Assembly (NCBI GenBank): GCA_029261355.1
Contig: JAJDBM010000070.1
Location: 62,001 to 126,000, forward strand
Source of the DNA: Nitrospirales bacterium
GTDB lineage: Bacteria > Nitrospirota > Nitrospiria > Nitrospirales > UBA8639
Length of the DNA: 64,000 nucleotides
Reading direction: 5' to 3'
Positions within the stretch are counted from its first letter, which is position 1. The number at the start of each line of letters is the position of its first letter. Below the pieces are notes generated by a model. It saw only the letters and a program-made list of their open reading frames with translations, was not told the DNA's origin and made no database searches. This document shows positions 1 to 64,000 of this stretch, piece after piece. The position numbers were made by a program, and so were the translations under genes.

Positions 1-1
1 A

Positions 2-139
2 GCCTCCGATGTGAACATACCTCCTGCTTTTGTGAATGCTGATGAAGATGATTTTCGTCTTCGAGCTGAAACCAAACTCCGTGACCTTGGAGCGTTCCCA
101 TTTTTGGGAGCGTTGCCACCATTGGCTCTGGAACCGTAA
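2..139 (+). CDS. C-terminal end of a right-handed beta-helix-type protein (partial)
   Basis: An open frame enters from the left edge and stops at 137-139, leaving 45 residues. The visible tail contains DDFRLRAETKLRDLGA. This resembles the ends of the two complete beta-helix proteins later in the window, which carry GDFHLKDTSPVKNMGD and DDFHLRTGSSLAHAGD followed by a similar 'LGA' ending. The pattern (acidic-Asp-Phe-x-Leu, a Ser/Thr-rich turn, then a Gly-Ala close) is common at the C-termini of surface parallel beta-helix proteins. The match is by eye over a short stretch and the main body is outside the window. Confidence 0.55.
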   Translation, partial: ASDVNIPPAFVNADEDDFRLRAETKLRDLGAFPFLGALPPLALEP

Positions 140-205
140 ATCATGAAAGAGAGTCCATCCACTTTGAAATTCTTTCTTATAGTTGTGCCCTCTCTGGATG
201 GTTCA

Positions 206-490
206 TCAATTTAGTATGTTTCCAAGGACACGAAAAAAATCATCCACTGCTTTCACTTTCGAATCAAGGTCACTTTTCTCCTCGTCTGATGTTTCCTCAC
301 GTTCATTGACTCTGTCTCCTTGACTTTTCTGTGCCAGTTTTTTCTGCTGTGATCCTTGTTTCTCAATATGAGAAGGAATGGGGGGTTGATCTCCATGTTC
401 ATGGCTGTGGGTCTCATTAGACCAATAGGAGCATCCAGTTGAAATGACGCAAACTAAAAACCCGATCATGATTAGGGTGACGATCTTCAT
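206..490 (-). CDS. small His/Gln-rich putative lipoprotein
   Basis: A 94-residue protein of unknown function. Residues 1-19 form a hydrophobic signal ending in an STG-C20 lipobox-like motif, so it is probably lipid-anchored, although position -3 is Ser rather than the usual Leu. The mature part is very hydrophilic. It has a HSHEHGD cluster that could bind metal, a Gln/Lys/Glu-rich middle and a short C-terminal amphipathic stretch (about 78-94). The start is supported by AAGGA about 10 bases upstream on the minus strand. It is a single gene, divergent from the molybdoenzyme gene at 765. I recognise no family. Confidence 0.6.
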   Translation of the reverse strand: MKIVTLIMIGFLVCVISTGCSYWSNETHSHEHGDQPPIPSHIEKQGSQQKKLAQKSQGDRVNEREETSDEEKSDLDSKVKAVDDFFRVLGNILN

Positions 491-764
491 TGCTGATATT
501 TCCTTAGACCAAGGGTGACGTTAGAATAATGAAGTACGATATTTTGATATATTGGATATATGCTTTACCAAGATCGCTTATTGTGAGATGACCAGTGCAT
601 AGAAGATAATTGAGGGATCATTCACTATAGGCTTTGTGTAGTATCAGTTTAGTGAAGGTAGGCATTGTGTGGCAATATTGATGAGTCTCACCATATGTCA
701 ACGTTTCACAATGACTATTGAGGGACAGGAGTTATGAGTGAACGTATAACGAAAGGCTTGTCTG

Positions 765-1412
765 ATGGATATAAATGAAAAGATTGTGCAAGCCAAGCAA
801 AGGCTCATGTTCAGAGGGCGTGGGGATTCTGCGAGGGAAGTTGATGTCGACTATGATGATCCACGTGTTCCTCCTGGACAGCATCTCGTCAATAACTGGC
901 CAGTCTTGGATCTTGGAATAAAACCTGAGGTAGACCTTCAGGATTGGCGATTGGATATTGATGGACAGATAGAGCATCCTCTTTCGTGGAATTGGAAGGA
1001 TTATCAATCCCAATCGTTGAGCCATTTTTCCACAGACTTTCATTGTGTGACTTCCTGGAGTCGCCTGGATAACGAATGGGAAGGGATGAGCTTTAAGCAT
1101 GTCCTTGAAATCGTCCGCCCACTTTCTACGGCCAAATTTGTCTTATTTGAATCCTATGATGAGTACACCACAAACCTTCCCCTTTCTGTCTGTGATGATG
1201 ATGATGTATTTCTCGCTCATCAATGGAATCACCAACCCCTTTCACGTGACCATGGAGGGCCTGTTCGCATGATTGTTCCGAAGCTCTATGCATGGAAAGG
1301 TGCAAAGTGGATCAAGCGAATTACCTTTTCCGAACATGATGCCAAGGGATTTTGGGAGGTTCGGGGATATTCCAATACGGCGCTTCCTTGGAGCAATGAT
1401 CGATATGGATGA
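765..1412 (+). CDS. sulfite oxidase-like molybdopterin-dependent oxidoreductase
   Basis: This 215-residue protein matches the small, soluble, single-domain molybdoproteins of the sulfite oxidase fold (YuiH-like). The likely molybdenum-ligating cysteine is Cys94 in DFHCVTSWSRLDNEWEG. It is followed by the conserved tail that includes HGGPVRMIVPKLYAWKGAKW, and the protein ends with the VRGYSN-type close. There is no signal peptide, twin-arginine motif, heme domain or dimerisation domain, so it is probably cytoplasmic; its physiological substrate cannot be told. The start codon has only a modest AAAGG upstream. A 14-codon reading frame at 734-778 with its own purine-rich leader overlaps the start. 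The modABC locus at 50220-52781 would supply its metal. Confidence 0.85.
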   Translation: MDINEKIVQAKQRLMFRGRGDSAREVDVDYDDPRVPPGQHLVNNWPVLDLGIKPEVDLQDWRLDIDGQIEHPLSWNWKDYQSQSLSHFSTDFHCVTSWSRLDNEWEGMSFKHVLEIVRPLSTAKFVLFESYDEYTTNLPLSVCDDDDVFLAHQWNHQPLSRDHGGPVRMIVPKLYAWKGAKWIKRITFSEHDAKGFWEVRGYSNTALPWSNDRYG

Positions 1413-1635
1413 GCATTGAAACATCCACTGTGAACGCTTTATTTTCATTGGTTCGTATGCTCCCTTTCGCAGTGCTGCATCGTGTACATCGCATTCATCT
1501 CAATTGATGACTTTTAGTTAGTTACGGGATCGAAAGGTTCTTGCAACTACTCCTTACTTCTTTTCACTTGCATGCATTCTTACCAACTGGGTAGGATGTC
1601 TTGACGAGTAAAATCTTTAATGAGGTGACAGTGGC

Positions 1636-3201
1636 ATGACATGTCTTGACCGTGCCTGGATGAAGCAGCGTCTCTATCCCATTCTTCTATCTGTGTTTTC
1701 TCTTTTTTTGTTTTTTCCCCATGCTCTCGCACAAAATTTAGAATCGTTTTCAAAGCATGTGACTTCTCATACCTTGAAAAATGGTTGGACTTTTATCATT
1801 GTGGAACGTCCGAAAGCGCCGGTCTTTGCTTTCATGACGCGCGTTAATGTGGGGTCTGCTCAGGAACGATCTGGTGAGACGGGGTTAGCTCATATGTTTG
1901 AGCATATGGCTTTCAAAGGGACGCCCCGGGTTGGGACTACAAACTATGAAGATGAGCAGAAAGCTCTCAAAGATCTTGAGGCAGCCTATCAGGCCTATCA
2001 ACAGGCGCGACAGTTATCTACTACTCACGCTGACGAGGTGAAAGAGTTAGCGGCACAATTTAAGAAAGCGCAATCTGTTGCTGGGCAATATGTGGTAAAA
2101 AATGAATTTGGCGATATCATTGAACGTGAAGGTGGCGTCTCCTTAAATGCCTTTACCAGTGCTGATGTGACCGGTTACTTCTATGCCTTGCCTGCGAATA
2201 AAGTTGAATTGTTTGCCTATTTAGAGTCGGAGCGTTTCCTTCAGCCGGTTTTTCGGGAATTTTATAAGGAGCGAGACGTGGTCATGGAAGAACGGCGTCT
2301 CCGAACTGAAAGTCGTGCCACTGGTCGGTTAATTGAGCAATTTGTGTCCACAGCATTTATCGCTCATCCCTATCATCACCCTGTCATTGGGTACGCGAGT
2401 GATATTCAATCGTATACCATGACGGATGCTGAAGAATTTTATCGCGAACAATATGTACCTTCAAACATGGTGACTGCGATCGTAGGTGATGTGAAGGCTG
2501 AAGAGTTGATTCCACTGCTGGAGTCTTATTTTGGGAGAATTCCTTCCGGACCAAAACCTGAAGCCCTTCGAACGATTGAACCACCTTCCATTGCCGAAAA
2601 GACGGTTGTGCTGAAAGATCCATCTCAGCCGTTCTACCTTGAAGGGTATCATAAGCCTTCCGTGACTCATCCAGATCAACCCGTTTTTGATGCGATTGAC
2701 GATATATTAACCAATGGCCGAACGTCTCGATTCTATCGGTCTTTGGTGCGTGACAAGAAGATTGCTGTTTCTGTTGGGTCCTACGGTGCGTATCCTGGAG
2801 AAAAGTATCCGCATCTTTGGGTGGCCTATGGAGTCCCAGCCAGAGGTGTGAGTAATGAAACGGTACAGTCTGCCATACGTTCGGAATTGCAGCGATTAAG
2901 GACTGAAGATGTGTCAGATGAAGAATTAGCGAAGTTTCGTACTCGTGCGAAGGCTGGCTTACTTCGAGCGCTAGGTAGTAACTTAGGGTTGGCGATGCAT
3001 TTGACAGATTATCATATGCTGTTTGGTGATTGGCGGGAATTATTTCAATATATTAAACGTTTAGATGCTGTGACGAAATCTGACATTCGCCGAGTTGCGA
3101 ATCAAACCTTCCTTGAACTTAACCGTGTCGTGGCTATGATTGAAACAGAGAAATCAGTTATTGATTCGTCTCCGTTGACGTCAACTGGAGGACGTCACTA
3201 A
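1636..3201 (+). CDS. M16 family zinc metallopeptidase, catalytic partner
   Basis: A 521-residue insulinase/pitrilysin-family protease with a Sec signal (hydrophobic about 11-31, ending ALA), so periplasmic or membrane-associated. The inverted zinc motif HxxEH is at His86-Met-Phe-Glu89-His90. The downstream glutamates Glu212 and Glu219 in KERDVVMEERR fit the third ligand position. A charged helical insert (about 105-155) lies between the motif and the third ligand. The second domain holds the usual M16 C-terminal fold, including FYRSLVRDKK. It overlaps the next gene by one base (TAATG), which implies coupled translation with its non-catalytic partner. M16 pairs of this layout usually degrade or process peptides in the cell envelope. 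Confidence 0.9.
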   Translation: MTCLDRAWMKQRLYPILLSVFSLFLFFPHALAQNLESFSKHVTSHTLKNGWTFIIVERPKAPVFAFMTRVNVGSAQERSGETGLAHMFEHMAFKGTPRVGTTNYEDEQKALKDLEAAYQAYQQARQLSTTHADEVKELAAQFKKAQSVAGQYVVKNEFGDIIEREGGVSLNAFTSADVTGYFYALPANKVELFAYLESERFLQPVFREFYKERDVVMEERRLRTESRATGRLIEQFVSTAFIAHPYHHPVIGYASDIQSYTMTDAEEFYREQYVPSNMVTAIVGDVKAEELIPLLESYFGRIPSGPKPEALRTIEPPSIAEKTVVLKDPSQPFYLEGYHKPSVTHPDQPVFDAIDDILTNGRTSRFYRSLVRDKKIAVSVGSYGAYPGEKYPHLWVAYGVPARGVSNETVQSAIRSELQRLRTEDVSDEELAKFRTRAKAGLLRALGSNLGLAMHLTDYHMLFGDWRELFQYIKRLDAVTKSDIRRVANQTFLELNRVVAMIETEKSVIDSSPLTSTGGRH

Positions 3202-4655
3202 TGAAACGTCAATTCTCCCTTCTTCAAATTGGTCGGGTCGCAATCTTCACTCTTGGGCTGAGTGTATTCATGATGGTTTCCAGCTTTGCGCAAGTAGAGC
3301 ACGTTCAGCAATTAAAGTTTCCACCTCTTCCAGATTTCGAAATTCCTGTGCCTACGCGAGTGGTATTAGAGAACGGACTGGTCATTCTAATGTTGGAAGA
3401 TCACGAACTGCCTTTCGTGAATATCTCTGCGAAAATTCGGACAGGTTCACGTCTCGAACCGGCCACGAAGGTTGGGCTCGCGCAACTCGTAGGACGGGTT
3501 ATGCGCAGTGGAGGCACTACGACGTTATCTGGCGATGCGTTAGATGATTATCTTGAAGGGAAGGCGGCGAATATTGAAACGGCGATTGGTGAAGTGGCGG
3601 GTGGGGCTTCGATGAGTTGTCTCAAGGAAGACTTTCCTGATGTCTTTCAGGTTTTTGCTGATGTGCTTCGTCATCCGTCCTTTGATTCCGAGAAGCTTGC
3701 GATTGCTAAGAATCAATCGATGGCTGGGATTTCTCGCCAAAATGATAATCCCGATTCTATTGTTGGCCGTGAGTTTAAAAAATTGTTGTATGGACCACAG
3801 TCTCCTTACGCACGTACACCAAGCTATGCCACGATGAGTGCGATCACGAGAACAGATCTGCTTGACTGGCATCAGACATTTTTTCAACCCAATCGAATTA
3901 TTTTAGGTATTACAGGAGATTTCCAACAAAAATCGGTGATGAAGTTAGTCAAGAAGGTTTTTGCAGATTGGAACCCGGGGCTGTCGGCCGCAGATCCTTC
4001 AGTCCAGTATCAAGATGCCAATCTTGCTAAGGTATTTTATGTTGAGAAAAATGATATGACGCAAGCCAAGATTATGATGGGGCATTTGGGAGTCATGAGA
4101 AAGAACCCAGACTATTATGCGTTGGTTTTAGCCAATCAAATATTGTCAGGGTCATTTGGGGCTCGATTGTTTTCGAATATTCGGTCAAAGCAGGGCTTAG
4201 CCTATGACGTGCAGGGGGGGGTAGGCTTTCAGTGGGACTATCCAGGAATCGCTGTACTGTCAATGTCTACAAAAACTGAAACAACAGGAGCTGGGATCGA
4301 GGCATTAATTCGAGAAGCGAGAGATATGGTGGAAAATCCTCCGACCAATGAAGAAGTGGCAAAAGCGAAGTCAGCGAGGCTCAATTCATTTGTTTTTTCT
4401 GTTGATTCGCCATCGAAGGTGCTAGGTAAATATTTGACGTATGAGTATTTTGGCTATTCGTCAGATTGGTTGTCGAAATTTAAAAAGGGCATTGAGCAAG
4501 TGACCACGGAACAGGTGAGAGAAGCGGCGCGTAAGCATTTACGTCCTGAGGACTTTTCGATTTTAGTTGTGGGGCCACGAAAGGGCACTGCTCCAGCCCT
4601 CGCTCGATATGAATCGGTCCAAGAATTGGATGTCACTATTCCTGAGCCAAGTTAA
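3201..4655 (+). CDS. M16 family peptidase homologue lacking the zinc motif
   Basis: A 484-residue secreted M16-fold protein with a signal peptide (about 10-30, ending FA-Q). At the position where HxxEH would stand the sequence reads GLAQLVGRVMRSGG, so both histidines and the catalytic glutamate are absent. The rest keeps the family pattern: RTGSRLEP, the central FFQPNRIILGITGDF, and the glycine-rich SGSFGARLFSNIRSKQGLAY substrate-loop region. It is therefore most likely the non-catalytic half of a heterodimer with the preceding protein, as in mitochondrial processing peptidase and paired bacterial M16 proteins. Its start overlaps the upstream stop by one base. Confidence 0.88.
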   Translation: MKRQFSLLQIGRVAIFTLGLSVFMMVSSFAQVEHVQQLKFPPLPDFEIPVPTRVVLENGLVILMLEDHELPFVNISAKIRTGSRLEPATKVGLAQLVGRVMRSGGTTTLSGDALDDYLEGKAANIETAIGEVAGGASMSCLKEDFPDVFQVFADVLRHPSFDSEKLAIAKNQSMAGISRQNDNPDSIVGREFKKLLYGPQSPYARTPSYATMSAITRTDLLDWHQTFFQPNRIILGITGDFQQKSVMKLVKKVFADWNPGLSAADPSVQYQDANLAKVFYVEKNDMTQAKIMMGHLGVMRKNPDYYALVLANQILSGSFGARLFSNIRSKQGLAYDVQGGVGFQWDYPGIAVLSMSTKTETTGAGIEALIREARDMVENPPTNEEVAKAKSARLNSFVFSVDSPSKVLGKYLTYEYFGYSSDWLSKFKKGIEQVTTEQVREAARKHLRPEDFSILVVGPRKGTAPALARYESVQELDVTIPEPS

Positions 4656-4656
4656 G

Positions 4657-5637
4657 ATGTCTAAGAAAGACTGGACTCTCAAAATGTCAAAGCTTCAGCT
4701 AGATCATGCTTTCACGACGATGCAGATTCCATTGTATCTGAAATTCCCGTTTTTTCTAACCGTCAGTGTGATGCTGTGCACTCTACTCGTGGGTTGTCAA
4801 ACCAACCCCTATACGCAACGTTCTCAATTATTACTACTTCCGGATTCATACATGAGCCAAATGGCTGCGACACAATACAATCAAGTTCTTGATGATCCCA
4901 AAGTGAGTATTTCCAAAGACCCAAGAGAAATTGAGCCGGTGAAACGGATTGCTGCTCGAATTATTGAAGCGGCGAAACGTTCTAAGTATGCAGCCGCGGC
5001 CAAAAAATTTAAATGGGAAGTGACGGTGATCAAGGATGACAACACGGCAAACGCATGGGCTATGCCTGGTGGGAAAATTGCCGTGTATACAGGACTTTTC
5101 CCCATGGCCAAAACCGAGGCAGGCTTAGCGGCGATTATGGGACACGAAGTTATTCATGCATTAGCTCAGCATGGTGGTGAGCGGATGAGCCAGGGGCTGA
5201 TCGCACAGTTTGGGATGACTGCAGCGGCAGTGGTGCTTTCAACGCAAGGAACCAGTCCACAAATGAGTCAATTAGCGATGCAGGCACTCGGGATGGGAGC
5301 ACAAGTTGGAGTGCTTCTTCCTTTTAGTCGAAAGCATGAGTCAGAGGCCGATTATGTTGGAGTGTTGCTGGCTGCTGACGCAGGCTATGACCCACGTGAA
5401 TCAATTAAAAATTGGCAGCGGATGGCCAAAATGTCACAAGGTGTCCCTCCAGAGTTTATGTCCACACATCCAGCTCATGGCACTCGCATTGCTGATTTAC
5501 AAGGTTGGATGCCAGAGGCCTTGTCAATCTATCAATCGTCTCAGAAGGCACCTGTGAAAACTTTGCCTCTCATCACCCCGACACCAGCCCGGAAGTCGCC
5601 ATCGCCACAAAAGTCAAAGACCCAGTTTCGCAGATAA
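4657..5637 (+). CDS. M48 family metallopeptidase, lipoprotein
   Basis: A periplasm-facing zinc protease of the M48 (LoiP/BepA-like) group, 326 residues from the chosen start. The zinc motif is His163-Glu164-Val-Ile-His167 in MGHEVIHALAQH. The third ligand is probably Glu228 in KHESEAD. A hydrophobic stretch ends in LLVGC, a clear lipobox, so the protein should be tethered to a membrane. The start is ambiguous: ATGs at 4657, 4684 and 4720 are all in frame, none has a strong ribosome binding site, and 4720 gives the most compact lipoprotein signal. The frame also stays open upstream into the M16 gene. The gene starts one base after the M16 stop, so the three proteases form one envelope operon. 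The C-terminus is Pro/Lys-rich. Confidence 0.88.
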   Translation: MSKKDWTLKMSKLQLDHAFTTMQIPLYLKFPFFLTVSVMLCTLLVGCQTNPYTQRSQLLLLPDSYMSQMAATQYNQVLDDPKVSISKDPREIEPVKRIAARIIEAAKRSKYAAAAKKFKWEVTVIKDDNTANAWAMPGGKIAVYTGLFPMAKTEAGLAAIMGHEVIHALAQHGGERMSQGLIAQFGMTAAAVVLSTQGTSPQMSQLAMQALGMGAQVGVLLPFSRKHESEADYVGVLLAADAGYDPRESIKNWQRMAKMSQGVPPEFMSTHPAHGTRIADLQGWMPEALSIYQSSQKAPVKTLPLITPTPARKSPSPQKSKTQFRR

Positions 5638-5719
5638 TATCATTGAAAGTCTGGTCTTCAGACACCTGGATATTCTGAGTTGTTCTATCTATCAATTCCT
5701 CGATACGTTATCCAATCGT

Positions 5720-6745
5720 ATGTCTAGCAACTGGTTAATGTTGTTATTTGTTGCGGTGTTTCTTTCTTGTGTCGGCTGTGGTCGTAGCGAACCTATCGTT
5801 GAAATTTCTCTGCATCCATCAAAACCTCATATTCTGTACCTCGCGACAAATTCGTATATATATAAATCTAGAGATGAGGGGGGAACGTGGAGCAATATTT
5901 CACAAGGGATGTCACATTCGCGAGTCATTTCATTAGCCATTGATCCATTGTTTTCTGCAAATATTTATGCTGGAACTAAAGGAGATGCCGTATTCAAGAG
6001 CTTCAATGGTGGGCAAAGCTGGATATCCAAGCGTGCAGGGTTAGATGATGTGACGATTTCCTCTGTCGTGCATCAATTGGTCTTTGCCCCTGGGGCGAGC
6101 CGTCATTTCTATGCAGCTACTTCAATGGGGGTTTTCGAGACCGAAACTGGAGGGGATACGTGGCTGAAGAAGATGGATGGGATGAAGGAAGTCTTGATGG
6201 TGATTTCGCTGGCTATTGATCCGAGCCAGCCTCAAACATTATATGCCGGGACAAGTGGTGGGGTCTATAAATCTGTAAACGGAGGGGTTTGGTGGGAGAA
6301 GGTCAATAATGGTCTTGTGGCCCCAGAAGTTTTAAAGTCATCAAGAGCACTGGGAGTGACGAAGGTCAAAGTTGACCCTCATCGACCTGATTCTGTGTAC
6401 ATTGCGACCTTGACTGGGCTCTATAAGACGATGACTGGTGGGCAAGAGTGGAGTAAAATTGGGGAAGACCTTCCTGATCATATGTTGAGTGATCTTATTA
6501 TTGACCCGATCATACCTGACATTATTTATGTCGCGAGTCGAAAAGGTATTCATAAGTCTGAGGATGCTGGTGGAACCTGGCGATCGGTCAATAGAGGTTT
6601 AGGTAACCTGAATATTCGCACATTGGCCATGAATTTTATGGATTCACAGCTTCTGTATGTTGGGACCAATGGGAGTGGTCTCTATCGTAGTCGTGATGGA
6701 GGAGAGCTGTGGGAGTCTGTTCCCTTGAGTAGGCAAGTGCCCTAG
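5720..6745 (+). CDS. BNR/Asp-box repeat lipoprotein (YCF48/sialidase-propeller type)
   Basis: A 341-residue exported protein made almost wholly of seven Asp-box-like repeats spaced by roughly 45 residues: DEGGTW, NGGQSW, TGGDTW, NGGVWW, TGGQEW, DAGGTW and DGGELW. Between them run strands of the type 'IDP..P..LYAGT', as in YCF48-like and BNR glycosidase-like beta-propellers. Seven repeats would close one seven-bladed propeller. The N-terminus is a hydrophobic signal with cysteines at 17 and 20 that could serve as a lipid anchor. No catalytic residues of sialidases are evident, so it is more likely an assembly or binding propeller. It lies 82 bases after the M48 gene and may be co-transcribed. 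Confidence 0.8.
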   Translation: MSSNWLMLLFVAVFLSCVGCGRSEPIVEISLHPSKPHILYLATNSYIYKSRDEGGTWSNISQGMSHSRVISLAIDPLFSANIYAGTKGDAVFKSFNGGQSWISKRAGLDDVTISSVVHQLVFAPGASRHFYAATSMGVFETETGGDTWLKKMDGMKEVLMVISLAIDPSQPQTLYAGTSGGVYKSVNGGVWWEKVNNGLVAPEVLKSSRALGVTKVKVDPHRPDSVYIATLTGLYKTMTGGQEWSKIGEDLPDHMLSDLIIDPIIPDIIYVASRKGIHKSEDAGGTWRSVNRGLGNLNIRTLAMNFMDSQLLYVGTNGSGLYRSRDGGELWESVPLSRQVP

Positions 6746-6853
6746 TCTAGCAGATTTCTCTTTTCGTTCATTTGATAATTGTCTTCAACCGCATTATTAT
6801 GGCCACCCTTGATAGGTGGCATATTGAAGCTAACTGATTCGTAGGAGAATATT

Positions 6854-8140
6854 GTGGCAAATAAGGGTTCGACTCACGGTTCACATGGAGAGGCGGGATG
6901 TTCTTTTTGTGGAAAAACTCAAAGCGCAGGAAAGACTCTCGTTCAATCTCCCAACGATCAATCTTGTCACCAATGTCAGGCACTCGGGAATGTCTATATT
7001 TGTCAGGATTGTGTTCAGCATTGTTCAAAGTTCCTAGCTGGCCATTCACATATGCCTGAGCCGATTGCAGCGCCAGAAGGTCCCTTACCGACTCCACCTG
7101 AAATAAAAGCTGTCCTTGATCAATATGTCATTGGACAAGATCGAGCTAAAAAGGTGCTTGCTGTTGCCGTGCATAATCATTATAAGCGCGTCTTCAGTAA
7201 AAAAGTCCTGAAAGGTGTTGAATTGGAAAAAGGGAATGTCATGTTGATTGGAGCAACTGGCACAGGAAAAACATTGTTGGCTCGTAGTCTCGCCAAAATT
7301 CTTCAGGTACCATTTGCGATTGCAGATGCGACGACGGTAACAGAAGCGGGGTATGTGGGAGAGGATGTTGAGAATGTTGTGTTGAAGTTACTGCAGGCTA
7401 GCGATTTTAATCTTGCACAAGCACAGGTTGGAATTATCTACCTTGATGAAATCGATAAGATCAGTCGGAAATCAGAAAGTGCTTCGATCACTCGTGATGT
7501 TTCAGGAGAAGGAGTTCAGCAAGCTCTGCTGAAGCTTGTTGAAGGGACGGTCTGTAACATCCCACCCAAAGGTGGTCGAAAACATCCTGAGCAAGAATTC
7601 CTGCGAGTTGATACCACTAATGTTTTGTTTATCTGTGGTGGTGCATTTGTAGGCATCGATGAGTTTATTGCTCAACGGACCAACAAGAAACGATTAGGGT
7701 TTGGGGTGAATAATGACAGTGAGGCCATAAAAGAGACTGACAATTTGATTGACCGCGTCCGACCGGAAGATTTATTGAAGTATGGACTCATTCCTGAATT
7801 TGTCGGAAGGTTTCCAATCCTTACGACCTTACGTGATTTAGATATCGATGATATGGTTCGTGTGATGACTGAGCCAAAAAATGCTTTAATAAAACAGTAT
7901 CAGGCCTTATTTGAATTGGACGATATTCATTTGACATTTACCCCAGAAGCGGTTCGAACTGTTGCGGAGAAAGCGATTGTGATGAAAACAGGAGCCCGCG
8001 CACTTCGCAGTATTTTAGAAGATATGATGTTAGATTTGATGTTCGATGTTCCTGCGCTTCAGGGCATAGGTGAAGTTGTGATAAATCAGGATGTCGCTGA
8101 AGGAAAAGCCTTGCCTCAGTTATTAAAAAAATCGGCATAA
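6854..8140 (+). CDS. clpX: ClpX-type AAA+ unfoldase with an expanded zinc finger
   Basis: A 428-residue ATP-dependent unfoldase. The Walker A motif is GATGTGKT at 133-140 (canonical ClpX has GPTGSGKT) and the Walker B motif is [10 protein letters not shown]. The pore loop [10 protein letters not shown], the RKH loop [10 protein letters not shown] and an IGF-like LGFG loop are all present, so it can be expected to translocate substrate and dock on ClpP. The N-terminal zinc domain is odd: besides CSFC (16, 19) and CQDC (50, 53) it carries an extra CHQC (38, 41), with about 12 residues more than usual between the pairs. The start is GTG with TAGGAGA upstream. No clpP or tig lies beside it, so it may be a paralogue of a clpP-linked copy elsewhere. 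Confidence 0.9.
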
Positions 8141-8773
8141 CTGTCTCAGGGAGCAATTTTTATTCGGACATTGCCGAACGAAAGGAATGACAGGCTTACA
8201 TTCCACGTCTTTATGCCCGTGATCTGCCAGGGGCTCAGGCCTTCACCCCTCTTGTCATAATTTGCAGATGTAGTACCTTAACTATTCAGCCTAATGACAG
8301 ACCGGAATAAAATCTATATGGTAACCATGTCGCAGGACCATTATGTGGAAAAAACGTGTAAATTCCACGAAAGGTTTTGGGTCCTTTCTCTCACCCCCTT
8401 CCTTAAGAAATTTTTTTTATGATCAAGAAATTATGGCTGGTCATTTATATATGGAACGGTCAGAATGTTCCTTCCCTTTGTGTCCCTTCCCTGAAGTGAT
8501 AGATAAAAATGCTGAATGCAAAACCCTTCATGGTGGTATTTTTCAATATTTCAGACTTCTCTGTATATGATTGATTTTATTGAGATAAAAAAGACTCTAT
8601 CCGTAGGTTTATTTAAGCGCAAATATTGCATCTGGTATAAATCTTTTCGTATGACAACGCGTACTACACATGGCTTTTCTTTCTCCAGCGGTTAGAAGTC
8701 CACAGGCATGAAAACTTTATAATAAATTTGGGAAACCATCATAGGATTCGTTGATTCTGAACGCACATTTATA
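8141..8773. other. intergenic region upstream of the EPS locus
   Basis: A 633-base stretch without a credible gene. Just after clpX there is a 5-bp hairpin (TTCGG at 8163-8167, CCGAA at 8174-8178). A second weak one has arms AGGGG and CCCCT at 8229-8250. A T-run follows at about 8403. A TATAAT at 8718-8723 lacks a good -35 partner. The next gene has no recognisable ribosome binding site, so how the EPS plus-strand half is expressed cannot be read directly. Confidence 0.5.
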
Positions 8774-10210
8774 ATGCAAGCACGACGAAAATTATTACTA
8801 AAGAGCTTTAAAGGTGTAGACCTTCTTATTTTAGCTCTGGCGTTTGCCATTTCCATTATCCTTGCTTATTCCCCATCTGGGAATATTTCGCTCAGTGAAT
8901 TTTTAGCCATTCGAGTGAAGATTGAAAACATAGTGTTTGTTGGACTTCTGGCCGTGCTGAGTCATATGGTTTTTCTATTTTTTCAATTGTATGAATCCAA
9001 ACGACTAGCAACCCTTCAAAGTGAATGTTTTGACTTGCTTAAAACAACCTCGTTGATCAGTTTAATGTTAGCCACCTTGGCGTTACTGTTTAATGTGGAG
9101 ATAGTCACGCCTCTATTTCTATTGACATTTTTTCTGGTCGCTGTGGGATTATTGATTCTCAGCCGAGTGATTTTACGAGTCACATTAAAACAAGTTCGAC
9201 TGAATGGACGTAATGTTCGAAACATTCTTATCGTTGGGACGAATCCACGAGCAGTTCAGTTCGCTCGTGATATTCAGAACAAACCCGATTTGGGCTATCG
9301 ACTGGTTGGTTTTTTAGATGAGTCATGGCATGGTCAGGATGATTTTACGAAAACCGGATATACCATAGTTTCAGATTTCAAAAACTTTAATAGTTTTTTG
9401 CGGTGCTTTGTGATTGATGAGGTGATGATCGCACTCCCCATCAAATCCTACTATGAGAAGGCTGCCAAGATTATTGCACAATGTGAAGAGCAGGGCGTGT
9501 TAATCAGGATGCTCGGAAACATCTTTACCCAGAAACATGCCCAGGAACGAGTTGAGCATTTTGAAGGTCAGTCCCTGCTCACCCTTCAACCGGGAGCACT
9601 TGGCGATCAAGCATTTTTCTTCAAACGAATCATTGATATTTTTATTTCCTTGCCTCTTCTTGTTCTCTTATTACCTTTCTTTGGTGTTGTCGCCTGTGCC
9701 ATTAAGCTTTCTGGCCCAGGCTCAGTATTTTTTGTTCAAGATCGAGTTGGCCTCAATAAGCGTCGTTTCCCATTGATGAAATTTCGTACCATGATTCCAA
9801 AAGCCGAGGAGATGATTAAACAGCTAGAGCATCTCAATGAGGTCAAGGGGGCAGCATTTAAAATTGAAGATGATCCTCGTCTAACTTCTCTTGGCAGGTT
9901 ATTACGTAAAACTAGTATTGATGAATTACCGCAGTTGATCAATGTCCTCAAGGGCGATATGAGTCTTGTTGGCCCTCGTCCATTACCCGTTCGGGACTTT
10001 GAGGGATTTAAAGAAGATTGGCATCGGCGTCGCTTTAGTGTTCAGCCTGGCATCACCTGTTTGTGGCAGGTAAATGGACGAAGTCGACTTTCATTTGAAA
10101 AATGGATGGAACTCGACATGCAATATATCGATCAATGGACTCTATGGTTGGACGTAAAGATATTGTTGAAAACGATCCCAGTTGTATTGAAAGGAACTGG
10201 GGCAGCCTGA
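8774..10210 (+). CDS. polyprenyl-phosphate sugar phosphotransferase (EPS initiation)
   Basis: A 478-residue membrane enzyme that starts the repeat unit by moving a hexose-1-phosphate from a nucleotide sugar onto undecaprenyl phosphate (WbaP/WcaJ/PssA type). About five hydrophobic segments lie in the first 140 residues. They are followed by a Rossmann-like domain (ILIVGTNPRAVQFARDI). A further membrane helix (about 290-310) leads into the catalytic bacterial sugar transferase domain with VFFVQDRVGLN, FPLMKFRTM, TSIDELPQLINVLKGDMS and LVGPRPLP. Length and domain order match the family. The sugar, often glucose, cannot be fixed from sequence. It is the first gene of the plus-strand EPS half. Confidence 0.93.
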   Translation: MQARRKLLLKSFKGVDLLILALAFAISIILAYSPSGNISLSEFLAIRVKIENIVFVGLLAVLSHMVFLFFQLYESKRLATLQSECFDLLKTTSLISLMLATLALLFNVEIVTPLFLLTFFLVAVGLLILSRVILRVTLKQVRLNGRNVRNILIVGTNPRAVQFARDIQNKPDLGYRLVGFLDESWHGQDDFTKTGYTIVSDFKNFNSFLRCFVIDEVMIALPIKSYYEKAAKIIAQCEEQGVLIRMLGNIFTQKHAQERVEHFEGQSLLTLQPGALGDQAFFFKRIIDIFISLPLLVLLLPFFGVVACAIKLSGPGSVFFVQDRVGLNKRRFPLMKFRTMIPKAEEMIKQLEHLNEVKGAAFKIEDDPRLTSLGRLLRKTSIDELPQLINVLKGDMSLVGPRPLPVRDFEGFKEDWHRRRFSVQPGITCLWQVNGRSRLSFEKWMELDMQYIDQWTLWLDVKILLKTIPVVLKGTGAA

Positions 10211-10705
10211 CTGACAGATTACAGGAACACATTTGATAGTAGGAAATGATTGACCCAAGAGTGTCTCAACTTCGATGGAATAGAGTTTATTTTGGGAACA
10301 TGATCCTACGGTTAATCGGAAGATGAGGAAGGATATTGATTCATCGACTGAGTGATTGGGGTGGAGTCGATCCTGACTCCTTACGAGACCTGTTGCCTGG
10401 TTGAATATAATCACAGTTCATATGTTCATTATCTGATATATCATATGTCGTTACTATCATACCTTCCACGTGAATACCGGTCTTATTCATTTACCACAAA
10501 CTACCTTATTTCAATCACGACAGTGTTTGTTCAGGGTTTGTAACTGCGCAGTACGTAATTACTTCCTCCATCTCTGCCTGGGATATCAGGTAGAGCATAT
10601 CTGAGTCGAATGTTCAATGAATTCCCTTATATTTTAGGGTATAGGCATATTGCGGAGATGGGCATCCGGCAGTATTTTTTTTCATGTAAGACGTGTGGTT
10701 AACGT
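10211..10705. other. intergenic region, no gene seen
   Basis: 495 bases between the initiating transferase and the heparinase-like gene. Two copies of TCATATGT occur 23 bases apart (10418-10425 and 10441-10448). A weak CCCT/AGGG hairpin lies near 10623-10640. The only open frames are short and lack family features. It could hold a promoter for the downstream group, but none is convincing. Confidence 0.45.
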
Positions 10706-12700
10706 ATGAATTTCAAATGGTATATTCAACGACTTAGCTGTATGACTTTTTCGGAAATTCCATGGAGAATGTACGATAAAGTCATTAAGTCGCAATGGCG
10801 AGGACGACGAGCTCAAGGCCATTCCACCGATCTAGCTACCCTGCCAACACAAAATGCTGTCTTTGGAGGTGGGTTATCTAGGTTTAATCCTTCGGAGGTC
10901 TCTGAACAGTCACTGAGGAAATTATTGCAAAGCGCGAATGAAGTTGTGAGCGGACATTGGCAAGTCTTTAACTATATTCGAAAAGATATGAATCCAGTTC
11001 CTGACTGGTTTTTAGATCCTAAGACGGGCCTTCATTCCCCCAATCATTCCTTTGCCTTTGACATTAATCATCGAAATGAGGCTGATATTGGGAATGTGAA
11101 ATATGTCTGGGAATTATCTCGACATCATCATCTTACTGTATTGGCGACCGCTTATTACCTTACTCGAGAACCTAAATATGCTGAATGTGTGGCACGTCAT
11201 CTCCAGTCATGGTTGATAAGCAACCCATTCCTATCTGGTATTCATTGGACCAGTGGAATTGAAATTGGCATACGATTAATTTCTTGGGTATGGATTCGAC
11301 GTCTTCTAGACGAATGGCCTGGACGGCATGATCTTTTTGAAGGCAATACCATGTTTCTGTCTCATCTTTATCACCATCAAGAATATTTAATGACCTTTCC
11401 TAGTCGAGGGTCGTCTGCCAATAATCATCTTCTTGCTGAAGCATGTGGTTTATTTATGGCAAGTTGTAGTTTTCCTTATTTTCCAGAGTCCGAACGTTGG
11501 CGTACTCAGTCAGCAGATATTCTACGTCGAGAAGTTCCTCAACAAACATTTCCTTCCGGAGTTAATAAAGAGTTAGCTACGGACTACCATGGATTTGTTC
11601 TCGAATTATGTCTGGCTGCTGCCCTGGAAGGGGAAGTCACCAATAATCCATTGGATGATGCACTCTGGGAGGTAATTCAGCATATGACCGATAGTCTAGC
11701 AGCTATGGTTGATGTAGAAATACGTCCTCCTCGACAAGGTGACAGTGATGATGGAATTGGGGTTCTGTTGGATGCACCAAGTCTTGATCGATGGCAATCA
11801 CTGCTTTCTACTGGGCAAAAACTTTTTGGATCGTGTGAGTGGTGGCCACAGATTTCTGGTGGTGATATTCGCACGGCATTATTCAGTTCATTATGCAAAC
11901 GTTCTCTTCCAATCTTTGCTCGTCCTGATACCAAGCCAGCATTATTTCCTGATGCGGGAATGGTCATTTTACGGGGAAGTCATCAGCATGGGGAAGAACT
12001 GTGGTGTCGTTGTGACCATGGGCCGCATGGGTTTAACCGCTTGGCTGCTCATGCACATGCAGATGCGTTGTCCATTGAAATTCGTATAGATGGTATTGAG
12101 GTGTTGGCTGACCCTGGGACATACTGTTATCACGGTGAGGCGCAGTGGCGAAATTATTTCCGTTCGACCGTGGCACATAATACCCTTGAACTTTTTCAAC
12201 ATGATCAATCTGAGTCAGGTGGTCCATTTATGTGGACGCGCCAGGCTCACGCTGTTTTAGAAAGTCTTCAATACGATGATCAAGGGAATATTACGCAGTG
12301 GTGCGCTCGTCATGATGGATATGCTGGGGGTAAGGAAAAAGCAATTCATACTAGAGAGGTGTTGCTCAATAAACTGGATGGCCTCTTTTCCATCCATGAT
12401 TCTGTTATGTGTCGTCATAATGTGGCCGCTCGATTAGCTTTCCATCTTGGTCCGAATATTCGCTGTCAGGATATCAAGGAAGGTCAAGTATTATTGCAGT
12501 GGAGCAATAAAGGAAGGCAGCGGCAGGCTAGATTGTCATTGCCCGAATCATTTAAGTGGCAGAATGTCAAAGGACAATGTGATCCACCTCTTGGGTGGTA
12601 TTCGCCCTCATTTGATGTGAAAGTTCCTGCACACATGTTTTTAGGTATTGCCTCGTTACATGGAAATGCGCAGTGGGTCACTACTTTGAAAGTAGAGTGA
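10706..12700 (+). CDS. heparinase II/III-family (alginate-lyase-like) protein
   Basis: This 664-residue protein fits the polysaccharide lyases often found inside EPS loci. The N-terminal half is an alpha-helical toroid: RLSCMTFSEIPWRM at the start, then WTSGIEIGIRLISW and NNHLLAEACGLFMA. The C-terminal half is a beta-sandwich with the conserved block RLAAHAHADALSIEIR and GIEVLADPGTYCYHG, followed by RSTVAHNTLEL, which contain the candidate active-site His/Tyr residues. The family eliminates uronic-acid-containing glycans. No signal peptide is visible at the N-terminus, so location is uncertain. Its neighbour is a sugar-nucleotide 6-dehydrogenase that would make such uronates, so it may trim, edit or clear the polymer. 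Confidence 0.87.
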   Translation: MNFKWYIQRLSCMTFSEIPWRMYDKVIKSQWRGRRAQGHSTDLATLPTQNAVFGGGLSRFNPSEVSEQSLRKLLQSANEVVSGHWQVFNYIRKDMNPVPDWFLDPKTGLHSPNHSFAFDINHRNEADIGNVKYVWELSRHHHLTVLATAYYLTREPKYAECVARHLQSWLISNPFLSGIHWTSGIEIGIRLISWVWIRRLLDEWPGRHDLFEGNTMFLSHLYHHQEYLMTFPSRGSSANNHLLAEACGLFMASCSFPYFPESERWRTQSADILRREVPQQTFPSGVNKELATDYHGFVLELCLAAALEGEVTNNPLDDALWEVIQHMTDSLAAMVDVEIRPPRQGDSDDGIGVLLDAPSLDRWQSLLSTGQKLFGSCEWWPQISGGDIRTALFSSLCKRSLPIFARPDTKPALFPDAGMVILRGSHQHGEELWCRCDHGPHGFNRLAAHAHADALSIEIRIDGIEVLADPGTYCYHGEAQWRNYFRSTVAHNTLELFQHDQSESGGPFMWTRQAHAVLESLQYDDQGNITQWCARHDGYAGGKEKAIHTREVLLNKLDGLFSIHDSVMCRHNVAARLAFHLGPNIRCQDIKEGQVLLQWSNKGRQRQARLSLPESFKWQNVKGQCDPPLGWYSPSFDVKVPAHMFLGIASLHGNAQWVTTLKVE

Positions 12701-12793
12701 ATGAATTCGGTCTCATAAGGCGTGCCCTGGGATTTCGCCTGTAGATGTGTAAAGTGATATGGTTGCATATATCTTCACCATGAAGGGGGTTTT

Positions 12794-14110
12794 GTGAAAG
12801 TTAGTGTCTTTGGTCTTGGCTATGTTGGGACGGTTTCGATAGCATGTTTGCTGCATGATGGACATTCTGTTATTGGAGTTGATCCAAATCAGACGAAAGT
12901 CGATCAGTTGAGTAAGGGCTGTTCTCCCATCGTAGAAGAGGGAGTGAATGATCTGTTAGAGAAAGGGAAATCTTCACATAATCTCATGGCTGGAACGGAT
13001 AGTATTAAAGCCGTCCTTGAGAGTGATCTGATATTTATTTGTGTGGGGACACCCAGTCAGAAAAATGGAAATTTAGACCTGAAGTTTGTCCAGCAGGTCA
13101 TGGAGCAAATTGGAACCGCCTTACAGGAGAAATCAGAGTTCTGCGTGATTGTTCTGAGGAGTACGGTCTTACCAGGTACGACTCGAAATCTGGTTATTCC
13201 TCTCTTAGAAAAGGTGTCAGGAAAGCGTGCAGGCCATGATTTTGGTGTATGTTTTAATCCAGAGTTTCTTCGAGAAGGCACGGCTGTCGATGATTATTGG
13301 AACCCTCCAAAAATCGTGGTGGCCTCAACTGACAAACGAAGTCAACAGCTACTTGCTCAGCTCAATCAACGCATAAATGCATCAGAGTTTAATGTGAGCT
13401 TTGAGGCTGCTGAAATGGTGAAATATGTTGATAATGCGTGGCATGCGGTGAAAGTAAGTTTTGCGAATGAAGTTGGTGTGCTCTCTAAGGCGCAAGGTGT
13501 TGATGGGCACACCGTGATGGATATTTTTTGTCAAGACAAAAAATTAAATCTCTCCGAGAAATATCTTAAGCCAGGGTTTGCCTTTGGCGGATCCTGTTTG
13601 CCAAAAGATCTTCGAGCATTAAATTATCAGAGTCGAAGCCTTGATCTTGAATTGCCTGTTCTAACCTCCGTCCTCACGAGTAATAAGGCGCACATTGAGC
13701 GAGGTTTTCAGATGATTACCAATATTGGGCGTCGACGCATAGGGATATTGGGATTAAGTTTTAAGGCTGGGACAGATGATCTGCGGGAAAGCCCCATGGT
13801 TGAAGTGGTCGAACGACTGATTGGCAAAGGGTACGAAGTAAGAATTTTTGATTCGAATGTGAACGTGGCAAACCTGATTGGTGCCAATCGTGACTTTATT
13901 AATACGCATATTCCGCATTTCCCTAAACTGCTCATGGAAAAATTAACGGATGTTGTGGATTTCGGAGAGACGATTGTTATCGGTAATAGTTCTGCAAGTT
14001 TTAAGGACATGGTTGCAGTGGCGCAGAGACAGGATAAGGTTGTTATTGACTTGGTTCGTATCATCGACAATGAAGCTACCCAGAAAGGCTATCATGGAAT
14101 CTGCTGGTAA
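12794..14110 (+). CDS. algD: GDP-mannose 6-dehydrogenase-like sugar nucleotide dehydrogenase
   Basis: A 438-residue NAD-dependent enzyme that oxidises the C6 hydroxyl of a nucleotide sugar to a uronate. The Rossmann motif GLGYVGTVS is at 7-15. The region SPIVEEGVNDLL is typical of AlgD rather than UDP-glucose dehydrogenase. The central GFAFGGSCLPKDLRAL places the catalytic cysteine at 268, the same number as in Pseudomonas AlgD, and the total length is almost the same. The C-terminal domain has RIGILGLSFKAGTDDLRESP. The product would be GDP-mannuronate, although UDP-glucose dehydrogenase activity cannot be fully excluded. The start is GTG with GAAGGGGG upstream. It overlaps the next glycosyltransferase gene by 17 bases. 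Confidence 0.88.
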   Translation: MKVSVFGLGYVGTVSIACLLHDGHSVIGVDPNQTKVDQLSKGCSPIVEEGVNDLLEKGKSSHNLMAGTDSIKAVLESDLIFICVGTPSQKNGNLDLKFVQQVMEQIGTALQEKSEFCVIVLRSTVLPGTTRNLVIPLLEKVSGKRAGHDFGVCFNPEFLREGTAVDDYWNPPKIVVASTDKRSQQLLAQLNQRINASEFNVSFEAAEMVKYVDNAWHAVKVSFANEVGVLSKAQGVDGHTVMDIFCQDKKLNLSEKYLKPGFAFGGSCLPKDLRALNYQSRSLDLELPVLTSVLTSNKAHIERGFQMITNIGRRRIGILGLSFKAGTDDLRESPMVEVVERLIGKGYEVRIFDSNVNVANLIGANRDFINTHIPHFPKLLMEKLTDVVDFGETIVIGNSSASFKDMVAVAQRQDKVVIDLVRIIDNEATQKGYHGICW

Positions 14111-15389
14111 TTTGGGAAGGGTTCTCATCATCGTTCAAAACTTACCCGTTCCCTTTGATCGAAGAGTCTGGCTAGAGGCGACAACATTGACTCGTTCAGG
14201 GTATGAGGTTTCTATAATTTGCCCAAAAGGAAAAGGCTTTGATCGATCATTTGAACAATTGGAAGGTATTGATATTTATCGCTATAGCCTTCCCATCGAA
14301 GCTGCAGGAGTTTTTGGGTTTATCGTTGAGTTTTTATGGTGCTTTGTCTGTACATCCATAAAGTCCATTCGGGTGATGATGTTGGGACGTGGGTTCGATG
14401 TCATTCATGCCTGTAACCCTCCTGAGACCTATTGGATTCTCGGACGATTTTGGAATTTCTTTGGTAAAGAATTTCTCTTCGATCACCATGATCTCTCTCC
14501 GGAAATGTATGAAGCAAAATTTGGAACCAATAAAGGCTTGATCTATTGGGTTCTGCTTCAATTTGAACGTTTAACGTTTCACACTGCCAAGGTCGTAATT
14601 ACGACGAATGAAAGTCACAAGGAAATTGCCAAAAGTCGTGGAGGAAAGCAAGGCGAAGATGTTTATGTTGTTCGATCTGGTCCAGATTTACAAAGGTTCA
14701 AAGAATATTCAGTCGATCCTTTGTGGAAAAAAGGGAAGCCACATCTCCTCGTCTATCTTGGAGAGATTTGCAAGCAGGATGGTGTTGACCACCTAGTTCG
14801 TGCTGTGAAAATTCTTCGAGATCAATTGGGCCGAAGGGATTTTCATTGTGTGTTTGTCGGTGGTGGTCCCTACCAGGGTACCATTAAGAACTATGCTGAT
14901 GAACAAGACGTATCCGATCTTTGTACCTTTACAGGCCGTGTCAGTGATGAAGATTTATGCCGTATTCTATCTTCAGCGGACATTGGAGTTGACCCAGATC
15001 CTAAAAATAATTGGTCAGATAAATCGACGATGAATAAAATTATGGAATATATGTTCTTTGGTTTGCCAATTGTGTCGTATGATCTTAAGGAAAATAAATT
15101 TTCAGCAGGCAATGCCGCGGTCTATGCCGAGTCCAATTCTGAGGAGGCCCTTGCCCAAGGCATTGCCCACCTTCTTGATTGCCCTGAGACCCGAAGCAAG
15201 ATGTCACAAATCGGGTACAAGAAACTTAGAGACGAATTGTCATGGGAGCATTCCGTTGGCAATCTTCTTAATGCTTATTCACATGTTTTTGGAAGCCAAA
15301 AGAGTTTAGTCGTACCGTCACAGAACGCGTTGAGTGATGATGGAGATGGAAAGAAGAGAACCATCCCCATGCATGAGCAATGTGAGTGA
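14094..15389 (+). CDS. GT4-family glycosyltransferase
   Basis: A 431-residue GT-B transferase. The N-terminal domain opens RVLIIVQNLPVPFDRRVWLEA, a start shared by WbuB-like GT4 enzymes, and continues with FDVIHACNPPETYW and a DHHDLSPEMY stretch. The C-terminal nucleotide-sugar domain includes HLLVYLGEICKQDGVDHLV, FHCVFVGGGP and DIGVDPDPKNNWSDKS, followed by KIMEYMFFGLPIVSYD in place of the usual EX7E block. I chose the ATG at 14094 because AGAAAGG lies just upstream and it overlaps the dehydrogenase stop. Upstream ATGs in the same frame would only add sequence overlapping that gene. It probably adds a sugar to the lipid-linked repeat unit. Confidence 0.88.
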   Translation: MESAGNLGRVLIIVQNLPVPFDRRVWLEATTLTRSGYEVSIICPKGKGFDRSFEQLEGIDIYRYSLPIEAAGVFGFIVEFLWCFVCTSIKSIRVMMLGRGFDVIHACNPPETYWILGRFWNFFGKEFLFDHHDLSPEMYEAKFGTNKGLIYWVLLQFERLTFHTAKVVITTNESHKEIAKSRGGKQGEDVYVVRSGPDLQRFKEYSVDPLWKKGKPHLLVYLGEICKQDGVDHLVRAVKILRDQLGRRDFHCVFVGGGPYQGTIKNYADEQDVSDLCTFTGRVSDEDLCRILSSADIGVDPDPKNNWSDKSTMNKIMEYMFFGLPIVSYDLKENKFSAGNAAVYAESNSEEALAQGIAHLLDCPETRSKMSQIGYKKLRDELSWEHSVGNLLNAYSHVFGSQKSLVVPSQNALSDDGDGKKRTIPMHEQCE

Positions 15390-15694
15390 ACAAGGAAATA
15401 GTTCTAAGACTTCAACGCCCGCTTTCCTCTTATGCGGTATGCCGCAGCATTGAGTTGAGATCAAAAATCTACCCTTTTCCTTAGCTTAATATTATCTGGA
15501 TGTTATTGTGGAGCTATGGTGTCTGCCTATTGAGGCGTCATATTTTCTAGATGAATATTATTGGACAAGAATAACGAACTGGTCTCGAATTGGTCTTGAG
15601 TGCCTTGGAGCACAGAGGTTAGAAGATGAATGTGGTGAACATATGAGATGTACCGCATTGAAAGAATACCGTGTCTTTGAACTGGGAAATTAAG

Positions 15695-17128
15695 ATGGAA
15701 TATGTGTTAAATGTTCTGAGAGGCGCTTATGTGAAAATGCCTACTCCTATGAAAAATATTCTCACGGTAGGGGTATCATTTCTACCACCAGAATGGTTGT
15801 ATGGACGTACCTATCGCAAACAGAGAATCATTATCGAAAAAAGTAAATTTGATGCAACATTCGTGAACACCTACCAGGAAAGCATGCTGAACAAACTTCT
15901 GACATTCTGTAGTCAAAGAAGTGACTATTATAGAGATATTACACGGATGGTCATGGATGAAAGGGCATGGCAGGGGCATTTTACTTTAGAGGATCTGAAG
16001 AAATTTCCTATCATTGATAAAAGTATTGTCCGTAAGCATTGTCGAGAAATGCTCGTGATAAAAGAGGAGAAGTTAGAGAAGGTTTCAACGAGCGGATCGT
16101 CAGGCGTTCCTCTTGAAATTTTTCTTGATAAAGACCGTAGTGTAAAGGAGTGGTCGTATATTCAACATTGTTGGTCCACAATCGGGTATCGGCCAGAGGC
16201 GAAGCGGGCAGTGTTTCGCGGGATTTTTATCAATCGAGCGCGCACACAACCATGGGAGTATGATCGTGGATTACGGGAATTACGATTTTCTCCATTTCAT
16301 ATGACTGAAGAAAATATGACGCTCTATCTTGAGCTTATCGACAAACACCGTATTCAATATATTCACGGTTATCCATCCGCGATTTTTCAATTGGCCAATT
16401 ATGCATTGAAGGCGACCTGGAATCCCGTTTTACCCATAAAAGGTATTTTTCCAATATCTGAGCCATTATATCCGCATCAACGTGATCTTATCGCGATAAG
16501 TTTTAACACCCCACGTATAGTATCGTATTATGGTATGTCCGAAAAAGTGGCATTTGCTATCGAGGATGTCGAAAATCCTGGAGTATATGAGTTTGAGCCT
16601 ACGTATGGATATGTCGAACTGATAGATAGAGACGGAAAAAGTGTGACTGAAATTGGTGCGCGAGGCGCTATTATCGCTACAGGATTTTTGAGTTTTGGGA
16701 TGCCTCTTCTTCGTTATGATACTGGTGATATGGCGGAATTGGTAGAAGCTGCCAGTCACGACAATTGTTATAGGTTGCGTGTACAGAATATTTCTTCACG
16801 ATGGGGACAGGAATACGTGGTAGGGAAAGAGGGTGAATTAATCTCGATGACTGCGCTTAATGTCCATTCGAGTGCGTATGCCTATATTAAAGCGTTCCAG
16901 TTATTTCAAGAGAAACCTGGAGAAGTGATTGTACGGGTAGTTTCTGTAAAAGGTGCTACGACAAAGAATATTGCATCTCTTGCAGAGGAGTTTGAGAAGA
17001 AAACGGCTGGAAATATTCGATTTTCTACTCAAGAATGTGATTCTCTTGATCAGAATACAAGAGGGAAGTCTAGGTTTGTGGAGCAAAAAATCAGCATTGG
17101 TACTATGTCAAGATTAACGGTTAAATAG
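15695..17128 (+). CDS. PaaK/CapK-like AMP-binding (phenylacetate-CoA ligase-fold) protein
   Basis: About 477 residues, similar to the CapK/PaaK branch of the adenylate-forming family found in capsule loci. The ATP-binding loop is STSGSSGVPLEIFLD, and the motif YYGMSEKVAFAIED corresponds to the A5-type YGxTE region. A later RYDTGDMAELVE contains the conserved Asp of the A7 region, and the C-terminus carries a small lid domain. Adenylation of a carboxylate is the family reaction. Capsule-linked members have no settled substrate; activating an acyl or amino acid group for decoration is an inference. A GTG at 15671 is an alternative start, but the ATG at 15695 has GGGA at a better distance. It lies in the EPS operon, about 300 bases after a GT4 gene. 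Confidence 0.8.
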   Translation: MEYVLNVLRGAYVKMPTPMKNILTVGVSFLPPEWLYGRTYRKQRIIIEKSKFDATFVNTYQESMLNKLLTFCSQRSDYYRDITRMVMDERAWQGHFTLEDLKKFPIIDKSIVRKHCREMLVIKEEKLEKVSTSGSSGVPLEIFLDKDRSVKEWSYIQHCWSTIGYRPEAKRAVFRGIFINRARTQPWEYDRGLRELRFSPFHMTEENMTLYLELIDKHRIQYIHGYPSAIFQLANYALKATWNPVLPIKGIFPISEPLYPHQRDLIAISFNTPRIVSYYGMSEKVAFAIEDVENPGVYEFEPTYGYVELIDRDGKSVTEIGARGAIIATGFLSFGMPLLRYDTGDMAELVEAASHDNCYRLRVQNISSRWGQEYVVGKEGELISMTALNVHSSAYAYIKAFQLFQEKPGEVIVRVVSVKGATTKNIASLAEEFEKKTAGNIRFSTQECDSLDQNTRGKSRFVEQKISIGTMSRLTVK

Positions 17129-17237
17129 ACTAACTCTAGGCGTAGTGAAAGAGGCAGTATTTTGTTATTATGTGCAGGATGGAAATACTTGTATTGATGA
17201 ATTTTATGCTACAAATTTGTGGAGAATTTAGTCTTTT

Positions 17238-17667
17238 ATGAGTAATGAGGAACAGCCTCGCATTATCTTAATATTATGTCCAGGAGGGTTGGTCCATCGA
17301 GGTGGAATTGGACGTATGCTTGGATATGGTACAGATGTTTGGAGCACTGATCACTCGTCTCCTTCCTATGAAATTATTGATACGCAATGAAGGGTTGCCA
17401 CTTTCAGTGTTAGAGGGAATGGGATATGGCCTTGAAGTGATTACGACGCCAGTAGGAGTTATTTCTGAAGTTATCACGCACGAAGTGAACGGGATTCTTG
17501 TTTCTGCAGGGAATTCTGATGAACTTGCTCATGCATTATCTAAGATAATATCGAACTCCATTACACGCGAAAAAATTGCAAGGAATGCAAAAGAGCACAT
17601 CGCAACGCATTATAGTCTGACCGCATATACTGGAAGTTTATCGATTTTTGACCAGCAAATACGATAA
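17238..17667 (+). pseudogene. GT4 glycosyltransferase remnant with internal deletion and frameshift
   Basis: Two pieces of one glycosyltransferase lie side by side in different frames. From the ATG at 17238, 50 codons encode a typical GT4 amino terminus: RIILILCPGGLVHRGGIGRM, ending SYEIIDTQ before TGA at 17388-17390. The +1 frame then continues from about 17383 with NEGLPLSVLEGMGYGLEVIT and GVISEVITHEVNGILVSAG up to the stop at 17665-17667. That second piece is the C-terminal domain with the EX7E motif and the end of a GT4 enzyme. Roughly 200 or more codons that should separate them are missing, and the junction at about 17383-17390 shifts frame. This gene should be inactive unless there is an assembly error. 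Confidence 0.8.
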
Positions 17668-18112
17668 CATATTAATCGGTTCTTTTTATCGACAGTTCTT
17701 GATAGTTGAAAGAATCCCAACGGGCATGAGGCTTGAGACGTATATATTCTACCGCGCAAATAAGCTATGCCACTTTAACCACATTCTGCGTGATATGGTC
17801 TTTCAATAATGGAATGAATTTTTAAGATCTTATTTTTGATACATAATAACGAGACTTCTTTGACCGTACTGGCTTGCCTATAGAGCCTTCGAATTTGGTC
17901 CTGTCGAAGAGGTCTCTTTTCTTTTCGATCACAGTGTTTTTTTTGATACTGTCGCCTAGATTTGCATCCACTTGCTAGAGGCAGTGACGGCAGTTCCACT
18001 CAATCTATTCCAACTATGATCCATGGTTTTTAATTAGCCTTCCCGCTATGGCCGCGTCCATATGCTTCATTCATGATTACTTCATTTTTACAGCCCTTCT
18101 ACAATTTGTCTT
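17668..18112. other. intergenic region, no gene seen
   Basis: 445 bases between the broken glycosyltransferase and the polymerase. Only short frames without recognisable motifs occur. A minus-strand frame at 17775-17999 is basic and looks like chance or decayed sequence. Its place next to a pseudogene would fit erosion, but I cannot identify any transposase or gene remnant. Confidence 0.4.
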
Positions 18113-19414
18113 ATGAGTAAGAGCGATCCTGGAATGACCGAGAGAGTGGTTACGGGGATTGTTCTTTTTCTTTTCATTGGGGCATTGCCATGGTCGTTGT
18201 TTCTTTTCGAAACAACGGCTGACTTGGTTGCCCAAGACACTCGTGCCATGTTGCGAATGTTCTGGTTTGCAGCATATATTCCAACATTGTTTCTTGTCCT
18301 CAGAAGGTGGAGGGATATCGGTTCCTGGATCTTTAGTATTCCGTTTTTTCTTCTTCTATTAGTGATTTTAGCGATTTCCTCGACAATGTGGTCAGGGGTG
18401 CCAGAAGTCACTTTTCGCCGAAGTATTGCTCTAATGCTCACTACTTTGTTTGGCTTGTATTTGGCTAAATGCTATGACAATGAAGAAGTCTTAGAGTTAC
18501 TTGTTTGGTGTTTAAGTTTCATCATGATACTCAATTGGATTTTTGCTCTGGGTGTGCCCAGCTGGGGAAGGATGATGTATGAGTCAGGAGAAGCTTGGAG
18601 AGGAGTTTTTATTCATAAGAATGTCATGGGTGAAACCATGCTCTTATACCTTATAGTTTTGACTCAATTTGAATATAAGACAATACGTGCACGAGCTTTC
18701 GTGTTTTTTGCAGGGATGCTTTCCTTGGGGTTATTGTTACTTTCAAAGTCCATGACTCCAGTTATTATAGCTGTTCTTCTTATCGTCGTACATTTTCTCT
18801 TGAATATACTTCGTAGTGATATTCGGTATGCGCGAATCTTTTTTGTTTTGTCTCTTTTATGGGTAAGCTTTGTAGGGATTTTGATATTAGTCAATATCGA
18901 TATGATTCTGAATTTTCTTGGAAGAGACTTATCCTTGACAGGTCGTGATGAGATATGGACGTTGCTTTTAGAGCAGATTCAAGAACATTACATGTTTGGA
19001 TATGGGTATAACGCATTTTGGGGGGAAGATGGTGGTGCCGCAACTCACGTGTGGAACCAGTTAGGTTGGAAAATGAAGTCCGCACATAACGGTTTTTTAG
19101 AATTGTGTTTAAGCCTTGGGTTTCTGGGGCTGGGATTGTTTATGATCCTATACATCAAGGTCATAGATGCATCTCTTTTCTATGCATACACAGGGAATTC
19201 ATGGCCTCTTCTGTTTTTAATTTTTTTTACCTTATTGAATATTACCGAGAGCCGTATATTGGAGCAAAACAATCTGTACTGGGTAATTTTTGTGGTTATT
19301 GCTGTGCAATTAAATCCCAGAAGAAGACGGATACATTCAATTCAAAGGCAAGAGTTGCCTTCAGTTAATTCACTATCAGGAGATGTCTTACCTGATGATT
19401 GTAAGGGGGCGTGA
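18113..19414 (+). CDS. O-antigen ligase/Wzy-type polysaccharide polymerase
   Basis: A 433-residue integral membrane protein with roughly ten hydrophobic segments. The large loop of the Wzy_C (O-antigen ligase/polymerase) family lies late in the protein: LSLTGRDEIWTLLLEQI, HYMFGYGYNAFWG, and KSAHNGFLELCLSLGFLG with the conserved His-Asn. These enzymes join lipid-linked repeat units in the periplasmic leaflet. With a Wzx-like flippase at 27847 and Wza/Wzz genes at 33682-36003, the locus has a full Wzx/Wzy assembly set. The C-terminus is cytoplasmic and basic. No strong ribosome binding site is visible before the ATG. Confidence 0.88.
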   Translation: MSKSDPGMTERVVTGIVLFLFIGALPWSLFLFETTADLVAQDTRAMLRMFWFAAYIPTLFLVLRRWRDIGSWIFSIPFFLLLLVILAISSTMWSGVPEVTFRRSIALMLTTLFGLYLAKCYDNEEVLELLVWCLSFIMILNWIFALGVPSWGRMMYESGEAWRGVFIHKNVMGETMLLYLIVLTQFEYKTIRARAFVFFAGMLSLGLLLLSKSMTPVIIAVLLIVVHFLLNILRSDIRYARIFFVLSLLWVSFVGILILVNIDMILNFLGRDLSLTGRDEIWTLLLEQIQEHYMFGYGYNAFWGEDGGAATHVWNQLGWKMKSAHNGFLELCLSLGFLGLGLFMILYIKVIDASLFYAYTGNSWPLLFLIFFTLLNITESRILEQNNLYWVIFVVIAVQLNPRRRRIHSIQRQELPSVNSLSGDVLPDDCKGA

Positions 19415-19779
19415 TGCATGTGAGCAATGATGATGGTGATTGAGTAAGTAAGTAGGTCCTTGAGTATTTATTCAAGGAGTATGAGGAATTTTCTTACTAT
19501 TTTATAATGGGAAGATCTTCTCGAGTACTTTCTCTTTTTTTACTTAATCACCAAATCCACATTTTCGAACAGGAATTGTTTTTTCCTGATTTAACCCATG
19601 CTGATTTTCCATTCGGAATAAAACTTGCTTGAATGATTGATGTTGATAATTTTTTTCCTGTTTTTGTTTGCATATTACTACGGTAGTGGCTGCGTAGTGA
19701 AGGGATTTTCATTCACTCCTCTGTGCTAACAAATCCTACATACTGATACTATTCTTCCAAGTACCAAAAGGAACTGTCA
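19415..19779. other. intergenic region upstream of the first beta-helix gene
   Basis: 365 AT-rich bases. The notable element is an inverted repeat ACTAC-G-GTAGT at 19677-19687, about 90 bases before the next start. Its reverse complement (ACTACCGTAGT) sits inside a longer inverted repeat at 22127-22139, ahead of the second beta-helix gene. No open frame of note. Confidence 0.5.
19677..19687. promoter_or_regulatory. inverted repeat ACTAC-G-GTAGT upstream of beta-helix gene 1
   Basis: Perfect 5-bp arms around one central base. The same element, on the other strand, is found ahead of the paralogous gene at 22315. A regulatory role is an inference from this shared placement. Confidence 0.35.
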
Positions 19780-21558
19780 ATGCTTAAGGTAGGTCAATTG
19801 GGACGACGTGACTTTATTAAAGGAACATGTCTTATAGCCGTAGGCATTGTAGAGTTTTTGAAAGTCGAGTTTTTTAGTGCATCGTGGCTTCGTCCGGCTT
19901 TTGGGGAAATTAAGCAGTCAACTTATTATGTCGATGCTATAAACGGAAACGATAAGAATACAGGTCTCAAGTCTTCGGAGTCTTGGAAGACGATGAAGAA
20001 AGTAAATGGTAGGGAGTTTAAGCCTGGCGATAGGATTCTCTTTAGACGTGGGCAGACATTTCGAGACGAGATACTTTCACCGCGAAGTCATGGAACAGCC
20101 ATTGCTCCGATTACTTTTGGTGCATATGGTGATGGAGCTCAGCCTCGAATCACCTATTCTGAGGTTTTATCGATCTTTAAGAAAGTGGGACCAAATCTGT
20201 GGGCAACGAAGGTTGCTAGGCTTCTTGAGCCAAAGAATGAGATCAGAATTGCTCGGGACCTAAGAGATCGAAGTATTCTCAGGGGTAGGAGAAATAACAT
20301 AAGTGCTGTAAAAAGAAAAGGGGATTTTTATTGTCATGTATCAACAAGTCAACTATTTATCCATAGTCTACGTGACCCTTCGAATGCCATCGAAATTTCC
20401 AAGATTTCATTGAATGGTGCAGTGGGGGCGATGCGAAAAGAATGGTTGAATTTTCAGGACCTTCATTTTGATTTATCAAATCGACGTTGTCTTCAAATCA
20501 TTGCTTCTCACCAAGTTGTGCGTCGCTGTACCCTTAGCAATGGAGCCGATGGGGGGTCACATACTTTTGGCAAGCATGTTGATGACTGTCGTATAGAAGA
20601 TACTGAAGTATTTGGATGTGGTGGCAATGGAATTTTAGTGAACGGAGGAAAAGTTACAAGAGACAAATGGACGATTCGAAATAATAATGTCCATGACAAT
20701 TGTTTGGATTTTATTGGTGGGCGTGAAGTGCCTCATAATTTTACGGCTGGGATCAAAGTCTTTTGTTTAGGTAGCGGTCGAGGCTTAGTCATTGAGGGAA
20801 ACCGTGTCTATCAAAATGGAAACGTTCATCAAAAAAACAAACTCCTTATAAAAGGCATTGGGATATGGGTTGATACATGGCCAAAAGGGGGTGCTTCAGT
20901 ACGGTTTAATCGAGTGTGGCAGAATGTGAACGCTGGAATAAAAGTTGAATTAACAGAGCAGCAAAAAGTTTATTGTAATGTTGTGTATGAAAATGGAGTA
21001 GGTCGACAATGGATTAATGGTTATGGTGGAAAGGCAGGGGTACTCCTCAGTCGCGGCGCCCATAACAACATGATTTGTCACAATACGATTTATAATAATG
21101 CTGGCCCACAGATTGCTCTACAAGGACCAAGATTTGAAAAGGGAAAGCCAAATGATAACTTCTCCAATGGGAATATAATTAAGAATAATATTGCCATATT
21201 CACACGAACTGATGATTCAGCCTTACAGGTACTCGGAGGCAAGGTTTCATATTTTAATATGAATGTGATAACAAAAAATTGTTTCGGCCCTCAGAAGAAA
21301 AATTTTATCTATTGGGGTGTTCTACCTACAGCCTATAATTCGTATGAAGAGTTTGAGAGGGTTTATGAACGAGACTCCCATCGCCAAACAACGCATTCCA
21401 TAAAACGTGATCCTCATTTGATGGCCCCTGAGGAGGGTGACTTTCACTTGAAGGATACATCTCCTGTCAAAAATATGGGAGATGTGATTCCCTTTGTAAC
21501 GCATGATTATGATGGGGATAAATTTGGCAATTATCCAAGTGTTGGTGCATTTCGATAA
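19780..21558 (+). CDS. Tat-exported right-handed parallel beta-helix protein
   Basis: A 592-residue exported protein. The start MLKVGQLGRRDFIKGT has a twin-arginine motif (Arg9-Arg10, RRDFIKG) followed by a hydrophobic stretch, so export as a folded protein through Tat is likely. The mature start STYYVDAINGNDKNTGLKS is typical of Pel-like beta-helix proteins. The body has many right-handed coil strands (RRCTLSNG, NNNVHDNCLDFIGG, GNRVYQNG, NTIYNNAGPQ), and the end FHLKDTSPVKNMGD closes the fold. Related proteins cleave, epimerise or bind uronates. No catalytic set is clear, so the role, perhaps modifying the EPS in the periplasm, is an inference. The gene at 22315 is a paralogue in the same order. 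Confidence 0.85.
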   Translation: MLKVGQLGRRDFIKGTCLIAVGIVEFLKVEFFSASWLRPAFGEIKQSTYYVDAINGNDKNTGLKSSESWKTMKKVNGREFKPGDRILFRRGQTFRDEILSPRSHGTAIAPITFGAYGDGAQPRITYSEVLSIFKKVGPNLWATKVARLLEPKNEIRIARDLRDRSILRGRRNNISAVKRKGDFYCHVSTSQLFIHSLRDPSNAIEISKISLNGAVGAMRKEWLNFQDLHFDLSNRRCLQIIASHQVVRRCTLSNGADGGSHTFGKHVDDCRIEDTEVFGCGGNGILVNGGKVTRDKWTIRNNNVHDNCLDFIGGREVPHNFTAGIKVFCLGSGRGLVIEGNRVYQNGNVHQKNKLLIKGIGIWVDTWPKGGASVRFNRVWQNVNAGIKVELTEQQKVYCNVVYENGVGRQWINGYGGKAGVLLSRGAHNNMICHNTIYNNAGPQIALQGPRFEKGKPNDNFSNGNIIKNNIAIFTRTDDSALQVLGGKVSYFNMNVITKNCFGPQKKNFIYWGVLPTAYNSYEEFERVYERDSHRQTTHSIKRDPHLMAPEEGDFHLKDTSPVKNMGDVIPFVTHDYDGDKFGNYPSVGAFR

Positions 21559-22126
21559 TTAAGAATGGGTATCGGGCCATTATTGTTGCGTGTAACAGTG
21601 TATCAAGGATTAAGGTCAGATAGGCGAAAGTTCTTGCCCTTCCCCCTTGATACGCATATCCAAGGATTGCAATATGAATCACTATCCGTGTACCCATAGC
21701 CGTATGGTATCTCCGTTGCTATTCAACGAAGACAAGCCTGATCACTTTACGTGATTCTGGTTATGTGATCATTGACTGGTTTTATACACTGAAAGCATTA
21801 GATCGGACCAATAAGGAGTTAGCGTGTAAATGCCGAATAGAAAAAATCCTCGGTGACTCTCTTTTCCTCTCTTTCCTGATGGAACAGTCAAGCTATTTTG
21901 GCGAGTTCCCACGTATTGTCATTGCAAAACAAATAGAACACATCTTTTCGATTCTTATTCATACTTGATGATTATTACTTGCCACCTATCTAGACGTAAT
22001 TATTTCCGTTTCTATGGAGTCTTAAGCTTTCCTTTTCTTTAGCTTGGAACGAAGCTTGCTAGTATCATTTCCTATGATCCAGATTCATTTTATACGGCTT
22101 TTATTCCAGCTTTTGTGTATGGGTAG

Positions 22127-22139
22127 CACTACCGTAGTG
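22127..22139. promoter_or_regulatory. inverted repeat CACTAC-C-GTAGTG upstream of beta-helix gene 2
   Basis: Perfect 6-bp arms with one central base, about 175 bases before the start at 22315. It contains the reverse complement of the 11-base element at 19677-19687. A one-mismatch version (ACCACGGTAGT) lies at 26644-26654 between convergent genes. Possible binding site for an EPS regulator; not tested. Confidence 0.35.
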
Positions 22140-22157
22140 TAGGAAGTTGAATACACT

Positions 22158-22245
22158 GCTGAGCCACGATAGTTCTTTCATTCATTCAATTTATCTTCTC
22201 CGCTGACCCACGATTGCCCTTTCACTCATTCAATTAATCCTCTGG
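22158..22245. repeat. imperfect tandem duplication, two 44-bp units
   Basis: Unit 1 is 22158-22201 and unit 2 is 22202-22245. Both begin GCTGAsCCACGAT and share TTCATTCA/TTCACTCA and TTCAATT cores. Counting by eye, 35 of 44 positions agree. It lies 70 bases ahead of the second beta-helix start. Confidence 0.75.
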
Positions 22246-22314
22246 TGCGTCTTCGTTTTCATATCGGCTTCGTAAGGCTTCTCGTTGTTCACATTATTAC
22301 TGGAGGATAGAGTC

Positions 22315-24111
22315 ATGGCTGAATTACAAAAATTAGGAAGACGTGGTTTTCTTAAGGGTACTTGCGCTGTTGCATCAAGTGTGTTGGTTCATTCTCAGAG
22401 TGGTGCCCTTGGTTTTTCTTTGCTTCAGCAAGCCTTTGGGCAATCGACTCAAGCAATTTTTTATGTCGATGCTATAAAGGGAGATGATAATAATCAGGGT
22501 AACGCACCTTCCGAGGCATGGAAAACTGTAACAAAAGTTAATTCTATGCGGTTTGAACCAGGTACCAAGATTCTTTTTAAGCGTGGCCAAACATTTAATT
22601 CCGGGCCACTTCTTCCGCAAGATAATGGGGAAGTTGGTCGACCGATTGTTTATGGGTCATATGGTAACGCTAAATTTCGTCCAGGAATCGTTCATTCTAA
22701 AATTATTCAAACATTCAGTAAGGTCGGTACGAATATATGGGTCGCAACACTCGATGGGATAGGAAATAATAATGAACCTCTTAAGATTGCTCGGGATAAA
22801 CGGTCACGAGGAATTCTGCGAGGACGACGACAGGAGCTGATTGCAGTCAAGCGTGAGGGCGATTTTTGGCACAATGTAAGTAAAAGGCTTTTCTATGTAT
22901 TCAGCATAGATGATCCGTCTGGAGTGATCGAAGTTCCACAAAGTTCTGCTTTGGTTCAATTACGTAGGAATTGGATTACTATTCAGACCTTACGATTTGA
23001 TCTCGCAAATGACTGGTGCATTGAAATTGGTGGATCTAATCTTGTCATTCGGAGGTGTACTGCAATGAATGCCTCGAATTCCGGTATGCAAACTCCTTCT
23101 GGCGATATATCGAATTGTCTCATTGACGAAAATGAAGTGTTCGGATGCGGCGGAAGTGGAATACAAGTAAACTCTACTCATACAAAGGACAATTTTACTA
23201 TTCAAAGAAATAAGGTCCACCATAATTGCCTGGATATTATCGATGGCAGGCATGATTCACTAAATTATACTGGAGGAATCAAAGTTCTTGTACGAGGATC
23301 GGGAGCGAACATGGTTATTCAAGATAATGATGTATGGGAAAATGGAAATATTGTGAAAAACCTTGAGGTAAATTCTAGGCAAATATTAAAAGGTGCTGGT
23401 ATTTATGTTGATACATGGACTCCTGGTGGAGCAATTGTGAGGTATAATCGAGTCTATGAGAATGTATTTGCCGGAATCATGTTGGAATTGACATCTGACT
23501 CAATAATTTTCGGAAATCTTGTCTATAGAAACGGGACGGGTGGTGATGCAATTGGAGCCGAAAATGGTACTGTTGGCATCAGTATAAACCGTGGGTCACA
23601 TAGAAATCGTGTGTTTCATAATACTGTCTACAATAACGAGGGTGCACAAATTTCAATTCATGGCCCTCTGAGTCGATTGGAGTTTTCGAATAATAATCAG
23701 GTTAAAAATAATATTCTGATACCGATTGGTCCTACGCAACTGGCATTACGAGTTTTTGGAGTAAAGAAGAGTGATTTTAATGGTAACGAAGTTAGTCATA
23801 ATTACTTTGGTGAAGAGCGACAGGGGTTTATTGAGTGGGGAAGCAGATTGACTGCTAGAGGGCCTCGAACTGCTCCATTAGATTTGCAATCTGAGTTTGA
23901 AATGAAATATACCTCAGATACTTCTTTTGGCGCTTCAGAAACTATTTTGACTTCTAATGCGAACTTTGTGAATGTTGCGAATGATGACTTTCACCTTCGT
24001 ACAGGTTCTTCTCTGGCTCATGCTGGAGATCCGAACATAGGAATCACTCATGATATTGATGGATTGGAATATGGCAGTCCTCCAAGCCTTGGTGCTCATC
24101 GCGCAAAATAA
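22315..24111 (+). CDS. Tat-exported right-handed parallel beta-helix protein, paralogue
   Basis: A 598-residue protein from the ATG at 22315, chosen because GGAGG stands about 8 bases upstream; the frame is open further 5'. It begins MAELQKLGRRGFLKGTC with twin arginines at 9-10, then a hydrophobic region. The mature protein opens AIFYVDAIKGDDNNQG and follows the same plan as the gene at 19780: RKWITIQTLRFDL-like strands, RNKVHHNCLDIIDGR, DVWENGN, NRVYENVFAGI and HNTVYNNEG, closing DDFHLRTGSSLAHAGD. Conserved landmarks run in the same order in both, so this is a tandem paralogue. A separate leader with repeats suggests independent control. Substrate or ligand is unknown; a role in EPS modification or cell-surface binding is inferred from context. 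Confidence 0.85.
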   Translation: MAELQKLGRRGFLKGTCAVASSVLVHSQSGALGFSLLQQAFGQSTQAIFYVDAIKGDDNNQGNAPSEAWKTVTKVNSMRFEPGTKILFKRGQTFNSGPLLPQDNGEVGRPIVYGSYGNAKFRPGIVHSKIIQTFSKVGTNIWVATLDGIGNNNEPLKIARDKRSRGILRGRRQELIAVKREGDFWHNVSKRLFYVFSIDDPSGVIEVPQSSALVQLRRNWITIQTLRFDLANDWCIEIGGSNLVIRRCTAMNASNSGMQTPSGDISNCLIDENEVFGCGGSGIQVNSTHTKDNFTIQRNKVHHNCLDIIDGRHDSLNYTGGIKVLVRGSGANMVIQDNDVWENGNIVKNLEVNSRQILKGAGIYVDTWTPGGAIVRYNRVYENVFAGIMLELTSDSIIFGNLVYRNGTGGDAIGAENGTVGISINRGSHRNRVFHNTVYNNEGAQISIHGPLSRLEFSNNNQVKNNILIPIGPTQLALRVFGVKKSDFNGNEVSHNYFGEERQGFIEWGSRLTARGPRTAPLDLQSEFEMKYTSDTSFGASETILTSNANFVNVANDDFHLRTGSSLAHAGDPNIGITHDIDGLEYGSPPSLGAHRAK

Positions 24112-24200
24112 AAAATTTGACCACTAAGGGTACTATTACCTGATATTGGGTAACCGAATTTTTACTACATGTAGGTTTTGTATAGATTTTATGGAAAGGC

Positions 24201-24233
24201 TGGAGGAGAGGGTCAATACAACCCTCTCCACCA
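24201..24233 (+). terminator. strong hairpin after the second beta-helix gene, possible terminator
   Basis: GGAGAGGGT (24205-24213) pairs with ACCCTCTCC (24221-24229) around a 7-base loop. After one A-A mismatch it extends with TGG/CCA. A T-run (24250-24255) follows only after 16 bases, so it is not a textbook intrinsic terminator. The rest of the 314-base gap 24112-24425 holds no gene. Confidence 0.5.
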
Positions 24234-24425
24234 GGTGCAGAATTCTATCTTTTTTGGGAATTCCCTTGATAATTCATTTAAGAGGAGGACCTCGAATCGA
24301 AGGGTAGATTGTTTGTTTCTCTACAAGTTCTAGCGAAATCAAGCAAGTATCACTCTTGAAAATTAAAACAGAAATCTCTTAATGCTTATCACAATTTTGA
24401 GTATTTATGTCGAAAGTGAGTAAGA

Positions 24426-25520
24426 ATGAAAGTATTGCTTATTGGTCCTATTGCCCATCCTGACCTACCATCTCCCGGTGGGTATGAGTCTGCGAATAGA
24501 CGTATCGTGGATGGATTACGCGAACGTGGTATCGACATTGAGGAGTTGCCATATAAGATTGAGGGAAGGCGACTCGGGAAAATTGGAAGCTATGTAAATG
24601 GAGTTCTCCATACATTAAAAATTCTTCTTCAACATAAGGGAAGGCGGTATGTTCTTGTGCATGTGACAAGTGTCCAAAAACATTTTTTATACTATGAATA
24701 TATTCTTCGTCAGCTCTGTAAGTGGTTTGGGTTTAAGTTTGTTTTTGATCTGAGAGCAGGTTCAGCTGAAATTCATTATCACAAAAGAGGGCAATTATAT
24801 AAAAAAACTTTTCAGAACCTTGTTCAAAATGCAGACCTACTTTTGATTGAAGGTAAAGAATATGAGGAATTCCTTTATTCCCTTGAAAGTCGTAAGCCTA
24901 AATATTTTCCAAATTTTATTCACTTGTCTCCTGAAAATGATAAAGCTTGGAAAAGAGAAAATCACGAAATTGGGATTTGTTATGTTGGTCGAGTTGTGAG
25001 GGAGAAAGGAATTGGGAGAGCTATTGAGGTAGTAGAAATGGTTAACCGGCTAGGTTTACCAGCAAGATTACATATCATAGGGACTGGATCAGAGGAATAT
25101 CTCTATGAGTTGAAAGAAACAGTGGTTAGTCTAGAATGTGAACATGTCGTTAAGTTCTATGGCAATCTACCTTTTCAGCGTATATATCAAATTTTAGCGA
25201 AAATGCACTTTTTTGTCTATATTAGCATGCATGAAGGCGAAGGACATTCTAATGCGTTAACTGAGGCGATGTCTTTTGGTGTGGTTCCTATTTGTAGTGA
25301 TAGAGGGTTTAGTCGTTCCGTGGTAAGTAATGCCGGTCGGGTCTTATCGGAAGCGGCAACGACTGAGGAGTATGCGAAAGCTCTAAGTGGTATTTGGAAT
25401 CGCAACGAATGGGACTGGCTTTCTGAACAATGTATTCAACGCGTTTCAGCTAATTACTCAGCCGAGCCAGTCTTGGAAAAGTTAATGACACATTACAATG
25501 AAGTCATGGGAATCGCATAG
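24426..25520 (+). CDS. GT4-family glycosyltransferase
   Basis: A 364-residue GT-B enzyme. It opens MKVLLIGPIAHPDLPSPGGY, the glycine-rich loop of GT4 acceptor domains, and has the FKFVFDLRAG acceptor-side strand. The donor domain has GICYVGRVVREKGIGRAIEV, RLHIIGTGSEEYL and the EX7E-type block EGHSNALTEAMSFG, which contacts the nucleotide sugar. It should act in the cytoplasm on the lipid-linked repeat unit. The stop at 25518-25520 lies one base before the next ATG, which points to an operon with the CapA gene. Donor and linkage cannot be predicted from sequence. Confidence 0.88.
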   Translation: MKVLLIGPIAHPDLPSPGGYESANRRIVDGLRERGIDIEELPYKIEGRRLGKIGSYVNGVLHTLKILLQHKGRRYVLVHVTSVQKHFLYYEYILRQLCKWFGFKFVFDLRAGSAEIHYHKRGQLYKKTFQNLVQNADLLLIEGKEYEEFLYSLESRKPKYFPNFIHLSPENDKAWKRENHEIGICYVGRVVREKGIGRAIEVVEMVNRLGLPARLHIIGTGSEEYLYELKETVVSLECEHVVKFYGNLPFQRIYQILAKMHFFVYISMHEGEGHSNALTEAMSFGVVPICSDRGFSRSVVSNAGRVLSEAATTEEYAKALSGIWNRNEWDWLSEQCIQRVSANYSAEPVLEKLMTHYNEVMGIA

Positions 25521-25521
25521 C

Positions 25522-26607
25522 ATGGCACTTGTTTTTTTGGGTGATATTACCTACCCATTTAAAGGGGCAATACGTCTTCATGAATGCGAGGTTTTCTTTC
25601 AAGACAAAGTCTCTATTGGGAATCTCGAAGGTGCCCTTGCTCCAACTGGATTAACGGTGAAAGATGAATACGCCTTTAGTTTGTACAATGATTCTTCGTT
25701 ACTGCAACTTGCGCAACAAATGAATTTAAAAGGCTTATCGTTAGCAAACAATCATACCGCTGATTTCATTGGTGGCACAGAGCGGACATTGAGGCTATTA
25801 GGTCAGCAAGAAAGCATTCAGTACTTTGGCCTTCAATCTCAATCTACCTGTGTGCTTCTAATTGATGGGATTACTTATGTGGTGTTGGGGGTTTGTTCTC
25901 CATTGACGGGAGCGGTAGGGGGTGGTGAAGTGCCGTTAGAGATGTTGGAGGGCCAAGCAAGCATAGGGAGGATTGAGGCTTTACGAAAAAAATTTCCAGA
26001 TGCAGTTATTGTGGTTTATGTTCATTGGGGATATGAATTGGCCCGCTTTCCACAACCTGCAGATAGGGAATGGGCGAAGAGGGTTATTCGAAGTGGTGGC
26101 AATGCTGTCATAGGGCACCATCCGCATGTTGTGCAAGGGGTGGAATATTTTGAAGGGGGAGTCATTGCCTATTCGTTAGGTAATTGGCTCTTATTTCAAG
26201 GGCAGTACCTCAATAAGCGACTGAGTTATCATCAGGATGCTGATACTGAAACTCAAATGGCTCTGGAGTTACATGTTGAGAAAGAGTCATTACGTGCCAT
26301 TGTTCACTTGTTTCAGTATAGTAAAGAACCTCATCGGATCAAGCATGTTAGTACTGAAGAATTGGACGTGTGTCAGATGATTAAAAAGTTGACGCCGTAC
26401 GTGGGATCATCAGATGACGAATACAAGAAATTCTTTTACTCACTGCGCGAGGGAATGGGGACTCCCAAAGGATACCCCACTTTATGGTCGTACAGTCATC
26501 TTGGAGGACTGAGTGTGAGAGTCAAGTACTTATTAATTAAAGTACGGAAAATACTTAGAAAAGGAGCCATTAAAGTTGGACTTCATCGGCCATACAATTG
26601 GGGGTAA
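25522..26607 (+). CDS. CapA/PgsA-type metallophosphoesterase-like protein
   Basis: A 361-residue member of the CapA family seen in capsule and poly-gamma-glutamate loci. Metal-binding landmarks of the calcineurin-like fold are present: LGDITYPF with the first Asp, SIGNLEGALAP, LSLANNHTADF with the Asn-His pair, VVYVHWGYEL, and AVIGHHPHVVQGVE followed by VIAYSLGNWL. There is no signal peptide, unlike many CapA proteins, so it may act in the cytoplasm. I prefer the ATG at 25522; another in-frame ATG at 25498 would overlap the preceding gene. Its exact role in polymer production is unknown even in studied systems. It is the last gene of the plus-strand EPS half. Confidence 0.85.
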   Translation: MALVFLGDITYPFKGAIRLHECEVFFQDKVSIGNLEGALAPTGLTVKDEYAFSLYNDSSLLQLAQQMNLKGLSLANNHTADFIGGTERTLRLLGQQESIQYFGLQSQSTCVLLIDGITYVVLGVCSPLTGAVGGGEVPLEMLEGQASIGRIEALRKKFPDAVIVVYVHWGYELARFPQPADREWAKRVIRSGGNAVIGHHPHVVQGVEYFEGGVIAYSLGNWLLFQGQYLNKRLSYHQDADTETQMALELHVEKESLRAIVHLFQYSKEPHRIKHVSTEELDVCQMIKKLTPYVGSSDDEYKKFFYSLREGMGTPKGYPTLWSYSHLGGLSVRVKYLLIKVRKILRKGAIKVGLHRPYNWG

Positions 26608-26677
26608 TCGTCTCTCTTTTTCTTTCATAGTTTTTGAAGATATACCACGGTAGTTTTTTTGAAGTTTCTTTGAGGCG

Positions 26678-27691
26678 CTATTGTCCATTAATTTCTTTGA
26701 TACTATATACCGGCGGTATTTCTCCGATACCCAGCAGTCCCTGTGTTACCATTATTGGGGAAACTAGCCGAATGGGAATAAATTCATTAGTCCGTCGTTG
26801 AATGAAAAATCGACTGTAATCTACTGTCATTAAGACAAAAAGAGATCCCAAAATTAGTGAGTTTTCTAGTAATAAACCTGCCAGCAACAAAAAGTAGTAA
26901 CTAAATCCAATGACAATTCCAATTTCTAATTTAAGGGTTAACCACAGGCGATCAAGGTGCGTCCCGTGTTTTCGAAGGAAAAGTCCAAGGGGTCGTTGGT
27001 AGCTATGACGGTAGAATTCTTTGATTCGCTTAGGGGAGTAGTAATGATGGGTGAGATGGATTCCCATGCTTTTGGGAATTTGTAAGATTTTTAAGTGCTC
27101 ACTGAGTCGCAACGTAAAGTCACGATCTTGCCCACGACGAAGCAGTTCATCGAATCGGATTCCTGAGTCTAGGGCCTTCGGTCCGAGGAAGATATTTCCA
27201 CCACTGGTTCGAACATAGCTAGACTTTTCAACTGTGATTCGATAAAAGAGATGTCCCTGTGGATTATTGTCTGTATCGTACCACTGTTCTTGTAATGCAC
27301 CAGTTACAGCATCTGCTGAGCTAGATTCAATTTCTTGTATCCCATTGTCAATGAACTCTCGAGATAAAATGGTATCTCCATCAAGGAGAATCAGGAAATT
27401 TCCACTTGTGTGATCCAATACAACATTACGTGCAACGGCAGCGTTAGCAATTCCTTCGATTTTAAATACGCGAACGTTTGAGCGTTGTTTCGAAAATTTG
27501 ATCATCGTATTGAGGGTCTCATCAGTTGAACAACAATCAACTAAAATTACTTCAATCGGTTTTTCTCCAACCTTATCAGCGGGTAGTGATGATAGGCATT
27601 GCTGTAAGAAAGGGATGCCATTTTTGGAAATGATTCCAATCGTGAGTACGTCGTTCTTCCGATAGCGATTGTCTGGAGAAGGGTTGCTCAT
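26678..27691 (-). CDS. GT2-family glycosyltransferase, membrane-anchored
   Basis: A 337-residue GT-A transferase. The N-terminal catalytic domain has TIGIISKNGIPFLQQCLSSL, then VILVDCCSTDETL with the nucleotide-binding Asp, and FLILLDGDTILS with the metal-binding DxD-like Asp-Gly-Asp. A later GQDRDFTLRLSEH carries the ED/RD-type acceptor site. Two hydrophobic segments near the C-terminus (about 255-295) anchor it in the membrane. It lies on the minus strand, convergent with CapA across a 70-base gap, and 155 bases downstream of the flippase gene, so it is the last gene of the minus-strand EPS half. Confidence 0.88.
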   Translation of the reverse strand: MSNPSPDNRYRKNDVLTIGIISKNGIPFLQQCLSSLPADKVGEKPIEVILVDCCSTDETLNTMIKFSKQRSNVRVFKIEGIANAAVARNVVLDHTSGNFLILLDGDTILSREFIDNGIQEIESSSADAVTGALQEQWYDTDNNPQGHLFYRITVEKSSYVRTSGGNIFLGPKALDSGIRFDELLRRGQDRDFTLRLSEHLKILQIPKSMGIHLTHHYYSPKRIKEFYRHSYQRPLGLFLRKHGTHLDRLWLTLKLEIGIVIGFSYYFLLLAGLLLENSLILGSLFVLMTVDYSRFFIQRRTNEFIPIRLVSPIMVTQGLLGIGEIPPVYSIKEINGQ

Positions 27692-27846
27692 GGCCTAGAA
27701 AATGGGTAGAAGCGAAATATTGTGGTCATTACATGTCTGTCAAAGTGGGGAGAATAATATTTCTTGTATCGAACTCATCTCCCAATATCAAAGATTTCGA
27801 ATGGCGATTAGGGAATTCTGTGACAGTGTTTCTTGTGATATTTTCT

Positions 27847-29427
27847 TTAGTTGGAATGTACAATCTCTGATTTCATCTTTAGTCGTGATGCGATGTTAGG
27901 GGGAAGCAATCGAGTCAAGGCCTGGATATCTCTTCTTGTAAACGGTAATAGGAGCCATGTGAAAATTAAATATAAAACTCCAGTAATCATCAAGTTGATT
28001 ATAATATGAGAGCTGATAAGTTTGCTGCTCACAAAGGGAAATGCGGCAGCACTCGTTGCGATTGTAATCAATCCAATTTTGCTTACCTGAATTAGATCAA
28101 AATGATAATGATAACCGGAGTTGCGTAAAAAATAGATTAAAATAATATTGTAAAGAAGTGAGCTGAGTAGGAGGGCAAGGGAAATGGACAAATTCCCAAA
28201 TTCTAGTAGTAGGAATATATACTCCAGTGGGAGGGCGAACAAAAATGCAAATGCAGCCCAGAAAATCATGCGAGGTTGCTCGAGTATATTTGCCAGACCT
28301 GACAAAAGGAAGCGATGGTTTACGGGTATGAGAGTCACCAACAGCATGATTGCAAGGAGAAACGTATCGCTGTATTTGCCCTGGGATAATAGGTATAACA
28401 GGTTTTCTCCAAAGGATACACATATGATTAGAAGGGCTGACAAGCATAGCAAGCTGCCTTTATAGAGTAACATGATTTTTTCCTGGAGTTCTGTGTAGTT
28501 TTTACGTGCAGTAAATGTTGCGATAATTTTTGGTTGAAATACCCGCCAGAGCATCATGCCTGGAAGATATCTACTAATTTGAGCATAGAGTGCGAGGCAA
28601 AACCCCAACCCAGCAATGGTTGTTGTATCAAGAAATCGAGCTCCGACTAATAGCAAAGTTTGGTGATCTCCCAATTTATAGAATATTTGATTAAAGTAGT
28701 TTGATAGAGCCAATTTCCGCATCATCTGAAAGGAAGGGGGAGACCATTTGCTATTATATTCCCATGAGTGTTGACCTTCCTTCTTCCAAATCCAGAACAT
28801 TTCCAGGAACCCCAACAGCGCACTAGTTCCTGTTGCGATTAATTCAAAGAACACAACTTGTTTAAGAGTTAGCTCAGTGTTCCAAATGTATGTGATGGTC
28901 AAAAGGCATGTTGTAAAGAGTAGATTTCTCAATAACCAATTTCTCTGTGCAACGCCTTGAGACAGAAGGGATCCAAAAATTATCTGCCAATAATTGGCTA
29001 ACCCTTCAAGGAAGATAATCCAGGCATATACCTGTAGAAGGGGAACCCATTGACCGAAACTAAAGTAATCGCCAAGAAATGGGCTACCGAACCAAATGAG
29101 TCCGACACAGAGTATAAGCAAGAACATTCGAAGGCTTATGAGAGAAAAGATAAAGGCTAACAGCTCGTGTATGCGACGATTGGCTCGGTATTGTGGGATA
29201 TAAATTAAGGCAATGGTTTCAAGTCCTACTGAGGAGAAACTTGTTGAAATTTTTGTGATAGCAATAAAGAGAACATAAATGGCATATTCAGGAATTGAGA
29301 GTCCCCCAGCGAGTAAGTGGAGAATGAATAGTCCTAGGCATCCATTAACAAATTTCCCAATTCCGAAATGGCATAAATTATTTCGGAGTCTCTGAATTGA
29401 GTATGGATCCGAACGTTTAGTGTTCAT
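27847..29427 (-). CDS. Wzx-type polysaccharide flippase (MATE/MVF superfamily)
   Basis: A 526-residue polytopic membrane protein with 12 to 14 hydrophobic helices. The opening NNLCHFGIGKFVNGCLGLF resembles the first helix of oligosaccharide flippases (RfbX/Wzx), and a broken glycine-proline pattern recurs in the two halves. Wzx proteins move undecaprenyl-linked repeat units across the inner membrane. Assignment rests on topology and the Wzy, Wza and Wzz neighbours, because Wzx sequences are poorly conserved. It follows a 544-base gap after the sulfotransferase gene on the same strand. Confidence 0.83.
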   Translation of the reverse strand: MNTKRSDPYSIQRLRNNLCHFGIGKFVNGCLGLFILHLLAGGLSIPEYAIYVLFIAITKISTSFSSVGLETIALIYIPQYRANRRIHELLAFIFSLISLRMFLLILCVGLIWFGSPFLGDYFSFGQWVPLLQVYAWIIFLEGLANYWQIIFGSLLSQGVAQRNWLLRNLLFTTCLLTITYIWNTELTLKQVVFFELIATGTSALLGFLEMFWIWKKEGQHSWEYNSKWSPPSFQMMRKLALSNYFNQIFYKLGDHQTLLLVGARFLDTTTIAGLGFCLALYAQISRYLPGMMLWRVFQPKIIATFTARKNYTELQEKIMLLYKGSLLCLSALLIICVSFGENLLYLLSQGKYSDTFLLAIMLLVTLIPVNHRFLLSGLANILEQPRMIFWAAFAFLFALPLEYIFLLLEFGNLSISLALLLSSLLYNIILIYFLRNSGYHYHFDLIQVSKIGLITIATSAAAFPFVSSKLISSHIIINLMITGVLYLIFTWLLLPFTRRDIQALTRLLPPNIASRLKMKSEIVHSN

Positions 29428-29971
29428 TTTTGAAGAGGGCTAGAAAGGATCGTGTAGCGAAATCGAGAGGTTAGGGGTTGCACTACTAGGGTTGGAAATA
29501 GTTTTAATAGATTAAAGCTGGCCTAGGGTTTTCTTGCTTTATTCGTACTTGATGGTATTAGTTCTTTTCTGCCATATTTTTTTGTGGAAAGTAGTCAGCT
29601 AGATATTTCATAGTAAAGTATTTGGATTAATTATTCAGGAACTTTCAACTAAAGTATGATGGATTAAATGGTGCAGAGTTTATAATATACACATCTAGAC
29701 CGTCTGCCTCAGACCGTTCGATACTATTTTTCGATTCTCATTTAGCATGTTGGTATATACCTGCAGAGATTATTTGCTCATATTCTGATGGTCTGAAAGT
29801 TAGATTAATCTCTAGGGAAAGCATGTAAGTATTCCGCTTTGTTAATAATCGGAAAAATGGTTTGAGAAAAGGGAACTTCAATTGACTGTCATCGGTTTCA
29901 TATCTTTTTTGCAAAACATTTAGAGATAAACGCTCTTTCGCGAGATGTTGGGAATGTTATCCTTGTTGATT
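29428..29971. other. intergenic region, no gene seen
   Basis: 544 AT-rich bases between the sulfotransferase and flippase genes, both minus-strand. A 7-base direct repeat AGACCGT occurs at 29697-29703 and 29711-29717. No credible open frame. A promoter for the flippase gene could lie here, but I cannot assign one. Confidence 0.45.
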
Positions 29972-30829
29972 TTAGGTCGTATACCCTTTTAGTGACATTC
30001 CCGGTGCTACAGCCTCAAGGACCTTTACCCATTTAGTATTATTATTGTAGTCACCAACCTTTTCATTTGTACTATTCACAGAAGAAAAGTCAAATGAAAA
30101 TTTATTTGAATCAACTCCCATAAATGTAGATAGTTTCTGGAGTGTGTCGTGCGGGTCCTTACACAATGTTTCATAGCTTATTTCTAAGAAATTAGCTTCC
30201 TTGAGTGTACTGACTCGATGCTTTTCAATTTCTAAGATACATTTATTCCAATATTGTGCGCATTGTAGTTCAAAGTCAGATTGGAGCTTTTTGCAATTCT
30301 CTGTTTTCCCTTTTTCCTTTTTTAAGAGTGAATCAACCACTGAAGGGGCAGAGCGATAGAGATGGATGAAGCGTGCATCGGGGAAAATTTCAAGGATTTT
30401 GGGAATCATAAATGATGTCATGGCACTTTTAGTAAAGAATAGTTTTGGCCTTCCCTGAGTTTTGATAAAACCCTGAAATGTATATCGGATGGTTTGCTCA
30501 TGGTTTCGTGGCCACTCTTGAATCGATCGTAATGTAAACTCTTGTGGGTCTTCGAGGATCGAGGGGATCTCCCCATTTCGTCGGGAAATAGGAAAAGAAC
30601 TTGGATGCCATAACTCATTGGCCTCATTGGGGAAGCCCGCAAGACCCCTATGACTTTTTAAGATATCTACCAATAATGTTGTGCCACATCGCCCCGTCCC
30701 AATTATGAAAATTGGGTTGACTAGAGTATTATTTGTTCCAGAAAGTAATCGTCCCAACATTTCAAATATACGATACAGCCACTTAAAAAGTGTGGCTCGA
30801 GTCGTGAGTCTAGGCTTGAGGATTGTCAT
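29972..30829 (-). CDS. PAPS-dependent sulfotransferase family protein
   Basis: A 285-residue protein with the two PAPS-binding signatures of sulfotransferases. The 5'-phosphosulfate loop is IIGTGRCGTTLLVDILKSH (Gly44-Thr51 region). The 3'-phosphate site is DARFIHLYRSAPSVVDSLL. Between them is a helix-rich acceptor region, and the tail EISYETLCKDPHDTLQKLSTF is typical of the family. The reaction would move a sulfuryl group from PAPS to a hydroxyl of a sugar or lipid. An APS kinase gene at 36881, which makes PAPS, is in the same half of the locus, so sulfation of the EPS is the simplest reading. The N-terminal basic helix could lie on the membrane. Confidence 0.88.
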   Translation of the reverse strand: MTILKPRLTTRATLFKWLYRIFEMLGRLLSGTNNTLVNPIFIIGTGRCGTTLLVDILKSHRGLAGFPNEANELWHPSSFPISRRNGEIPSILEDPQEFTLRSIQEWPRNHEQTIRYTFQGFIKTQGRPKLFFTKSAMTSFMIPKILEIFPDARFIHLYRSAPSVVDSLLKKEKGKTENCKKLQSDFELQCAQYWNKCILEIEKHRVSTLKEANFLEISYETLCKDPHDTLQKLSTFMGVDSNKFSFDFSSVNSTNEKVGDYNNNTKWVKVLEAVAPGMSLKGYTT

Positions 30830-31220
30830 TACTTTTTTCCCTTTTTTAGTTGTATGGGGCCACGATAACGCAAAGTTTTAAGCTTGAGTTATTTAGTATC
30901 AGTTTTTGCGAATAAGCTGAATTAGAAGAATTTCTCAATACGAGTTAAAAAGACTTGAGCGTTTTAGTAATCGCCCATATTCTTTATATTTTTCTGTGGG
31001 TTGACTTTGCATTATATCTGTCCGACTTGAATGTAGCGTTAGCTTATAGAATGTTGAAATCCGATGTACTTGTCTCAATTGGTGTCCCACCGTAATGTGT
31101 CGTTAGTTATTTAATTTGGTGGTACGATATGTAACTCTATTTGAGTATTTTCTTGACGATGGGAAATATTGATGGGCAAGAGATGCTCCTAGGATTCACC
31201 GATCTTTATTAGGGGTAGAT
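30830..31220. other. intergenic region, no gene seen
   Basis: 391 bases between the CpsD-like gene and the sulfotransferase gene (both minus-strand). No open frame, strong hairpin or recognisable promoter was found. Confidence 0.4.
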
Positions 31221-31973
31221 TCATAGCCATCGATAAACCCAATTGGGAATATAATGTTGTTGTTTGTTGAAAACGATTCCAATCAATCGTCCTCCTCCTT
31301 GTATAATGCGATCTTTCGCCTGTTGAATGATTACTGATTTTGTTCGTTCAGCTTCGACTACCAGTACGACTCCATCCATTTGTTTGCAGAGAGAAAGGCC
31401 ATCTACGGAAGTATTAATCGGAGGAGTGTCGAGTAACACTGTATCAAAGCGACTTCGAAGTTGCTCGAAAACATGTTCTTGTGTTGCAAGTGAACTTACA
31501 TCAGTTCCACTACTCATGGGGGGATAGAGTGAACTAAGGAATAATTGAGTTGTGCCTATAGGATGCATGGCTTCATTGAGGTCCCAGTCATTTTGAACGC
31601 TCTGTTCAAGCGAGGGGAGGGGGTTGATTTTAAAATGGTTTAATTGAGGTTGGGTGCGATAGGCATCAACGATCAGTGCCGAATTATTATTTTTACCTAC
31701 CCCTATCTTAGCAAATTCCCTGACAATGGTTGATGTGCCTTCACCCCCTTGCAAGCCCAAAAACTGAATGACTGTCCCCTTTGTATTTCTGGTCAAATCT
31801 GCAATGCTCTGATTCAGAATAAGCATTTCACGTTCAAGAGGGGAGGAGTCAATTGTCAGGGGCTCATTGGTTGCAATGAACGAGGGTGGTAGGGGGGTGG
31901 TCTGTGGTTCGGGGATTTTAGTTTGAAAATTTTCTGCCCGTGCGTGAAGTAATGCTTCGTAGACTTTACTCAT
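31221..31973 (-). CDS. CpsD/CapB-like tyrosine kinase homologue with degenerate P-loop
   Basis: A 250-residue BY-kinase-fold protein. It starts MSKVYEALLHARAE, like tyrosine autokinases of EPS loci. The Walker A loop reads LGLQGGEGTSTIV: the invariant Lys of GxGKST is Thr80, so ATP binding or catalysis may be lost. A Walker A'-like SALIVDAYRTQPQLNHF and a Walker B VLLDTPP are retained. The C-terminus HYIPNWVYRWL has only two tyrosines instead of a long Tyr cluster. In Wzc-like systems this protein controls the co-polymerase. Here it may be a pseudokinase that still docks on the GumC-like protein encoded upstream. Confidence 0.85.
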   Translation of the reverse strand: MSKVYEALLHARAENFQTKIPEPQTTPLPPSFIATNEPLTIDSSPLEREMLILNQSIADLTRNTKGTVIQFLGLQGGEGTSTIVREFAKIGVGKNNNSALIVDAYRTQPQLNHFKINPLPSLEQSVQNDWDLNEAMHPIGTTQLFLSSLYPPMSSGTDVSSLATQEHVFEQLRSRFDTVLLDTPPINTSVDGLSLCKQMDGVVLVVEAERTKSVIIQQAKDRIIQGGGRLIGIVFNKQQHYIPNWVYRWL

Positions 31974-32057
31974 TGTTCACCTTTTTCCTCTTATGAGCTT
32001 TTGGCGACTTGGTCAAATTTGTTTTGAGAACATCGAAATAGGTTTGTGGCATGGGAT

Positions 32058-33677
32058 TCACTCTCTGCCCTCATTCGGAAATATTATCTGTTGGCCTGGA
32101 TATAATCGACTGGGGCTTTTGATATGCGGATTATATTTTAAGATCTGTTCCATTCGTTTGGGACTTGATCTTCCATATTGTATGCGAAGAAGGCTGTCAA
32201 GCGTGTCCCCATTTTGTACTGTGTAGGCGTGATGTGTAGAGATATTCAATCGTTTCGTATGTGGTGGTATTCCAATCTCGTCATGCCATTGTTCACTTGA
32301 GGAATTGGTATGAATAACTGTCTTCAGCTTTGCTTTTTGTTTATGAATTGAAGTGTTGTTCTTATCTTCTCTGAGCGTGGACGCGAGGCCTGTGCGTTGA
32401 TTCCCCGTCAAGAGCAATGACTCACCAATGATGATTTTCTGGGAAGGTACATTCGATGACTCATTTACATTAAATTCTAGGATTTGAGCCACACCATTTT
32501 GTTTTAGATCATTTTCTCTGTCTTGTAGAGTCTCGGTCTTAATGTTGTATTGGGTGGGTCCATTCTTTTTTGTAGGCGTACTCTCCAAGGTCAATGCCTG
32601 CGTCTCCACAGTGGGGCCTGATGAATGAAGTGCCGATGGGCTTTGAGTTAATTCTGTTTTATGTGCCAGCTGAGAACTGCGAATGAGGGCTTGGTTTAAT
32701 GGCTGGGTAATGATTTCATTTTCTTCTCCTGCCTGAGAGATCGAGGCATGACTTTCTTTCGGAGAGTGAGGTGAGGGAAGATCTTGGTTTGTTAGAAACC
32801 ATGAAACCATGAGAAGGGCGAGTAATGCAGCGATGCTAGCTGGAATCCATTTTCTTAACGTTGCCGTTTGATTTCCATCAATGTCCGCAATGACTTCTTT
32901 GACTATCTTAGAGGTAATTGGTTTTTTCCCGTACCCAAAACCTGTTAGAAGTGAATTTCCACAAAGAATATTCAATCGACGCGGAATACCGCCTGAGGCT
33001 TTTACGATTAATTTAATGGCCTGGCTTGCAAAGGTCGCCTCAAGTCGTGCTCCAGATTTTGCAAGTCGATGTTGAATGTATGCGACGCTTTCTTGTTTGG
33101 TCAGAGGTTTAATGAGGGCCCGGATGGTGATTCGTTGACGTAATTGTCGCAACTCATGTTCGTTTAATAATGTGTCGAGTTCTGGTTGTCCAATAAGTAC
33201 AATTTGAAGAAGCTTGTCTGTTGTTGTTTCGATGTTCGATAACATTCGAAGATTTTCAAGGGTGGCAATTGGCATGTTTTGGGCTTCATCAATGAGAAGC
33301 ACAATTGTACCTTTCTTGCGGTACTGTTCGATCAGTATATCTTGCAGCTGTCGAACCATCCCCTCAACTTCCTGAGAAGATGGTTCTTGTCCAAGTTCGT
33401 CCAGGATTCGTTGGAGGAGGGCCTTGAAGGTGATATTAGATAAATAAATATAAATTGTTCGATCTTTTTCAGAGTCGATATATTCCAGAAACGTTCGAAG
33501 AATGGTCGTTTTTCCGACCCCAACTTCCCCAATGATTGTGGCAAACCCCTGTCGTTGTTCAACGCCATAAATGAGTGCTGCCAATGCCTCTCGATGACTC
33601 GGGCTTGTGTATAAAAACCGAGGGTCAGGGGTTGGGTGAAAGGGGGCGGCTGTCAGTCCAAAAAAATGTTGATACAT
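32058..33677 (-). CDS. ExeA/GspA-like AAA ATPase with C-terminal LysM (EPS-associated)
   Basis: A 539-residue protein with two parts. Residues 1-270 are an AAA ATPase opening YQHFFGLTAAPFHPTPDPRF, with Walker A GEVGVGKT (50-57) and Walker B TIVLLIDEAQNM. This form is shared by ExeA/GspA and by the ATPase linked to XrtA-type EPS loci. A single membrane helix follows (about 277-297), then a Ser/Thr/Gln-rich linker. The C-terminus is a LysM-type module (AYTVQNGDTLDSLLRIQYG to LYPGQQIIFPN). The topology would put the ATPase in the cytoplasm and LysM on peptidoglycan, perhaps helping to place the export channel. It starts 4 bases after the co-polymerase stop. Confidence 0.88.
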   Translation of the reverse strand: MYQHFFGLTAAPFHPTPDPRFLYTSPSHREALAALIYGVEQRQGFATIIGEVGVGKTTILRTFLEYIDSEKDRTIYIYLSNITFKALLQRILDELGQEPSSQEVEGMVRQLQDILIEQYRKKGTIVLLIDEAQNMPIATLENLRMLSNIETTTDKLLQIVLIGQPELDTLLNEHELRQLRQRITIRALIKPLTKQESVAYIQHRLAKSGARLEATFASQAIKLIVKASGGIPRRLNILCGNSLLTGFGYGKKPITSKIVKEVIADIDGNQTATLRKWIPASIAALLALLMVSWFLTNQDLPSPHSPKESHASISQAGEENEIITQPLNQALIRSSQLAHKTELTQSPSALHSSGPTVETQALTLESTPTKKNGPTQYNIKTETLQDRENDLKQNGVAQILEFNVNESSNVPSQKIIIGESLLLTGNQRTGLASTLREDKNNTSIHKQKAKLKTVIHTNSSSEQWHDEIGIPPHTKRLNISTHHAYTVQNGDTLDSLLRIQYGRSSPKRMEQILKYNPHIKSPSRLYPGQQIIFPNEGRE

Positions 33678-33681
33678 GGCT

Positions 33682-35145
33682 TTAAGTCAGGCTCTCTTTG
33701 TGTGAGATGCTAACGAGGATTGGCATTTCAAGATCTTGGGCTGCTTGTTCTGATCTGGTGTACCCGCCTTGGAAATATTCAAAAACGAAAGCTAAGCTAA
33801 AGCCTGCTAAGGCTCCCAGTATAATTCCGATTAGAATATTAAGAGCCTTTTTGGGCTTCACGGGTTTCACAGGAATTGCTGCGAGCTGGATGATGCTGAT
33901 ATTGGCCATCTTGAGTTGATCCATCTCTTGAGAGACTCTGGCTTCCTCCACTTTTGCGAGATAGATCGAATAATTGTTTTGGTCGGAATCTACCGCTCTT
34001 TGAAGAGTTTCATGCTCTTTCTTTAGGGAATCCAATTCCACCAACGTTGCATCTAATTGGTCTATCTGGCGTTTGATTTCTTTTGCCTGCGTTTCTAGGG
34101 ACCGATATTCCGATTTAGATTTGTGAATCTCAACTTCCAATTCTTGATACACGGGGTTTTTGCCTTTCGTGACTTTATCCGAGAGTTGAGATTCCTGCTC
34201 TTGAATGAAGTGCTGTGTCATGGAAATTTCATTCAATATGTTGGTTACACGACGGCTTGTTTTTTTATAGCGAGTGGACAGTTCTTGTTCTTGAAGCCGA
34301 AGTTTCAGTAAATTACTTTTGGCTTCGTCAAGGACTTTTTGACGCTCCGAAACACTGGTGAGAGAAATAAGTTTGGGTACATTGGGAATTTGACTTATGA
34401 GAGAGGTCAGTTTGCTTTTTAATCCTTCTCGAGCATTTTGTACAGTTTTTAGTGAGGTATCCAAATCTCGACGTTGTTCAAGTAAAAGCCGAGATTCTTC
34501 GTGAAGGGAGGATAATCCATGACGCTGCTTGAACTCTTGAAGGTTCGCACTGGAATGATCAAGCCTTGTTTGACGGGTTGCAACTTGTTTTTCAAGGAAG
34601 TCGGCTCTAGGGGTACTGAAAATTTGGAGATGACGTTCAAGTAAGAAGTCAACGAGGAGGTTTACCGCCTTGGCAGCGATTTCAGGCGTTTGATGTTGCA
34701 AGGCAATTCTTATCACATTGGAATTATTGACGTTTGTAATAGAAAGAGATTCTTTCATTCGCATAATACTTGCCTCTAGAACGGAAAGGTCCTTTGGGGC
34801 ATTGTCAGAATCGGGATACATAGTGCTTACCCCTATGGTCTCAATGACTCGCTTGACAAGATCCCGACTTGTCAAAATTTGAATTTCTGATTCGATGATT
34901 CTTGCTTGATCGAAAGCCACAGCTGGTTTTGTTGAGCCAACTTCAGACTGATAGACATGCTCGCGTCCCATTTTGAGCATAACCGTAGAATCAGCCTCAT
35001 ATGTCGGAGCCATCAAAATGGTCCCTACCGTTACGAGGGTGGTAATACTCCAAAAAACTCCTAGAATTATCCATTTTCTCTTAAAGAGAATGGTCATGAC
35101 ATCTCTGAGAGTGACTTCCAGTGGCTTCTGCGGTTCAGTTGTCAT
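33682..35145 (-). CDS. Wzz/GumC-type polysaccharide co-polymerase
   Basis: A 487-residue inner-membrane protein with a transmembrane helix near each end (about 30-50 and 440-460). After the first helix comes the Wzz signature ATYEADSTVMLKMG-type strand. A long periplasmic coiled coil (about 180-400) contains DLDTSLKTVQN and other charged repeats. The C-terminus has the proline-rich AAIPVKPVKPKKALN motif just before the second helix, which is diagnostic of GumC/Wzz proteins. It has no fused kinase domain; the kinase-like partner is encoded two genes downstream. It sets chain length and couples Wzy to the Wza channel. Confidence 0.92.
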   Translation of the reverse strand: MTTEPQKPLEVTLRDVMTILFKRKWIILGVFWSITTLVTVGTILMAPTYEADSTVMLKMGREHVYQSEVGSTKPAVAFDQARIIESEIQILTSRDLVKRVIETIGVSTMYPDSDNAPKDLSVLEASIMRMKESLSITNVNNSNVIRIALQHQTPEIAAKAVNLLVDFLLERHLQIFSTPRADFLEKQVATRQTRLDHSSANLQEFKQRHGLSSLHEESRLLLEQRRDLDTSLKTVQNAREGLKSKLTSLISQIPNVPKLISLTSVSERQKVLDEAKSNLLKLRLQEQELSTRYKKTSRRVTNILNEISMTQHFIQEQESQLSDKVTKGKNPVYQELEVEIHKSKSEYRSLETQAKEIKRQIDQLDATLVELDSLKKEHETLQRAVDSDQNNYSIYLAKVEEARVSQEMDQLKMANISIIQLAAIPVKPVKPKKALNILIGIILGALAGFSLAFVFEYFQGGYTRSEQAAQDLEMPILVSISHKESLT

Positions 35146-35307
35146 AATGGCAATGCCTAGACTCCCATGTCTTTTGTTATTGAATAGTCCAATTATGTGG
35201 TGTGTTTGAGTTCTTCATAACAAGAAGAGTCTGTTGTGTTGGGTAAGATATGGCAGAATAAGTTTGAATTACCTTTTGAGATTCTTCTTACAGTCCAATT
35301 GAGTCAA

Positions 35308-36003
35308 CTATGGTCTTATAAGTAAACTTGGATTGAGTGGAATATTGGCACGTATGTACTGGTGGACCCATAGATTTATATTTGCGATTGGTGATCGTGG
35401 AACATATACAATATCGAACGGTACGAGTCCTATATCTTGAGTGAAGTCAGAACCTGAAAGAACGGCATCAATGTCTACGGGGATAACGAGTGGTTCTTTT
35501 CCTTGTATTCGTCGAATAACCAGTGCTTCCTTCCATGCTTTATCCGTTGCACCTTCAGCACGTGAAATAGCCTGCATAACGGTAAGCGGCCCATTGAGTT
35601 CTAGCTCACCAGGTTTCCCTACTTCTCCGTCAACATAGACTCTTGCTCCGAAGGAACGAACAATCACTGTAATGTCTGGCTGTTTGAGCTCTTTATCATA
35701 TTCGTGCGTCAGAAGTGCGGTGAGGGCACGTGGTGTCCTAGCAGCTGCCATGACTTCTCCAACTAATTGGAGTGAGATGCGACCGTCAGGTCGAACCGTG
35801 ATGGATTCATTTAAGTCAGGGTTGTAAAAAAACTTCACATCCAACTCATCGCCAGGTTGAATGAGATATTCTTTCATCAGCGTTGGCCCTACTTCACCAA
35901 CTTCTGTCCCCGGTGCGCCCACTGAGGTTGGGCTCTTAACAACGACACTTGGCGAACAGGCGCTCAATGACATAATCATAAAAATAATGAGGCCAGCGAT
36001 CAT
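35308..36003 (-). CDS. Wza/GumB-type polysaccharide export lipoprotein
   Basis: An outer-membrane export protein of 231 residues from the ATG at 36003. That start gives a compact lipoprotein signal ending LSAC and has AAGGA upstream. A TTG at 36120 would add a 39-residue basic extension and is less likely. The Poly_export domain has YLIQPGDELDVKFFYNPDLN and RPDGRISLQLVGEV, followed by a SLBB-type domain ARVYVDGEVGKPGELELNG. The C-terminus ends near a hydrophobic segment that may form the outer-membrane helix. It is the first gene of the wza-wzz-ATPase-kinase run on the minus strand, with a 162-base gap to the co-polymerase gene. Confidence 0.9.
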   Translation of the reverse strand: MIAGLIIFMIMSLSACSPSVVVKSPTSVGAPGTEVGEVGPTLMKEYLIQPGDELDVKFFYNPDLNESITVRPDGRISLQLVGEVMAAARTPRALTALLTHEYDKELKQPDITVIVRSFGARVYVDGEVGKPGELELNGPLTVMQAISRAEGATDKAWKEALVIRRIQGKEPLVIPVDIDAVLSGSDFTQDIGLVPFDIVYVPRSPIANINLWVHQYIRANIPLNPSLLIRP

Positions 36004-36880
36004 TCGTGAGGAGTCCTTTCCTTTGAGCCGATCAATGCTTTTGATGAAAAAGGTACATGCTAGAGATTTAGTCAAAACGGTGCGATTTGAAAAAACGCGA
36101 ATGAATCTAAATAACGACAACTAGTGTGCTTTGCGGTCTATCTTTTCTTCTAACTGTCGGTAATAAGGCTTCCCCATGAAACTGCCTTGACCAAGTGATG
36201 CGAATGATTGACGCACATTGTGAGTAGCATGGAGTTTTTCTGAGGGATTATCTCTAAAGTGCGAACTATGGATTCAGAGGGGTTTTAAAAAGATCATTAT
36301 CATATCTTACTGATTTACTACTTTCTGCAATGTGTATACCTTAAGTGAAGAACATCTTATTACTAGTGAAAAACAGAAGAAATTATAATGAAAACAGTTA
36401 TTTATTGCTACTATTTTCCTCGGGAAGATAGTAGGGAGTAGCGTTCAGGTTTAATACGTATGGATCTGGGTAAATTCTCTAAATGAACACAGGCTGATTT
36501 CTCTGAACGATACATAATAGTATTCACGCCAGTGTTTTTTAGAAGGAGCCAGAGGTTCGGAGTTTAGCCCCAACAGTTTTGATTCGTGATGGAATAATGA
36601 GGTTAGCAGAGGGGTGAGATGAATCTGAGGGTTTTTGAATAACAGGCTTCATGATAAGGTTCTACTGGATTAGGATGTAGTCCCTAGTCTTTCATGCAGT
36701 CGGTAATGGTGGGTACAGGGTAAAGACACTGTGAGATTGCTGGGAGTTTCAGTTGAAAACTCTCAAGTCCTTGTATGCCAATGCAAAGTGTATGGATCGT
36801 GCCTATTGAGTAAGTAGTCCGGATCTTGGAATGACAAACTTTCCTGAGAAACGTCTTTATTTGATCGATAGAGACGGTGC
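36004..36880. other. intergenic region between cysC and the wza gene
   Basis: 877 bases, the longest gap in the EPS locus. It should hold the promoter for the export genes reading leftward. I searched for sigma-70 and sigma-54 patterns on the minus strand and found no convincing match, and there is no credible open frame. Confidence 0.45.
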
Positions 36881-37522
36881 TTACGAACTCTTCTGGACGA
36901 GTGACGTACTATCTCGCCTTGCCACGTCGATAGGCTTTATCTTTTTTGCGGAAGTCTTTAAATTCTCTTGAAGTTGAGTTACGAGCACATCTTCTGAAAT
37001 ATACCCCTGTAACTTGAGGTATTCCAGGACTGTGTGGATACTTTCCTCTGCGGTTTCTTCATGGGTATGAAGCCGAACTTCTGGGTTTGAGGGGGGTTCG
37101 TATGGGTCAGATATTCCAGTAAAATTTAAGATCTCTCCTTTTTGAGCTTTTGCGTAATGTCCCTTCACATCTCGTGCAATGCACACGTCCAACGGACAGT
37201 TAACATAAACTTCAATAAAGTTGATGATTTCATTCCTGGCTTCGACTCGTAATTTTTCATAGGGTGAGATCGCTGCGGTAATGGCCACTCCTCCAACACG
37301 CGTGACTAATTTTGCTACATAAGAAATACGTCGAATATTTTCGTCACGATCTTCTTTTGAAAATGTAAGGCCTTTGGTGAGGCGTTTCCGCACCTCGTCT
37401 CCATCAAGAATTTCAGCGGCATAGTTGAGTGTGTTTAGATGCATATGGAGTAGTTTTGCCAAAGTACTTTTGCCCGAACACGGCAGCCCAGTAAACCATA
37501 CGGTAAATCCTCTTCTGTTCAT
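36881..37522 (-). CDS. cysC: adenylylsulfate (APS) kinase
   Basis: A 213-residue CysC: it phosphorylates APS to PAPS, the sulfate donor. The Walker A loop is GLPCSGKST at 12-20. It is followed by LDGDEVRKRLTKGLTFSKED with the APS-binding region, DRDENIRRISYVAKL, and the lid FTGISDPYEPPSNPEVRL. A 25-residue basic tail extends beyond the usual end. No cysD/cysN (ATP sulfurylase) gene is beside it, so APS must come from elsewhere. With the sulfotransferase at 29972 it argues for PAPS use in polymer sulfation rather than only in sulfate assimilation. Confidence 0.93.
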   Translation of the reverse strand: MNRRGFTVWFTGLPCSGKSTLAKLLHMHLNTLNYAAEILDGDEVRKRLTKGLTFSKEDRDENIRRISYVAKLVTRVGGVAITAAISPYEKLRVEARNEIINFIEVYVNCPLDVCIARDVKGHYAKAQKGEILNFTGISDPYEPPSNPEVRLHTHEETAEESIHTVLEYLKLQGYISEDVLVTQLQENLKTSAKKIKPIDVARRDSTSLVQKSS

Positions 37523-38007
37523 AGTTTTTTCCTGTCAATTGGTAGGGTTGAAATCATAGGGAGATGGTTATGGATAAGTATGGGTGGCCCAACTTCCAAA
37601 TGTGTTTTCGACTGATTATGGGGTGCGTGGTGGTTGTCAATTGTGACGAATGAGCAATTGAAATGGTAAATGATGGCTGTATATGTGCGTATATTCTAAA
37701 GCTGACCTTCTCTCAAGGTCATTACCAGTGAACGTTTCTTGGTGATGATCAAGGGGAATTTGGTGGTGAAGTCCATCCTAACAGATCTTTTTCCAAGGTC
37801 AAGACAACCAGTTAGATGTAGCTCAGAGAGTGAAATCATTGCATTGTGTGGATAGGAACTTGCCGATTTTATGAAATTTCTTGAACGATCAGGTCGGTCT
37901 TGGGCTTTGTTTGAAGATAGATATCTTGACCCATTTATGTCTGACCTACTAGACTGGGATTATCATCGTCACGCTTGATTTTCCTTTAGGTTGAGTGGAG
38001 AAAAACT
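37523..38007. other. intergenic region between divergent genes
   Basis: 485 bases between cysC (minus) and the HEAT-repeat gene (plus), so it should carry promoters for both. Two CAATTG palindromes lie near 37640-37665. No -35/-10 pair is good enough to call, and no gene is seen. Confidence 0.45.
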
Positions 38008-38817
38008 ATGCTGTGTAAGACAACGTTGCAGACCATACTTGTACTCACTTCGTTTTTTGCGATTCCTTATGGAGTTGTCAGTGCAGGAGTTGAAGGAACT
38101 GGGAGCGTATTTCTTGTACAGGCATATGAGCCTCCTCCTAAACCTGAATTTCCTTCGATACCAAAAGCGACCCCCGCCCCAGAAGTCTTGTCTTCAGAGG
38201 ACCGGGATCGTCTGACTGCACTGGTTCCTTTGCTGGAAGGTAGGCAAGAGCTTTGGGCCATGGGCGAATTTGTTCATTATGGAAAACATTCGGTGCCTTT
38301 TATCATTAAGGCATTATCGATGCCTGGTCCGCGAATTCGGTATAATGCGATTGAAACTCTCTCCATGATCAAAGACCCGTCTCCAGTATCGGAATTATTA
38401 GATGTGGCCATGAATGAAAAGGAAATTTCTCGAGTTCGAACGCATGCCCTTCGTGTGGCTACTCGTTTGGATTGGGAGAAGGTACTTCCGGGCATAAAGG
38501 AAATGGTCAAAGACGAGAATTCAACGATTCGTCGGACAGCAGTCTTTGAAGCCAGACGTGTGAGGCAAAAAGAGGTTTTGCCATTACTCATTGAAACTAT
38601 TGGCGATCCTGAAAAGTTTGTTGCGCTTGCGGCTCTCGAGTCTTTTCGGCGGCTCACAGGTTTCTCTGGGGTACAGGCACATAACTGGGAAATTTCTACC
38701 CAAGAAAATCGAAAAGAATGGAGTCAAGAATGGTGGACGTGGTTTAAAGAGAATGAAAGCCGATTTGGCCCAACCCCAAGTACTCAGCAACCGGTCCCTC
38801 CTGCGCCTACCAGTTGA
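38008..38817 (+). CDS. HEAT-repeat protein, secreted
   Basis: A 269-residue protein with a Sec signal (hydrophobic about 7-27, ending VSAG). After a Pro-rich linker it has several HEAT/PBS-lyase-like helical repeats: PFIIKALSMPGPRIRYNAIETLSMI, LLDVAMNEKEISRVRTHALRVA and LPLLIETIGDPEKFVALAALESF. The C-terminal stretch WSQEWWTWFKENESRFG resembles tails of bacterial HEAT proteins found in the periplasm. The tail is Pro/Thr-rich. HEAT arrays act as protein-binding scaffolds; the partner is unknown. The gene is alone upstream of def, with a 91-base gap. Confidence 0.8.
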   Translation: MLCKTTLQTILVLTSFFAIPYGVVSAGVEGTGSVFLVQAYEPPPKPEFPSIPKATPAPEVLSSEDRDRLTALVPLLEGRQELWAMGEFVHYGKHSVPFIIKALSMPGPRIRYNAIETLSMIKDPSPVSELLDVAMNEKEISRVRTHALRVATRLDWEKVLPGIKEMVKDENSTIRRTAVFEARRVRQKEVLPLLIETIGDPEKFVALAALESFRRLTGFSGVQAHNWEISTQENRKEWSQEWWTWFKENESRFGPTPSTQQPVPPAPTS

Positions 38818-38908
38818 GATACTGAGCTCGAGCACATGGTAATCCCTCTGGAAATCAGAGTTGATGGCGTACAGTCGATTGCGGTCTTGTCATAATGAGG
38901 AGAAGAAT

Positions 38909-39439
38909 ATGGCAGTCTTGCCTATTGCAAAAGTTGGAAATCCAATATTACGGAACATATCGACCCCTGTTGATGTTGAAACAATAGGCAGTCGAACGTT
39001 TCAAACTTTTCTGGATGATATGTTTGAAACGATGGTGGAGAACGATGGTATTGGCCTTGCTGCGCCTCAAGTCGCACGATCTACGCAAGTTGTGGTGATG
39101 GATTGTAGTGGGGATAACGGTTTTCCAAAAACCATACTGATTAACCCCAAAATTCTGTTTTACGGTCCTCAACAAACAGAAATGTGGGAAGGGTGTCTCA
39201 GCATAGATAATCTTCGCGGACAAGTGACCCGTCCATCCATGATCCGTGTGCAGGCCCTGGATCAACATGGAGTCTTACAAGAATGGGACGCCAGTGGTCT
39301 CTATGCTGTGTGTATCCAACATGAGATGGATCACTTGCTTGGCAAGCTCTTTATCGATCGTATGACGGATATGTCCACACTGACGCAACTTCAAGAATTT
39401 GATACCTATTGGAAAGACGAGTCGACACAAGAAGTCTAA
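38909..39439 (+). CDS. def: peptide deformylase
   Basis: A 176-residue enzyme that removes the N-formyl group from nascent proteins. All three signatures are present: GIGLAAPQV (47-55), EGCLS with metal ligand Cys96, and QHEMDH with His138, Glu139 and His142. The start at 38909 is chosen for GAGGAG just upstream; an in-frame ATG at 38861 would add an unrelated extension. The C-terminal length is that of type I deformylases. No fmt gene follows, which is a common but not universal partner. Confidence 0.95.
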   Translation: MAVLPIAKVGNPILRNISTPVDVETIGSRTFQTFLDDMFETMVENDGIGLAAPQVARSTQVVVMDCSGDNGFPKTILINPKILFYGPQQTEMWEGCLSIDNLRGQVTRPSMIRVQALDQHGVLQEWDASGLYAVCIQHEMDHLLGKLFIDRMTDMSTLTQLQEFDTYWKDESTQEV

Positions 39440-39532
39440 ATTTCTCGTACCCTCGATACCACGTATTTCCCTTTATCTCTCGAAACAAGGTTCTACCTGT
39501 TCAGTTGCTGATAGGAAGACTGTTAATCATTC

Positions 39533-41257
39533 GTGAAATCTTTAGTTCGTATTTTTTCCTATCTTGCTCCCCACCGTTCACTGGTCATCCTCACTTTTTT
39601 ATGTGCGGCTCTTGCGACGGCGCTAGACCTTCTTCCTCCTTGGCTCATCAAGATTGTCATCGATGAAGTCATTCCTAATCATGATATGGCCTTACTCCCT
39701 CAAATCTTGTTGGGTTTATTTTTGGCGTATGCATTCAAGAATCTCTTAAATTCATTGCGTATTCGATTTAACAATACCTTAGAACAACATGTTGTGTTTG
39801 ATCTGAGAGGTGAGGTGTTTTCAGCCTTACAACGTCTCTCATTAAATTACTTTGAAAATCGATCAACCGGCGAAATTATGTCGAGAGTGACCAATGACAC
39901 GGAACATGTTGAACGTATTTTCATTGATGGACTTGAGGGCATGTTAACGGCTTCGCTTACCTTGATAGGCATTACGGTCATTTTGTTTACCTTGAACTGG
40001 CAAATGGCATTATTAGTCCTTCTGCCAGTGCCCATCTTGGTGTTTTCAGGGATAGGATTTACGCGGCGAGTGCATGGCTACTATCAAGAAATTCGTCGAG
40101 AAGCGGCAGATCTCAATGCCTATTTGCAGGATGCCTTATCAGGCATTCGTGAAACGATGGGATTTAATCGTCATCAGTATGAAAATGATCGATTTACAAC
40201 GCGTAGCTATAACTACAGCCAATCGAATTTAAAAGCCATGAAGCTGTGGTCGGTCTATTCTCCAAGTATGATTTTCGTGGGAAGTCTTGGGACTGTCTTG
40301 ACACTCTGGTATGGTTCGATCCAGGTGATGGAAGGGCATTTGACGCTCGGTGAATTGGTCATGTTTTTGTCCTACCTTGTTTTATTCTATACACCGGTCA
40401 ATCAGATTCATTCCGTCAACCATCTCTTACAACATGCCTTGGCTGCGAGTGAGCGAGTATTCGAGGTGTTAGATTTTAAGCCAGATGTGATAGACCAACC
40501 GCGTGTGAGCCCGACGGTCAATCGATTGCCGGGAAGAGTTCAAATGCAGCAGGTGGCCTTTTCCTATCGTGATGATGTGCCAGTCTTGAATCGTATTTCT
40601 TTAGATGTTGGAGCAGGAGAGCAAGTGGCGCTTGTCGGGCATAGTGGTGCAGGTAAGAGTACGATTATTAAGTTACTGATGCGTTTTTACGATGTGAAGT
40701 CTGGTGCAATTCTGATTGATGGGTATGATATTCGTGATCTTCCCTTATCCTATCTGCGCGATCAAATAGGGCTGGTTCAACAAGAGCCATTCTTGTTTAA
40801 TGGCACGGTTCGAGAAAATATTAGCTATGGGTCGTTAGAGGCGACTCAAGAGGAAATAGAAAACGTGGCGACAGCGGCCCGTGCGCAGGCATTTATCCAG
40901 AATCTTCCCGAAGGGTATGAAACATGGATAGGCGAGCGTGGGGTCAAGTTGTCCGTAGGGCAAAAGCAACGAATCTCTATTGCTCGCGTGTTATTGAAAA
41001 ATCCGCCTCTCGTGATTTTTGATGAAGCAACGTCGAACGTGGATACGGAAACGGAGGTTGAAATTCGCGAGGCCATTGGGCAGCTCATTCAAGGGAGAAC
41101 AACCTTTATTATTGCGCATCGTTTATCCACTTTACATGAGGTTGACCGTATTGTCGTTCTGCAACATGGTGAGATTGTTGAGCAAGGGAATCATGTTCAA
41201 CTTCTAAAGCATGGTGGGATCTATACGGATTTGTATGAGGCGCAGTTTCATGTGTAA
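39533..41257 (+). CDS. ABC exporter, fused permease and ATPase (MsbA/lipid-A-exporter-like)
   Basis: A 574-residue half-transporter. Six membrane helices lie in residues 1-310. The nucleotide-binding domain has Walker A GHSGAGKST, the Q-loop region IGLVQQEPFLFNGTV, a signature LSVGQKQRISIAR in which the usual LSGGQ has Val for the first Gly, Walker B LVIFDEATSNVD and the H-loop IIAHRLS. The type is shared by lipid-A flippases and multidrug exporters. Neighbouring lpxD makes an envelope-lipid role plausible but not proven. The start is GTG with AGGAAG somewhat far upstream. Confidence 0.9.
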   Translation: MKSLVRIFSYLAPHRSLVILTFLCAALATALDLLPPWLIKIVIDEVIPNHDMALLPQILLGLFLAYAFKNLLNSLRIRFNNTLEQHVVFDLRGEVFSALQRLSLNYFENRSTGEIMSRVTNDTEHVERIFIDGLEGMLTASLTLIGITVILFTLNWQMALLVLLPVPILVFSGIGFTRRVHGYYQEIRREAADLNAYLQDALSGIRETMGFNRHQYENDRFTTRSYNYSQSNLKAMKLWSVYSPSMIFVGSLGTVLTLWYGSIQVMEGHLTLGELVMFLSYLVLFYTPVNQIHSVNHLLQHALAASERVFEVLDFKPDVIDQPRVSPTVNRLPGRVQMQQVAFSYRDDVPVLNRISLDVGAGEQVALVGHSGAGKSTIIKLLMRFYDVKSGAILIDGYDIRDLPLSYLRDQIGLVQQEPFLFNGTVRENISYGSLEATQEEIENVATAARAQAFIQNLPEGYETWIGERGVKLSVGQKQRISIARVLLKNPPLVIFDEATSNVDTETEVEIREAIGQLIQGRTTFIIAHRLSTLHEVDRIVVLQHGEIVEQGNHVQLLKHGGIYTDLYEAQFHV

Positions 41258-41344
41258 GGCGTCGGTGTGGTGTTCAGGCAGAGCCTAGAGATGCGTTGTT
41301 CGTGAGTAACTGTAGGTTTATTAAGCTATGGCGAGACATGAGCG

Positions 41345-41524
41345 ATGAAATGTCCGATATGTAAAGAATCGGTGATTTGGGAAAATAATCCTGCACGTCC
41401 ATTTTGTTCCACGCGTTGTCGATTGCTTGATCTCGATGGGTGGTTACAGGAGCGATATGGGGTTCCTCTCGATGAAGGCAATTTTGAGTATGATGAGTCG
41501 TTAGAAATACCTGATAATCAGTAA
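41345..41524 (+). CDS. yacG: YacG-type zinc-binding protein (DNA gyrase inhibitor)
   Basis: A 59-residue protein with the full YacG pattern: CPIC at 3-6, then W12, then RPFCSTRCRLLDLDGWLQE. The four zinc ligands are Cys3, Cys6, Cys21 and Cys25. YacG binds GyrB and limits gyrase activity in studied bacteria. The acidic tail after residue 42 is also typical. The next gene starts 12 bases downstream. Confidence 0.9.
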   Translation: MKCPICKESVIWENNPARPFCSTRCRLLDLDGWLQERYGVPLDEGNFEYDESLEIPDNQ

Positions 41525-41536
41525 GGGAAAATAAAA

Positions 41537-42085
41537 ATGGCGAAAGTGATTACTACGAACAAAGTTCAGAACGAAGTCGAGAAAGCTCATGATTATGTGC
41601 GGACCCATATCTTGTTCCCGGCTGGAATGACAGGTCTTATCGCCATGGTTGTGGGAGTCGTCGGGCTCTTGATTCAACTCTGGAATGGAACATATTCCTG
41701 GGAGACCTTTACTGCAAGTTCCGCGTTGTTAGTCATTGGCGTGCTCGTGGGGCTCGGTCAGACAAAGTATCATCAGTTTTTGTTGCGGGAGTTTCCAGCT
41801 TTTTTTGCCAGTCGAATGAAAACGGCGTCTCAACGATCTGTTCAAAAGGCAAGGAAGGCAACCGCTGAATCCCCTGTCGAACATCGAGGCCGTGGGCTCG
41901 TGCCATTTTGTTATTTCGCAGGAATCCTCCTCTTTATTGGTTTATCGATTGTGACCGTATTCGTCGGATATCTCGATCCTGTTCCAGCATTTTCCTTGCC
42001 ATGGGCAGGGTATTTTTGGGCGAAAATGTTTTTTTGGAAAGGCATTATTTTGCCTCCAGGAAAAAAGGGAAAAAAGAGTAAGTGA
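41537..42085 (+). CDS. hypothetical membrane protein
   Basis: A 182-residue protein of unknown function. Four hydrophobic segments are visible at about 28-48, 60-80, 125-147 and 153-168. A basic helical region (90-115, QRSVQKARKA) probably faces the cytoplasm. The C-terminus is strongly basic (PPGKKGKKSK). The N-terminus HDYVRTHILFPAGM may form an interfacial helix. It lies 12 bases after yacG and probably shares its transcript. I do not recognise a family. Confidence 0.7.
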   Translation: MAKVITTNKVQNEVEKAHDYVRTHILFPAGMTGLIAMVVGVVGLLIQLWNGTYSWETFTASSALLVIGVLVGLGQTKYHQFLLREFPAFFASRMKTASQRSVQKARKATAESPVEHRGRGLVPFCYFAGILLFIGLSIVTVFVGYLDPVPAFSLPWAGYFWAKMFFWKGIILPPGKKGKKSK

Positions 42086-42148
42086 GAAGTTCCGGTTGAA
42101 CAGTATGTTGGGAGGTCGAAGGTGTCGTCTCAAAGGCCAGATGTTGTC

Positions 42149-43195
42149 TTATTTGGTCAGTTTTTCAAGAGCGGCAAGTCGAGTTTTCAATTCTTGAATT
42201 TCTTTTCGTAGGTCGGGTAATCGCTGATACATCGCCTGAGACTTTAACCAGGTTTGGTAGTTAAATGCCATGTGACCGCCTACTGCCTGTCCTGATGGAA
42301 TGCTCTTGGTCACACCGGACCCAGCGGCAATTTTAACCTGAGAGCCAATCGTGAGATGGTCCACAATGCCTGCCTGCCCACCAACCATCACATGGTCTTG
42401 TAATGTGGAACTGCCGGCAATGCCGGCTTGTGCGACAATAATACAATGTTCACCAATATGAACATTATGTGCAATCTGGACCTGATTGTCGATTTTGGTT
42501 CCGCGTTGAATAACCGTCATGCCAAATGTCGCACGATCAACCGTGACATTTGCGCCGAGTTCGACATCATCTTCAATCCTTACGGTACCTAGTTGCGGAA
42601 TTTTTTGATGGTGTCCGTTATGTTGAACATACCCAAATCCATCACTGCCAATGACTGTGCCGCTGTGAATCGTAACGCGTGAGCCAATGTGACAACCATC
42701 AAGTACCGTGACATGAGGGTATAACGTCGAGTCGTCACCGATCACGGCGTCATTTCCGATGACCACGCCAGGATATAAGGTCACTCGCGCACCTAACTGG
42801 ACTCGATCCCCAAGAGTGACAAACGTACTAATAGCGGTTTCTGGTCCAATACGAACATCGATGCCTTTGATGATATTTTTTGCAATCCCGGTGATGGGGG
42901 AGGGGGGCACAAAAAATCGATGGGTCAGACAAGAAAATGCATAGAGAGGATTCGGGGTGAGAAGTTGAGGGCGAGGTTCTTGATCCAAAGGACGAGACGT
43001 TACGAATGCTGAGGCGCGTGATTCTCGTGCCTTGTCTTCTAATTTCGTATCTGTAATAAACGCCAGGTCACCTGGTGCTGCCTGGTCAAGACTGGCAACG
43101 CCAGTGATTTCCAGGTCTCCAGCACCATGGATTTCTCCTTGGATAAACTGGGCAAGCTCTTCTAATCGAACCCGATTGTTGAATTTTGGTAGCAT
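42149..43195 (-). CDS. lpxD: UDP-3-O-acylglucosamine N-acyltransferase
   Basis: A 348-residue lipid A biosynthesis enzyme that adds the second hydroxyacyl chain from acyl-ACP to UDP-3-O-acylglucosamine. It has the N-terminal uridine-binding domain (LEITGVASLDQAAPGDLAF), a long run of left-handed beta-helix hexapeptide repeats (about 105-290, for example VIGNDAVIGDDSTLYP) and a C-terminal helix (about 320-348). The catalytic histidine is probably His243 in IAHNVHIGEH. It is not beside lpxA, lpxB or fabZ, so it is either a stand-alone copy or one of several. It is strong evidence of a Gram-negative envelope. Confidence 0.94.
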   Translation of the reverse strand: MLPKFNNRVRLEELAQFIQGEIHGAGDLEITGVASLDQAAPGDLAFITDTKLEDKARESRASAFVTSRPLDQEPRPQLLTPNPLYAFSCLTHRFFVPPSPITGIAKNIIKGIDVRIGPETAISTFVTLGDRVQLGARVTLYPGVVIGNDAVIGDDSTLYPHVTVLDGCHIGSRVTIHSGTVIGSDGFGYVQHNGHHQKIPQLGTVRIEDDVELGANVTVDRATFGMTVIQRGTKIDNQVQIAHNVHIGEHCIIVAQAGIAGSSTLQDHVMVGGQAGIVDHLTIGSQVKIAAGSGVTKSIPSGQAVGGHMAFNYQTWLKSQAMYQRLPDLRKEIQELKTRLAALEKLTK

Positions 43196-43356
43196 CTCAG
43201 GATTTTTTATATTTAAGGTGAAGTTCTTCGTTACTCCTATTCAGAGGTTTGTCCTCTGAGAGGTTGAAGCACAGGTGAAGTCACTGACCTGAGAGAAGTC
43301 AACGATATGAATAAACCCTAGAATCATGTTGGTGTATGTTTTTATTTTTAACTGAC

Positions 43357-43370
43357 ACTGATTGGTCAGT
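43357..43370. promoter_or_regulatory. TetR-like operator palindrome ACTGA-TTGG-TCAGT
   Basis: Perfect 5-bp arms around a TTGG centre, between the divergent lpxD and VanZ-like genes. On the other strand it reads ACTGACCAATCAGT, a shape typical of TetR-family operators. A related AGACTG-AC-CAGTCT occurs at 57153-57166. No TetR gene lies in the window. Confidence 0.4.
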
Positions 43371-43475
43371 CAAGCGCAACCTGATGGAAGAAGATATGCC
43401 TGGGTCTGTGGTAAGCTTTTGACATTCTTGATCAAGAATGAAAGGAATATTTTCCATTACAACTATTTTTAAATT

Positions 43476-43880
43476 ATGATCGATGCTGATCGTATGGTAA
43501 ATCTTCGCTATTGGCTCCCTGTCGTTCTGTATGCTGGCCTCATTACGTTTATGTCGTCGTTATCGTCGACTGGGGTGGAAGTTCCATCCTTCTTCTTTGG
43601 ACTCGAGGATAAGGTGATCCATGCGATTGAATATGGCATTTTTGGTATATTGTGGTATCGTGCGTATGTCTATGCTGCCGGGAGAACCATGGCATCCTAC
43701 GCGACAATCCTTGCCATTATTTCTTCTGCGTTATTCGGGATGACTGATGAAGTTCATCAATATTTTGTCCCGCTTCGGCATGCAGATGTGTGGGACCTGG
43801 TGGCCGATACGATAGGTGCTACCATTGGTGTACGACTATGGCAATCCTACGCAATGTGTCATCGTTCAATCCGTGCGTGA
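43476..43880 (+). CDS. VanZ-like family membrane protein
   Basis: A 134-residue protein with four hydrophobic segments. It carries the VanZ-family landmarks DKVIHAIEYGIFGILWYRA (the Asp-Lys-xx-His-xxxY motif) and FGMTDEVHQYFVPLRHADVWDLVADTIGATIG with the Glu-xx-Gln and Asp-xx-D residues. The molecular role of the family is unknown; VanZ gives teicoplanin resistance in enterococci, but most members are uncharacterised. A second in-frame ATG at 43494 is possible. It is divergent from lpxD, and the TPR gene follows after 125 bases. Confidence 0.87.
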   Translation: MIDADRMVNLRYWLPVVLYAGLITFMSSLSSTGVEVPSFFFGLEDKVIHAIEYGIFGILWYRAYVYAAGRTMASYATILAIISSALFGMTDEVHQYFVPLRHADVWDLVADTIGATIGVRLWQSYAMCHRSIRA

Positions 43881-44005
43881 TATACCCCTCCTCATCTCTT
43901 CGGGAGTCTCACCACCTCATAGCTTTGTGCCGTGTTTTCGCTCCCAGTCCATTTTTTGTGCAACGTCAGCATGGTGTCTGCTCTAGAGGATTCGTTCGCA
44001 ACAGA

Positions 44006-44704
44006 ATGTTCCATTGGGTAGTCTTTGTAGTTCTGAGCCTGGTTGCGTTATCTATCTGCGGGCTTGGGAGTCCGGCGATGGCTTTCGATGAAGTTACCTG
44101 GGAAGAGTCTAATGCCAGGGGCATGCAGGCCTATCGAAAGCGAAATTTTATGAAAGCCAAAGAATGGTTCTCTCAAGCATTGTTACAGAGTGATTCTAGC
44201 GGAGTGACTGACCCTCAGCATGCGATGACCTTGAATAACCTCGCGGCTATTCATGAGAAGTTAGGAGAATATGAAGAAGCAGATTTACGGTATCGTCAAT
44301 CTTTAGCCATCATAGAATCCATACAGGGTCCTCAACACCCTGATTTACTCCCAGGTCTAAAAAATCTATCCCTCCTGTATCGAAGGCAACAAGACTTTGC
44401 ACAAGCCGAACGCTTGTACCAGCGAAGTTTTCTTATTGTGAAACGACTGTTGGGAGAAGACCACCCTCATCTGATTCCAAGTCTATTAGATCTTGCTCAA
44501 ACGAGTCAGGCACAACAAGAGTATGGACGCGCTGAAGGCTATTACCGTGAGGCTCTCAACATTGCTGAGACGAAACTAGAGCTAGCTCATCACCAAACGC
44601 AATCTATTCGCATGCAATATGCCGCACTTCTCAAGCACCTGAATCGACTTGATGAGGCCAATGTGCTCGAAGGACAAGCTACTCGTGAACTCAGTGCTCC
44701 TTAG
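44006..44704 (+). CDS. secreted tetratricopeptide-repeat protein
   Basis: A 232-residue protein from the ATG at 44006, which begins a clear signal peptide ending SPAMA. The mature part has about five TPR units of the kinesin-light-chain type, each about 42 residues: MTLNNLAAIHEKLGEYEEAD, NLSLLYRRQQDFAQAERLYQ and LDLAQTSQAQQEYGRAEGYY. These usually mediate protein interaction. The frame is open much further upstream and overlaps the VanZ-like gene, but that part is not protein-like. Function unknown. It converges with ychF. Confidence 0.78.
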   Translation: MFHWVVFVVLSLVALSICGLGSPAMAFDEVTWEESNARGMQAYRKRNFMKAKEWFSQALLQSDSSGVTDPQHAMTLNNLAAIHEKLGEYEEADLRYRQSLAIIESIQGPQHPDLLPGLKNLSLLYRRQQDFAQAERLYQRSFLIVKRLLGEDHPHLIPSLLDLAQTSQAQQEYGRAEGYYREALNIAETKLELAHHQTQSIRMQYAALLKHLNRLDEANVLEGQATRELSAP

Positions 44705-44819
44705 AGTTTTCTAATAAGGGATAAGGTTAGGTCAGAAGGACTGAGCATGGATTGATGAGTGAATCTTGACTTCAATCGATGAGCTGAAACTGTCTAGTGA
44801 GTGATTTGAGGAGAGGGGG

Positions 44820-45890
44820 CTATACGTTAAATTTAAAATGACAGACATCACCGTCTTTCAACACATATTCTTTACCTTCTGAGCGAATCAACCCTTTCTC
44901 ACGAAGGGCGGGTTCTGAGCCATATTGGTCAATATCCGAATAGCCGTATATGTCAGCTTTAATGAAACCTTTTTCAAAGTCGGTATGGATGACACCCGCT
45001 GCTTGTGGGGCTTTCGTGTCAACTGGAATAGTCCATGCACGAACTTCCTGAGGGCCACAGGTAAAGTAGGAGCACAATCCAAGGGTGGCGTAGGCGCCAA
45101 TGATCACTTTTTCAAGACCGCTTTGTTCCATGCCCAAATCTGTCATGAACATGTCACGATCTTCTCCTGATAGTTCAGCGATTTCGCTTTCTAACTTTCC
45201 ACAGAGCACCACTGATTCCGATCCACGTGTTTTCGCAATAGCTTGAAAGTTGGCAATGACTCCTGCGTTTGGGGATTCATCAGTATTGCCCACGTAAAAG
45301 ACAGGTTGTGCGGTGAGCAGAAAGTAGGGTTTGAGTACCTCTGGGTCAAGGCCAAGTGCACGTGCGGGTTTTCCGGCTTCCAGTCCGTTCTTCAACACGT
45401 CGAGAATTTCAAGCGTCTCCTTTGAGGTTTTATCACCTGATCTGGCTTTTCCGGAGATTTTGTCGTATTGCCGAGTGAGGCTGTCTAGATCAGCTAGCAT
45501 TAACTCTGTTTCAATGACTTCGATGTCTCGCTGTGGATCTACGTTCCCCATCGTATGTACGACTTCAGTATCTTCAAAGAGTCGAACCATATGAAGTATG
45601 GCATCAACTTCTCGAATATTCGCTAAAAATTTGTTGCCGAGGCCCTCACCCTGTGCCGCACCTTTGACAAGGCCTGCAATGTCGACAAATCGACAAGACG
45701 CAGGAATCGTCTTCTTGGGTTTGAAGAGATTGGTCAAGCGTGTGAGGCGAGAGTCCGGTACGCCAACGACCCCAACATTTGGTTCGATGGTGGTGAACGG
45801 ATAGTTTGATGCTGCTGCCGTGCCTGAGGTCAGCGCATTAAAAATCGTTGATTTGCCGACATTGGGAAGACCGACGATGCCAATTTCCAT
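44820..45890 (-). CDS. ychF: YchF/Obg-family ATPase
   Basis: A 356-residue P-loop protein that binds ATP rather than GTP. G1 is GLPNVGKST at 7-15, the switch region YPFTTIEPNVG is followed by DIAGLVKGAAQGEGLGNKFL, and the G4 position is NTDE instead of NKxD, which is what makes the family prefer ATP. A coiled-coil hairpin lies near 130-200. The C-terminal TGS domain has RAWTIPVDTKAPQAAGVIHTDF and YVLKDGDVCHFKFNV. It is linked to ribosome and stress physiology. It is a single gene on the minus strand. Confidence 0.95.
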   Translation of the reverse strand: MEIGIVGLPNVGKSTIFNALTSGTAAASNYPFTTIEPNVGVVGVPDSRLTRLTNLFKPKKTIPASCRFVDIAGLVKGAAQGEGLGNKFLANIREVDAILHMVRLFEDTEVVHTMGNVDPQRDIEVIETELMLADLDSLTRQYDKISGKARSGDKTSKETLEILDVLKNGLEAGKPARALGLDPEVLKPYFLLTAQPVFYVGNTDESPNAGVIANFQAIAKTRGSESVVLCGKLESEIAELSGEDRDMFMTDLGMEQSGLEKVIIGAYATLGLCSYFTCGPQEVRAWTIPVDTKAPQAAGVIHTDFEKGFIKADIYGYSDIDQYGSEPALREKGLIRSEGKEYVLKDGDVCHFKFNV

Positions 45891-45969
45891 AGGTTGACGA
45901 CTCTATCAGAAACGTACACCACTGGTCCCTAAGCCAAAAGCCCTATTGAAAGAGATTCAGGCGAATTGA

Positions 45970-47268
45970 TCATTGTAAGGGTTTTTCAAGAAAAGAGAGG
46001 ATATCTTCTTGGATGTCAGGATCTGTGACTAGCTCCGTATGTCCTACCATATAGGTACGTATCGTCGTTGGAAGTATGTGGTAGGCCGGGGGCAAAAGCG
46101 CGGAACGAACTGAGACCGTTTCATCGCCATCCTCATACAGTATCCTTGGATTAATGGAATGAATGGGTGAGACGGGTTTTCGATTATCAAAGAAGAGAGA
46201 GTCTGATCCTTGGATTTTCTGTTGTAGCCAGATGCCATTGGCCAATGTTGGAGAGCCTTTGGCGTACAGATACATGAGCGGGGGGAGTATGTGATCGTGG
46301 GAGGTTGCCGGAGTGTGAAGGAGTGTAAGAAATTTCTCAGAGCGCTCAAGCCAGTAAGACATGTATTCAGCCCGTTTCATCATAACGTCTTCAGAAAGAG
46401 AGCTTTTATTTTGGAGTAATCCCCATCCGGACTGTTTCCAGTTTTGAGGATTTCGAATCATGCCATATAGCGGGGTCAGGTTTGTCGAGAGTAATTGGTC
46501 AAGTTTCAGCGCTGGCAAGGTGTAATAACTTGAGGGAAATGATGAGTACGCCTCGGAGGTGAGCATAGACGTATTCCATTTAACGGTTATGCCAAAATTC
46601 ATATTGCGAAACGAATTCATGACCCCGAGAAAGGGGACACCTGCCATGACCACGGAGGAGACGGATTCAGCGCCTTCCCATGTTTCCTGTGCTGATTCAA
46701 TTTCTTGAGTGCCATATCGCAGGTAGTAACTGACGAGAAGGCCTCCAAGGCTATGAGCCACGAGAGTGATGTTCTGAGTTCCTTCTTGTCGGAGTTGTTT
46801 GATGAGTAGGTCAAGGCTTCGAATCGCTTTCAGCAAATCCATGCGCCAATCATAGGTAAATGGAATGACTCGAGCTTTATCGGCATACGTGGAGCGCAAG
46901 GTGTCTAATAAGGATCCATAGACATCAACGGAATAGAGAAGCGGAATGACGTCAATGGTATCGAGTATGGTGTCAGGACGCAGCGTGATGGCATTGGTCA
47001 AATTCAGGCTAGGAATGGGGAGCGTTAGTGGTTGATTTCCAAAAAGCGCTTCGGAGGGTGATATCCAAAGTAATTTACGATCGGATTCCCGAACCAACCG
47101 TGTGCCGTAATAGCCGGGAACCACAATGATTGCGGATTTAGGTTTGACTTCAATAGAGGAACGTGTCGCATTATTTGAGTAGCAGCCTGACAATGAACAG
47201 ATGAATGTCAATATTATGACCAGAGTGCTCAGCTTGCGACTTATCGTAGGGTATCTCAAGGCTGGCAT
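45970..47268 (-). CDS. LCAT/lipase-like alpha/beta hydrolase, lipoprotein
   Basis: A 432-residue exported hydrolase. The N-terminal hydrophobic signal ends SLSGC24-type, so it is probably lipid-anchored. The lecithin:cholesterol acyltransferase-like fold is seen in IIVVPGYYGTRLV (oxyanion loop), IPFTYDWRMD and the nucleophile elbow VAHSLGGLLVSYY. A later ILYEDGDETVSVRSALL gives the likely acid Asp, and VGHTELV gives the catalytic His. The substrate, lipid or ester, is unknown. It overlaps the upstream hydrolase gene by one base (TAATG), so the two are translationally coupled. Confidence 0.83.
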   Translation of the reverse strand: MPALRYPTISRKLSTLVIILTFICSLSGCYSNNATRSSIEVKPKSAIIVVPGYYGTRLVRESDRKLLWISPSEALFGNQPLTLPIPSLNLTNAITLRPDTILDTIDVIPLLYSVDVYGSLLDTLRSTYADKARVIPFTYDWRMDLLKAIRSLDLLIKQLRQEGTQNITLVAHSLGGLLVSYYLRYGTQEIESAQETWEGAESVSSVVMAGVPFLGVMNSFRNMNFGITVKWNTSMLTSEAYSSFPSSYYTLPALKLDQLLSTNLTPLYGMIRNPQNWKQSGWGLLQNKSSLSEDVMMKRAEYMSYWLERSEKFLTLLHTPATSHDHILPPLMYLYAKGSPTLANGIWLQQKIQGSDSLFFDNRKPVSPIHSINPRILYEDGDETVSVRSALLPPAYHILPTTIRTYMVGHTELVTDPDIQEDILSFLEKPLQ

Positions 47269-48023
47269 TAGTATGATGGTGGTGAAATTGTTTCTGCGAC
47301 CTCCAGAAAGGTCTTGAGGTTGCCGGGGCTGCTAAATCGATGGTCTCCAGTTTTCAGGAGAAGTTCAATGGGGTACTGAGGGTTTTGGGAAAGCAGCTGT
47401 TCAGTCATGTGCCAGCTACCCAATGGAGTAATGACATCGTCTTGCAGTCCATGCAGAATCGTTGTTGGCACTGGCCGAAGGTTTTCGAATCGTTGGGCCC
47501 ACAAGATTTCACTTTCTTCAACCCATTTCCAAGACAGTGGATAGTCGCGGTGTAGAACATCATCCTCCCAAGGCATCCAGCCGGTTTGTCGCCATTCTTC
47601 CCGTCGTGATTCGGGGATATCCTGAGCTCGTTTTTCCATCATGTTAAAAGCTGGAGCCAGGAGCAGTAGCTGTTGGACCTGCCGGTTTTCTTGCCCCAGA
47701 ATCCAGGCCAACCATCCACCTAACGATGAGCCGACAATGGTGAGTGGTGCGTCATCAGTGAGCATTTTGGTGACTCGCCGAGCGTCATCGAGCCAGTCAC
47801 TCAAGGTATAGTCTTGAAATGTACCTTCCGAGTCCCCATTTCCGCGAAAGTCAAAACAGCAGAACCCCCAATTCTGTTTTTGACACATTTCCGCCAATGC
47901 CTTGCTTTTACTTCCCCATCGTTTAGAAAGAAAACCGGTAATAAATAATATTTGATGTCTCTCCCCAGGGATATGATCACCAATGATGAGTTTGGAGTCT
48001 CTTCCTTGTAACTCAAAGTGCAT
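47268..48023 (-). CDS. alpha/beta hydrolase, cytoplasmic
   Basis: A 251-residue soluble hydrolase. Motifs are QILFITGFLSKRWG (oxyanion region), WGFCCFDFRGNGDSEG, the nucleophile elbow IVGSSLGGWLAWIL with Ser in GSSLGG, the acid region ILHGLQDDVITP and the final His in KTGDHRFSSPGNL. This order is typical of serine aminopeptidase or carboxylesterase-like proteins. There is no signal peptide. It is the first of a two-gene unit with the lipase-like lipoprotein; both may act on lipid or ester products. Confidence 0.85.
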   Translation of the reverse strand: MHFELQGRDSKLIIGDHIPGERHQILFITGFLSKRWGSKSKALAEMCQKQNWGFCCFDFRGNGDSEGTFQDYTLSDWLDDARRVTKMLTDDAPLTIVGSSLGGWLAWILGQENRQVQQLLLLAPAFNMMEKRAQDIPESRREEWRQTGWMPWEDDVLHRDYPLSWKWVEESEILWAQRFENLRPVPTTILHGLQDDVITPLGSWHMTEQLLSQNPQYPIELLLKTGDHRFSSPGNLKTFLEVAETISPPSY

Positions 48024-48516
48024 AGCTGTCTTCCTTTTGCTGTTTAAATTGCGTGCAGGAATATGTCTCTAGATAAAGTCTATGTTGACGCTGGATTGCT
48101 GGCCTGCCTGGTCTATTGGCGGGTAGAGAGTAAATGAAGGCCATAACATGAAAAAGATGGAATTCATTAAAGAATTAATTTTGAAATTGATGCGATGTGA
48201 AAGTCTGAGTCATGTTTGTATGTGGTGAGCTTAGGGAGTCTAGGTCATCATGTTTTGGAAATAATTAACTGCCTGAGTTGTGTTCTGCAATTAAGTTAAT
48301 GCAAGGCTTGAATTATTGGAGCGTCGGAATTTCTTAGGTGATACTAGCAGTATTTCCTAAGCAGCCTTTCCAGCAAGGTTCATGTATCGAGTCCCTTATG
48401 ATGAAATTATAAAGTATTCATATGCATATTATAAATACATTCATTGGTAATTTTTGTTTGTTTGTTTTTGGCTGATCGATCTGTTGATTGCATTCTGATT
48501 TCTGGGCTAATCATAC

Positions 48517-48536
48517 CAATGGCCGAAATTCCATTG
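48517..48536. promoter_or_regulatory. inverted repeat CAATGG-N8-CCATTG upstream of the porin promoter
   Basis: Perfect 6-bp arms centred about 65 bases ahead of the -35 box of the porin/mod promoter. Its place fits an activator or repressor site. It does not match the classical ModE box. Confidence 0.35.
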
Positions 48537-48589
48537 ACTCTTAACCAGAATTTTATCAATAGAATTGCATTGGTAAACGTAATAGTAAA

Positions 48590-48618
48590 TTGACATATAG
48601 TAAATGATAAACTACTAT
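48590..48618 (+). promoter_or_regulatory. sigma-70-type promoter of the porin/mod operon
   Basis: A consensus -35 TTGACA at 48590-48595, a 17-base spacer and a -10 TACTAT at 48613-48618. The predicted start of transcription is near 48625, about 20 bases before the porin ATG. It is the clearest promoter in the window. Confidence 0.65.
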
Positions 48619-48645
48619 TTAGGTCATTGAAAGATTTGATGAATT

Positions 48646-50178
48646 ATGTCAAGGGATGTGTGGATAGAAAACATGCCATGTACAGGCGGAAAGCGTCCTT
48701 GGATTTTCTATTTTCTGAGCATGGTCGTGCTTGTATGGGGAAACATGGGGAAAGCCCAATCCGCCACATATTTTCCCAATCATTCTATGCTGGAAAGAGC
48801 ACGCAGCCCTTCTACCTTGCAAGAAGTGAAGACCTACGACCTGTCGATATCCCCATTGTCCCTCTCGGAGTCTGCCGATGCCGTATTAATTCGAACGAAG
48901 GAATGGAAGTGGGAGCGGTATTTACAGCAGACTTTGAATCTGCCTGATTGGGTTGATCTGGGAATTGAACATCGGACTCGTTTTGAAGTGTATGACCATC
49001 CCTGGCGATCAAGTCAACGGTTAGGGAGAACCGATCCACAGATTCAGCAACGATCGCGGATACGATTTGGCTTGAATCGGGCTGTGGTGAAATTTCTCTT
49101 TGAGGGACAAGACTCCAGAGTCCATCTCGATGATTCTGGTGATTTTGTCACGACGGGTACGAGAAATGAGTGGGACATTCTCCAAGTCTTCGTTTCCTTG
49201 ACAGGAACGAATATTTTTGGTGCAGGCTTACGAACTGATCTTCACCTGGGGCGACTTACGATGGATTTCGGTCGCCGTCGCCTTGTGGCGAGAAATAATT
49301 TTCGTAATACGACTAACGCATTTAACGGGCTGCATTGGCAAGTGGCCAAAGAACAAGATTGGCGTATTCGTGCATTTCTTGTGGAACCTGTTTTTCGAGA
49401 TCAGGTTCAACTTGATGAACAATCGAAGCGAAGTATCTTCTGGGGGATCTATGGCGAATCACATTATGTTCCATGGTTCCGCATGAATGCCTATTACTTT
49501 GGGCTGAATGATCAACGAAATTCTTCGGTTCGTTCTCAACGTACCTTCTCTACGTTCGGACTTCGGTTTTTTAAAGATCCCCAACATAGCCAGTTTGATT
49601 ATGAAATTGAAAGTATGTGGCAGATTGGCAAACGAGGCAATGTCGATCACTTCGCACATTTTCAACATATTGACCTCGGCTATACATTTGATGTTTCCTG
49701 GTCACCGCGATTTGTCATTGTTTATGACTATGCCAGTGGAGATCGAAATCCGAATGATAACTATGATTCAGCTTTTGATACCTTATTCGGTGCTCGTCGG
49801 TTTGAGTATGCCCCTACTGGGAATTATGGACCGTTTTTTCGAACAAACCTCAGTTCCCCAGGATGGCGACTGATTGTGACTCCGGGTAAAGAATGGAAAT
49901 TGCATCTCAAGCACCGTGTGTGGTATCTCGCGAATTCACGAGGTGCATTCGCCAGTAACGGACTTCGTGATGGTAGTGAGGGTTCTGGGAATTTTCTCGG
50001 ACATGATGTGGAAGTACGGGCACAGTGGAAACTGAATGACAATTTGGAATGTGATGCTGGGTATGTCCATTGGTTTAAAGGCAGTTATTTTGATCGATTA
50101 CCCAGGACGGCTGGGCTACCATCTGGTGGTCACAAGGATACTGATTATGTATATATCTTGACAACATTCAGACTGTAA
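48646..50178 (+). CDS. alginate-export-family outer-membrane beta-barrel porin
   Basis: A 510-residue outer-membrane protein with a Sec signal (hydrophobic about 20-40). The body is a run of amphipathic strands with aromatic girdles, for example WVDLGIEHRTRFEVYDHPW, LTMDFGRRRLVARNNFRNT, FRMNAYYFG and FVIVYDYASGDRNPNDN. It ends in the terminal strand DYVYILTTFRL, with a final aromatic-x-Leu suited to barrel insertion. The pattern is that of the alginate export (AlgE) family, many members of which are general anion channels. It stands 41 bases ahead of modA and shares its promoter, so a role in oxyanion entry is as likely as polymer export. Confidence 0.85.
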   Translation: MSRDVWIENMPCTGGKRPWIFYFLSMVVLVWGNMGKAQSATYFPNHSMLERARSPSTLQEVKTYDLSISPLSLSESADAVLIRTKEWKWERYLQQTLNLPDWVDLGIEHRTRFEVYDHPWRSSQRLGRTDPQIQQRSRIRFGLNRAVVKFLFEGQDSRVHLDDSGDFVTTGTRNEWDILQVFVSLTGTNIFGAGLRTDLHLGRLTMDFGRRRLVARNNFRNTTNAFNGLHWQVAKEQDWRIRAFLVEPVFRDQVQLDEQSKRSIFWGIYGESHYVPWFRMNAYYFGLNDQRNSSVRSQRTFSTFGLRFFKDPQHSQFDYEIESMWQIGKRGNVDHFAHFQHIDLGYTFDVSWSPRFVIVYDYASGDRNPNDNYDSAFDTLFGARRFEYAPTGNYGPFFRTNLSSPGWRLIVTPGKEWKLHLKHRVWYLANSRGAFASNGLRDGSEGSGNFLGHDVEVRAQWKLNDNLECDAGYVHWFKGSYFDRLPRTAGLPSGGHKDTDYVYILTTFRL

Positions 50179-50219
50179 TCACCGAAACATGAGAGATGAG
50201 TCGAAATAAGGAATCGTTT

Positions 50220-50981
50220 ATGAGGTCGAGAATTAGTTGCTGTCTGTTCTTTCTTATTGTCACGTTACATGTGAACGTAGTCATTGCTGGAGAGGTTCGC
50301 GTTGCGGTCGCATCAAATTTTCTTGCGACCCTCAATGAAATTGCCAAGACCTTTGAACATGATACAGGTCATGATGTCTCGATTAGCTCTGGGTCAACCG
50401 GAAAGCTGTATGCGCAGATCACAAACGGTGCCCCATTTGATGTGTTTTTTTCCGCTGATGAATATCGTCCAACCCTGATGGAAGAAGAGGGGCTCGCCGT
50501 CAAAGGAAGTCGTTTTACGTATGCGATAGGAAGACTGACATTGTGGAGCGCTGATCCAACGTTTATTAAGAGTGACGGGAAATTGTTATTGTCGAAGGGG
50601 CGTTTCTCATATCTCGCTATTGCCAACCCGAAAACAGCCCCCTATGGAAGCGCGGCAGAGCAAGTCCTCAAAGGGTTAGGGGTGTTGAGACAGGTTAAAG
50701 GTCGAATTGTACAAGGGGAAAATATTGGACAAACATTTCAATTTGTCTTTTCAGGCAACGCTGAGATTGGATTAGTCGCTCTGTCTCAGGTCTTAGATCC
50801 TAAAAGACAGGGGGCGGGCAGCCGATGGAATGTTCCGATACATTTGTATAACCCGCTACACCAACAAGCTGCGCTTTTGGTCAATGGGAAAGATAATGAA
50901 GTTGCAAAAGGATTTCTCGAATATGTGACGTCACCCAAGGTGCGGAGTATCATTGAGCGATTTGGTTATGGTTTTAACTGA
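50220..50981 (+). CDS. modA: periplasmic molybdate-binding protein
   Basis: A ModA of 253 residues from the ATG at 50220, which has AAGGA seven bases upstream; an in-frame ATG at 50196 is less well placed. The signal peptide ends VVIAG. The mature protein opens EVRVAVASNFLATLNEIAKTF, with the ligand residues of ModA in SSGSTGKLYAQITNGAPFDVFFSAD and later AIANPKTAPYGSAAEQVL and GNAEIGLVALSQ. It should bind molybdate or tungstate in the periplasm and deliver it to ModB. The gene order porin-modA-modB-modC is tight. Confidence 0.94.
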   Translation: MRSRISCCLFFLIVTLHVNVVIAGEVRVAVASNFLATLNEIAKTFEHDTGHDVSISSGSTGKLYAQITNGAPFDVFFSADEYRPTLMEEEGLAVKGSRFTYAIGRLTLWSADPTFIKSDGKLLLSKGRFSYLAIANPKTAPYGSAAEQVLKGLGVLRQVKGRIVQGENIGQTFQFVFSGNAEIGLVALSQVLDPKRQGAGSRWNVPIHLYNPLHQQAALLVNGKDNEVAKGFLEYVTSPKVRSIIERFGYGFN

Positions 50982-51006
50982 GCGAACGTGGTGAAGGGAA
51001 GTTATC

Positions 51007-51684
51007 ATGCCTGACATGGATTGGGGCCCGCTATGGTTAACGATGCAGCTCGCGGGAGTGACTGTCATCGTCTTGCTTATTGTTGGCACGCCGTTGGCTT
51101 GGTGGCTTGCGTTTACGAAATCGTCATGGCGAACACCCATTGAGGCGATTGTAGCGCTGCCGATTGTGTTGCCGCCGACTGTCCTCGGGTTTTATTTGTT
51201 GGTGGCGCTTGGGCCGCATGGTCCAATTGGTGGGCCATGGAAAGAACTAACCGGTTCAGCACTTTCCTTTACGTTTACCGGCCTAGTCATTGCTTCGGCC
51301 TTCTATTCATTGCCGTTTGTCGTCCAACCGTTACATGGGGCTTTTGAATCAGTTGGAAAAAAACCGTTAGAAGCTGCATGGGCATTGGGAGCCAGCAAAC
51401 TCGATGCCTTTTTTACGGTCGCTTCCCCAATGGCTGTCCGAGGGTTTTTGAGTGCCATTGTTTTAGGGTTTGCACATACGCTTGGTGAGTTTGGTGTGGT
51501 GCTCATGGTTGGCGGAAATATTCCGGGGGTCACTAAAGTTCTGTCCATTGCGATTTATGATCATGTGGAAGTGCTGGAATATACCCAAGCACATTTTCTC
51601 TCAGCTTTTCTTCTGATCTTTAGTTTTCTGATTCTTACGGTTGTGTATACCGTGAATCGTCGTCTCCCGATTCATATCTCATGA
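51007..51684 (+). CDS. modB: molybdate ABC transporter permease
   Basis: A 225-residue inner-membrane permease with five to six helices. The ModB-type loop VALPIVLPPTVLGFYLLVAL is present, and the EAA loop EAAWALGASKLDAFFTVASP that contacts ModC lies at about 120-140, followed by AHTLGEFGVVLMVGGNIPG. AAGGGAAG upstream supports the start. Its end overlaps modC by four bases (ATGA), which suggests coupled translation. Confidence 0.95.
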   Translation: MPDMDWGPLWLTMQLAGVTVIVLLIVGTPLAWWLAFTKSSWRTPIEAIVALPIVLPPTVLGFYLLVALGPHGPIGGPWKELTGSALSFTFTGLVIASAFYSLPFVVQPLHGAFESVGKKPLEAAWALGASKLDAFFTVASPMAVRGFLSAIVLGFAHTLGEFGVVLMVGGNIPGVTKVLSIAIYDHVEVLEYTQAHFLSAFLLIFSFLILTVVYTVNRRLPIHIS

Positions 51685-52781
51685 GTATGCTATCTTTTCA
51701 ATTCGACGTGCAGTATTCGACCTTCCATCTTCAGGTAGCCCTGGAAATTCCCTTGCGAGGGGTGACGGCCATTTTCGGTCCATCAGGATGTGGGAAAACA
51801 ACATTGCTACGGTGCCTTGCAGGGCTTGAGCGATCACCGAGCGGAAGGCTTCAATTTGGAGAGACCATCTGGCAGGATGAAGCCCGTGGGGTGTTTTTCC
51901 AGATTTCGCAACGGGAGATCGGCTATGTCTTTCAGGAGCCTCGACTGTTTTCTCATTTATCCGTTCGATCAAATTTAGAATATGGTCTCAAGCGTACGCC
52001 TCACGAAAAGCAAAGACTCTCGTTAGGGAAAGTTGTCGATATTCTTGGCCTCGAAGATCTTCTCGAGCGAAGACCACATGGTCTATCAGGTGGAGAGCAG
52101 CAGCGCGTCGCTATTGGGCGGGCGTTACTGACAAGCCCTGAACTCTTACTCATGGATGAACCCCTGAGTTCACTCGATCTCAAGCGAAAACGAGAAATTC
52201 TACCATTCATTCACCGACTCGATACTGAATTGCACATTCCCATCATCTACGTGAGTCATTCTTTACAAGAAGTGCTGCAATTGGCGACGACGTTGGTGAT
52301 GCTCAAAGATGGACGTGTGACAGGCTTTGGTCCCTTGAGTGAAGTATTCGCGCAGCTCGACTCAAGAAGTTTTATGGAAGAAAGTCATGTCGGGGCTGTG
52401 ATTGATACGAAAGTAGAGTCACATGATACGGAGTTTGGTTTGACGAAACTGGCATTTGGAGGACGACATTTGTTTGTTCCGCATCAAGAGCAGCAGATAG
52501 GGGAACGTCTGCGTGTGCAAATTCTTTCGCGAGATGTGAGTATTGTGACCAGTGTCCCTAAGTCGTTTCAAAGCAGTGTGCTGAATATATTGGAAGCGAC
52601 TGTCATTGATATTGGAACCGCTGAGCTAGAACATCCGTTTGTTGATATTAAATTAGATATTGGCTGGCCTCTTCTCGCAACGATCACCCGAAAGTCCCTG
52701 GTCGGTTTAACCCTTCAAATTGGCCAAAAGGTTTATGCACAAATCAAAGCCGTATCCTTTAGTCAAGAGCGGTCAATGTAA
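51681..52781 (+). CDS. modC: molybdate ABC transporter ATPase with C-terminal TOBE/Mop domain
   Basis: A 366-residue ATPase. Walker A is GPSGCGKT at 33-40, the signature LSGGEQQRVAIGRALL, Walker B LLLMDEPLSSLD and the H-loop YVSHSLQEVL. Residues about 290-355 form a Mop/TOBE domain (SSVLNILEATVIDIG, FVDIKLDIG, LLATITRKSLVGL) that binds the oxyanion and can inhibit the transporter when the cell is replete. Only 7 bases separate its stop from the end of the convergent regulator gene. Confidence 0.95.
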   Translation: MSMLSFQFDVQYSTFHLQVALEIPLRGVTAIFGPSGCGKTTLLRCLAGLERSPSGRLQFGETIWQDEARGVFFQISQREIGYVFQEPRLFSHLSVRSNLEYGLKRTPHEKQRLSLGKVVDILGLEDLLERRPHGLSGGEQQRVAIGRALLTSPELLLMDEPLSSLDLKRKREILPFIHRLDTELHIPIIYVSHSLQEVLQLATTLVMLKDGRVTGFGPLSEVFAQLDSRSFMEESHVGAVIDTKVESHDTEFGLTKLAFGGRHLFVPHQEQQIGERLRVQILSRDVSIVTSVPKSFQSSVLNILEATVIDIGTAELEHPFVDIKLDIGWPLLATITRKSLVGLTLQIGQKVYAQIKAVSFSQERSM

Positions 52782-52788
52782 TCTTCTT

Positions 52789-53997
52789 TTACCAATTGAG
52801 AGATTTTCCAATTTCGGTCACGTTGTATCCACCGATGGCTTGCAGCTCTTGCCGAAAGGGCCGACTCACCATGACATCAAAGAGTCGAGAAATCATCGGG
52901 TGTGAGTCGAGGACATCGTTTCGTAAAATAAGATCATAATGCTCTTCACGCAAAGGTAGGAATGCTAAGCCGTACTGACGAGCTGCAGCTTCGACGCCGA
53001 TTCCCACATCTGCCATGCCATCCCGAACGAGCCGGGCCACTTCCAAATGTGACGCGACTTCATGGTCATACCCCTTTACCTGCTGACCTGTGATGCCTGA
53101 TGCATGAAGCAGTTTATCGAGTAGTTGCCTGGACCCTGACCCAGGTTCTCTATTGATCAGTTGAATGCCTCGTTTGAGGAAATCCTCAACCGTACGGATA
53201 TGTTTCGGATTACCTGGACGTACTAATAGGCCCTGGACCCATGAGGCGAAACGCACCCCTCGAAAGTCTTTTCCCCGAACATGTTGTTTTAAATAAGGGA
53301 TATTACTTTCTCCTGATTTGGTATCCACTAAATGTACGCCAGCCATATGCACTTCACCATGGAGCAGTGCCTTCACCGCATTGGTGCTGCCCATCGTCCA
53401 GTTTGTCACTCCAGCTATGGCATGGTGAGAACGTACATGTTCTCCGGCCAAAAATAAAGAAGGATCGCAGCCAGCAATCATAATGTGATGTGTGATTTTT
53501 TCACGATTATGAAGTAGGCTGACCTGTACGCGCGGGGATTTTCGACTTTGCTTTTTAGGAATGGCTCCGGTCACGATTCCGTCGGCAGGCATGACAAAAT
53601 TTAGCATATCACCCAATTGTGATACGGGCCTGGCAATCATGCGGTTACCTATCTGAGATAGCTTGACGCGTAAGGGACGTCCATCAAGCGTTGATGGCCC
53701 CAATAACTCAGCCTCAACTTGTTCACCATTTGATGGAAGAGAAAAAAGATCTTCGACGGAACATCCTAAGACTCGAGCCAATTGTAAGGCCAGTGAAGTA
53801 TTGGGGAGATATTGGTTGTGTTCAATTGCATGCATAGCCTGTCGAGTCAAACCAACTAGATTGGCTACCTCAACTTGAGCCATGCCTTTGGATTTTCGCA
53901 TGGCCAGCACCGTATTCTTAATGGCTTGCTCCGAACTCAGAGCAGGTCCAGTCTTTCCTATTCTGGCCCCTGTTTGTACTTTTTTCATGTTTCCCAT
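52789..53997 (-). CDS. HTH regulator with a molybdate-binding-protein-like (COG1910-type) domain
   Basis: A regulator of 402 residues from the ATG at 53997; an ATG at 53988 is also possible. An XRE-type helix-turn-helix lies at about 25-80 (MRKSKGMAQVEVANLVGLT, RQAMHAIEHNQYLPN). A small middle domain (about 85-150) follows. The C-terminal half is a periplasmic-binding-protein-like fold: IMIAGCDPSLFLAGEH, WTMGSTNAVKALLHGEVHMA and NREPGSGSRQLLDKLL. It ends with the GMADVGIGVEAAA segment typical of the molybdate-binding-like regulators that replace ModE in many bacteria. It is convergent with modC, so it probably senses molybdate and controls the porin/mod promoter. Confidence 0.87.
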   Translation of the reverse strand: MGNMKKVQTGARIGKTGPALSSEQAIKNTVLAMRKSKGMAQVEVANLVGLTRQAMHAIEHNQYLPNTSLALQLARVLGCSVEDLFSLPSNGEQVEAELLGPSTLDGRPLRVKLSQIGNRMIARPVSQLGDMLNFVMPADGIVTGAIPKKQSRKSPRVQVSLLHNREKITHHIMIAGCDPSLFLAGEHVRSHHAIAGVTNWTMGSTNAVKALLHGEVHMAGVHLVDTKSGESNIPYLKQHVRGKDFRGVRFASWVQGLLVRPGNPKHIRTVEDFLKRGIQLINREPGSGSRQLLDKLLHASGITGQQVKGYDHEVASHLEVARLVRDGMADVGIGVEAAARQYGLAFLPLREEHYDLILRNDVLDSHPMISRLFDVMVSRPFRQELQAIGGYNVTEIGKSLNW

Positions 53998-54090
53998 GCT
54001 ACCCAACGTTCAGGCGAAAGTACAGGCAGGGTAAGATATAAAAACCCTTTTCCTGGAACCTGTGCTGACAAGTATTTACGAACCAATGGA

Positions 54091-54309
54091 TCATGGCGAA
54101 AGGTGTTTGTTGAGACTCTGCCAATTAGAAGCCTGGTTTCCTTGATTAGGAAGTGTGCCAATGAAGTCAAGGTCTTCCGGGTTTGGTTGACCTACGGCAA
54201 TGATTGGGTGTGAGTCAAGAGCATCCTCTGGTACATCAAGAATAACATTAACCGTATCATGATCTGTTAGGAAAAAACTGGAATGATATTTTAACGATGT
54301 GATCGACAC
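54091..54309 (-). CDS. possible small protein of unknown function
   Basis: A 72-residue frame with a GTG start, upstream of the HTH regulator gene on the same strand. The middle DVPEDALDSHPIIAVGQPNP looks protein-like, but there is no clear ribosome binding site or family. A competing frame overlaps it. I list it as a possibility only; the remaining bases of the gap 53998-54487 show nothing else. Confidence 0.25.
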   Translation of the reverse strand: MSITSLKYHSSFFLTDHDTVNVILDVPEDALDSHPIIAVGQPNPEDLDFIGTLPNQGNQASNWQSLNKHLSP

Positions 54310-54487
54310 TGGTCTGAATCCATTGTGAAGGTAGATAGATTTAGTGAATCGGAAAGGTGGCGCGCCTTGTCATCGAAAGATTGAAGAGCGACTTTACAGG
54401 GACAGTATCAGTTGTTTGGTTGTCTCGCCCAGGCTGGAACGTCGTATGTTTGTGTGACAAGGCTTTAGACTGAAGAGTCGAGTATAT

Positions 54488-54715
54488 TTACTGGGTACGG
54501 ACCTCCCCAATGTCTTCAATTTCAAATTCTATTGTTTTTAGTTCGCTCGGGAGCTTCTGTCGTATGTCTCTTGCTGGCACAGAGGTATATATTTTAAGAC
54601 ATGGATTTCCACTTTGACACAGCCCAATCCCGACTCCTGTGATACCTTCAATTGAGAGTAGTAATGGTTCGAACTTGTTACGGATACTTTCGATTGATTG
54701 TGGTGTAGGTTCCAT
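54488..54715 (-). CDS. small protein like the N-terminal domain of the NAL1-like protease
   Basis: A 75-residue protein with a strong start: AGGAG nine bases ahead of the ATG at 54715. Upstream in-frame sequence is hydrophobic and not well supported. Its core LSIEGITGVGIGLCQSGNP followed by CLKIYTS and a closing EFEIEDIGEVRTQ parallels residues 26-90 of the protease at 56098: LSNVQGVGIGYKEVG, ELCIKVYVE and DVQEVGRIEA. It thus looks like a stand-alone copy of the protease N-terminal domain. Such a domain could act as an inhibitor, chaperone or adaptor; this is inference. Confidence 0.65.
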   Translation of the reverse strand: MEPTPQSIESIRNKFEPLLLSIEGITGVGIGLCQSGNPCLKIYTSVPARDIRQKLPSELKTIEFEIEDIGEVRTQ

Positions 54716-55122
54716 ATGAGAGACTCCTTGTTGTGGTTCATTTGGAAAACTTATGAAAGATATGATGCAAAACACTACGCTAGGTATCGTCATTTCTGAA
54801 ATAACCTTATGTGAAGAATGTCACATTAAACGTCTATTCTAGGCTCGATCATTCCTGTTGAATTGTATCTTATATATTGCAGACAATCCCAATTATCGAT
54901 ATTGTGAAATGTTGAGCTTGGTTATCTGATTGAAATTAGTCATTCTCTTGTTTATTTCATAATAACTGCATGCTTATGGAGAAGTAATGTCTTTCATCTA
55001 ATTGCCTTGGACCGTTTTTTTATAACTATTAACAAAAGGGGGTAAGAGATATCTGCAAAGTGACTGAGTCAGGGAGATAAAGCTGGGGTATGGAGATACC
55101 CCAGCTTTGCCTTTTTCAGAAT
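54716..55122. other. intergenic region with a terminator-like hairpin
   Basis: 407 bases between two genes of the protease island. The right end carries the 13-bp inverted repeat at 55079-55108. The remaining AT-rich part should hold the promoter for the small gene at 54715, but no box is clear. Confidence 0.45.
55079..55108 (-). terminator. 13-bp perfect inverted repeat after the beta-domain gene
   Basis: AAAGCTGGGGTAT (55079-55091) pairs perfectly with ATACCCCAGCTTT (55096-55108) around GGAG. It lies 14 bases past the stop of the minus-strand gene at 55123. The U-tract is weak on the minus side (TTTATCTCC) and better on the plus side. Confidence 0.7.
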
Positions 55123-56046
55123 TTATGAAAAATCAAAACGCACCCATGGCACAAAGATATAATCACTACCTCTAAAACTGAGTGTGGCAATTGATCCACT
55201 TCCTTCAGTTTCGACTCGGGTTCTGACTTCTACCTCACAAATCACCCATTTGTTGGCTCCGACGGGTAGAGATCCTGAGTAGAGGGTTCGATTCAGGTCA
55301 ATACGACCACTGCGGTTAATATTATCATCTGATAATCGAAACACGTTATCCTTGACATTTCCACCCCAATAGTTTTGGTGAAGGCGAACATTCACATCTA
55401 AGTCGACGCATGCTTCCTTCGATGTAAAGAATCCGTCGTTGGCACGAACACGATACCAGCCTCGAGTGAAATAGGGGACATAGGCTCTCACGTGTCCATT
55501 TTGCCGTGGCCAAAATGCAAAGAATAATTTAGTCCAAGTGGTGACGTCATTGTCATCCGATATGCCCGTGCCATCTCCACGAGCATGCGCATACGGACGC
55601 ATGCGACGAGCTGCGAGACTGACGGAGGCATTGCCTGTTGTCACTCCTCCCTCATTGTGAGTATGCACTCTCCACCATCCATGATAGGGGTTGGAGTCGT
55701 AGTATCGACCAGGTCCAGTGCCTGTGACCGTTTGGATTTCCAGGTTCTGTTCAATGGTGAGTTGCTGCATGATTTCTGTGTCATCTATTTCAGCTGAAGA
55801 GGGCGCATAGGTTTCTTCGTCTTCTACCGCCATTTGAGCGGCATGTTCTGACTGCTGTTTTCCTTCAACCTCAAATGCGTCAGTACGAAGTTTGGCTGCA
55901 GCTGCTACTTCACGCATTTCAGCCTCATGTTTCTTTCGATCCTCTCGGCTATTGGCTATCGATGATTCGAGCTCAGCATATTCTTGTTCTGGTTTCTTTT
56001 CTGCTTCCTGGTCTAACCATTCAATTTGTGGCAATGATTCTTTCAT
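55123..56046 (-). CDS. unknown protein: N-terminal coiled coil plus C-terminal beta-rich domain
   Basis: A 307-residue protein that I do not recognise. Residues 1-75 are highly charged and helical (EYAELESSIANSREDRKKHE, AAAAKLRTDAFEVEG), probably a coiled coil. Residues about 115-307 look like a beta-sandwich rich in aromatic and Arg residues: GWWRVHTHNEGG, TKLFFAFWPRQNGHVRAYV, RGWYRVRANDGFF, WVICEVEVRTRVETEG and SDYIFVPWVRFDF. There is no signal peptide. It lies 51 bases after the NAL1-like protease gene on the same strand, so the two are probably co-expressed. A role as substrate or target-binding partner is inferred from position only. Confidence 0.7.
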   Translation of the reverse strand: MKESLPQIEWLDQEAEKKPEQEYAELESSIANSREDRKKHEAEMREVAAAAKLRTDAFEVEGKQQSEHAAQMAVEDEETYAPSSAEIDDTEIMQQLTIEQNLEIQTVTGTGPGRYYDSNPYHGWWRVHTHNEGGVTTGNASVSLAARRMRPYAHARGDGTGISDDNDVTTWTKLFFAFWPRQNGHVRAYVPYFTRGWYRVRANDGFFTSKEACVDLDVNVRLHQNYWGGNVKDNVFRLSDDNINRSGRIDLNRTLYSGSLPVGANKWVICEVEVRTRVETEGSGSIATLSFRGSDYIFVPWVRFDFS

Positions 56047-56097
56047 GAGTGGATATCTCCTTATTTTAAAAATGAATTAATGCGCATCGATTAAGGC

Positions 56098-57027
56098 TTA
56101 AGCGGTGATGAGTTCAACGCCTAGTGCCATGAGGACGTTGGCAATATTGTTATGAATCGTCACCTGACTCGACCCAGCAAATAACAGCCCCGTCGCTTTT
56201 CGATCAGCACGACTCATGAGCAGAGACCCTGAGTCGCCTCCTTGTGACATGTTGGTCGTCAGGATTTGATTCCTGAAGTATCCAACTCCCACGCCGTAGT
56301 TCACGGCAACGGTGACGTCAATGCCAGTCACTCGACCGGTGGTCGTTTCAGTTGTTCGTCCACTTTTAACTACATTGAGTCCCAAGGTCGCCTCGACGCT
56401 ACCCCGTGGAATTCCTAACGCCACCACAGAACTCATCACATCTCGTTGATTTGTCGGTCGAGCGAGTGCCGCATCGACCAAGTTGTAGCGTGATGGGTTA
56501 TTGAAGCGAATGGGAATAAATCGAGAGAGACGACCGATAAGGTCTCGTGGAAAGAGTCCACCGTCTACTCGTCCTGGTTGAAGGATCGGATGTCCTATTG
56601 CTGCTGAATTCGAGTTGGCCAGCACATGGTTATTGCTTAAAATATGCACTCGACATGGTGGACAAACGTCTCTGACTAAACATCCAAACGTTCCCGCCGT
56701 GATTTGAAAATGCCCGATACTAAATCCCGGCTTTGTGGGGCGAACTTTTGATGTAAACGCAAGAGCTTCAATGCGTCCCACTTCCTGTACATCGGTTTTA
56801 ATGCCACCCATGGTGGCTGCCACCATGTCTTCTGAAGATAGGTTCTTTTTTGGTTGTTTCTTTTCGACATAAACCTTGATGCACAATTCAGTTGATTCCT
56901 TACTGCCAACCTCTTTGTACCCAATGCCTACACCTTGAACATTCGATAATGAAAAGAGCTTTTCTTCGTGCTCTCCTTTGACTTCCTGAATCTTTGCTAA
57001 CTGGATGTCTATTTCTTCTCCCGACAT
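56098..57027 (-). CDS. NAL1-like trypsin-fold serine protease
   Basis: A 309-residue protein without a signal peptide. A small N-terminal domain (about 1-90, containing SNVQGVGIGYKEVG) precedes a trypsin-like fold. The likely catalytic triad is His134 in ILSNNHVLANS, Asp185 in YNLVDAALARP and Ser266 in SQGGDSGSLLMS. Three cysteines (116, 122, 125) lie just before the His. This layout matches the NAL1-like proteases found in bacteria and plants, whose bacterial roles are unknown. The start is secure: GGAGGTGA lies at ideal spacing. It is the first of the three-gene minus-strand island and is preceded by a long control region with a perfect palindrome. Confidence 0.82.
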   Translation of the reverse strand: MSGEEIDIQLAKIQEVKGEHEEKLFSLSNVQGVGIGYKEVGSKESTELCIKVYVEKKQPKKNLSSEDMVAATMGGIKTDVQEVGRIEALAFTSKVRPTKPGFSIGHFQITAGTFGCLVRDVCPPCRVHILSNNHVLANSNSAAIGHPILQPGRVDGGLFPRDLIGRLSRFIPIRFNNPSRYNLVDAALARPTNQRDVMSSVVALGIPRGSVEATLGLNVVKSGRTTETTTGRVTGIDVTVAVNYGVGVGYFRNQILTTNMSQGGDSGSLLMSRADRKATGLLFAGSSQVTIHNNIANVLMALGVELITA

Positions 57028-57100
57028 AATTCACCTCCATGTCAAATCATGATGAATAAAATAAATATAAAAACCTCGGATAAGAATGACCGGTTGTCTC

Positions 57101-57118
57101 ATGCACAATATTGTGCAT
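57101..57118. promoter_or_regulatory. 18-bp perfect palindrome upstream of the NAL1-like protease gene
   Basis: ATGCACAATATTGTGCAT is its own reverse complement. It lies 74-91 bases ahead of the protease start, overlapping a possible -35 box on the minus strand. A dimeric repressor or activator site is the natural reading. Confidence 0.6.
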
Positions 57119-58171
57119 TTCTCAGAAAAACCTCCTTCATTGAATGTTGAATAGACTGACCAGTCTTTCCCTATTGAAATATTTACTAAAGCAAATCCGA
57201 TTCCTTTTGTGCGTTGGAATCGTTTTCGCCTTTAAAACGTAGGCGTAATTCATTGAATCCCGTAATGTTCGTCTGTTTTTGTCAGAGTGAATCTTCGTTA
57301 TTTCAAGAAGGTATCGAGCGGGATTTGTATTGAAAGAGATATAGATTGTATCTAATTAGATGAGATTGTTTGAGTTGACGTAAGCGGCATTTTGTATCGA
57401 TACAGTTGACTCATATGCTTGTAAGGATATTTTCGATAATGGGTTTATTCTGTCGTTTCCTACTAAAACAATATGTGACATTTTTCTCCTGAATAAGGCT
57501 TTGTCTTCTACTTTATTCTGGGTTTTGTGCATACTTGTCGTCACAAGACAACTCTTGAGGGTTATTTCTTGATGACTTCCAATGATGCGTGAGGGTGGTC
57601 TCTATAAATACAGAGAGGATTGTACGAACGCTCCAGTAACTGTTTCTAAAATCTCTGGCGAAAGACTAGGAATGTCGGAGGTTACGAGAGACTGGTCATG
57701 AGGAAGTCTGTGAAAATATTATGAAGAGTATTGGGGACGTCTCAGTTTGGGCGTAGTTATATGTGAATTATTGAATGGGGTATGGCAACATGGAGATTAG
57801 TGAAGAGGGTTTTCATTTTTTTTTATCTTTATTGTTTTTTCAAAAAAATAGGGCATCGGTGTTTTTGATCGTGTTCATATATATGAGGCCGCATAAATTA
57901 TGCTTGTGAGGGAATCCTGTGGATGCGGCATGAAGCTTGGGCTAGAGGTTGACGTAGGATTGAGTGGAGTTCTTGCAGATCATAATTCTTGATTTGCCAC
58001 CAAGTCTGAGCCTATTGGGGTAGATTATATAACGCAGGCGTTTTGATTTATTTATTGACTCAATAAGTAGTTTTGGGAAAGCTTTACCTCAGCCTTCAGA
58101 AGGGCTACGATGTTTAGTGTTTGAATGAAAGTCACCGTCTTTATTTAGTTTTGTGGTTTTATACCCACTTT

Positions 58172-58192
58172 TCCCTCCTTAGAAAGGAGGGA
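58172..58192 (+). promoter_or_regulatory. hairpin that covers the lhr ribosome binding site
   Basis: TCCCTCCTT (58172-58180) pairs perfectly with AAGGAGGGA (58184-58192) around a 3-base loop. The 3' arm is the Shine-Dalgarno sequence itself, seven to eight bases before the ATG at 58199. In mRNA it would mask the site, like a translational switch or RNA thermometer. Confidence 0.65.
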
Positions 58193-58198
58193 GTGAGA

Positions 58199-61100
58199 AT
58201 GACATTGGCTCTTTCTTTATTTCATCCCATCATTGCTGAGTGGTTTCGGTCGCAGATTGGTGAACCGACTGATGTGCAGGTTGCGAGTTGGCCTGTTATT
58301 GCTTCTGGTCAGCATACGTTGATTGCGGCACCTACAGGATCAGGGAAAACGCTGGCGGCATTTTTAACTTGTATTGACGTGTTGCTCAAACAAGCACTGG
58401 CTTGCGAGTTACCTGATCAGACTCAGATTGTCTATGTCTCACCACTCAAGGCCTTGAGTCATGATGTGCAAAAAAATCTTCAAGAACCGTTAGACCAGAT
58501 AACGCAATGTGCGTTGTCGGCCGGATATCTTGTTCCTCCCTTACGTGTCGCTGTCCGAACTGGGGATACGCCTGCTGCGGCTCGTCAGCGAATGCTCACC
58601 AATCCACCTCATATCCTGATCACGACTCCTGAAACCTTGTACTTGATGTTGACGGCTCGTAAGAGCCGGGAAATTCTTCGGAACGTGAAAACGGTAATCG
58701 TGGATGAAATTCATGCGGTGGCGCCGAATAAGCGAGGTACGCACTTAGCCCTGTCTTTAGAGCGACTCGCTGCCCTCTGTCTCACGCTTCCTGTACGAAT
58801 TGGCTTGTCAGCCACTCAACGGCCTTTAGCACTCATTGCCAACTTTCTTGTGGGTGGAGGAGCGAGGAAGAATGGAGCGGGGAAGCGAGATTCAACTAGA
58901 CCTCCCTATCAGATCGTTGATGTAGGCCAAAAACGTCAGCTTGATCTTCAAATTGAAGTACCTCGAGATGAATTGGGGCCTATTGCGACGAATGCGATGT
59001 GGGCGGAAATCTATGAACGGATTGGGGAATTAGCTCGAGAGCATCGCACGACTTTAGTGTTTGTCAATACGCGACGATTAGCAGAGCGCATTGCGCATCA
59101 TTTATCTGAGCTTTTAGGTGAAGAGAAAGTGATGGCTCACCATGGCAGCCTATCTCGAAAGATTCGTCTGTCTGCAGAAGATCGACTGAAAAGCGGAGAA
59201 CTGCAAGTGATGGTCGCGACGGCTTCACTTGAATTGGGCATTGACATCGGGCATGTGGATTTAGTGTGTCAGATAGGATCACCTCGTTCCATTGCGACGT
59301 GTATGCAGCGTATTGGAAGGGCAGGGCATTGGGTTGGAGCGACACCGAAGGGCCGCCTTTTCTCTACGACACGTGACGATCTTGTTGAATGCGCGGCTGC
59401 GGTCCATGCTATCCGTCGGGGGAATTTAGATCCCATCACGATTCCTCTCGAGCCCGTTGATATTCTTGCTCAACAGATTGTGGCTGAAGTGGCGGCGCAG
59501 GAATGGTCGGTCACTGATCTCTATGACCTCTGTCGACGGGCCTTTTCCTATCGGCACCTCAGTCGAGAACGATTTGATGAAGTGCTTCATATGGTGGCCG
59601 AGGGTTATGTGTCTGGCCGTCGCCGTCAGCACGCCTATGTTTTTCATGATCGTGTGCAGCAACAGATTCGGCCACGACGCGGTGCGAGGCTGGCCGCGAT
59701 TACCTCTGGTGGTGCCATTCCTGATACGGCAACCTATGCAGTCATTGCAGAGCCAGACGGTAAGGTCGTTGGATCGGTGGATGAAGACTTTGCCGTTGAA
59801 AGCATCGCCGGAGATATTATTCTGCTGGGAACGTCATCGTGGCGTATTCGTGGAATTGAAACAGGAAAGGTTCGTGTTGAAGATGCTCATGGTGCACCGC
59901 CGAACATTCCCTTTTGGCGGGGTGAAGCTCCTTCTCGCACTGCTGAGCTTTCCAATGAAGTGGCTCAGCTTCGAGAACAGGTCAGCCTTCTGCTGAAAGA
60001 GCCTGTTGATGATCCGTCAATCCCTACTCAAGTATGGCTTAAAGCGGAATGTGGTGTTGATGAGGCCGGCGCGACGCAAATTATTTCGTATGTTCAAGGT
60101 GGCATGCAAGTACTTGGGGCCGTGCCCACACAGAAGCGAATTATCGCTGAACGGTTTTTTGATGAAGCCGGGGGGATGCAACTTGTTATTCACTCCCCAT
60201 TTGGAGGCCGGTTAAATCGAGCCTGGGGGTTAGCGTTACGAAAGCGATTTTGTTTGAGCTTTGATTTTGAACTACAGGCGGCAGCGACAGATGAAGGGTT
60301 GGTCCTTTCTCTGGGTGAAAAGCATAGTTTTCCCCTTGATGCCATCTTTTCATTTCTGAATGCTAAAACGGTTCGTGATGTGTTGATTCAATCACTCTTG
60401 GCATCTCCGCTTTTTGTGACCCGTTGGCGTTGGAATATTTCACGATCTTTGGCACTTCTTCGTTTTCAAAAAGGCAAAAAGGTTCCCTTACATATTCAAC
60501 GAATGCGTGCAGAAGATTTGCTTGGCGCGGCATTTCCCATGGCGACAGCCTGTCAGGATAATCATGTGGGGGATGTGCCAATCCCCGATCACCCATTAGT
60601 TCAAGAGACGGTTCATGACTGTCTGACCGAGGCGATGGATCTCGATGGCTTGACGAAACTTCTGCAAGACATGGAGTCAGGTGAGGTGCAGTGCTTGGCC
60701 GTTGAATCGCCTGCGCCTTCCCCGTTTGCGCATGAAATTCTGAATGCGAATCCTTATGCGTTTCTGGATGATGCGCCGCTGGAGGAGCGCCGAGCGCGAG
60801 CCGTCAATCTTCGTCAAGTACTTCCTGGAAATATGGGCGGAGAGCTTGGGGCATTGGACGCAGGGGCCATTACTGCAGTGATCGAAGAGGCCTGGCCCAC
60901 CGTCCGTGATGCGGATGAACTTCATGAAACACTTCATATTTTGGTTTGGGTGCCAGAAGAGCTTGGTCGGTCATGGAAAGACTATCTACCTACTCTTCTT
61001 GAATCGAAACGTGCGTTGGTGGTGGAGATGACGAACAAAGATGAGGGGAAGCCATGTGTAAGAGGATGGGTGACGACGGAACATTTACCGATGTTTCAGA

Positions 61101-62674
61101 TGTTATTTCCCCACGTTGTGATTGTTGCCCCAGCGCAATTGGAGCTACTCCCAGTTATACAAGATGTACCATTGATCAAACCTGAATCAGTCATGTCTCT
61201 GATTGTGCAAGGATGGATGGAGAGTTGGGGCCCAGTGACGGCAGTTGAGTTATCAGATTCGTTGCACCTTCCTCAGCAATCCGTGAGCCATGCGTTATTG
61301 AATCTTGAAGGTCAAGGTCAGGTTTTGCGAGGCCAATATCGTCCTTCTTCAAAGGATGCTCCCTCGCCCTTCCAGGAGGAAGGCCATGGTGAAAGTGCTA
61401 TAGGTCAATTGGGAAATGGCCTATCAAATACATTTAATAAAATAGATTCTAAAGTAAAGCTTGAAGAATGGTGTGACCGCCGATTACTTGCAAGAATCCA
61501 TAGGCGAACCGTCAACGCATTACGACGAGAGATTGAACCGGTTCTTGCTGCTGACTTCATGCGTTTTCTCTTTCGATGGCAGCATCGTGCACCCGGTTCG
61601 CAATTACATGGAGAGGCTGGGTTACAAGAAGTCATCACGCAATTAGCTGGATTTGAGACAGCGGCATCCGCATGGGAACCAGCACTTCTTAAAGAACGGG
61701 TCTCCAATTACAAACCAGAACTCTTAGATATGCTATGTCTTCGAGGGACCATCGCCTGGGGGCGGCTTACACCTCCTTATAAAGAGCCGATTGTTTCAAA
61801 TGCCATTATTGGAAAGGGAAGCAAGAAGTTCTTTCAGCACGAAGAGCCTTCCTCCATCACTCGTCGTATAACTCCAACAAGTCTCGCGCCTATCAGCTTC
61901 TTTCTTCGAGAAAATATGTCTTGGCATATGCTGATGAGTCGGCTGAAAGAAAAAAATGTGAATGGTGGTCTTAGAGAGGTCTTAAGTTCTGTCGCTCAAG
62001 GTGTACTGCAATCCCTTGAATCTCGAGGGGCCAGTTTTTTTGCTGATCTCACGACGAGTACAGGGTATCTCGCTTCAGAAGTGGAGCAGGCCCTCTGGGA
62101 ATTAGTGGCCGCAGGGTTGGTTACAGCAGATGGGTTTGACAATCTCCGAGCATTGATCAATCCCAAGCGTCGAAACGCTCATGGAAAAGAAAGGGGTGGA
62201 CGACCTCGACATAGTGCTGGACGGTGGGATTTGTTGGGGAAATCTCATCATGATCCGAGCGAAGACCATGAAACAGTGTCTCAGCTTCATGCAAAATGGG
62301 CTCGACAACTGTTGCTACGATATGGGGTCGTCTTTCGTGACCTCTTGAAGCGCGAATCGCTCGCGATGACGTGGCGTGAACTCTTGATGCAATATCGGCA
62401 AATGGAGTGGCGCGGAGAAATACGCGGTGGTCGATTTATCAACGGATTTACAGGAGAGCAATATGCCTTGCCTGAGGCCGTTGAGTCTCTCCGTGCGGTT
62501 AGGCGAGATGAACAGGCAGGCACACAAGACATTCGGGTATCCGCAGCCGACCCGCTTAACCTTGTCGGTATCATCCTTCCAGGAGAAAAAGTCTCCTCTC
62601 ATTCTTCAAAGACCATACTGTTTCGAAACGGTGTCCCGGTTCCTGAGGAATCGATCGTTTCTGTTTTAGGATAA
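58199..62674 (+). CDS. lhr: Lhr-type large superfamily 2 DNA helicase
   Basis: A 1491-residue helicase, close to the length of E. coli Lhr. The start at 58199 is chosen for the AAGGAGG upstream; a TTG at 58121 in frame is less likely. Walker A APTGSGKT (44-51), YVSPLKALSHD (motif Ia), TTPETLY, DEIH in VIVDEIHAV (motif II), GLSATQRPL (motif III), LVFVNTRRLAERI (motif IV), ATASLELGIDIGHVDLV (motif V) and QRIGRAGH (motif VI) form the Lhr core. The long C-terminal part with winged-helix segments matches full-length Lhr; in E. coli that region has uracil-DNA glycosylase activity. A repair role is likely. Confidence 0.93.
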   Translation: MTLALSLFHPIIAEWFRSQIGEPTDVQVASWPVIASGQHTLIAAPTGSGKTLAAFLTCIDVLLKQALACELPDQTQIVYVSPLKALSHDVQKNLQEPLDQITQCALSAGYLVPPLRVAVRTGDTPAAARQRMLTNPPHILITTPETLYLMLTARKSREILRNVKTVIVDEIHAVAPNKRGTHLALSLERLAALCLTLPVRIGLSATQRPLALIANFLVGGGARKNGAGKRDSTRPPYQIVDVGQKRQLDLQIEVPRDELGPIATNAMWAEIYERIGELAREHRTTLVFVNTRRLAERIAHHLSELLGEEKVMAHHGSLSRKIRLSAEDRLKSGELQVMVATASLELGIDIGHVDLVCQIGSPRSIATCMQRIGRAGHWVGATPKGRLFSTTRDDLVECAAAVHAIRRGNLDPITIPLEPVDILAQQIVAEVAAQEWSVTDLYDLCRRAFSYRHLSRERFDEVLHMVAEGYVSGRRRQHAYVFHDRVQQQIRPRRGARLAAITSGGAIPDTATYAVIAEPDGKVVGSVDEDFAVESIAGDIILLGTSSWRIRGIETGKVRVEDAHGAPPNIPFWRGEAPSRTAELSNEVAQLREQVSLLLKEPVDDPSIPTQVWLKAECGVDEAGATQIISYVQGGMQVLGAVPTQKRIIAERFFDEAGGMQLVIHSPFGGRLNRAWGLALRKRFCLSFDFELQAAATDEGLVLSLGEKHSFPLDAIFSFLNAKTVRDVLIQSLLASPLFVTRWRWNISRSLALLRFQKGKKVPLHIQRMRAEDLLGAAFPMATACQDNHVGDVPIPDHPLVQETVHDCLTEAMDLDGLTKLLQDMESGEVQCLAVESPAPSPFAHEILNANPYAFLDDAPLEERRARAVNLRQVLPGNMGGELGALDAGAITAVIEEAWPTVRDADELHETLHILVWVPEELGRSWKDYLPTLLESKRALVVEMTNKDEGKPCVRGWVTTEHLPMFQMLFPHVVIVAPAQLELLPVIQDVPLIKPESVMSLIVQGWMESWGPVTAVELSDSLHLPQQSVSHALLNLEGQGQVLRGQYRPSSKDAPSPFQEEGHGESAIGQLGNGLSNTFNKIDSKVKLEEWCDRRLLARIHRRTVNALRREIEPVLAADFMRFLFRWQHRAPGSQLHGEAGLQEVITQLAGFETAASAWEPALLKERVSNYKPELLDMLCLRGTIAWGRLTPPYKEPIVSNAIIGKGSKKFFQHEEPSSITRRITPTSLAPISFFLRENMSWHMLMSRLKEKNVNGGLREVLSSVAQGVLQSLESRGASFFADLTTSTGYLASEVEQALWELVAAGLVTADGFDNLRALINPKRRNAHGKERGGRPRHSAGRWDLLGKSHHDPSEDHETVSQLHAKWARQLLLRYGVVFRDLLKRESLAMTWRELLMQYRQMEWRGEIRGGRFINGFTGEQYALPEAVESLRAVRRDEQAGTQDIRVSAADPLNLVGIILPGEKVSSHSSKTILFRNGVPVPEESIVSVLG

Positions 62675-62726
62675 TTATTTTTCAGAATTCTATTCGTAAA
62701 ATTTCTTATTGCTAGTGCTTGAGCCA

Positions 62727-62748
62727 TTCGTCTTTTATCGAAGACGAA
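62727..62748. terminator. hairpin between convergent lhr and yedK-like genes
   Basis: TTCGTCTT (62727-62734) and AAGACGAA (62741-62748) pair perfectly around a 6-base loop. A run of T follows at about 62761-62766. It could end transcription of lhr; its place between convergent genes supports that. Confidence 0.55.
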
Positions 62749-62818
62749 ACTTCTTATCAATTTTTTGTTGATGAGACTTCGCTCCCAGGCCTTCTTGCTC
62801 TTTGGGTATTACTGAAAA

Positions 62819-63499
62819 TCAGGTCAACAATGACTCAAGAGGTGACAGGCACTCAGGTCTATCATTCATTGGGCTATTGACCATGGTGCTTACCGGAAAT
62901 GCTTCCATATCATCTGAAGGGAACGGTGTGAGAAGTGGGGTAAGACGAGTGGCATCCTGGATATCTGGATTGAGCCAGGTGCGATAGGCCTGCGAATCAA
63001 GGATAACTGGCATGCGTTGATGAATGGGTTCCATGAGTGAATTGGGATGTGTCGTGATGATGGTACATGTTTCAATCGCATGTTCTGTTTTAGCCCATCG
63101 TTCCCAAAGGCCAGCGAAGACAAAAGGACGTTGGTCGTGGAAGCGAATATAATAGGGTTGCTTGGTCTTTCCTTCACGTTTCCATTCATAGAAACCATCA
63201 GCTAGTACGAGGCATCTGCGAGATTGAAAGGATTTTTTAAACGATGGTTTTTCAGGGACCGTCTCACCGCGTGCATTAATCATCGTATTGCCGATGCTCG
63301 CATCTTTGGCCCAAGAGGGAATGAGGCCCCATTTCAGCATGGTGCATTCTCGATGACCATCGCCTGGCATGGTGCGTACACAGGCAACCAACTGAGTGGG
63401 CGCAATATTGTAGCGAGGCTTCATCTGGGGCGTGTTTACCACTTGGAGCAGTTTAAGCAGATTGTCGAATGTTTCTTTTTGTGTATAACGACCGCACAT
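62819..63499 (-). CDS. yedK: SOS response-associated peptidase/abasic-site protein (YedK/HMCES)
   Basis: A 226-residue SRAP domain protein that crosslinks to abasic sites in single-stranded DNA. The catalytic set is complete and falls at the same numbers as in E. coli YedK: Cys2 after Met removal (MCGRYTQ), Asn75 in INARGET, Glu105 in DGFYEWKREG and His160 in PIHQRMPVIL. The core RYNIAPTQ and MLKWGLIPSWAKD are also typical. It converges with lhr. Together with Lhr, which is linked to uracil excision in E. coli, it suggests a base-damage repair neighbourhood. Confidence 0.95.
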   Translation of the reverse strand: MCGRYTQKETFDNLLKLLQVVNTPQMKPRYNIAPTQLVACVRTMPGDGHRECTMLKWGLIPSWAKDASIGNTMINARGETVPEKPSFKKSFQSRRCLVLADGFYEWKREGKTKQPYYIRFHDQRPFVFAGLWERWAKTEHAIETCTIITTHPNSLMEPIHQRMPVILDSQAYRTWLNPDIQDATRLTPLLTPFPSDDMEAFPVSTMVNSPMNDRPECLSPLESLLT

Positions 63500-63678
63500 G
63501 TCTCGTTATGGTATCAACTGATTGATTCTTGATTGTCGAATTGGCGATTTCATCAATATCACATGTCTCGCGCGACAAAAATCCATCAGGGGCAGATGCT
63601 CTTGAATCGAACGGTTGTTAGTGAGCCTGGGATATCCACTCACGTTTTTCAGATGAATGGTTTGGATTTGGTCTATGC

Positions 63679-64000
63679 CTAAGGCGTAAGGCCTTTGGGA
63701 CACCACACCATTGGATCATGGTCTCCCTTTGAGGGGACAGCAAAGTCATAGTGGATGAGCCGTTCATTTACGCTTTTTCCATCCGCATACACGATGGCGA
63801 AGGTTTGGTCCTTGTCTTTGCCGCGAATGTCGAGTTCGATGCGGGACGCACGTTGAAGCGCATCAGTGAGAAAGGCTCGCGCAGATCTGGCTAGATGATG
63901 CTCACGATTGCAGTGAGCCTCCATCTCAGGGACAGCAACCTCTGCTAATCTCACCTTGACGGGTTGGCCGTCAACTTGAAAATTACACGTTTGCCCATCG
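63679..64000 (-). CDS. thermonuclease-like (SNase-fold) protein, N-terminus outside window
   Basis: The frame is open from the right edge to a stop at 63679-63681, about 106 residues. It shows the SNase pattern: DGQTCNFQVDGQPVKVRLAE corresponds to the first strands with the metal-site Asp region, PEMEAHCNREHHLARSARAFL to the following helix, and FAIVYADGKSVNERLIHYDFA to the last strands. The catalytic Arg87 equivalent is hard to place: the stretch DKDQTFA has Gln where active enzymes have GRxLA. It may be inactive, or the alignment may be shifted. It lies upstream of the yedK-like gene on the same strand, with a 179-base gap that holds nothing clear. Confidence 0.65.
   Translation of the reverse strand, partial: DGQTCNFQVDGQPVKVRLAEVAVPEMEAHCNREHHLARSARAFLTDALQRASRIELDIRGKDKDQTFAIVYADGKSVNERLIHYDFAVPSKGDHDPMVWCPKGLTP

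What the first reader, a model, noticed from the sequence alone, without database searches (positions are those of the whole stretch)
54488..57118. Three-gene island around a NAL1-like protease, with a duplicated N-terminal domain and a palindromic operator
A cytoplasmic NAL1-like serine protease with full triad (His134, Asp185, Ser266) is followed 51 bases on by an unknown coiled-coil/beta-domain protein, and then by a 75-residue protein that copies the protease N-terminal domain without the protease. A perfect 18-bp palindrome lies ahead. A protease, a free copy of its own prodomain-like part and a possible target-binding protein resemble a regulated protease module or a stress or conflict system. 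Motifs and layout are seen; the function is inference. This is my best candidate for an undescribed system.
Basis: partly seen in the sequence, partly recalled or inferred. Interest (0 to 1): 0.68.

Follow-up and report, generated by a model that had tools for sequence, protein, structure and literature searches.

The report
Protease paired with free prodomain-like partner
Many bacteria carry a protein-cutting enzyme related to a plant leaf-shape protease next to a small separate protein built like the enzyme's own front part, probably its brake; viruses carry the same enzyme without the small protein, and the pair seems not to have been described before.

Summary
On the minus strand lie a NAL1-like serine protease (57027-56098, triad His134/Asp185/Ser266), a coiled-coil plus beta-sandwich protein (56046-55123) and a 75-aa stand-alone homologue of the protease N-domain (54715-54488). 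It is more than a local curiosity. Of the 80 nearest protease loci in other genomes, 67 carry the free domain beside the protease (one as a fusion). In 147 Nitrospirota genomes all five stand-alone copies sit beside a protease. Eleven other genomes keep the exact three-gene order. The free domain is an old separate lineage, not a recent copy, and it ends where the N-domain joins the catalytic domain. Of 50 virus records with the same protease, none has a free domain. Best reading: a protease with a dedicated propeptide-like trans-acting regulator, most likely an inhibitor; the middle protein is probably a targeting or scaffolding factor. Inhibition is inferred, not shown. About 11 of 70 free domains carry export signals while their protease does not, so an effector-immunity reading stays open. 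The palindrome is real but single-copy and not conserved. I found no family model or paper describing the pair. New variant of a known kind.

The parts
56098..57027 (-). NAL1-like trypsin-fold serine protease, 309 aa (P0001); His134, Asp185, Ser266
   Evidence: ORF and translation; family profile matches solved NAL1 chains, E 7e-16; triad invariant in 88/88
56737..57015 (-). N-domain of the protease (about residues 5-97), homologous to the free 75-aa protein
   Evidence: hhalign 98.7-98.8%, E about 1e-16; PF25608 NAL1_N in 52/60 family members
55123..56046 (-). Middle protein, 307 aa (P0002): helical N-half (4-101) and beta-sandwich (105-307)
   Evidence: ORF; 15 homologues, each directly 3' of a protease; AlphaFold2 model mean pLDDT 77; sandwich fold
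54488..54715 (-). Free N-domain homologue, 75 aa (P0003), C-terminal tail IGEVRTQ
   Evidence: ORF; co-occurrence; model mean pLDDT 84 with loose tail; tail statistics
55078..55109 (.). Hairpin in the spacer between middle gene and free-domain gene; possible terminator, attenuator or processing site
   Evidence: 13-bp perfect stem; z -4.4; T-tract lies on the plus-strand side; similar spacer hairpins in several relatives
57101..57118 (.). Perfect 18-bp palindrome 74 bp before the protease start; not shown to be functional

Best explanation
This is a horizontally acquired copy of a widespread bacterial module: a NAL1-like serine protease whose N-terminal domain acts like a propeptide or regulatory domain, plus a separately encoded homologue of that domain that regulates the protease in trans, most likely as an inhibitor. 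Proposed mechanism: the free domain docks on the catalytic domain as the N-domain does, and its short flexible C-terminal tail (consensus G-x-I-x-A-Q at the end of the protein) enters the active-site cleft like the new C-terminus of a cleaved propeptide, holding the protease off until it is displaced or degraded. In one sub-branch, including this window, a third protein (coiled coil plus beta-sandwich) is encoded directly after the protease and probably targets it, scaffolds it or presents substrate. Shown by computation: homology, co-occurrence, gene order, old separate ancestry of the free domain, position of its C-terminus, absence from the virus records. Inferred: binding, inhibition, tail insertion, any role of the middle protein.
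For: Co-occurrence: 67 of 80 protease loci carry the free domain beside the protease or fused to it, many with a 4-bp start/stop overlap. In 147 Nitrospirota genomes all 5 stand-alone domains lie within 1.4 kb of a protease. In 301 Chloroflexota genomes every genome with a strong stand-alone match also has the protease N-domain, including three where the two are unlinked. Homology of free domain and N-domain. Free and N-domains form separate old lineages (5 label changes, 45 expected when shuffled; no own-pair sisters), and partner distances correlate (r 0.63, 0 of 2000 permutations). The free protein ends within 2 residues of the domain boundary in 49/58 cases, after an Ala also present in 64/67 protease N-domains. 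Viruses: 0 of 50 records with the protease encode a free domain; at matched identity 52/59 cellular against 0/27 viral loci, as expected if cells need a brake. Precedents: stand-alone propeptide-like inhibitors such as SUB1-ProM, encoded beside subtilisin genes (PMC6993865), and an intracellular protease with its inhibitor in one operon, protealysin-emfourin (PMC9505478).
Against: No interaction or inhibition was tested; no complex could be modelled and no coordinates were available. About 11 of 70 free domains carry a signal peptide or lipobox while their protease has none, so the two may sit in different compartments there. The tail residue does not clearly covary with the candidate S1-pocket residue 292. 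The fold match to the alpha-lytic protease pro region is at background level (Z 5.4) and there is no sequence match to it. In the window the free gene is 407 bp beyond the middle gene, past a strong hairpin. 13 of 80 loci have no adjacent free domain (2 of those contigs end early).
Confidence: 0.55

Rival explanations
1. Effector and immunity pair: the protease is delivered to or acts on other cells, and the free domain is the immunity protein that protects the producer; the middle protein would help delivery or target binding.
For: In about 11 of 70 pairs the free domain has a signal peptide or lipobox while the protease has none. The middle protein has a helical stalk and an adhesin-like or carbohydrate-module-like sandwich. 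The island sits at a variable site that holds an AbiEii-like gene in a same-genus genome. The protealysin-emfourin authors propose the same reading for their pair (PMC9505478).
Against: No secretion-system gene or known delivery domain is conserved in the flanks; most free domains have no export signal; no PADLOC match.
Confidence: 0.15
2. The free domain is a structural or adaptor subunit: it forms mixed oligomers with the protease or brings substrates, activating rather than inhibiting it.
For: N-domain homology would allow mixed assembly; NAL1 chains are solved with up to 6 copies per entry; close gene linkage and correlated distances.
Against: Does not explain why the free protein ends at the catalytic-domain junction with a conserved A-Q tail, nor why viruses never carry it.
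Confidence: 0.15
3. The free domain is a folding helper (chaperone in trans) for the protease, as propeptides often are, without lasting inhibition.
For: Propeptides of related trypsin-fold enzymes help folding (established for alpha-lytic protease, own knowledge); N-domain homology.
Against: The protease already has its own N-domain; viral proteases do without a free copy.
Confidence: 0.1
4. The free domain is a substrate or processed product of the protease (for example a signal or a modified peptide precursor).
For: Conserved short tail; one plasmid locus lies in a cluster with radical SAM and peptide-modification genes.
Against: Domain-like fold with good confidence, no peptide-like core, and no modification genes conserved in the other loci.
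Confidence: 0.05

Closest known systems
Rice NARROW LEAF 1 (NAL1) protease family (Pfam NAL1_N PF25608, Nal1_C PF25819)
   Same: Same two-domain layout by profile; N-domain and catalytic domain both align to solved NAL1 chains
   Different: The bacterial proteins are shorter and come with a separately encoded N-domain homologue; no such partner was seen in the plant literature I could search
Stand-alone propeptide-like inhibitors (MEROPS I9 stand-alone members; SUB1-ProM, PMC6993865)
   Same: Small separate protein resembling the propeptide, syntenic with its protease, short C-tail directed to the active site
   Different: Those act on subtilisins (S8) and are reported as possible convergent mimics; here the protease has a trypsin/NAL1 fold and the free domain is a detectable sequence homologue of the protease N-domain; no I9 profile match
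Protealysin-emfourin operon (PMC9505478)
   Same: Intracellular bacterial protease with its inhibitor encoded in one operon
   Different: Metalloprotease with an inhibitor of another family
Alpha-lytic protease pro region (2pro, 3pro, 4pro)
   Same: The catalytic-domain profile matches streptogrisin and alpha-lytic protease structures; the pro region is among the top fold matches of the free domain (Z 5.4)
   Different: No sequence similarity; the fold match is tied with unrelated KH-like proteins

Membership tests
NAL1-like serine proteases | His-Asp-Ser triad in a trypsin-like domain | tested here: met
   88/88 family members; profile match to NAL1 and trypsin-fold structures
NAL1-like serine proteases | NAL1_N-type N-terminal domain | tested here: met
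   PF25608 in 52/60 family members; family profile aligns to the NAL1 N-domain. P0001 alone only E 0.088
NAL1-like serine proteases | Nal1_C match above the curated cut-off | tested here: inconclusive
   P0001 25.1 bits against cut-off 26.1; 26/60 members match at E <= 0.01
NAL1-like serine proteases | Proteolytic activity and oligomeric state | not testable with these tools
   needs protein
Stand-alone propeptide-type protease inhibitors | Separate gene, homologous to the N-terminal region of the cognate protease and linked to it | tested here: met
Stand-alone propeptide-type protease inhibitors | Inhibits the cognate protease | not testable with these tools
   needs an assay
MEROPS I9 / Inhibitor_I9 | Sequence match to the I9 family | tested here: not met
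   No such Pfam match for P0003 or the 58 family members
Alpha-lytic protease prodomain (PF02983) | Sequence profile match | tested here: not met
   hhalign probability at most 0.2% against a profile built from PF02983 loci
Alpha-lytic protease prodomain (PF02983) | Same fold | tested here: inconclusive
   Z 5.4/5.4/5.2 for 3pro/2pro/4pro, tied with unrelated folds near Z 5
Known anti-phage defence systems (PADLOC-DB 2.0.0) | Match to a PADLOC model | tested here: not met
   None for the three proteins, none for 60 proteases
Protealysin-emfourin type operon | Metalloprotease of the protealysin type plus emfourin | tested here: not met
   The protease is a trypsin-fold serine protease

The most novel reading that the evidence does not exclude
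A widespread, undescribed protease-and-antidote system: the NAL1-like protease acts on rival cells or on cell-surface targets with help from the coiled-coil/beta-sandwich protein, and the free N-domain, exported in some lineages, is the antidote; viruses use the same protease without the antidote because they need not spare the cell.
Probability: 0.13. Interest if true: 0.83.

Novelty: new variant of a known kind. Interest (0 to 1): 0.68.

Why it matters
It gives a partner to a large set of bacterial proteases that are mostly unannotated, and a simple testable rule: a cell-borne NAL1-like protease near this one usually comes with its own free N-domain, while none of 50 virus records with the protease has one. 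If the free domain is an inhibitor, it is a homologous, genetically encoded handle on a protease family whose plant member (NAL1) controls leaf shape and yield, and it would show how the N-domain of NAL1 itself may work.

Tried and rejected
Palindrome as conserved operator: single copy in the genome, not found upstream in relatives. Free domain as a recent duplicate of its own protease: own-pair scores rank no better than unrelated pairs, no own-pair sisters in the tree. Descent from the alpha-lytic protease prodomain: no sequence support; fold match only at background level. Defence system by library match: none. Covariation of the tail residue with the S1 candidate residue 292: not clear, and my regular expression misread some tails, so I use the alignment-based count instead. 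Middle-protein homologues in viral contigs: none. Other conserved neighbours: none across the set; one homologous regulator-like gene lies upstream in 8 loci of the sub-branch only. Function of the middle protein from its fold hits (carbohydrate modules, Bd1399, Cry domain III): a common beta-sandwich fold, no evidence of function. NAL1 structures were not among the listed fold matches of the 75-aa model, which does not exclude them. Papers on bacterial NAL1 homologues or on the pair: none found in the open-licence library.

Full report
WHAT IS THERE. The window lies in a 4.63-Mb genome of the order Nitrospirales by its relatives: relative G045, of the same family, has its protease on a contig of the same length, with the same gene coordinates, as JAJDBS010000096 of a Nitrospirales MAG. 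On the minus strand are a 309-aa protease (57027-56098), a 307-aa protein (56046-55123) after 51 bp, and a 75-aa protein (54715-54488) after 407 bp. All three starts have good ribosome-binding sites. A longer start for the 75-aa protein (ATG at 54793) would add a hydrophobic stretch, but its ribosome-binding site is weaker (read).

THE PROTEASE. Alone it matches Nal1_C just under the cut-off and Trypsin_2 weakly. A profile of 60 relatives matches the solved rice NAL1 chains over both the N-domain and the catalytic domain (7y77, E 7e-16), then streptogrisins and alpha-lytic protease over the catalytic domain. His134, Asp185 and Ser266 are invariant in 88 family members. It has no recognisable signal peptide (by hydropathy).

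THE FREE DOMAIN. The 75-aa protein has no Pfam or NCBIfam match, and its family has no NCBIfam model. Fifteen of 58 family members match NAL1_N. The short subtype alone aligns to the protease N-domains at 98.7% probability, E 1.7e-16; the long subtype at 99.9%, E 1.8e-36. AlphaFold2 predicts a compact alpha-beta domain with a loose tail (mean pLDDT 84).

CO-OCCURRENCE. I took the 80 protease loci nearest to the query profile in genome contigs, chosen by protease only. Of these, 66 have a stand-alone free domain beside the protease and one (L073) carries it fused to the C-terminus: 67/80. Carriers include Gammaproteobacteria, deltaproteobacterial lineages, Thermodesulfobacteria, Chloroflexota, Actinomycetes, Bacteroidota/Chlorobiota, Gemmatimonadota and Omnitrophota. 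Arrangements differ: 4-bp overlap downstream, upstream, or convergent on the opposite strand in Nocardioides-type loci, so the link has been kept or remade in several layouts. Two of the 13 loci without it (L031, L032) end at a contig edge. In L082 and L098 the genome encodes a free domain elsewhere. Whole-genome controls: in 147 Nitrospirota genomes five stand-alone domains exist, all beside a protease; in 301 Chloroflexota genomes all those with a strong stand-alone match also have the protease N-domain, with three unlinked cases.

THE MIDDLE PROTEIN. Fifteen homologues exist in the 80 loci, each directly 3' of the protease, all in the sub-branch closest to the window protease. The full order protease - middle - free domain is seen in L029, L030, L035-L041, L043 and L044, probably also L042. 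AlphaFold2 gives a helical N-part and a well-predicted beta-sandwich. Fold matches are carbohydrate-module-like sandwiches and the Bdellovibrio protein Bd1399 (Foldseek E 5e-7): a shared fold, not a function. It has no homologue in 146 other Nitrospirota genomes or in viral contigs.

ORIGIN OF THE WINDOW COPY. The four other genomes of the genus lack the protease, and the closest proteases are 64-66% identical, mostly in Gammaproteobacteria. In same-genus G001 the two flanking genes (regulator 52789-54006 and the large helicase from 58.2 kb) are neighbours, and the gap holds an AbiEii-like gene instead. So the three genes look like a horizontally acquired cassette at a variable site; the window's free domain groups with those of the other three-gene loci (support 0.93).

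WHY A TRANS-ACTING REGULATOR. First, the free domains and protease N-domains are separate old lineages (5 changes of label on the tree, about 45 if shuffled, no own-pair sisters), and protease and partner distances correlate (r 0.63; shared species history contributes), so this is a dedicated partner, not debris from duplication. Second, the free protein ends where the N-domain meets the catalytic domain: a conserved Ala (49/58), then mostly Gln (30/58; 17 of 33 representatives below 50% identity), and the chain ends within 2 residues in 49/58. The protease N-domains have the same Ala in 64/67, followed by Leu, Gln or Gly, and then continue. A cleaved propeptide would end the same way. Third, viruses: 58 IMG/VR loci encode the protease, among real phage genes (terminase, portal, tail, endolysin). 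None has a free domain nearby, and a record-wide search of 50 records finds only the protease's own N-domain (in a broken frame in two). At matched identity this is 52/59 cellular against 0/27 viral loci. The p-value ignores relatedness, and virus records can be fragments, but the contrast is stark. It fits a brake needed by a cell that must survive its own protease.

WHAT SPEAKS AGAINST. No binding or inhibition has been tested. In about 11 of 70 pairs the free domain has a signal peptide or lipobox while the protease has none (by simple hydropathy and lipobox rules), which is awkward for inhibition in one compartment and would suit an immunity protein. The window's free gene is separated by a strong hairpin; similar hairpins in that spacer recur in relatives (z -2 to -4 in L029, L030, L037, L039, L041; not in L038). 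They may set the ratio of protease to partner, but the T-tract orientation in the window does not settle whether this one terminates the minus-strand transcript.

COMPARISON WITH THE KNOWN. It works most like the stand-alone propeptide inhibitors of subtilisins (PMC6993865) and like the protealysin-emfourin operon in layout (PMC9505478). It is a member of neither: no I9 match, a different kind of protease and an unrelated partner. The protease is a bacterial member of the NAL1-like group by profile. I found no description of the pair in the open-licence library; subscription journals are not covered, so novelty is likely but not proven.

VERDICT. A real, conserved and apparently undescribed protease-partner module, with a three-gene form in the window.

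Noticed in passing
L201 (G001:C2:2946500-2950500), 1999-2550 minus: At the same site in a same-genus genome an AbiEii-like nucleotidyltransferase gene (E 1e-3, under cut-off) with a small overlapping gene replaces the protease module: a variable accessory site.
   Followed up: partly
L117 (G002:C4:38125-38337): In a same-genus genome a NAL1_N-like domain is fused to a long protein with a metallopeptidase-like motif (QETGHMWG, by eye), not to a serine protease.
   Followed up: no
L073:6995-8311: Natural fusion: one 438-aa protein with N-domain, protease and a second N-domain copy at its C-terminus (Anaerolinea MAG).
   Followed up: partly
L181 (Rhizobium lusitanum plasmid p_2), 1289-4870: Protease plus divergent free-domain gene next to a radical SAM protein and a HEXXH putative peptide-modification protein: possible use in a peptide-maturation cluster.
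   Followed up: partly
L182:2887-4767 (Streptomyces canus plasmid); also Tsukamurella and Rhizobium plasmid hits: NAL1-like protease fused to a DNA/RNA non-specific endonuclease.
   Followed up: no
L184:2953-3933 (Aeropyrum coil-shaped virus gene 25-326): An archaeal virus encodes a NAL1-like protease with the N-domain; no free domain in the 3 kb on either side.
   Followed up: partly
L030, L031, L033, L041-L044, L065, upstream of the protease: A homologous large gene, by eye a MalT-like regulator with an NTPase domain, lies upstream in 8 loci of the sub-branch; not in the window.
   Followed up: no
L108:3964-4605: A 213-aa protein with a charged start and a beta-rich-looking end sits between protease and free domain, like the middle protein here, but is not detectably homologous to it.
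   Followed up: partly
L026 (G095:C2:613500-627500): Three tandem NAL1-like proteases without any free domain in a Nitrospirota genome.
   Followed up: no
L022 (G090:C1:2384500-2395000): Protease plus free domain sit beside a thermolysin-like metalloprotease and a V8-like protease (assigned by eye): a local protease cluster.
   Followed up: no
window 43423-43440: Another perfect 18-bp palindrome, CATTCTTGATCAAGAATG.
   Followed up: no
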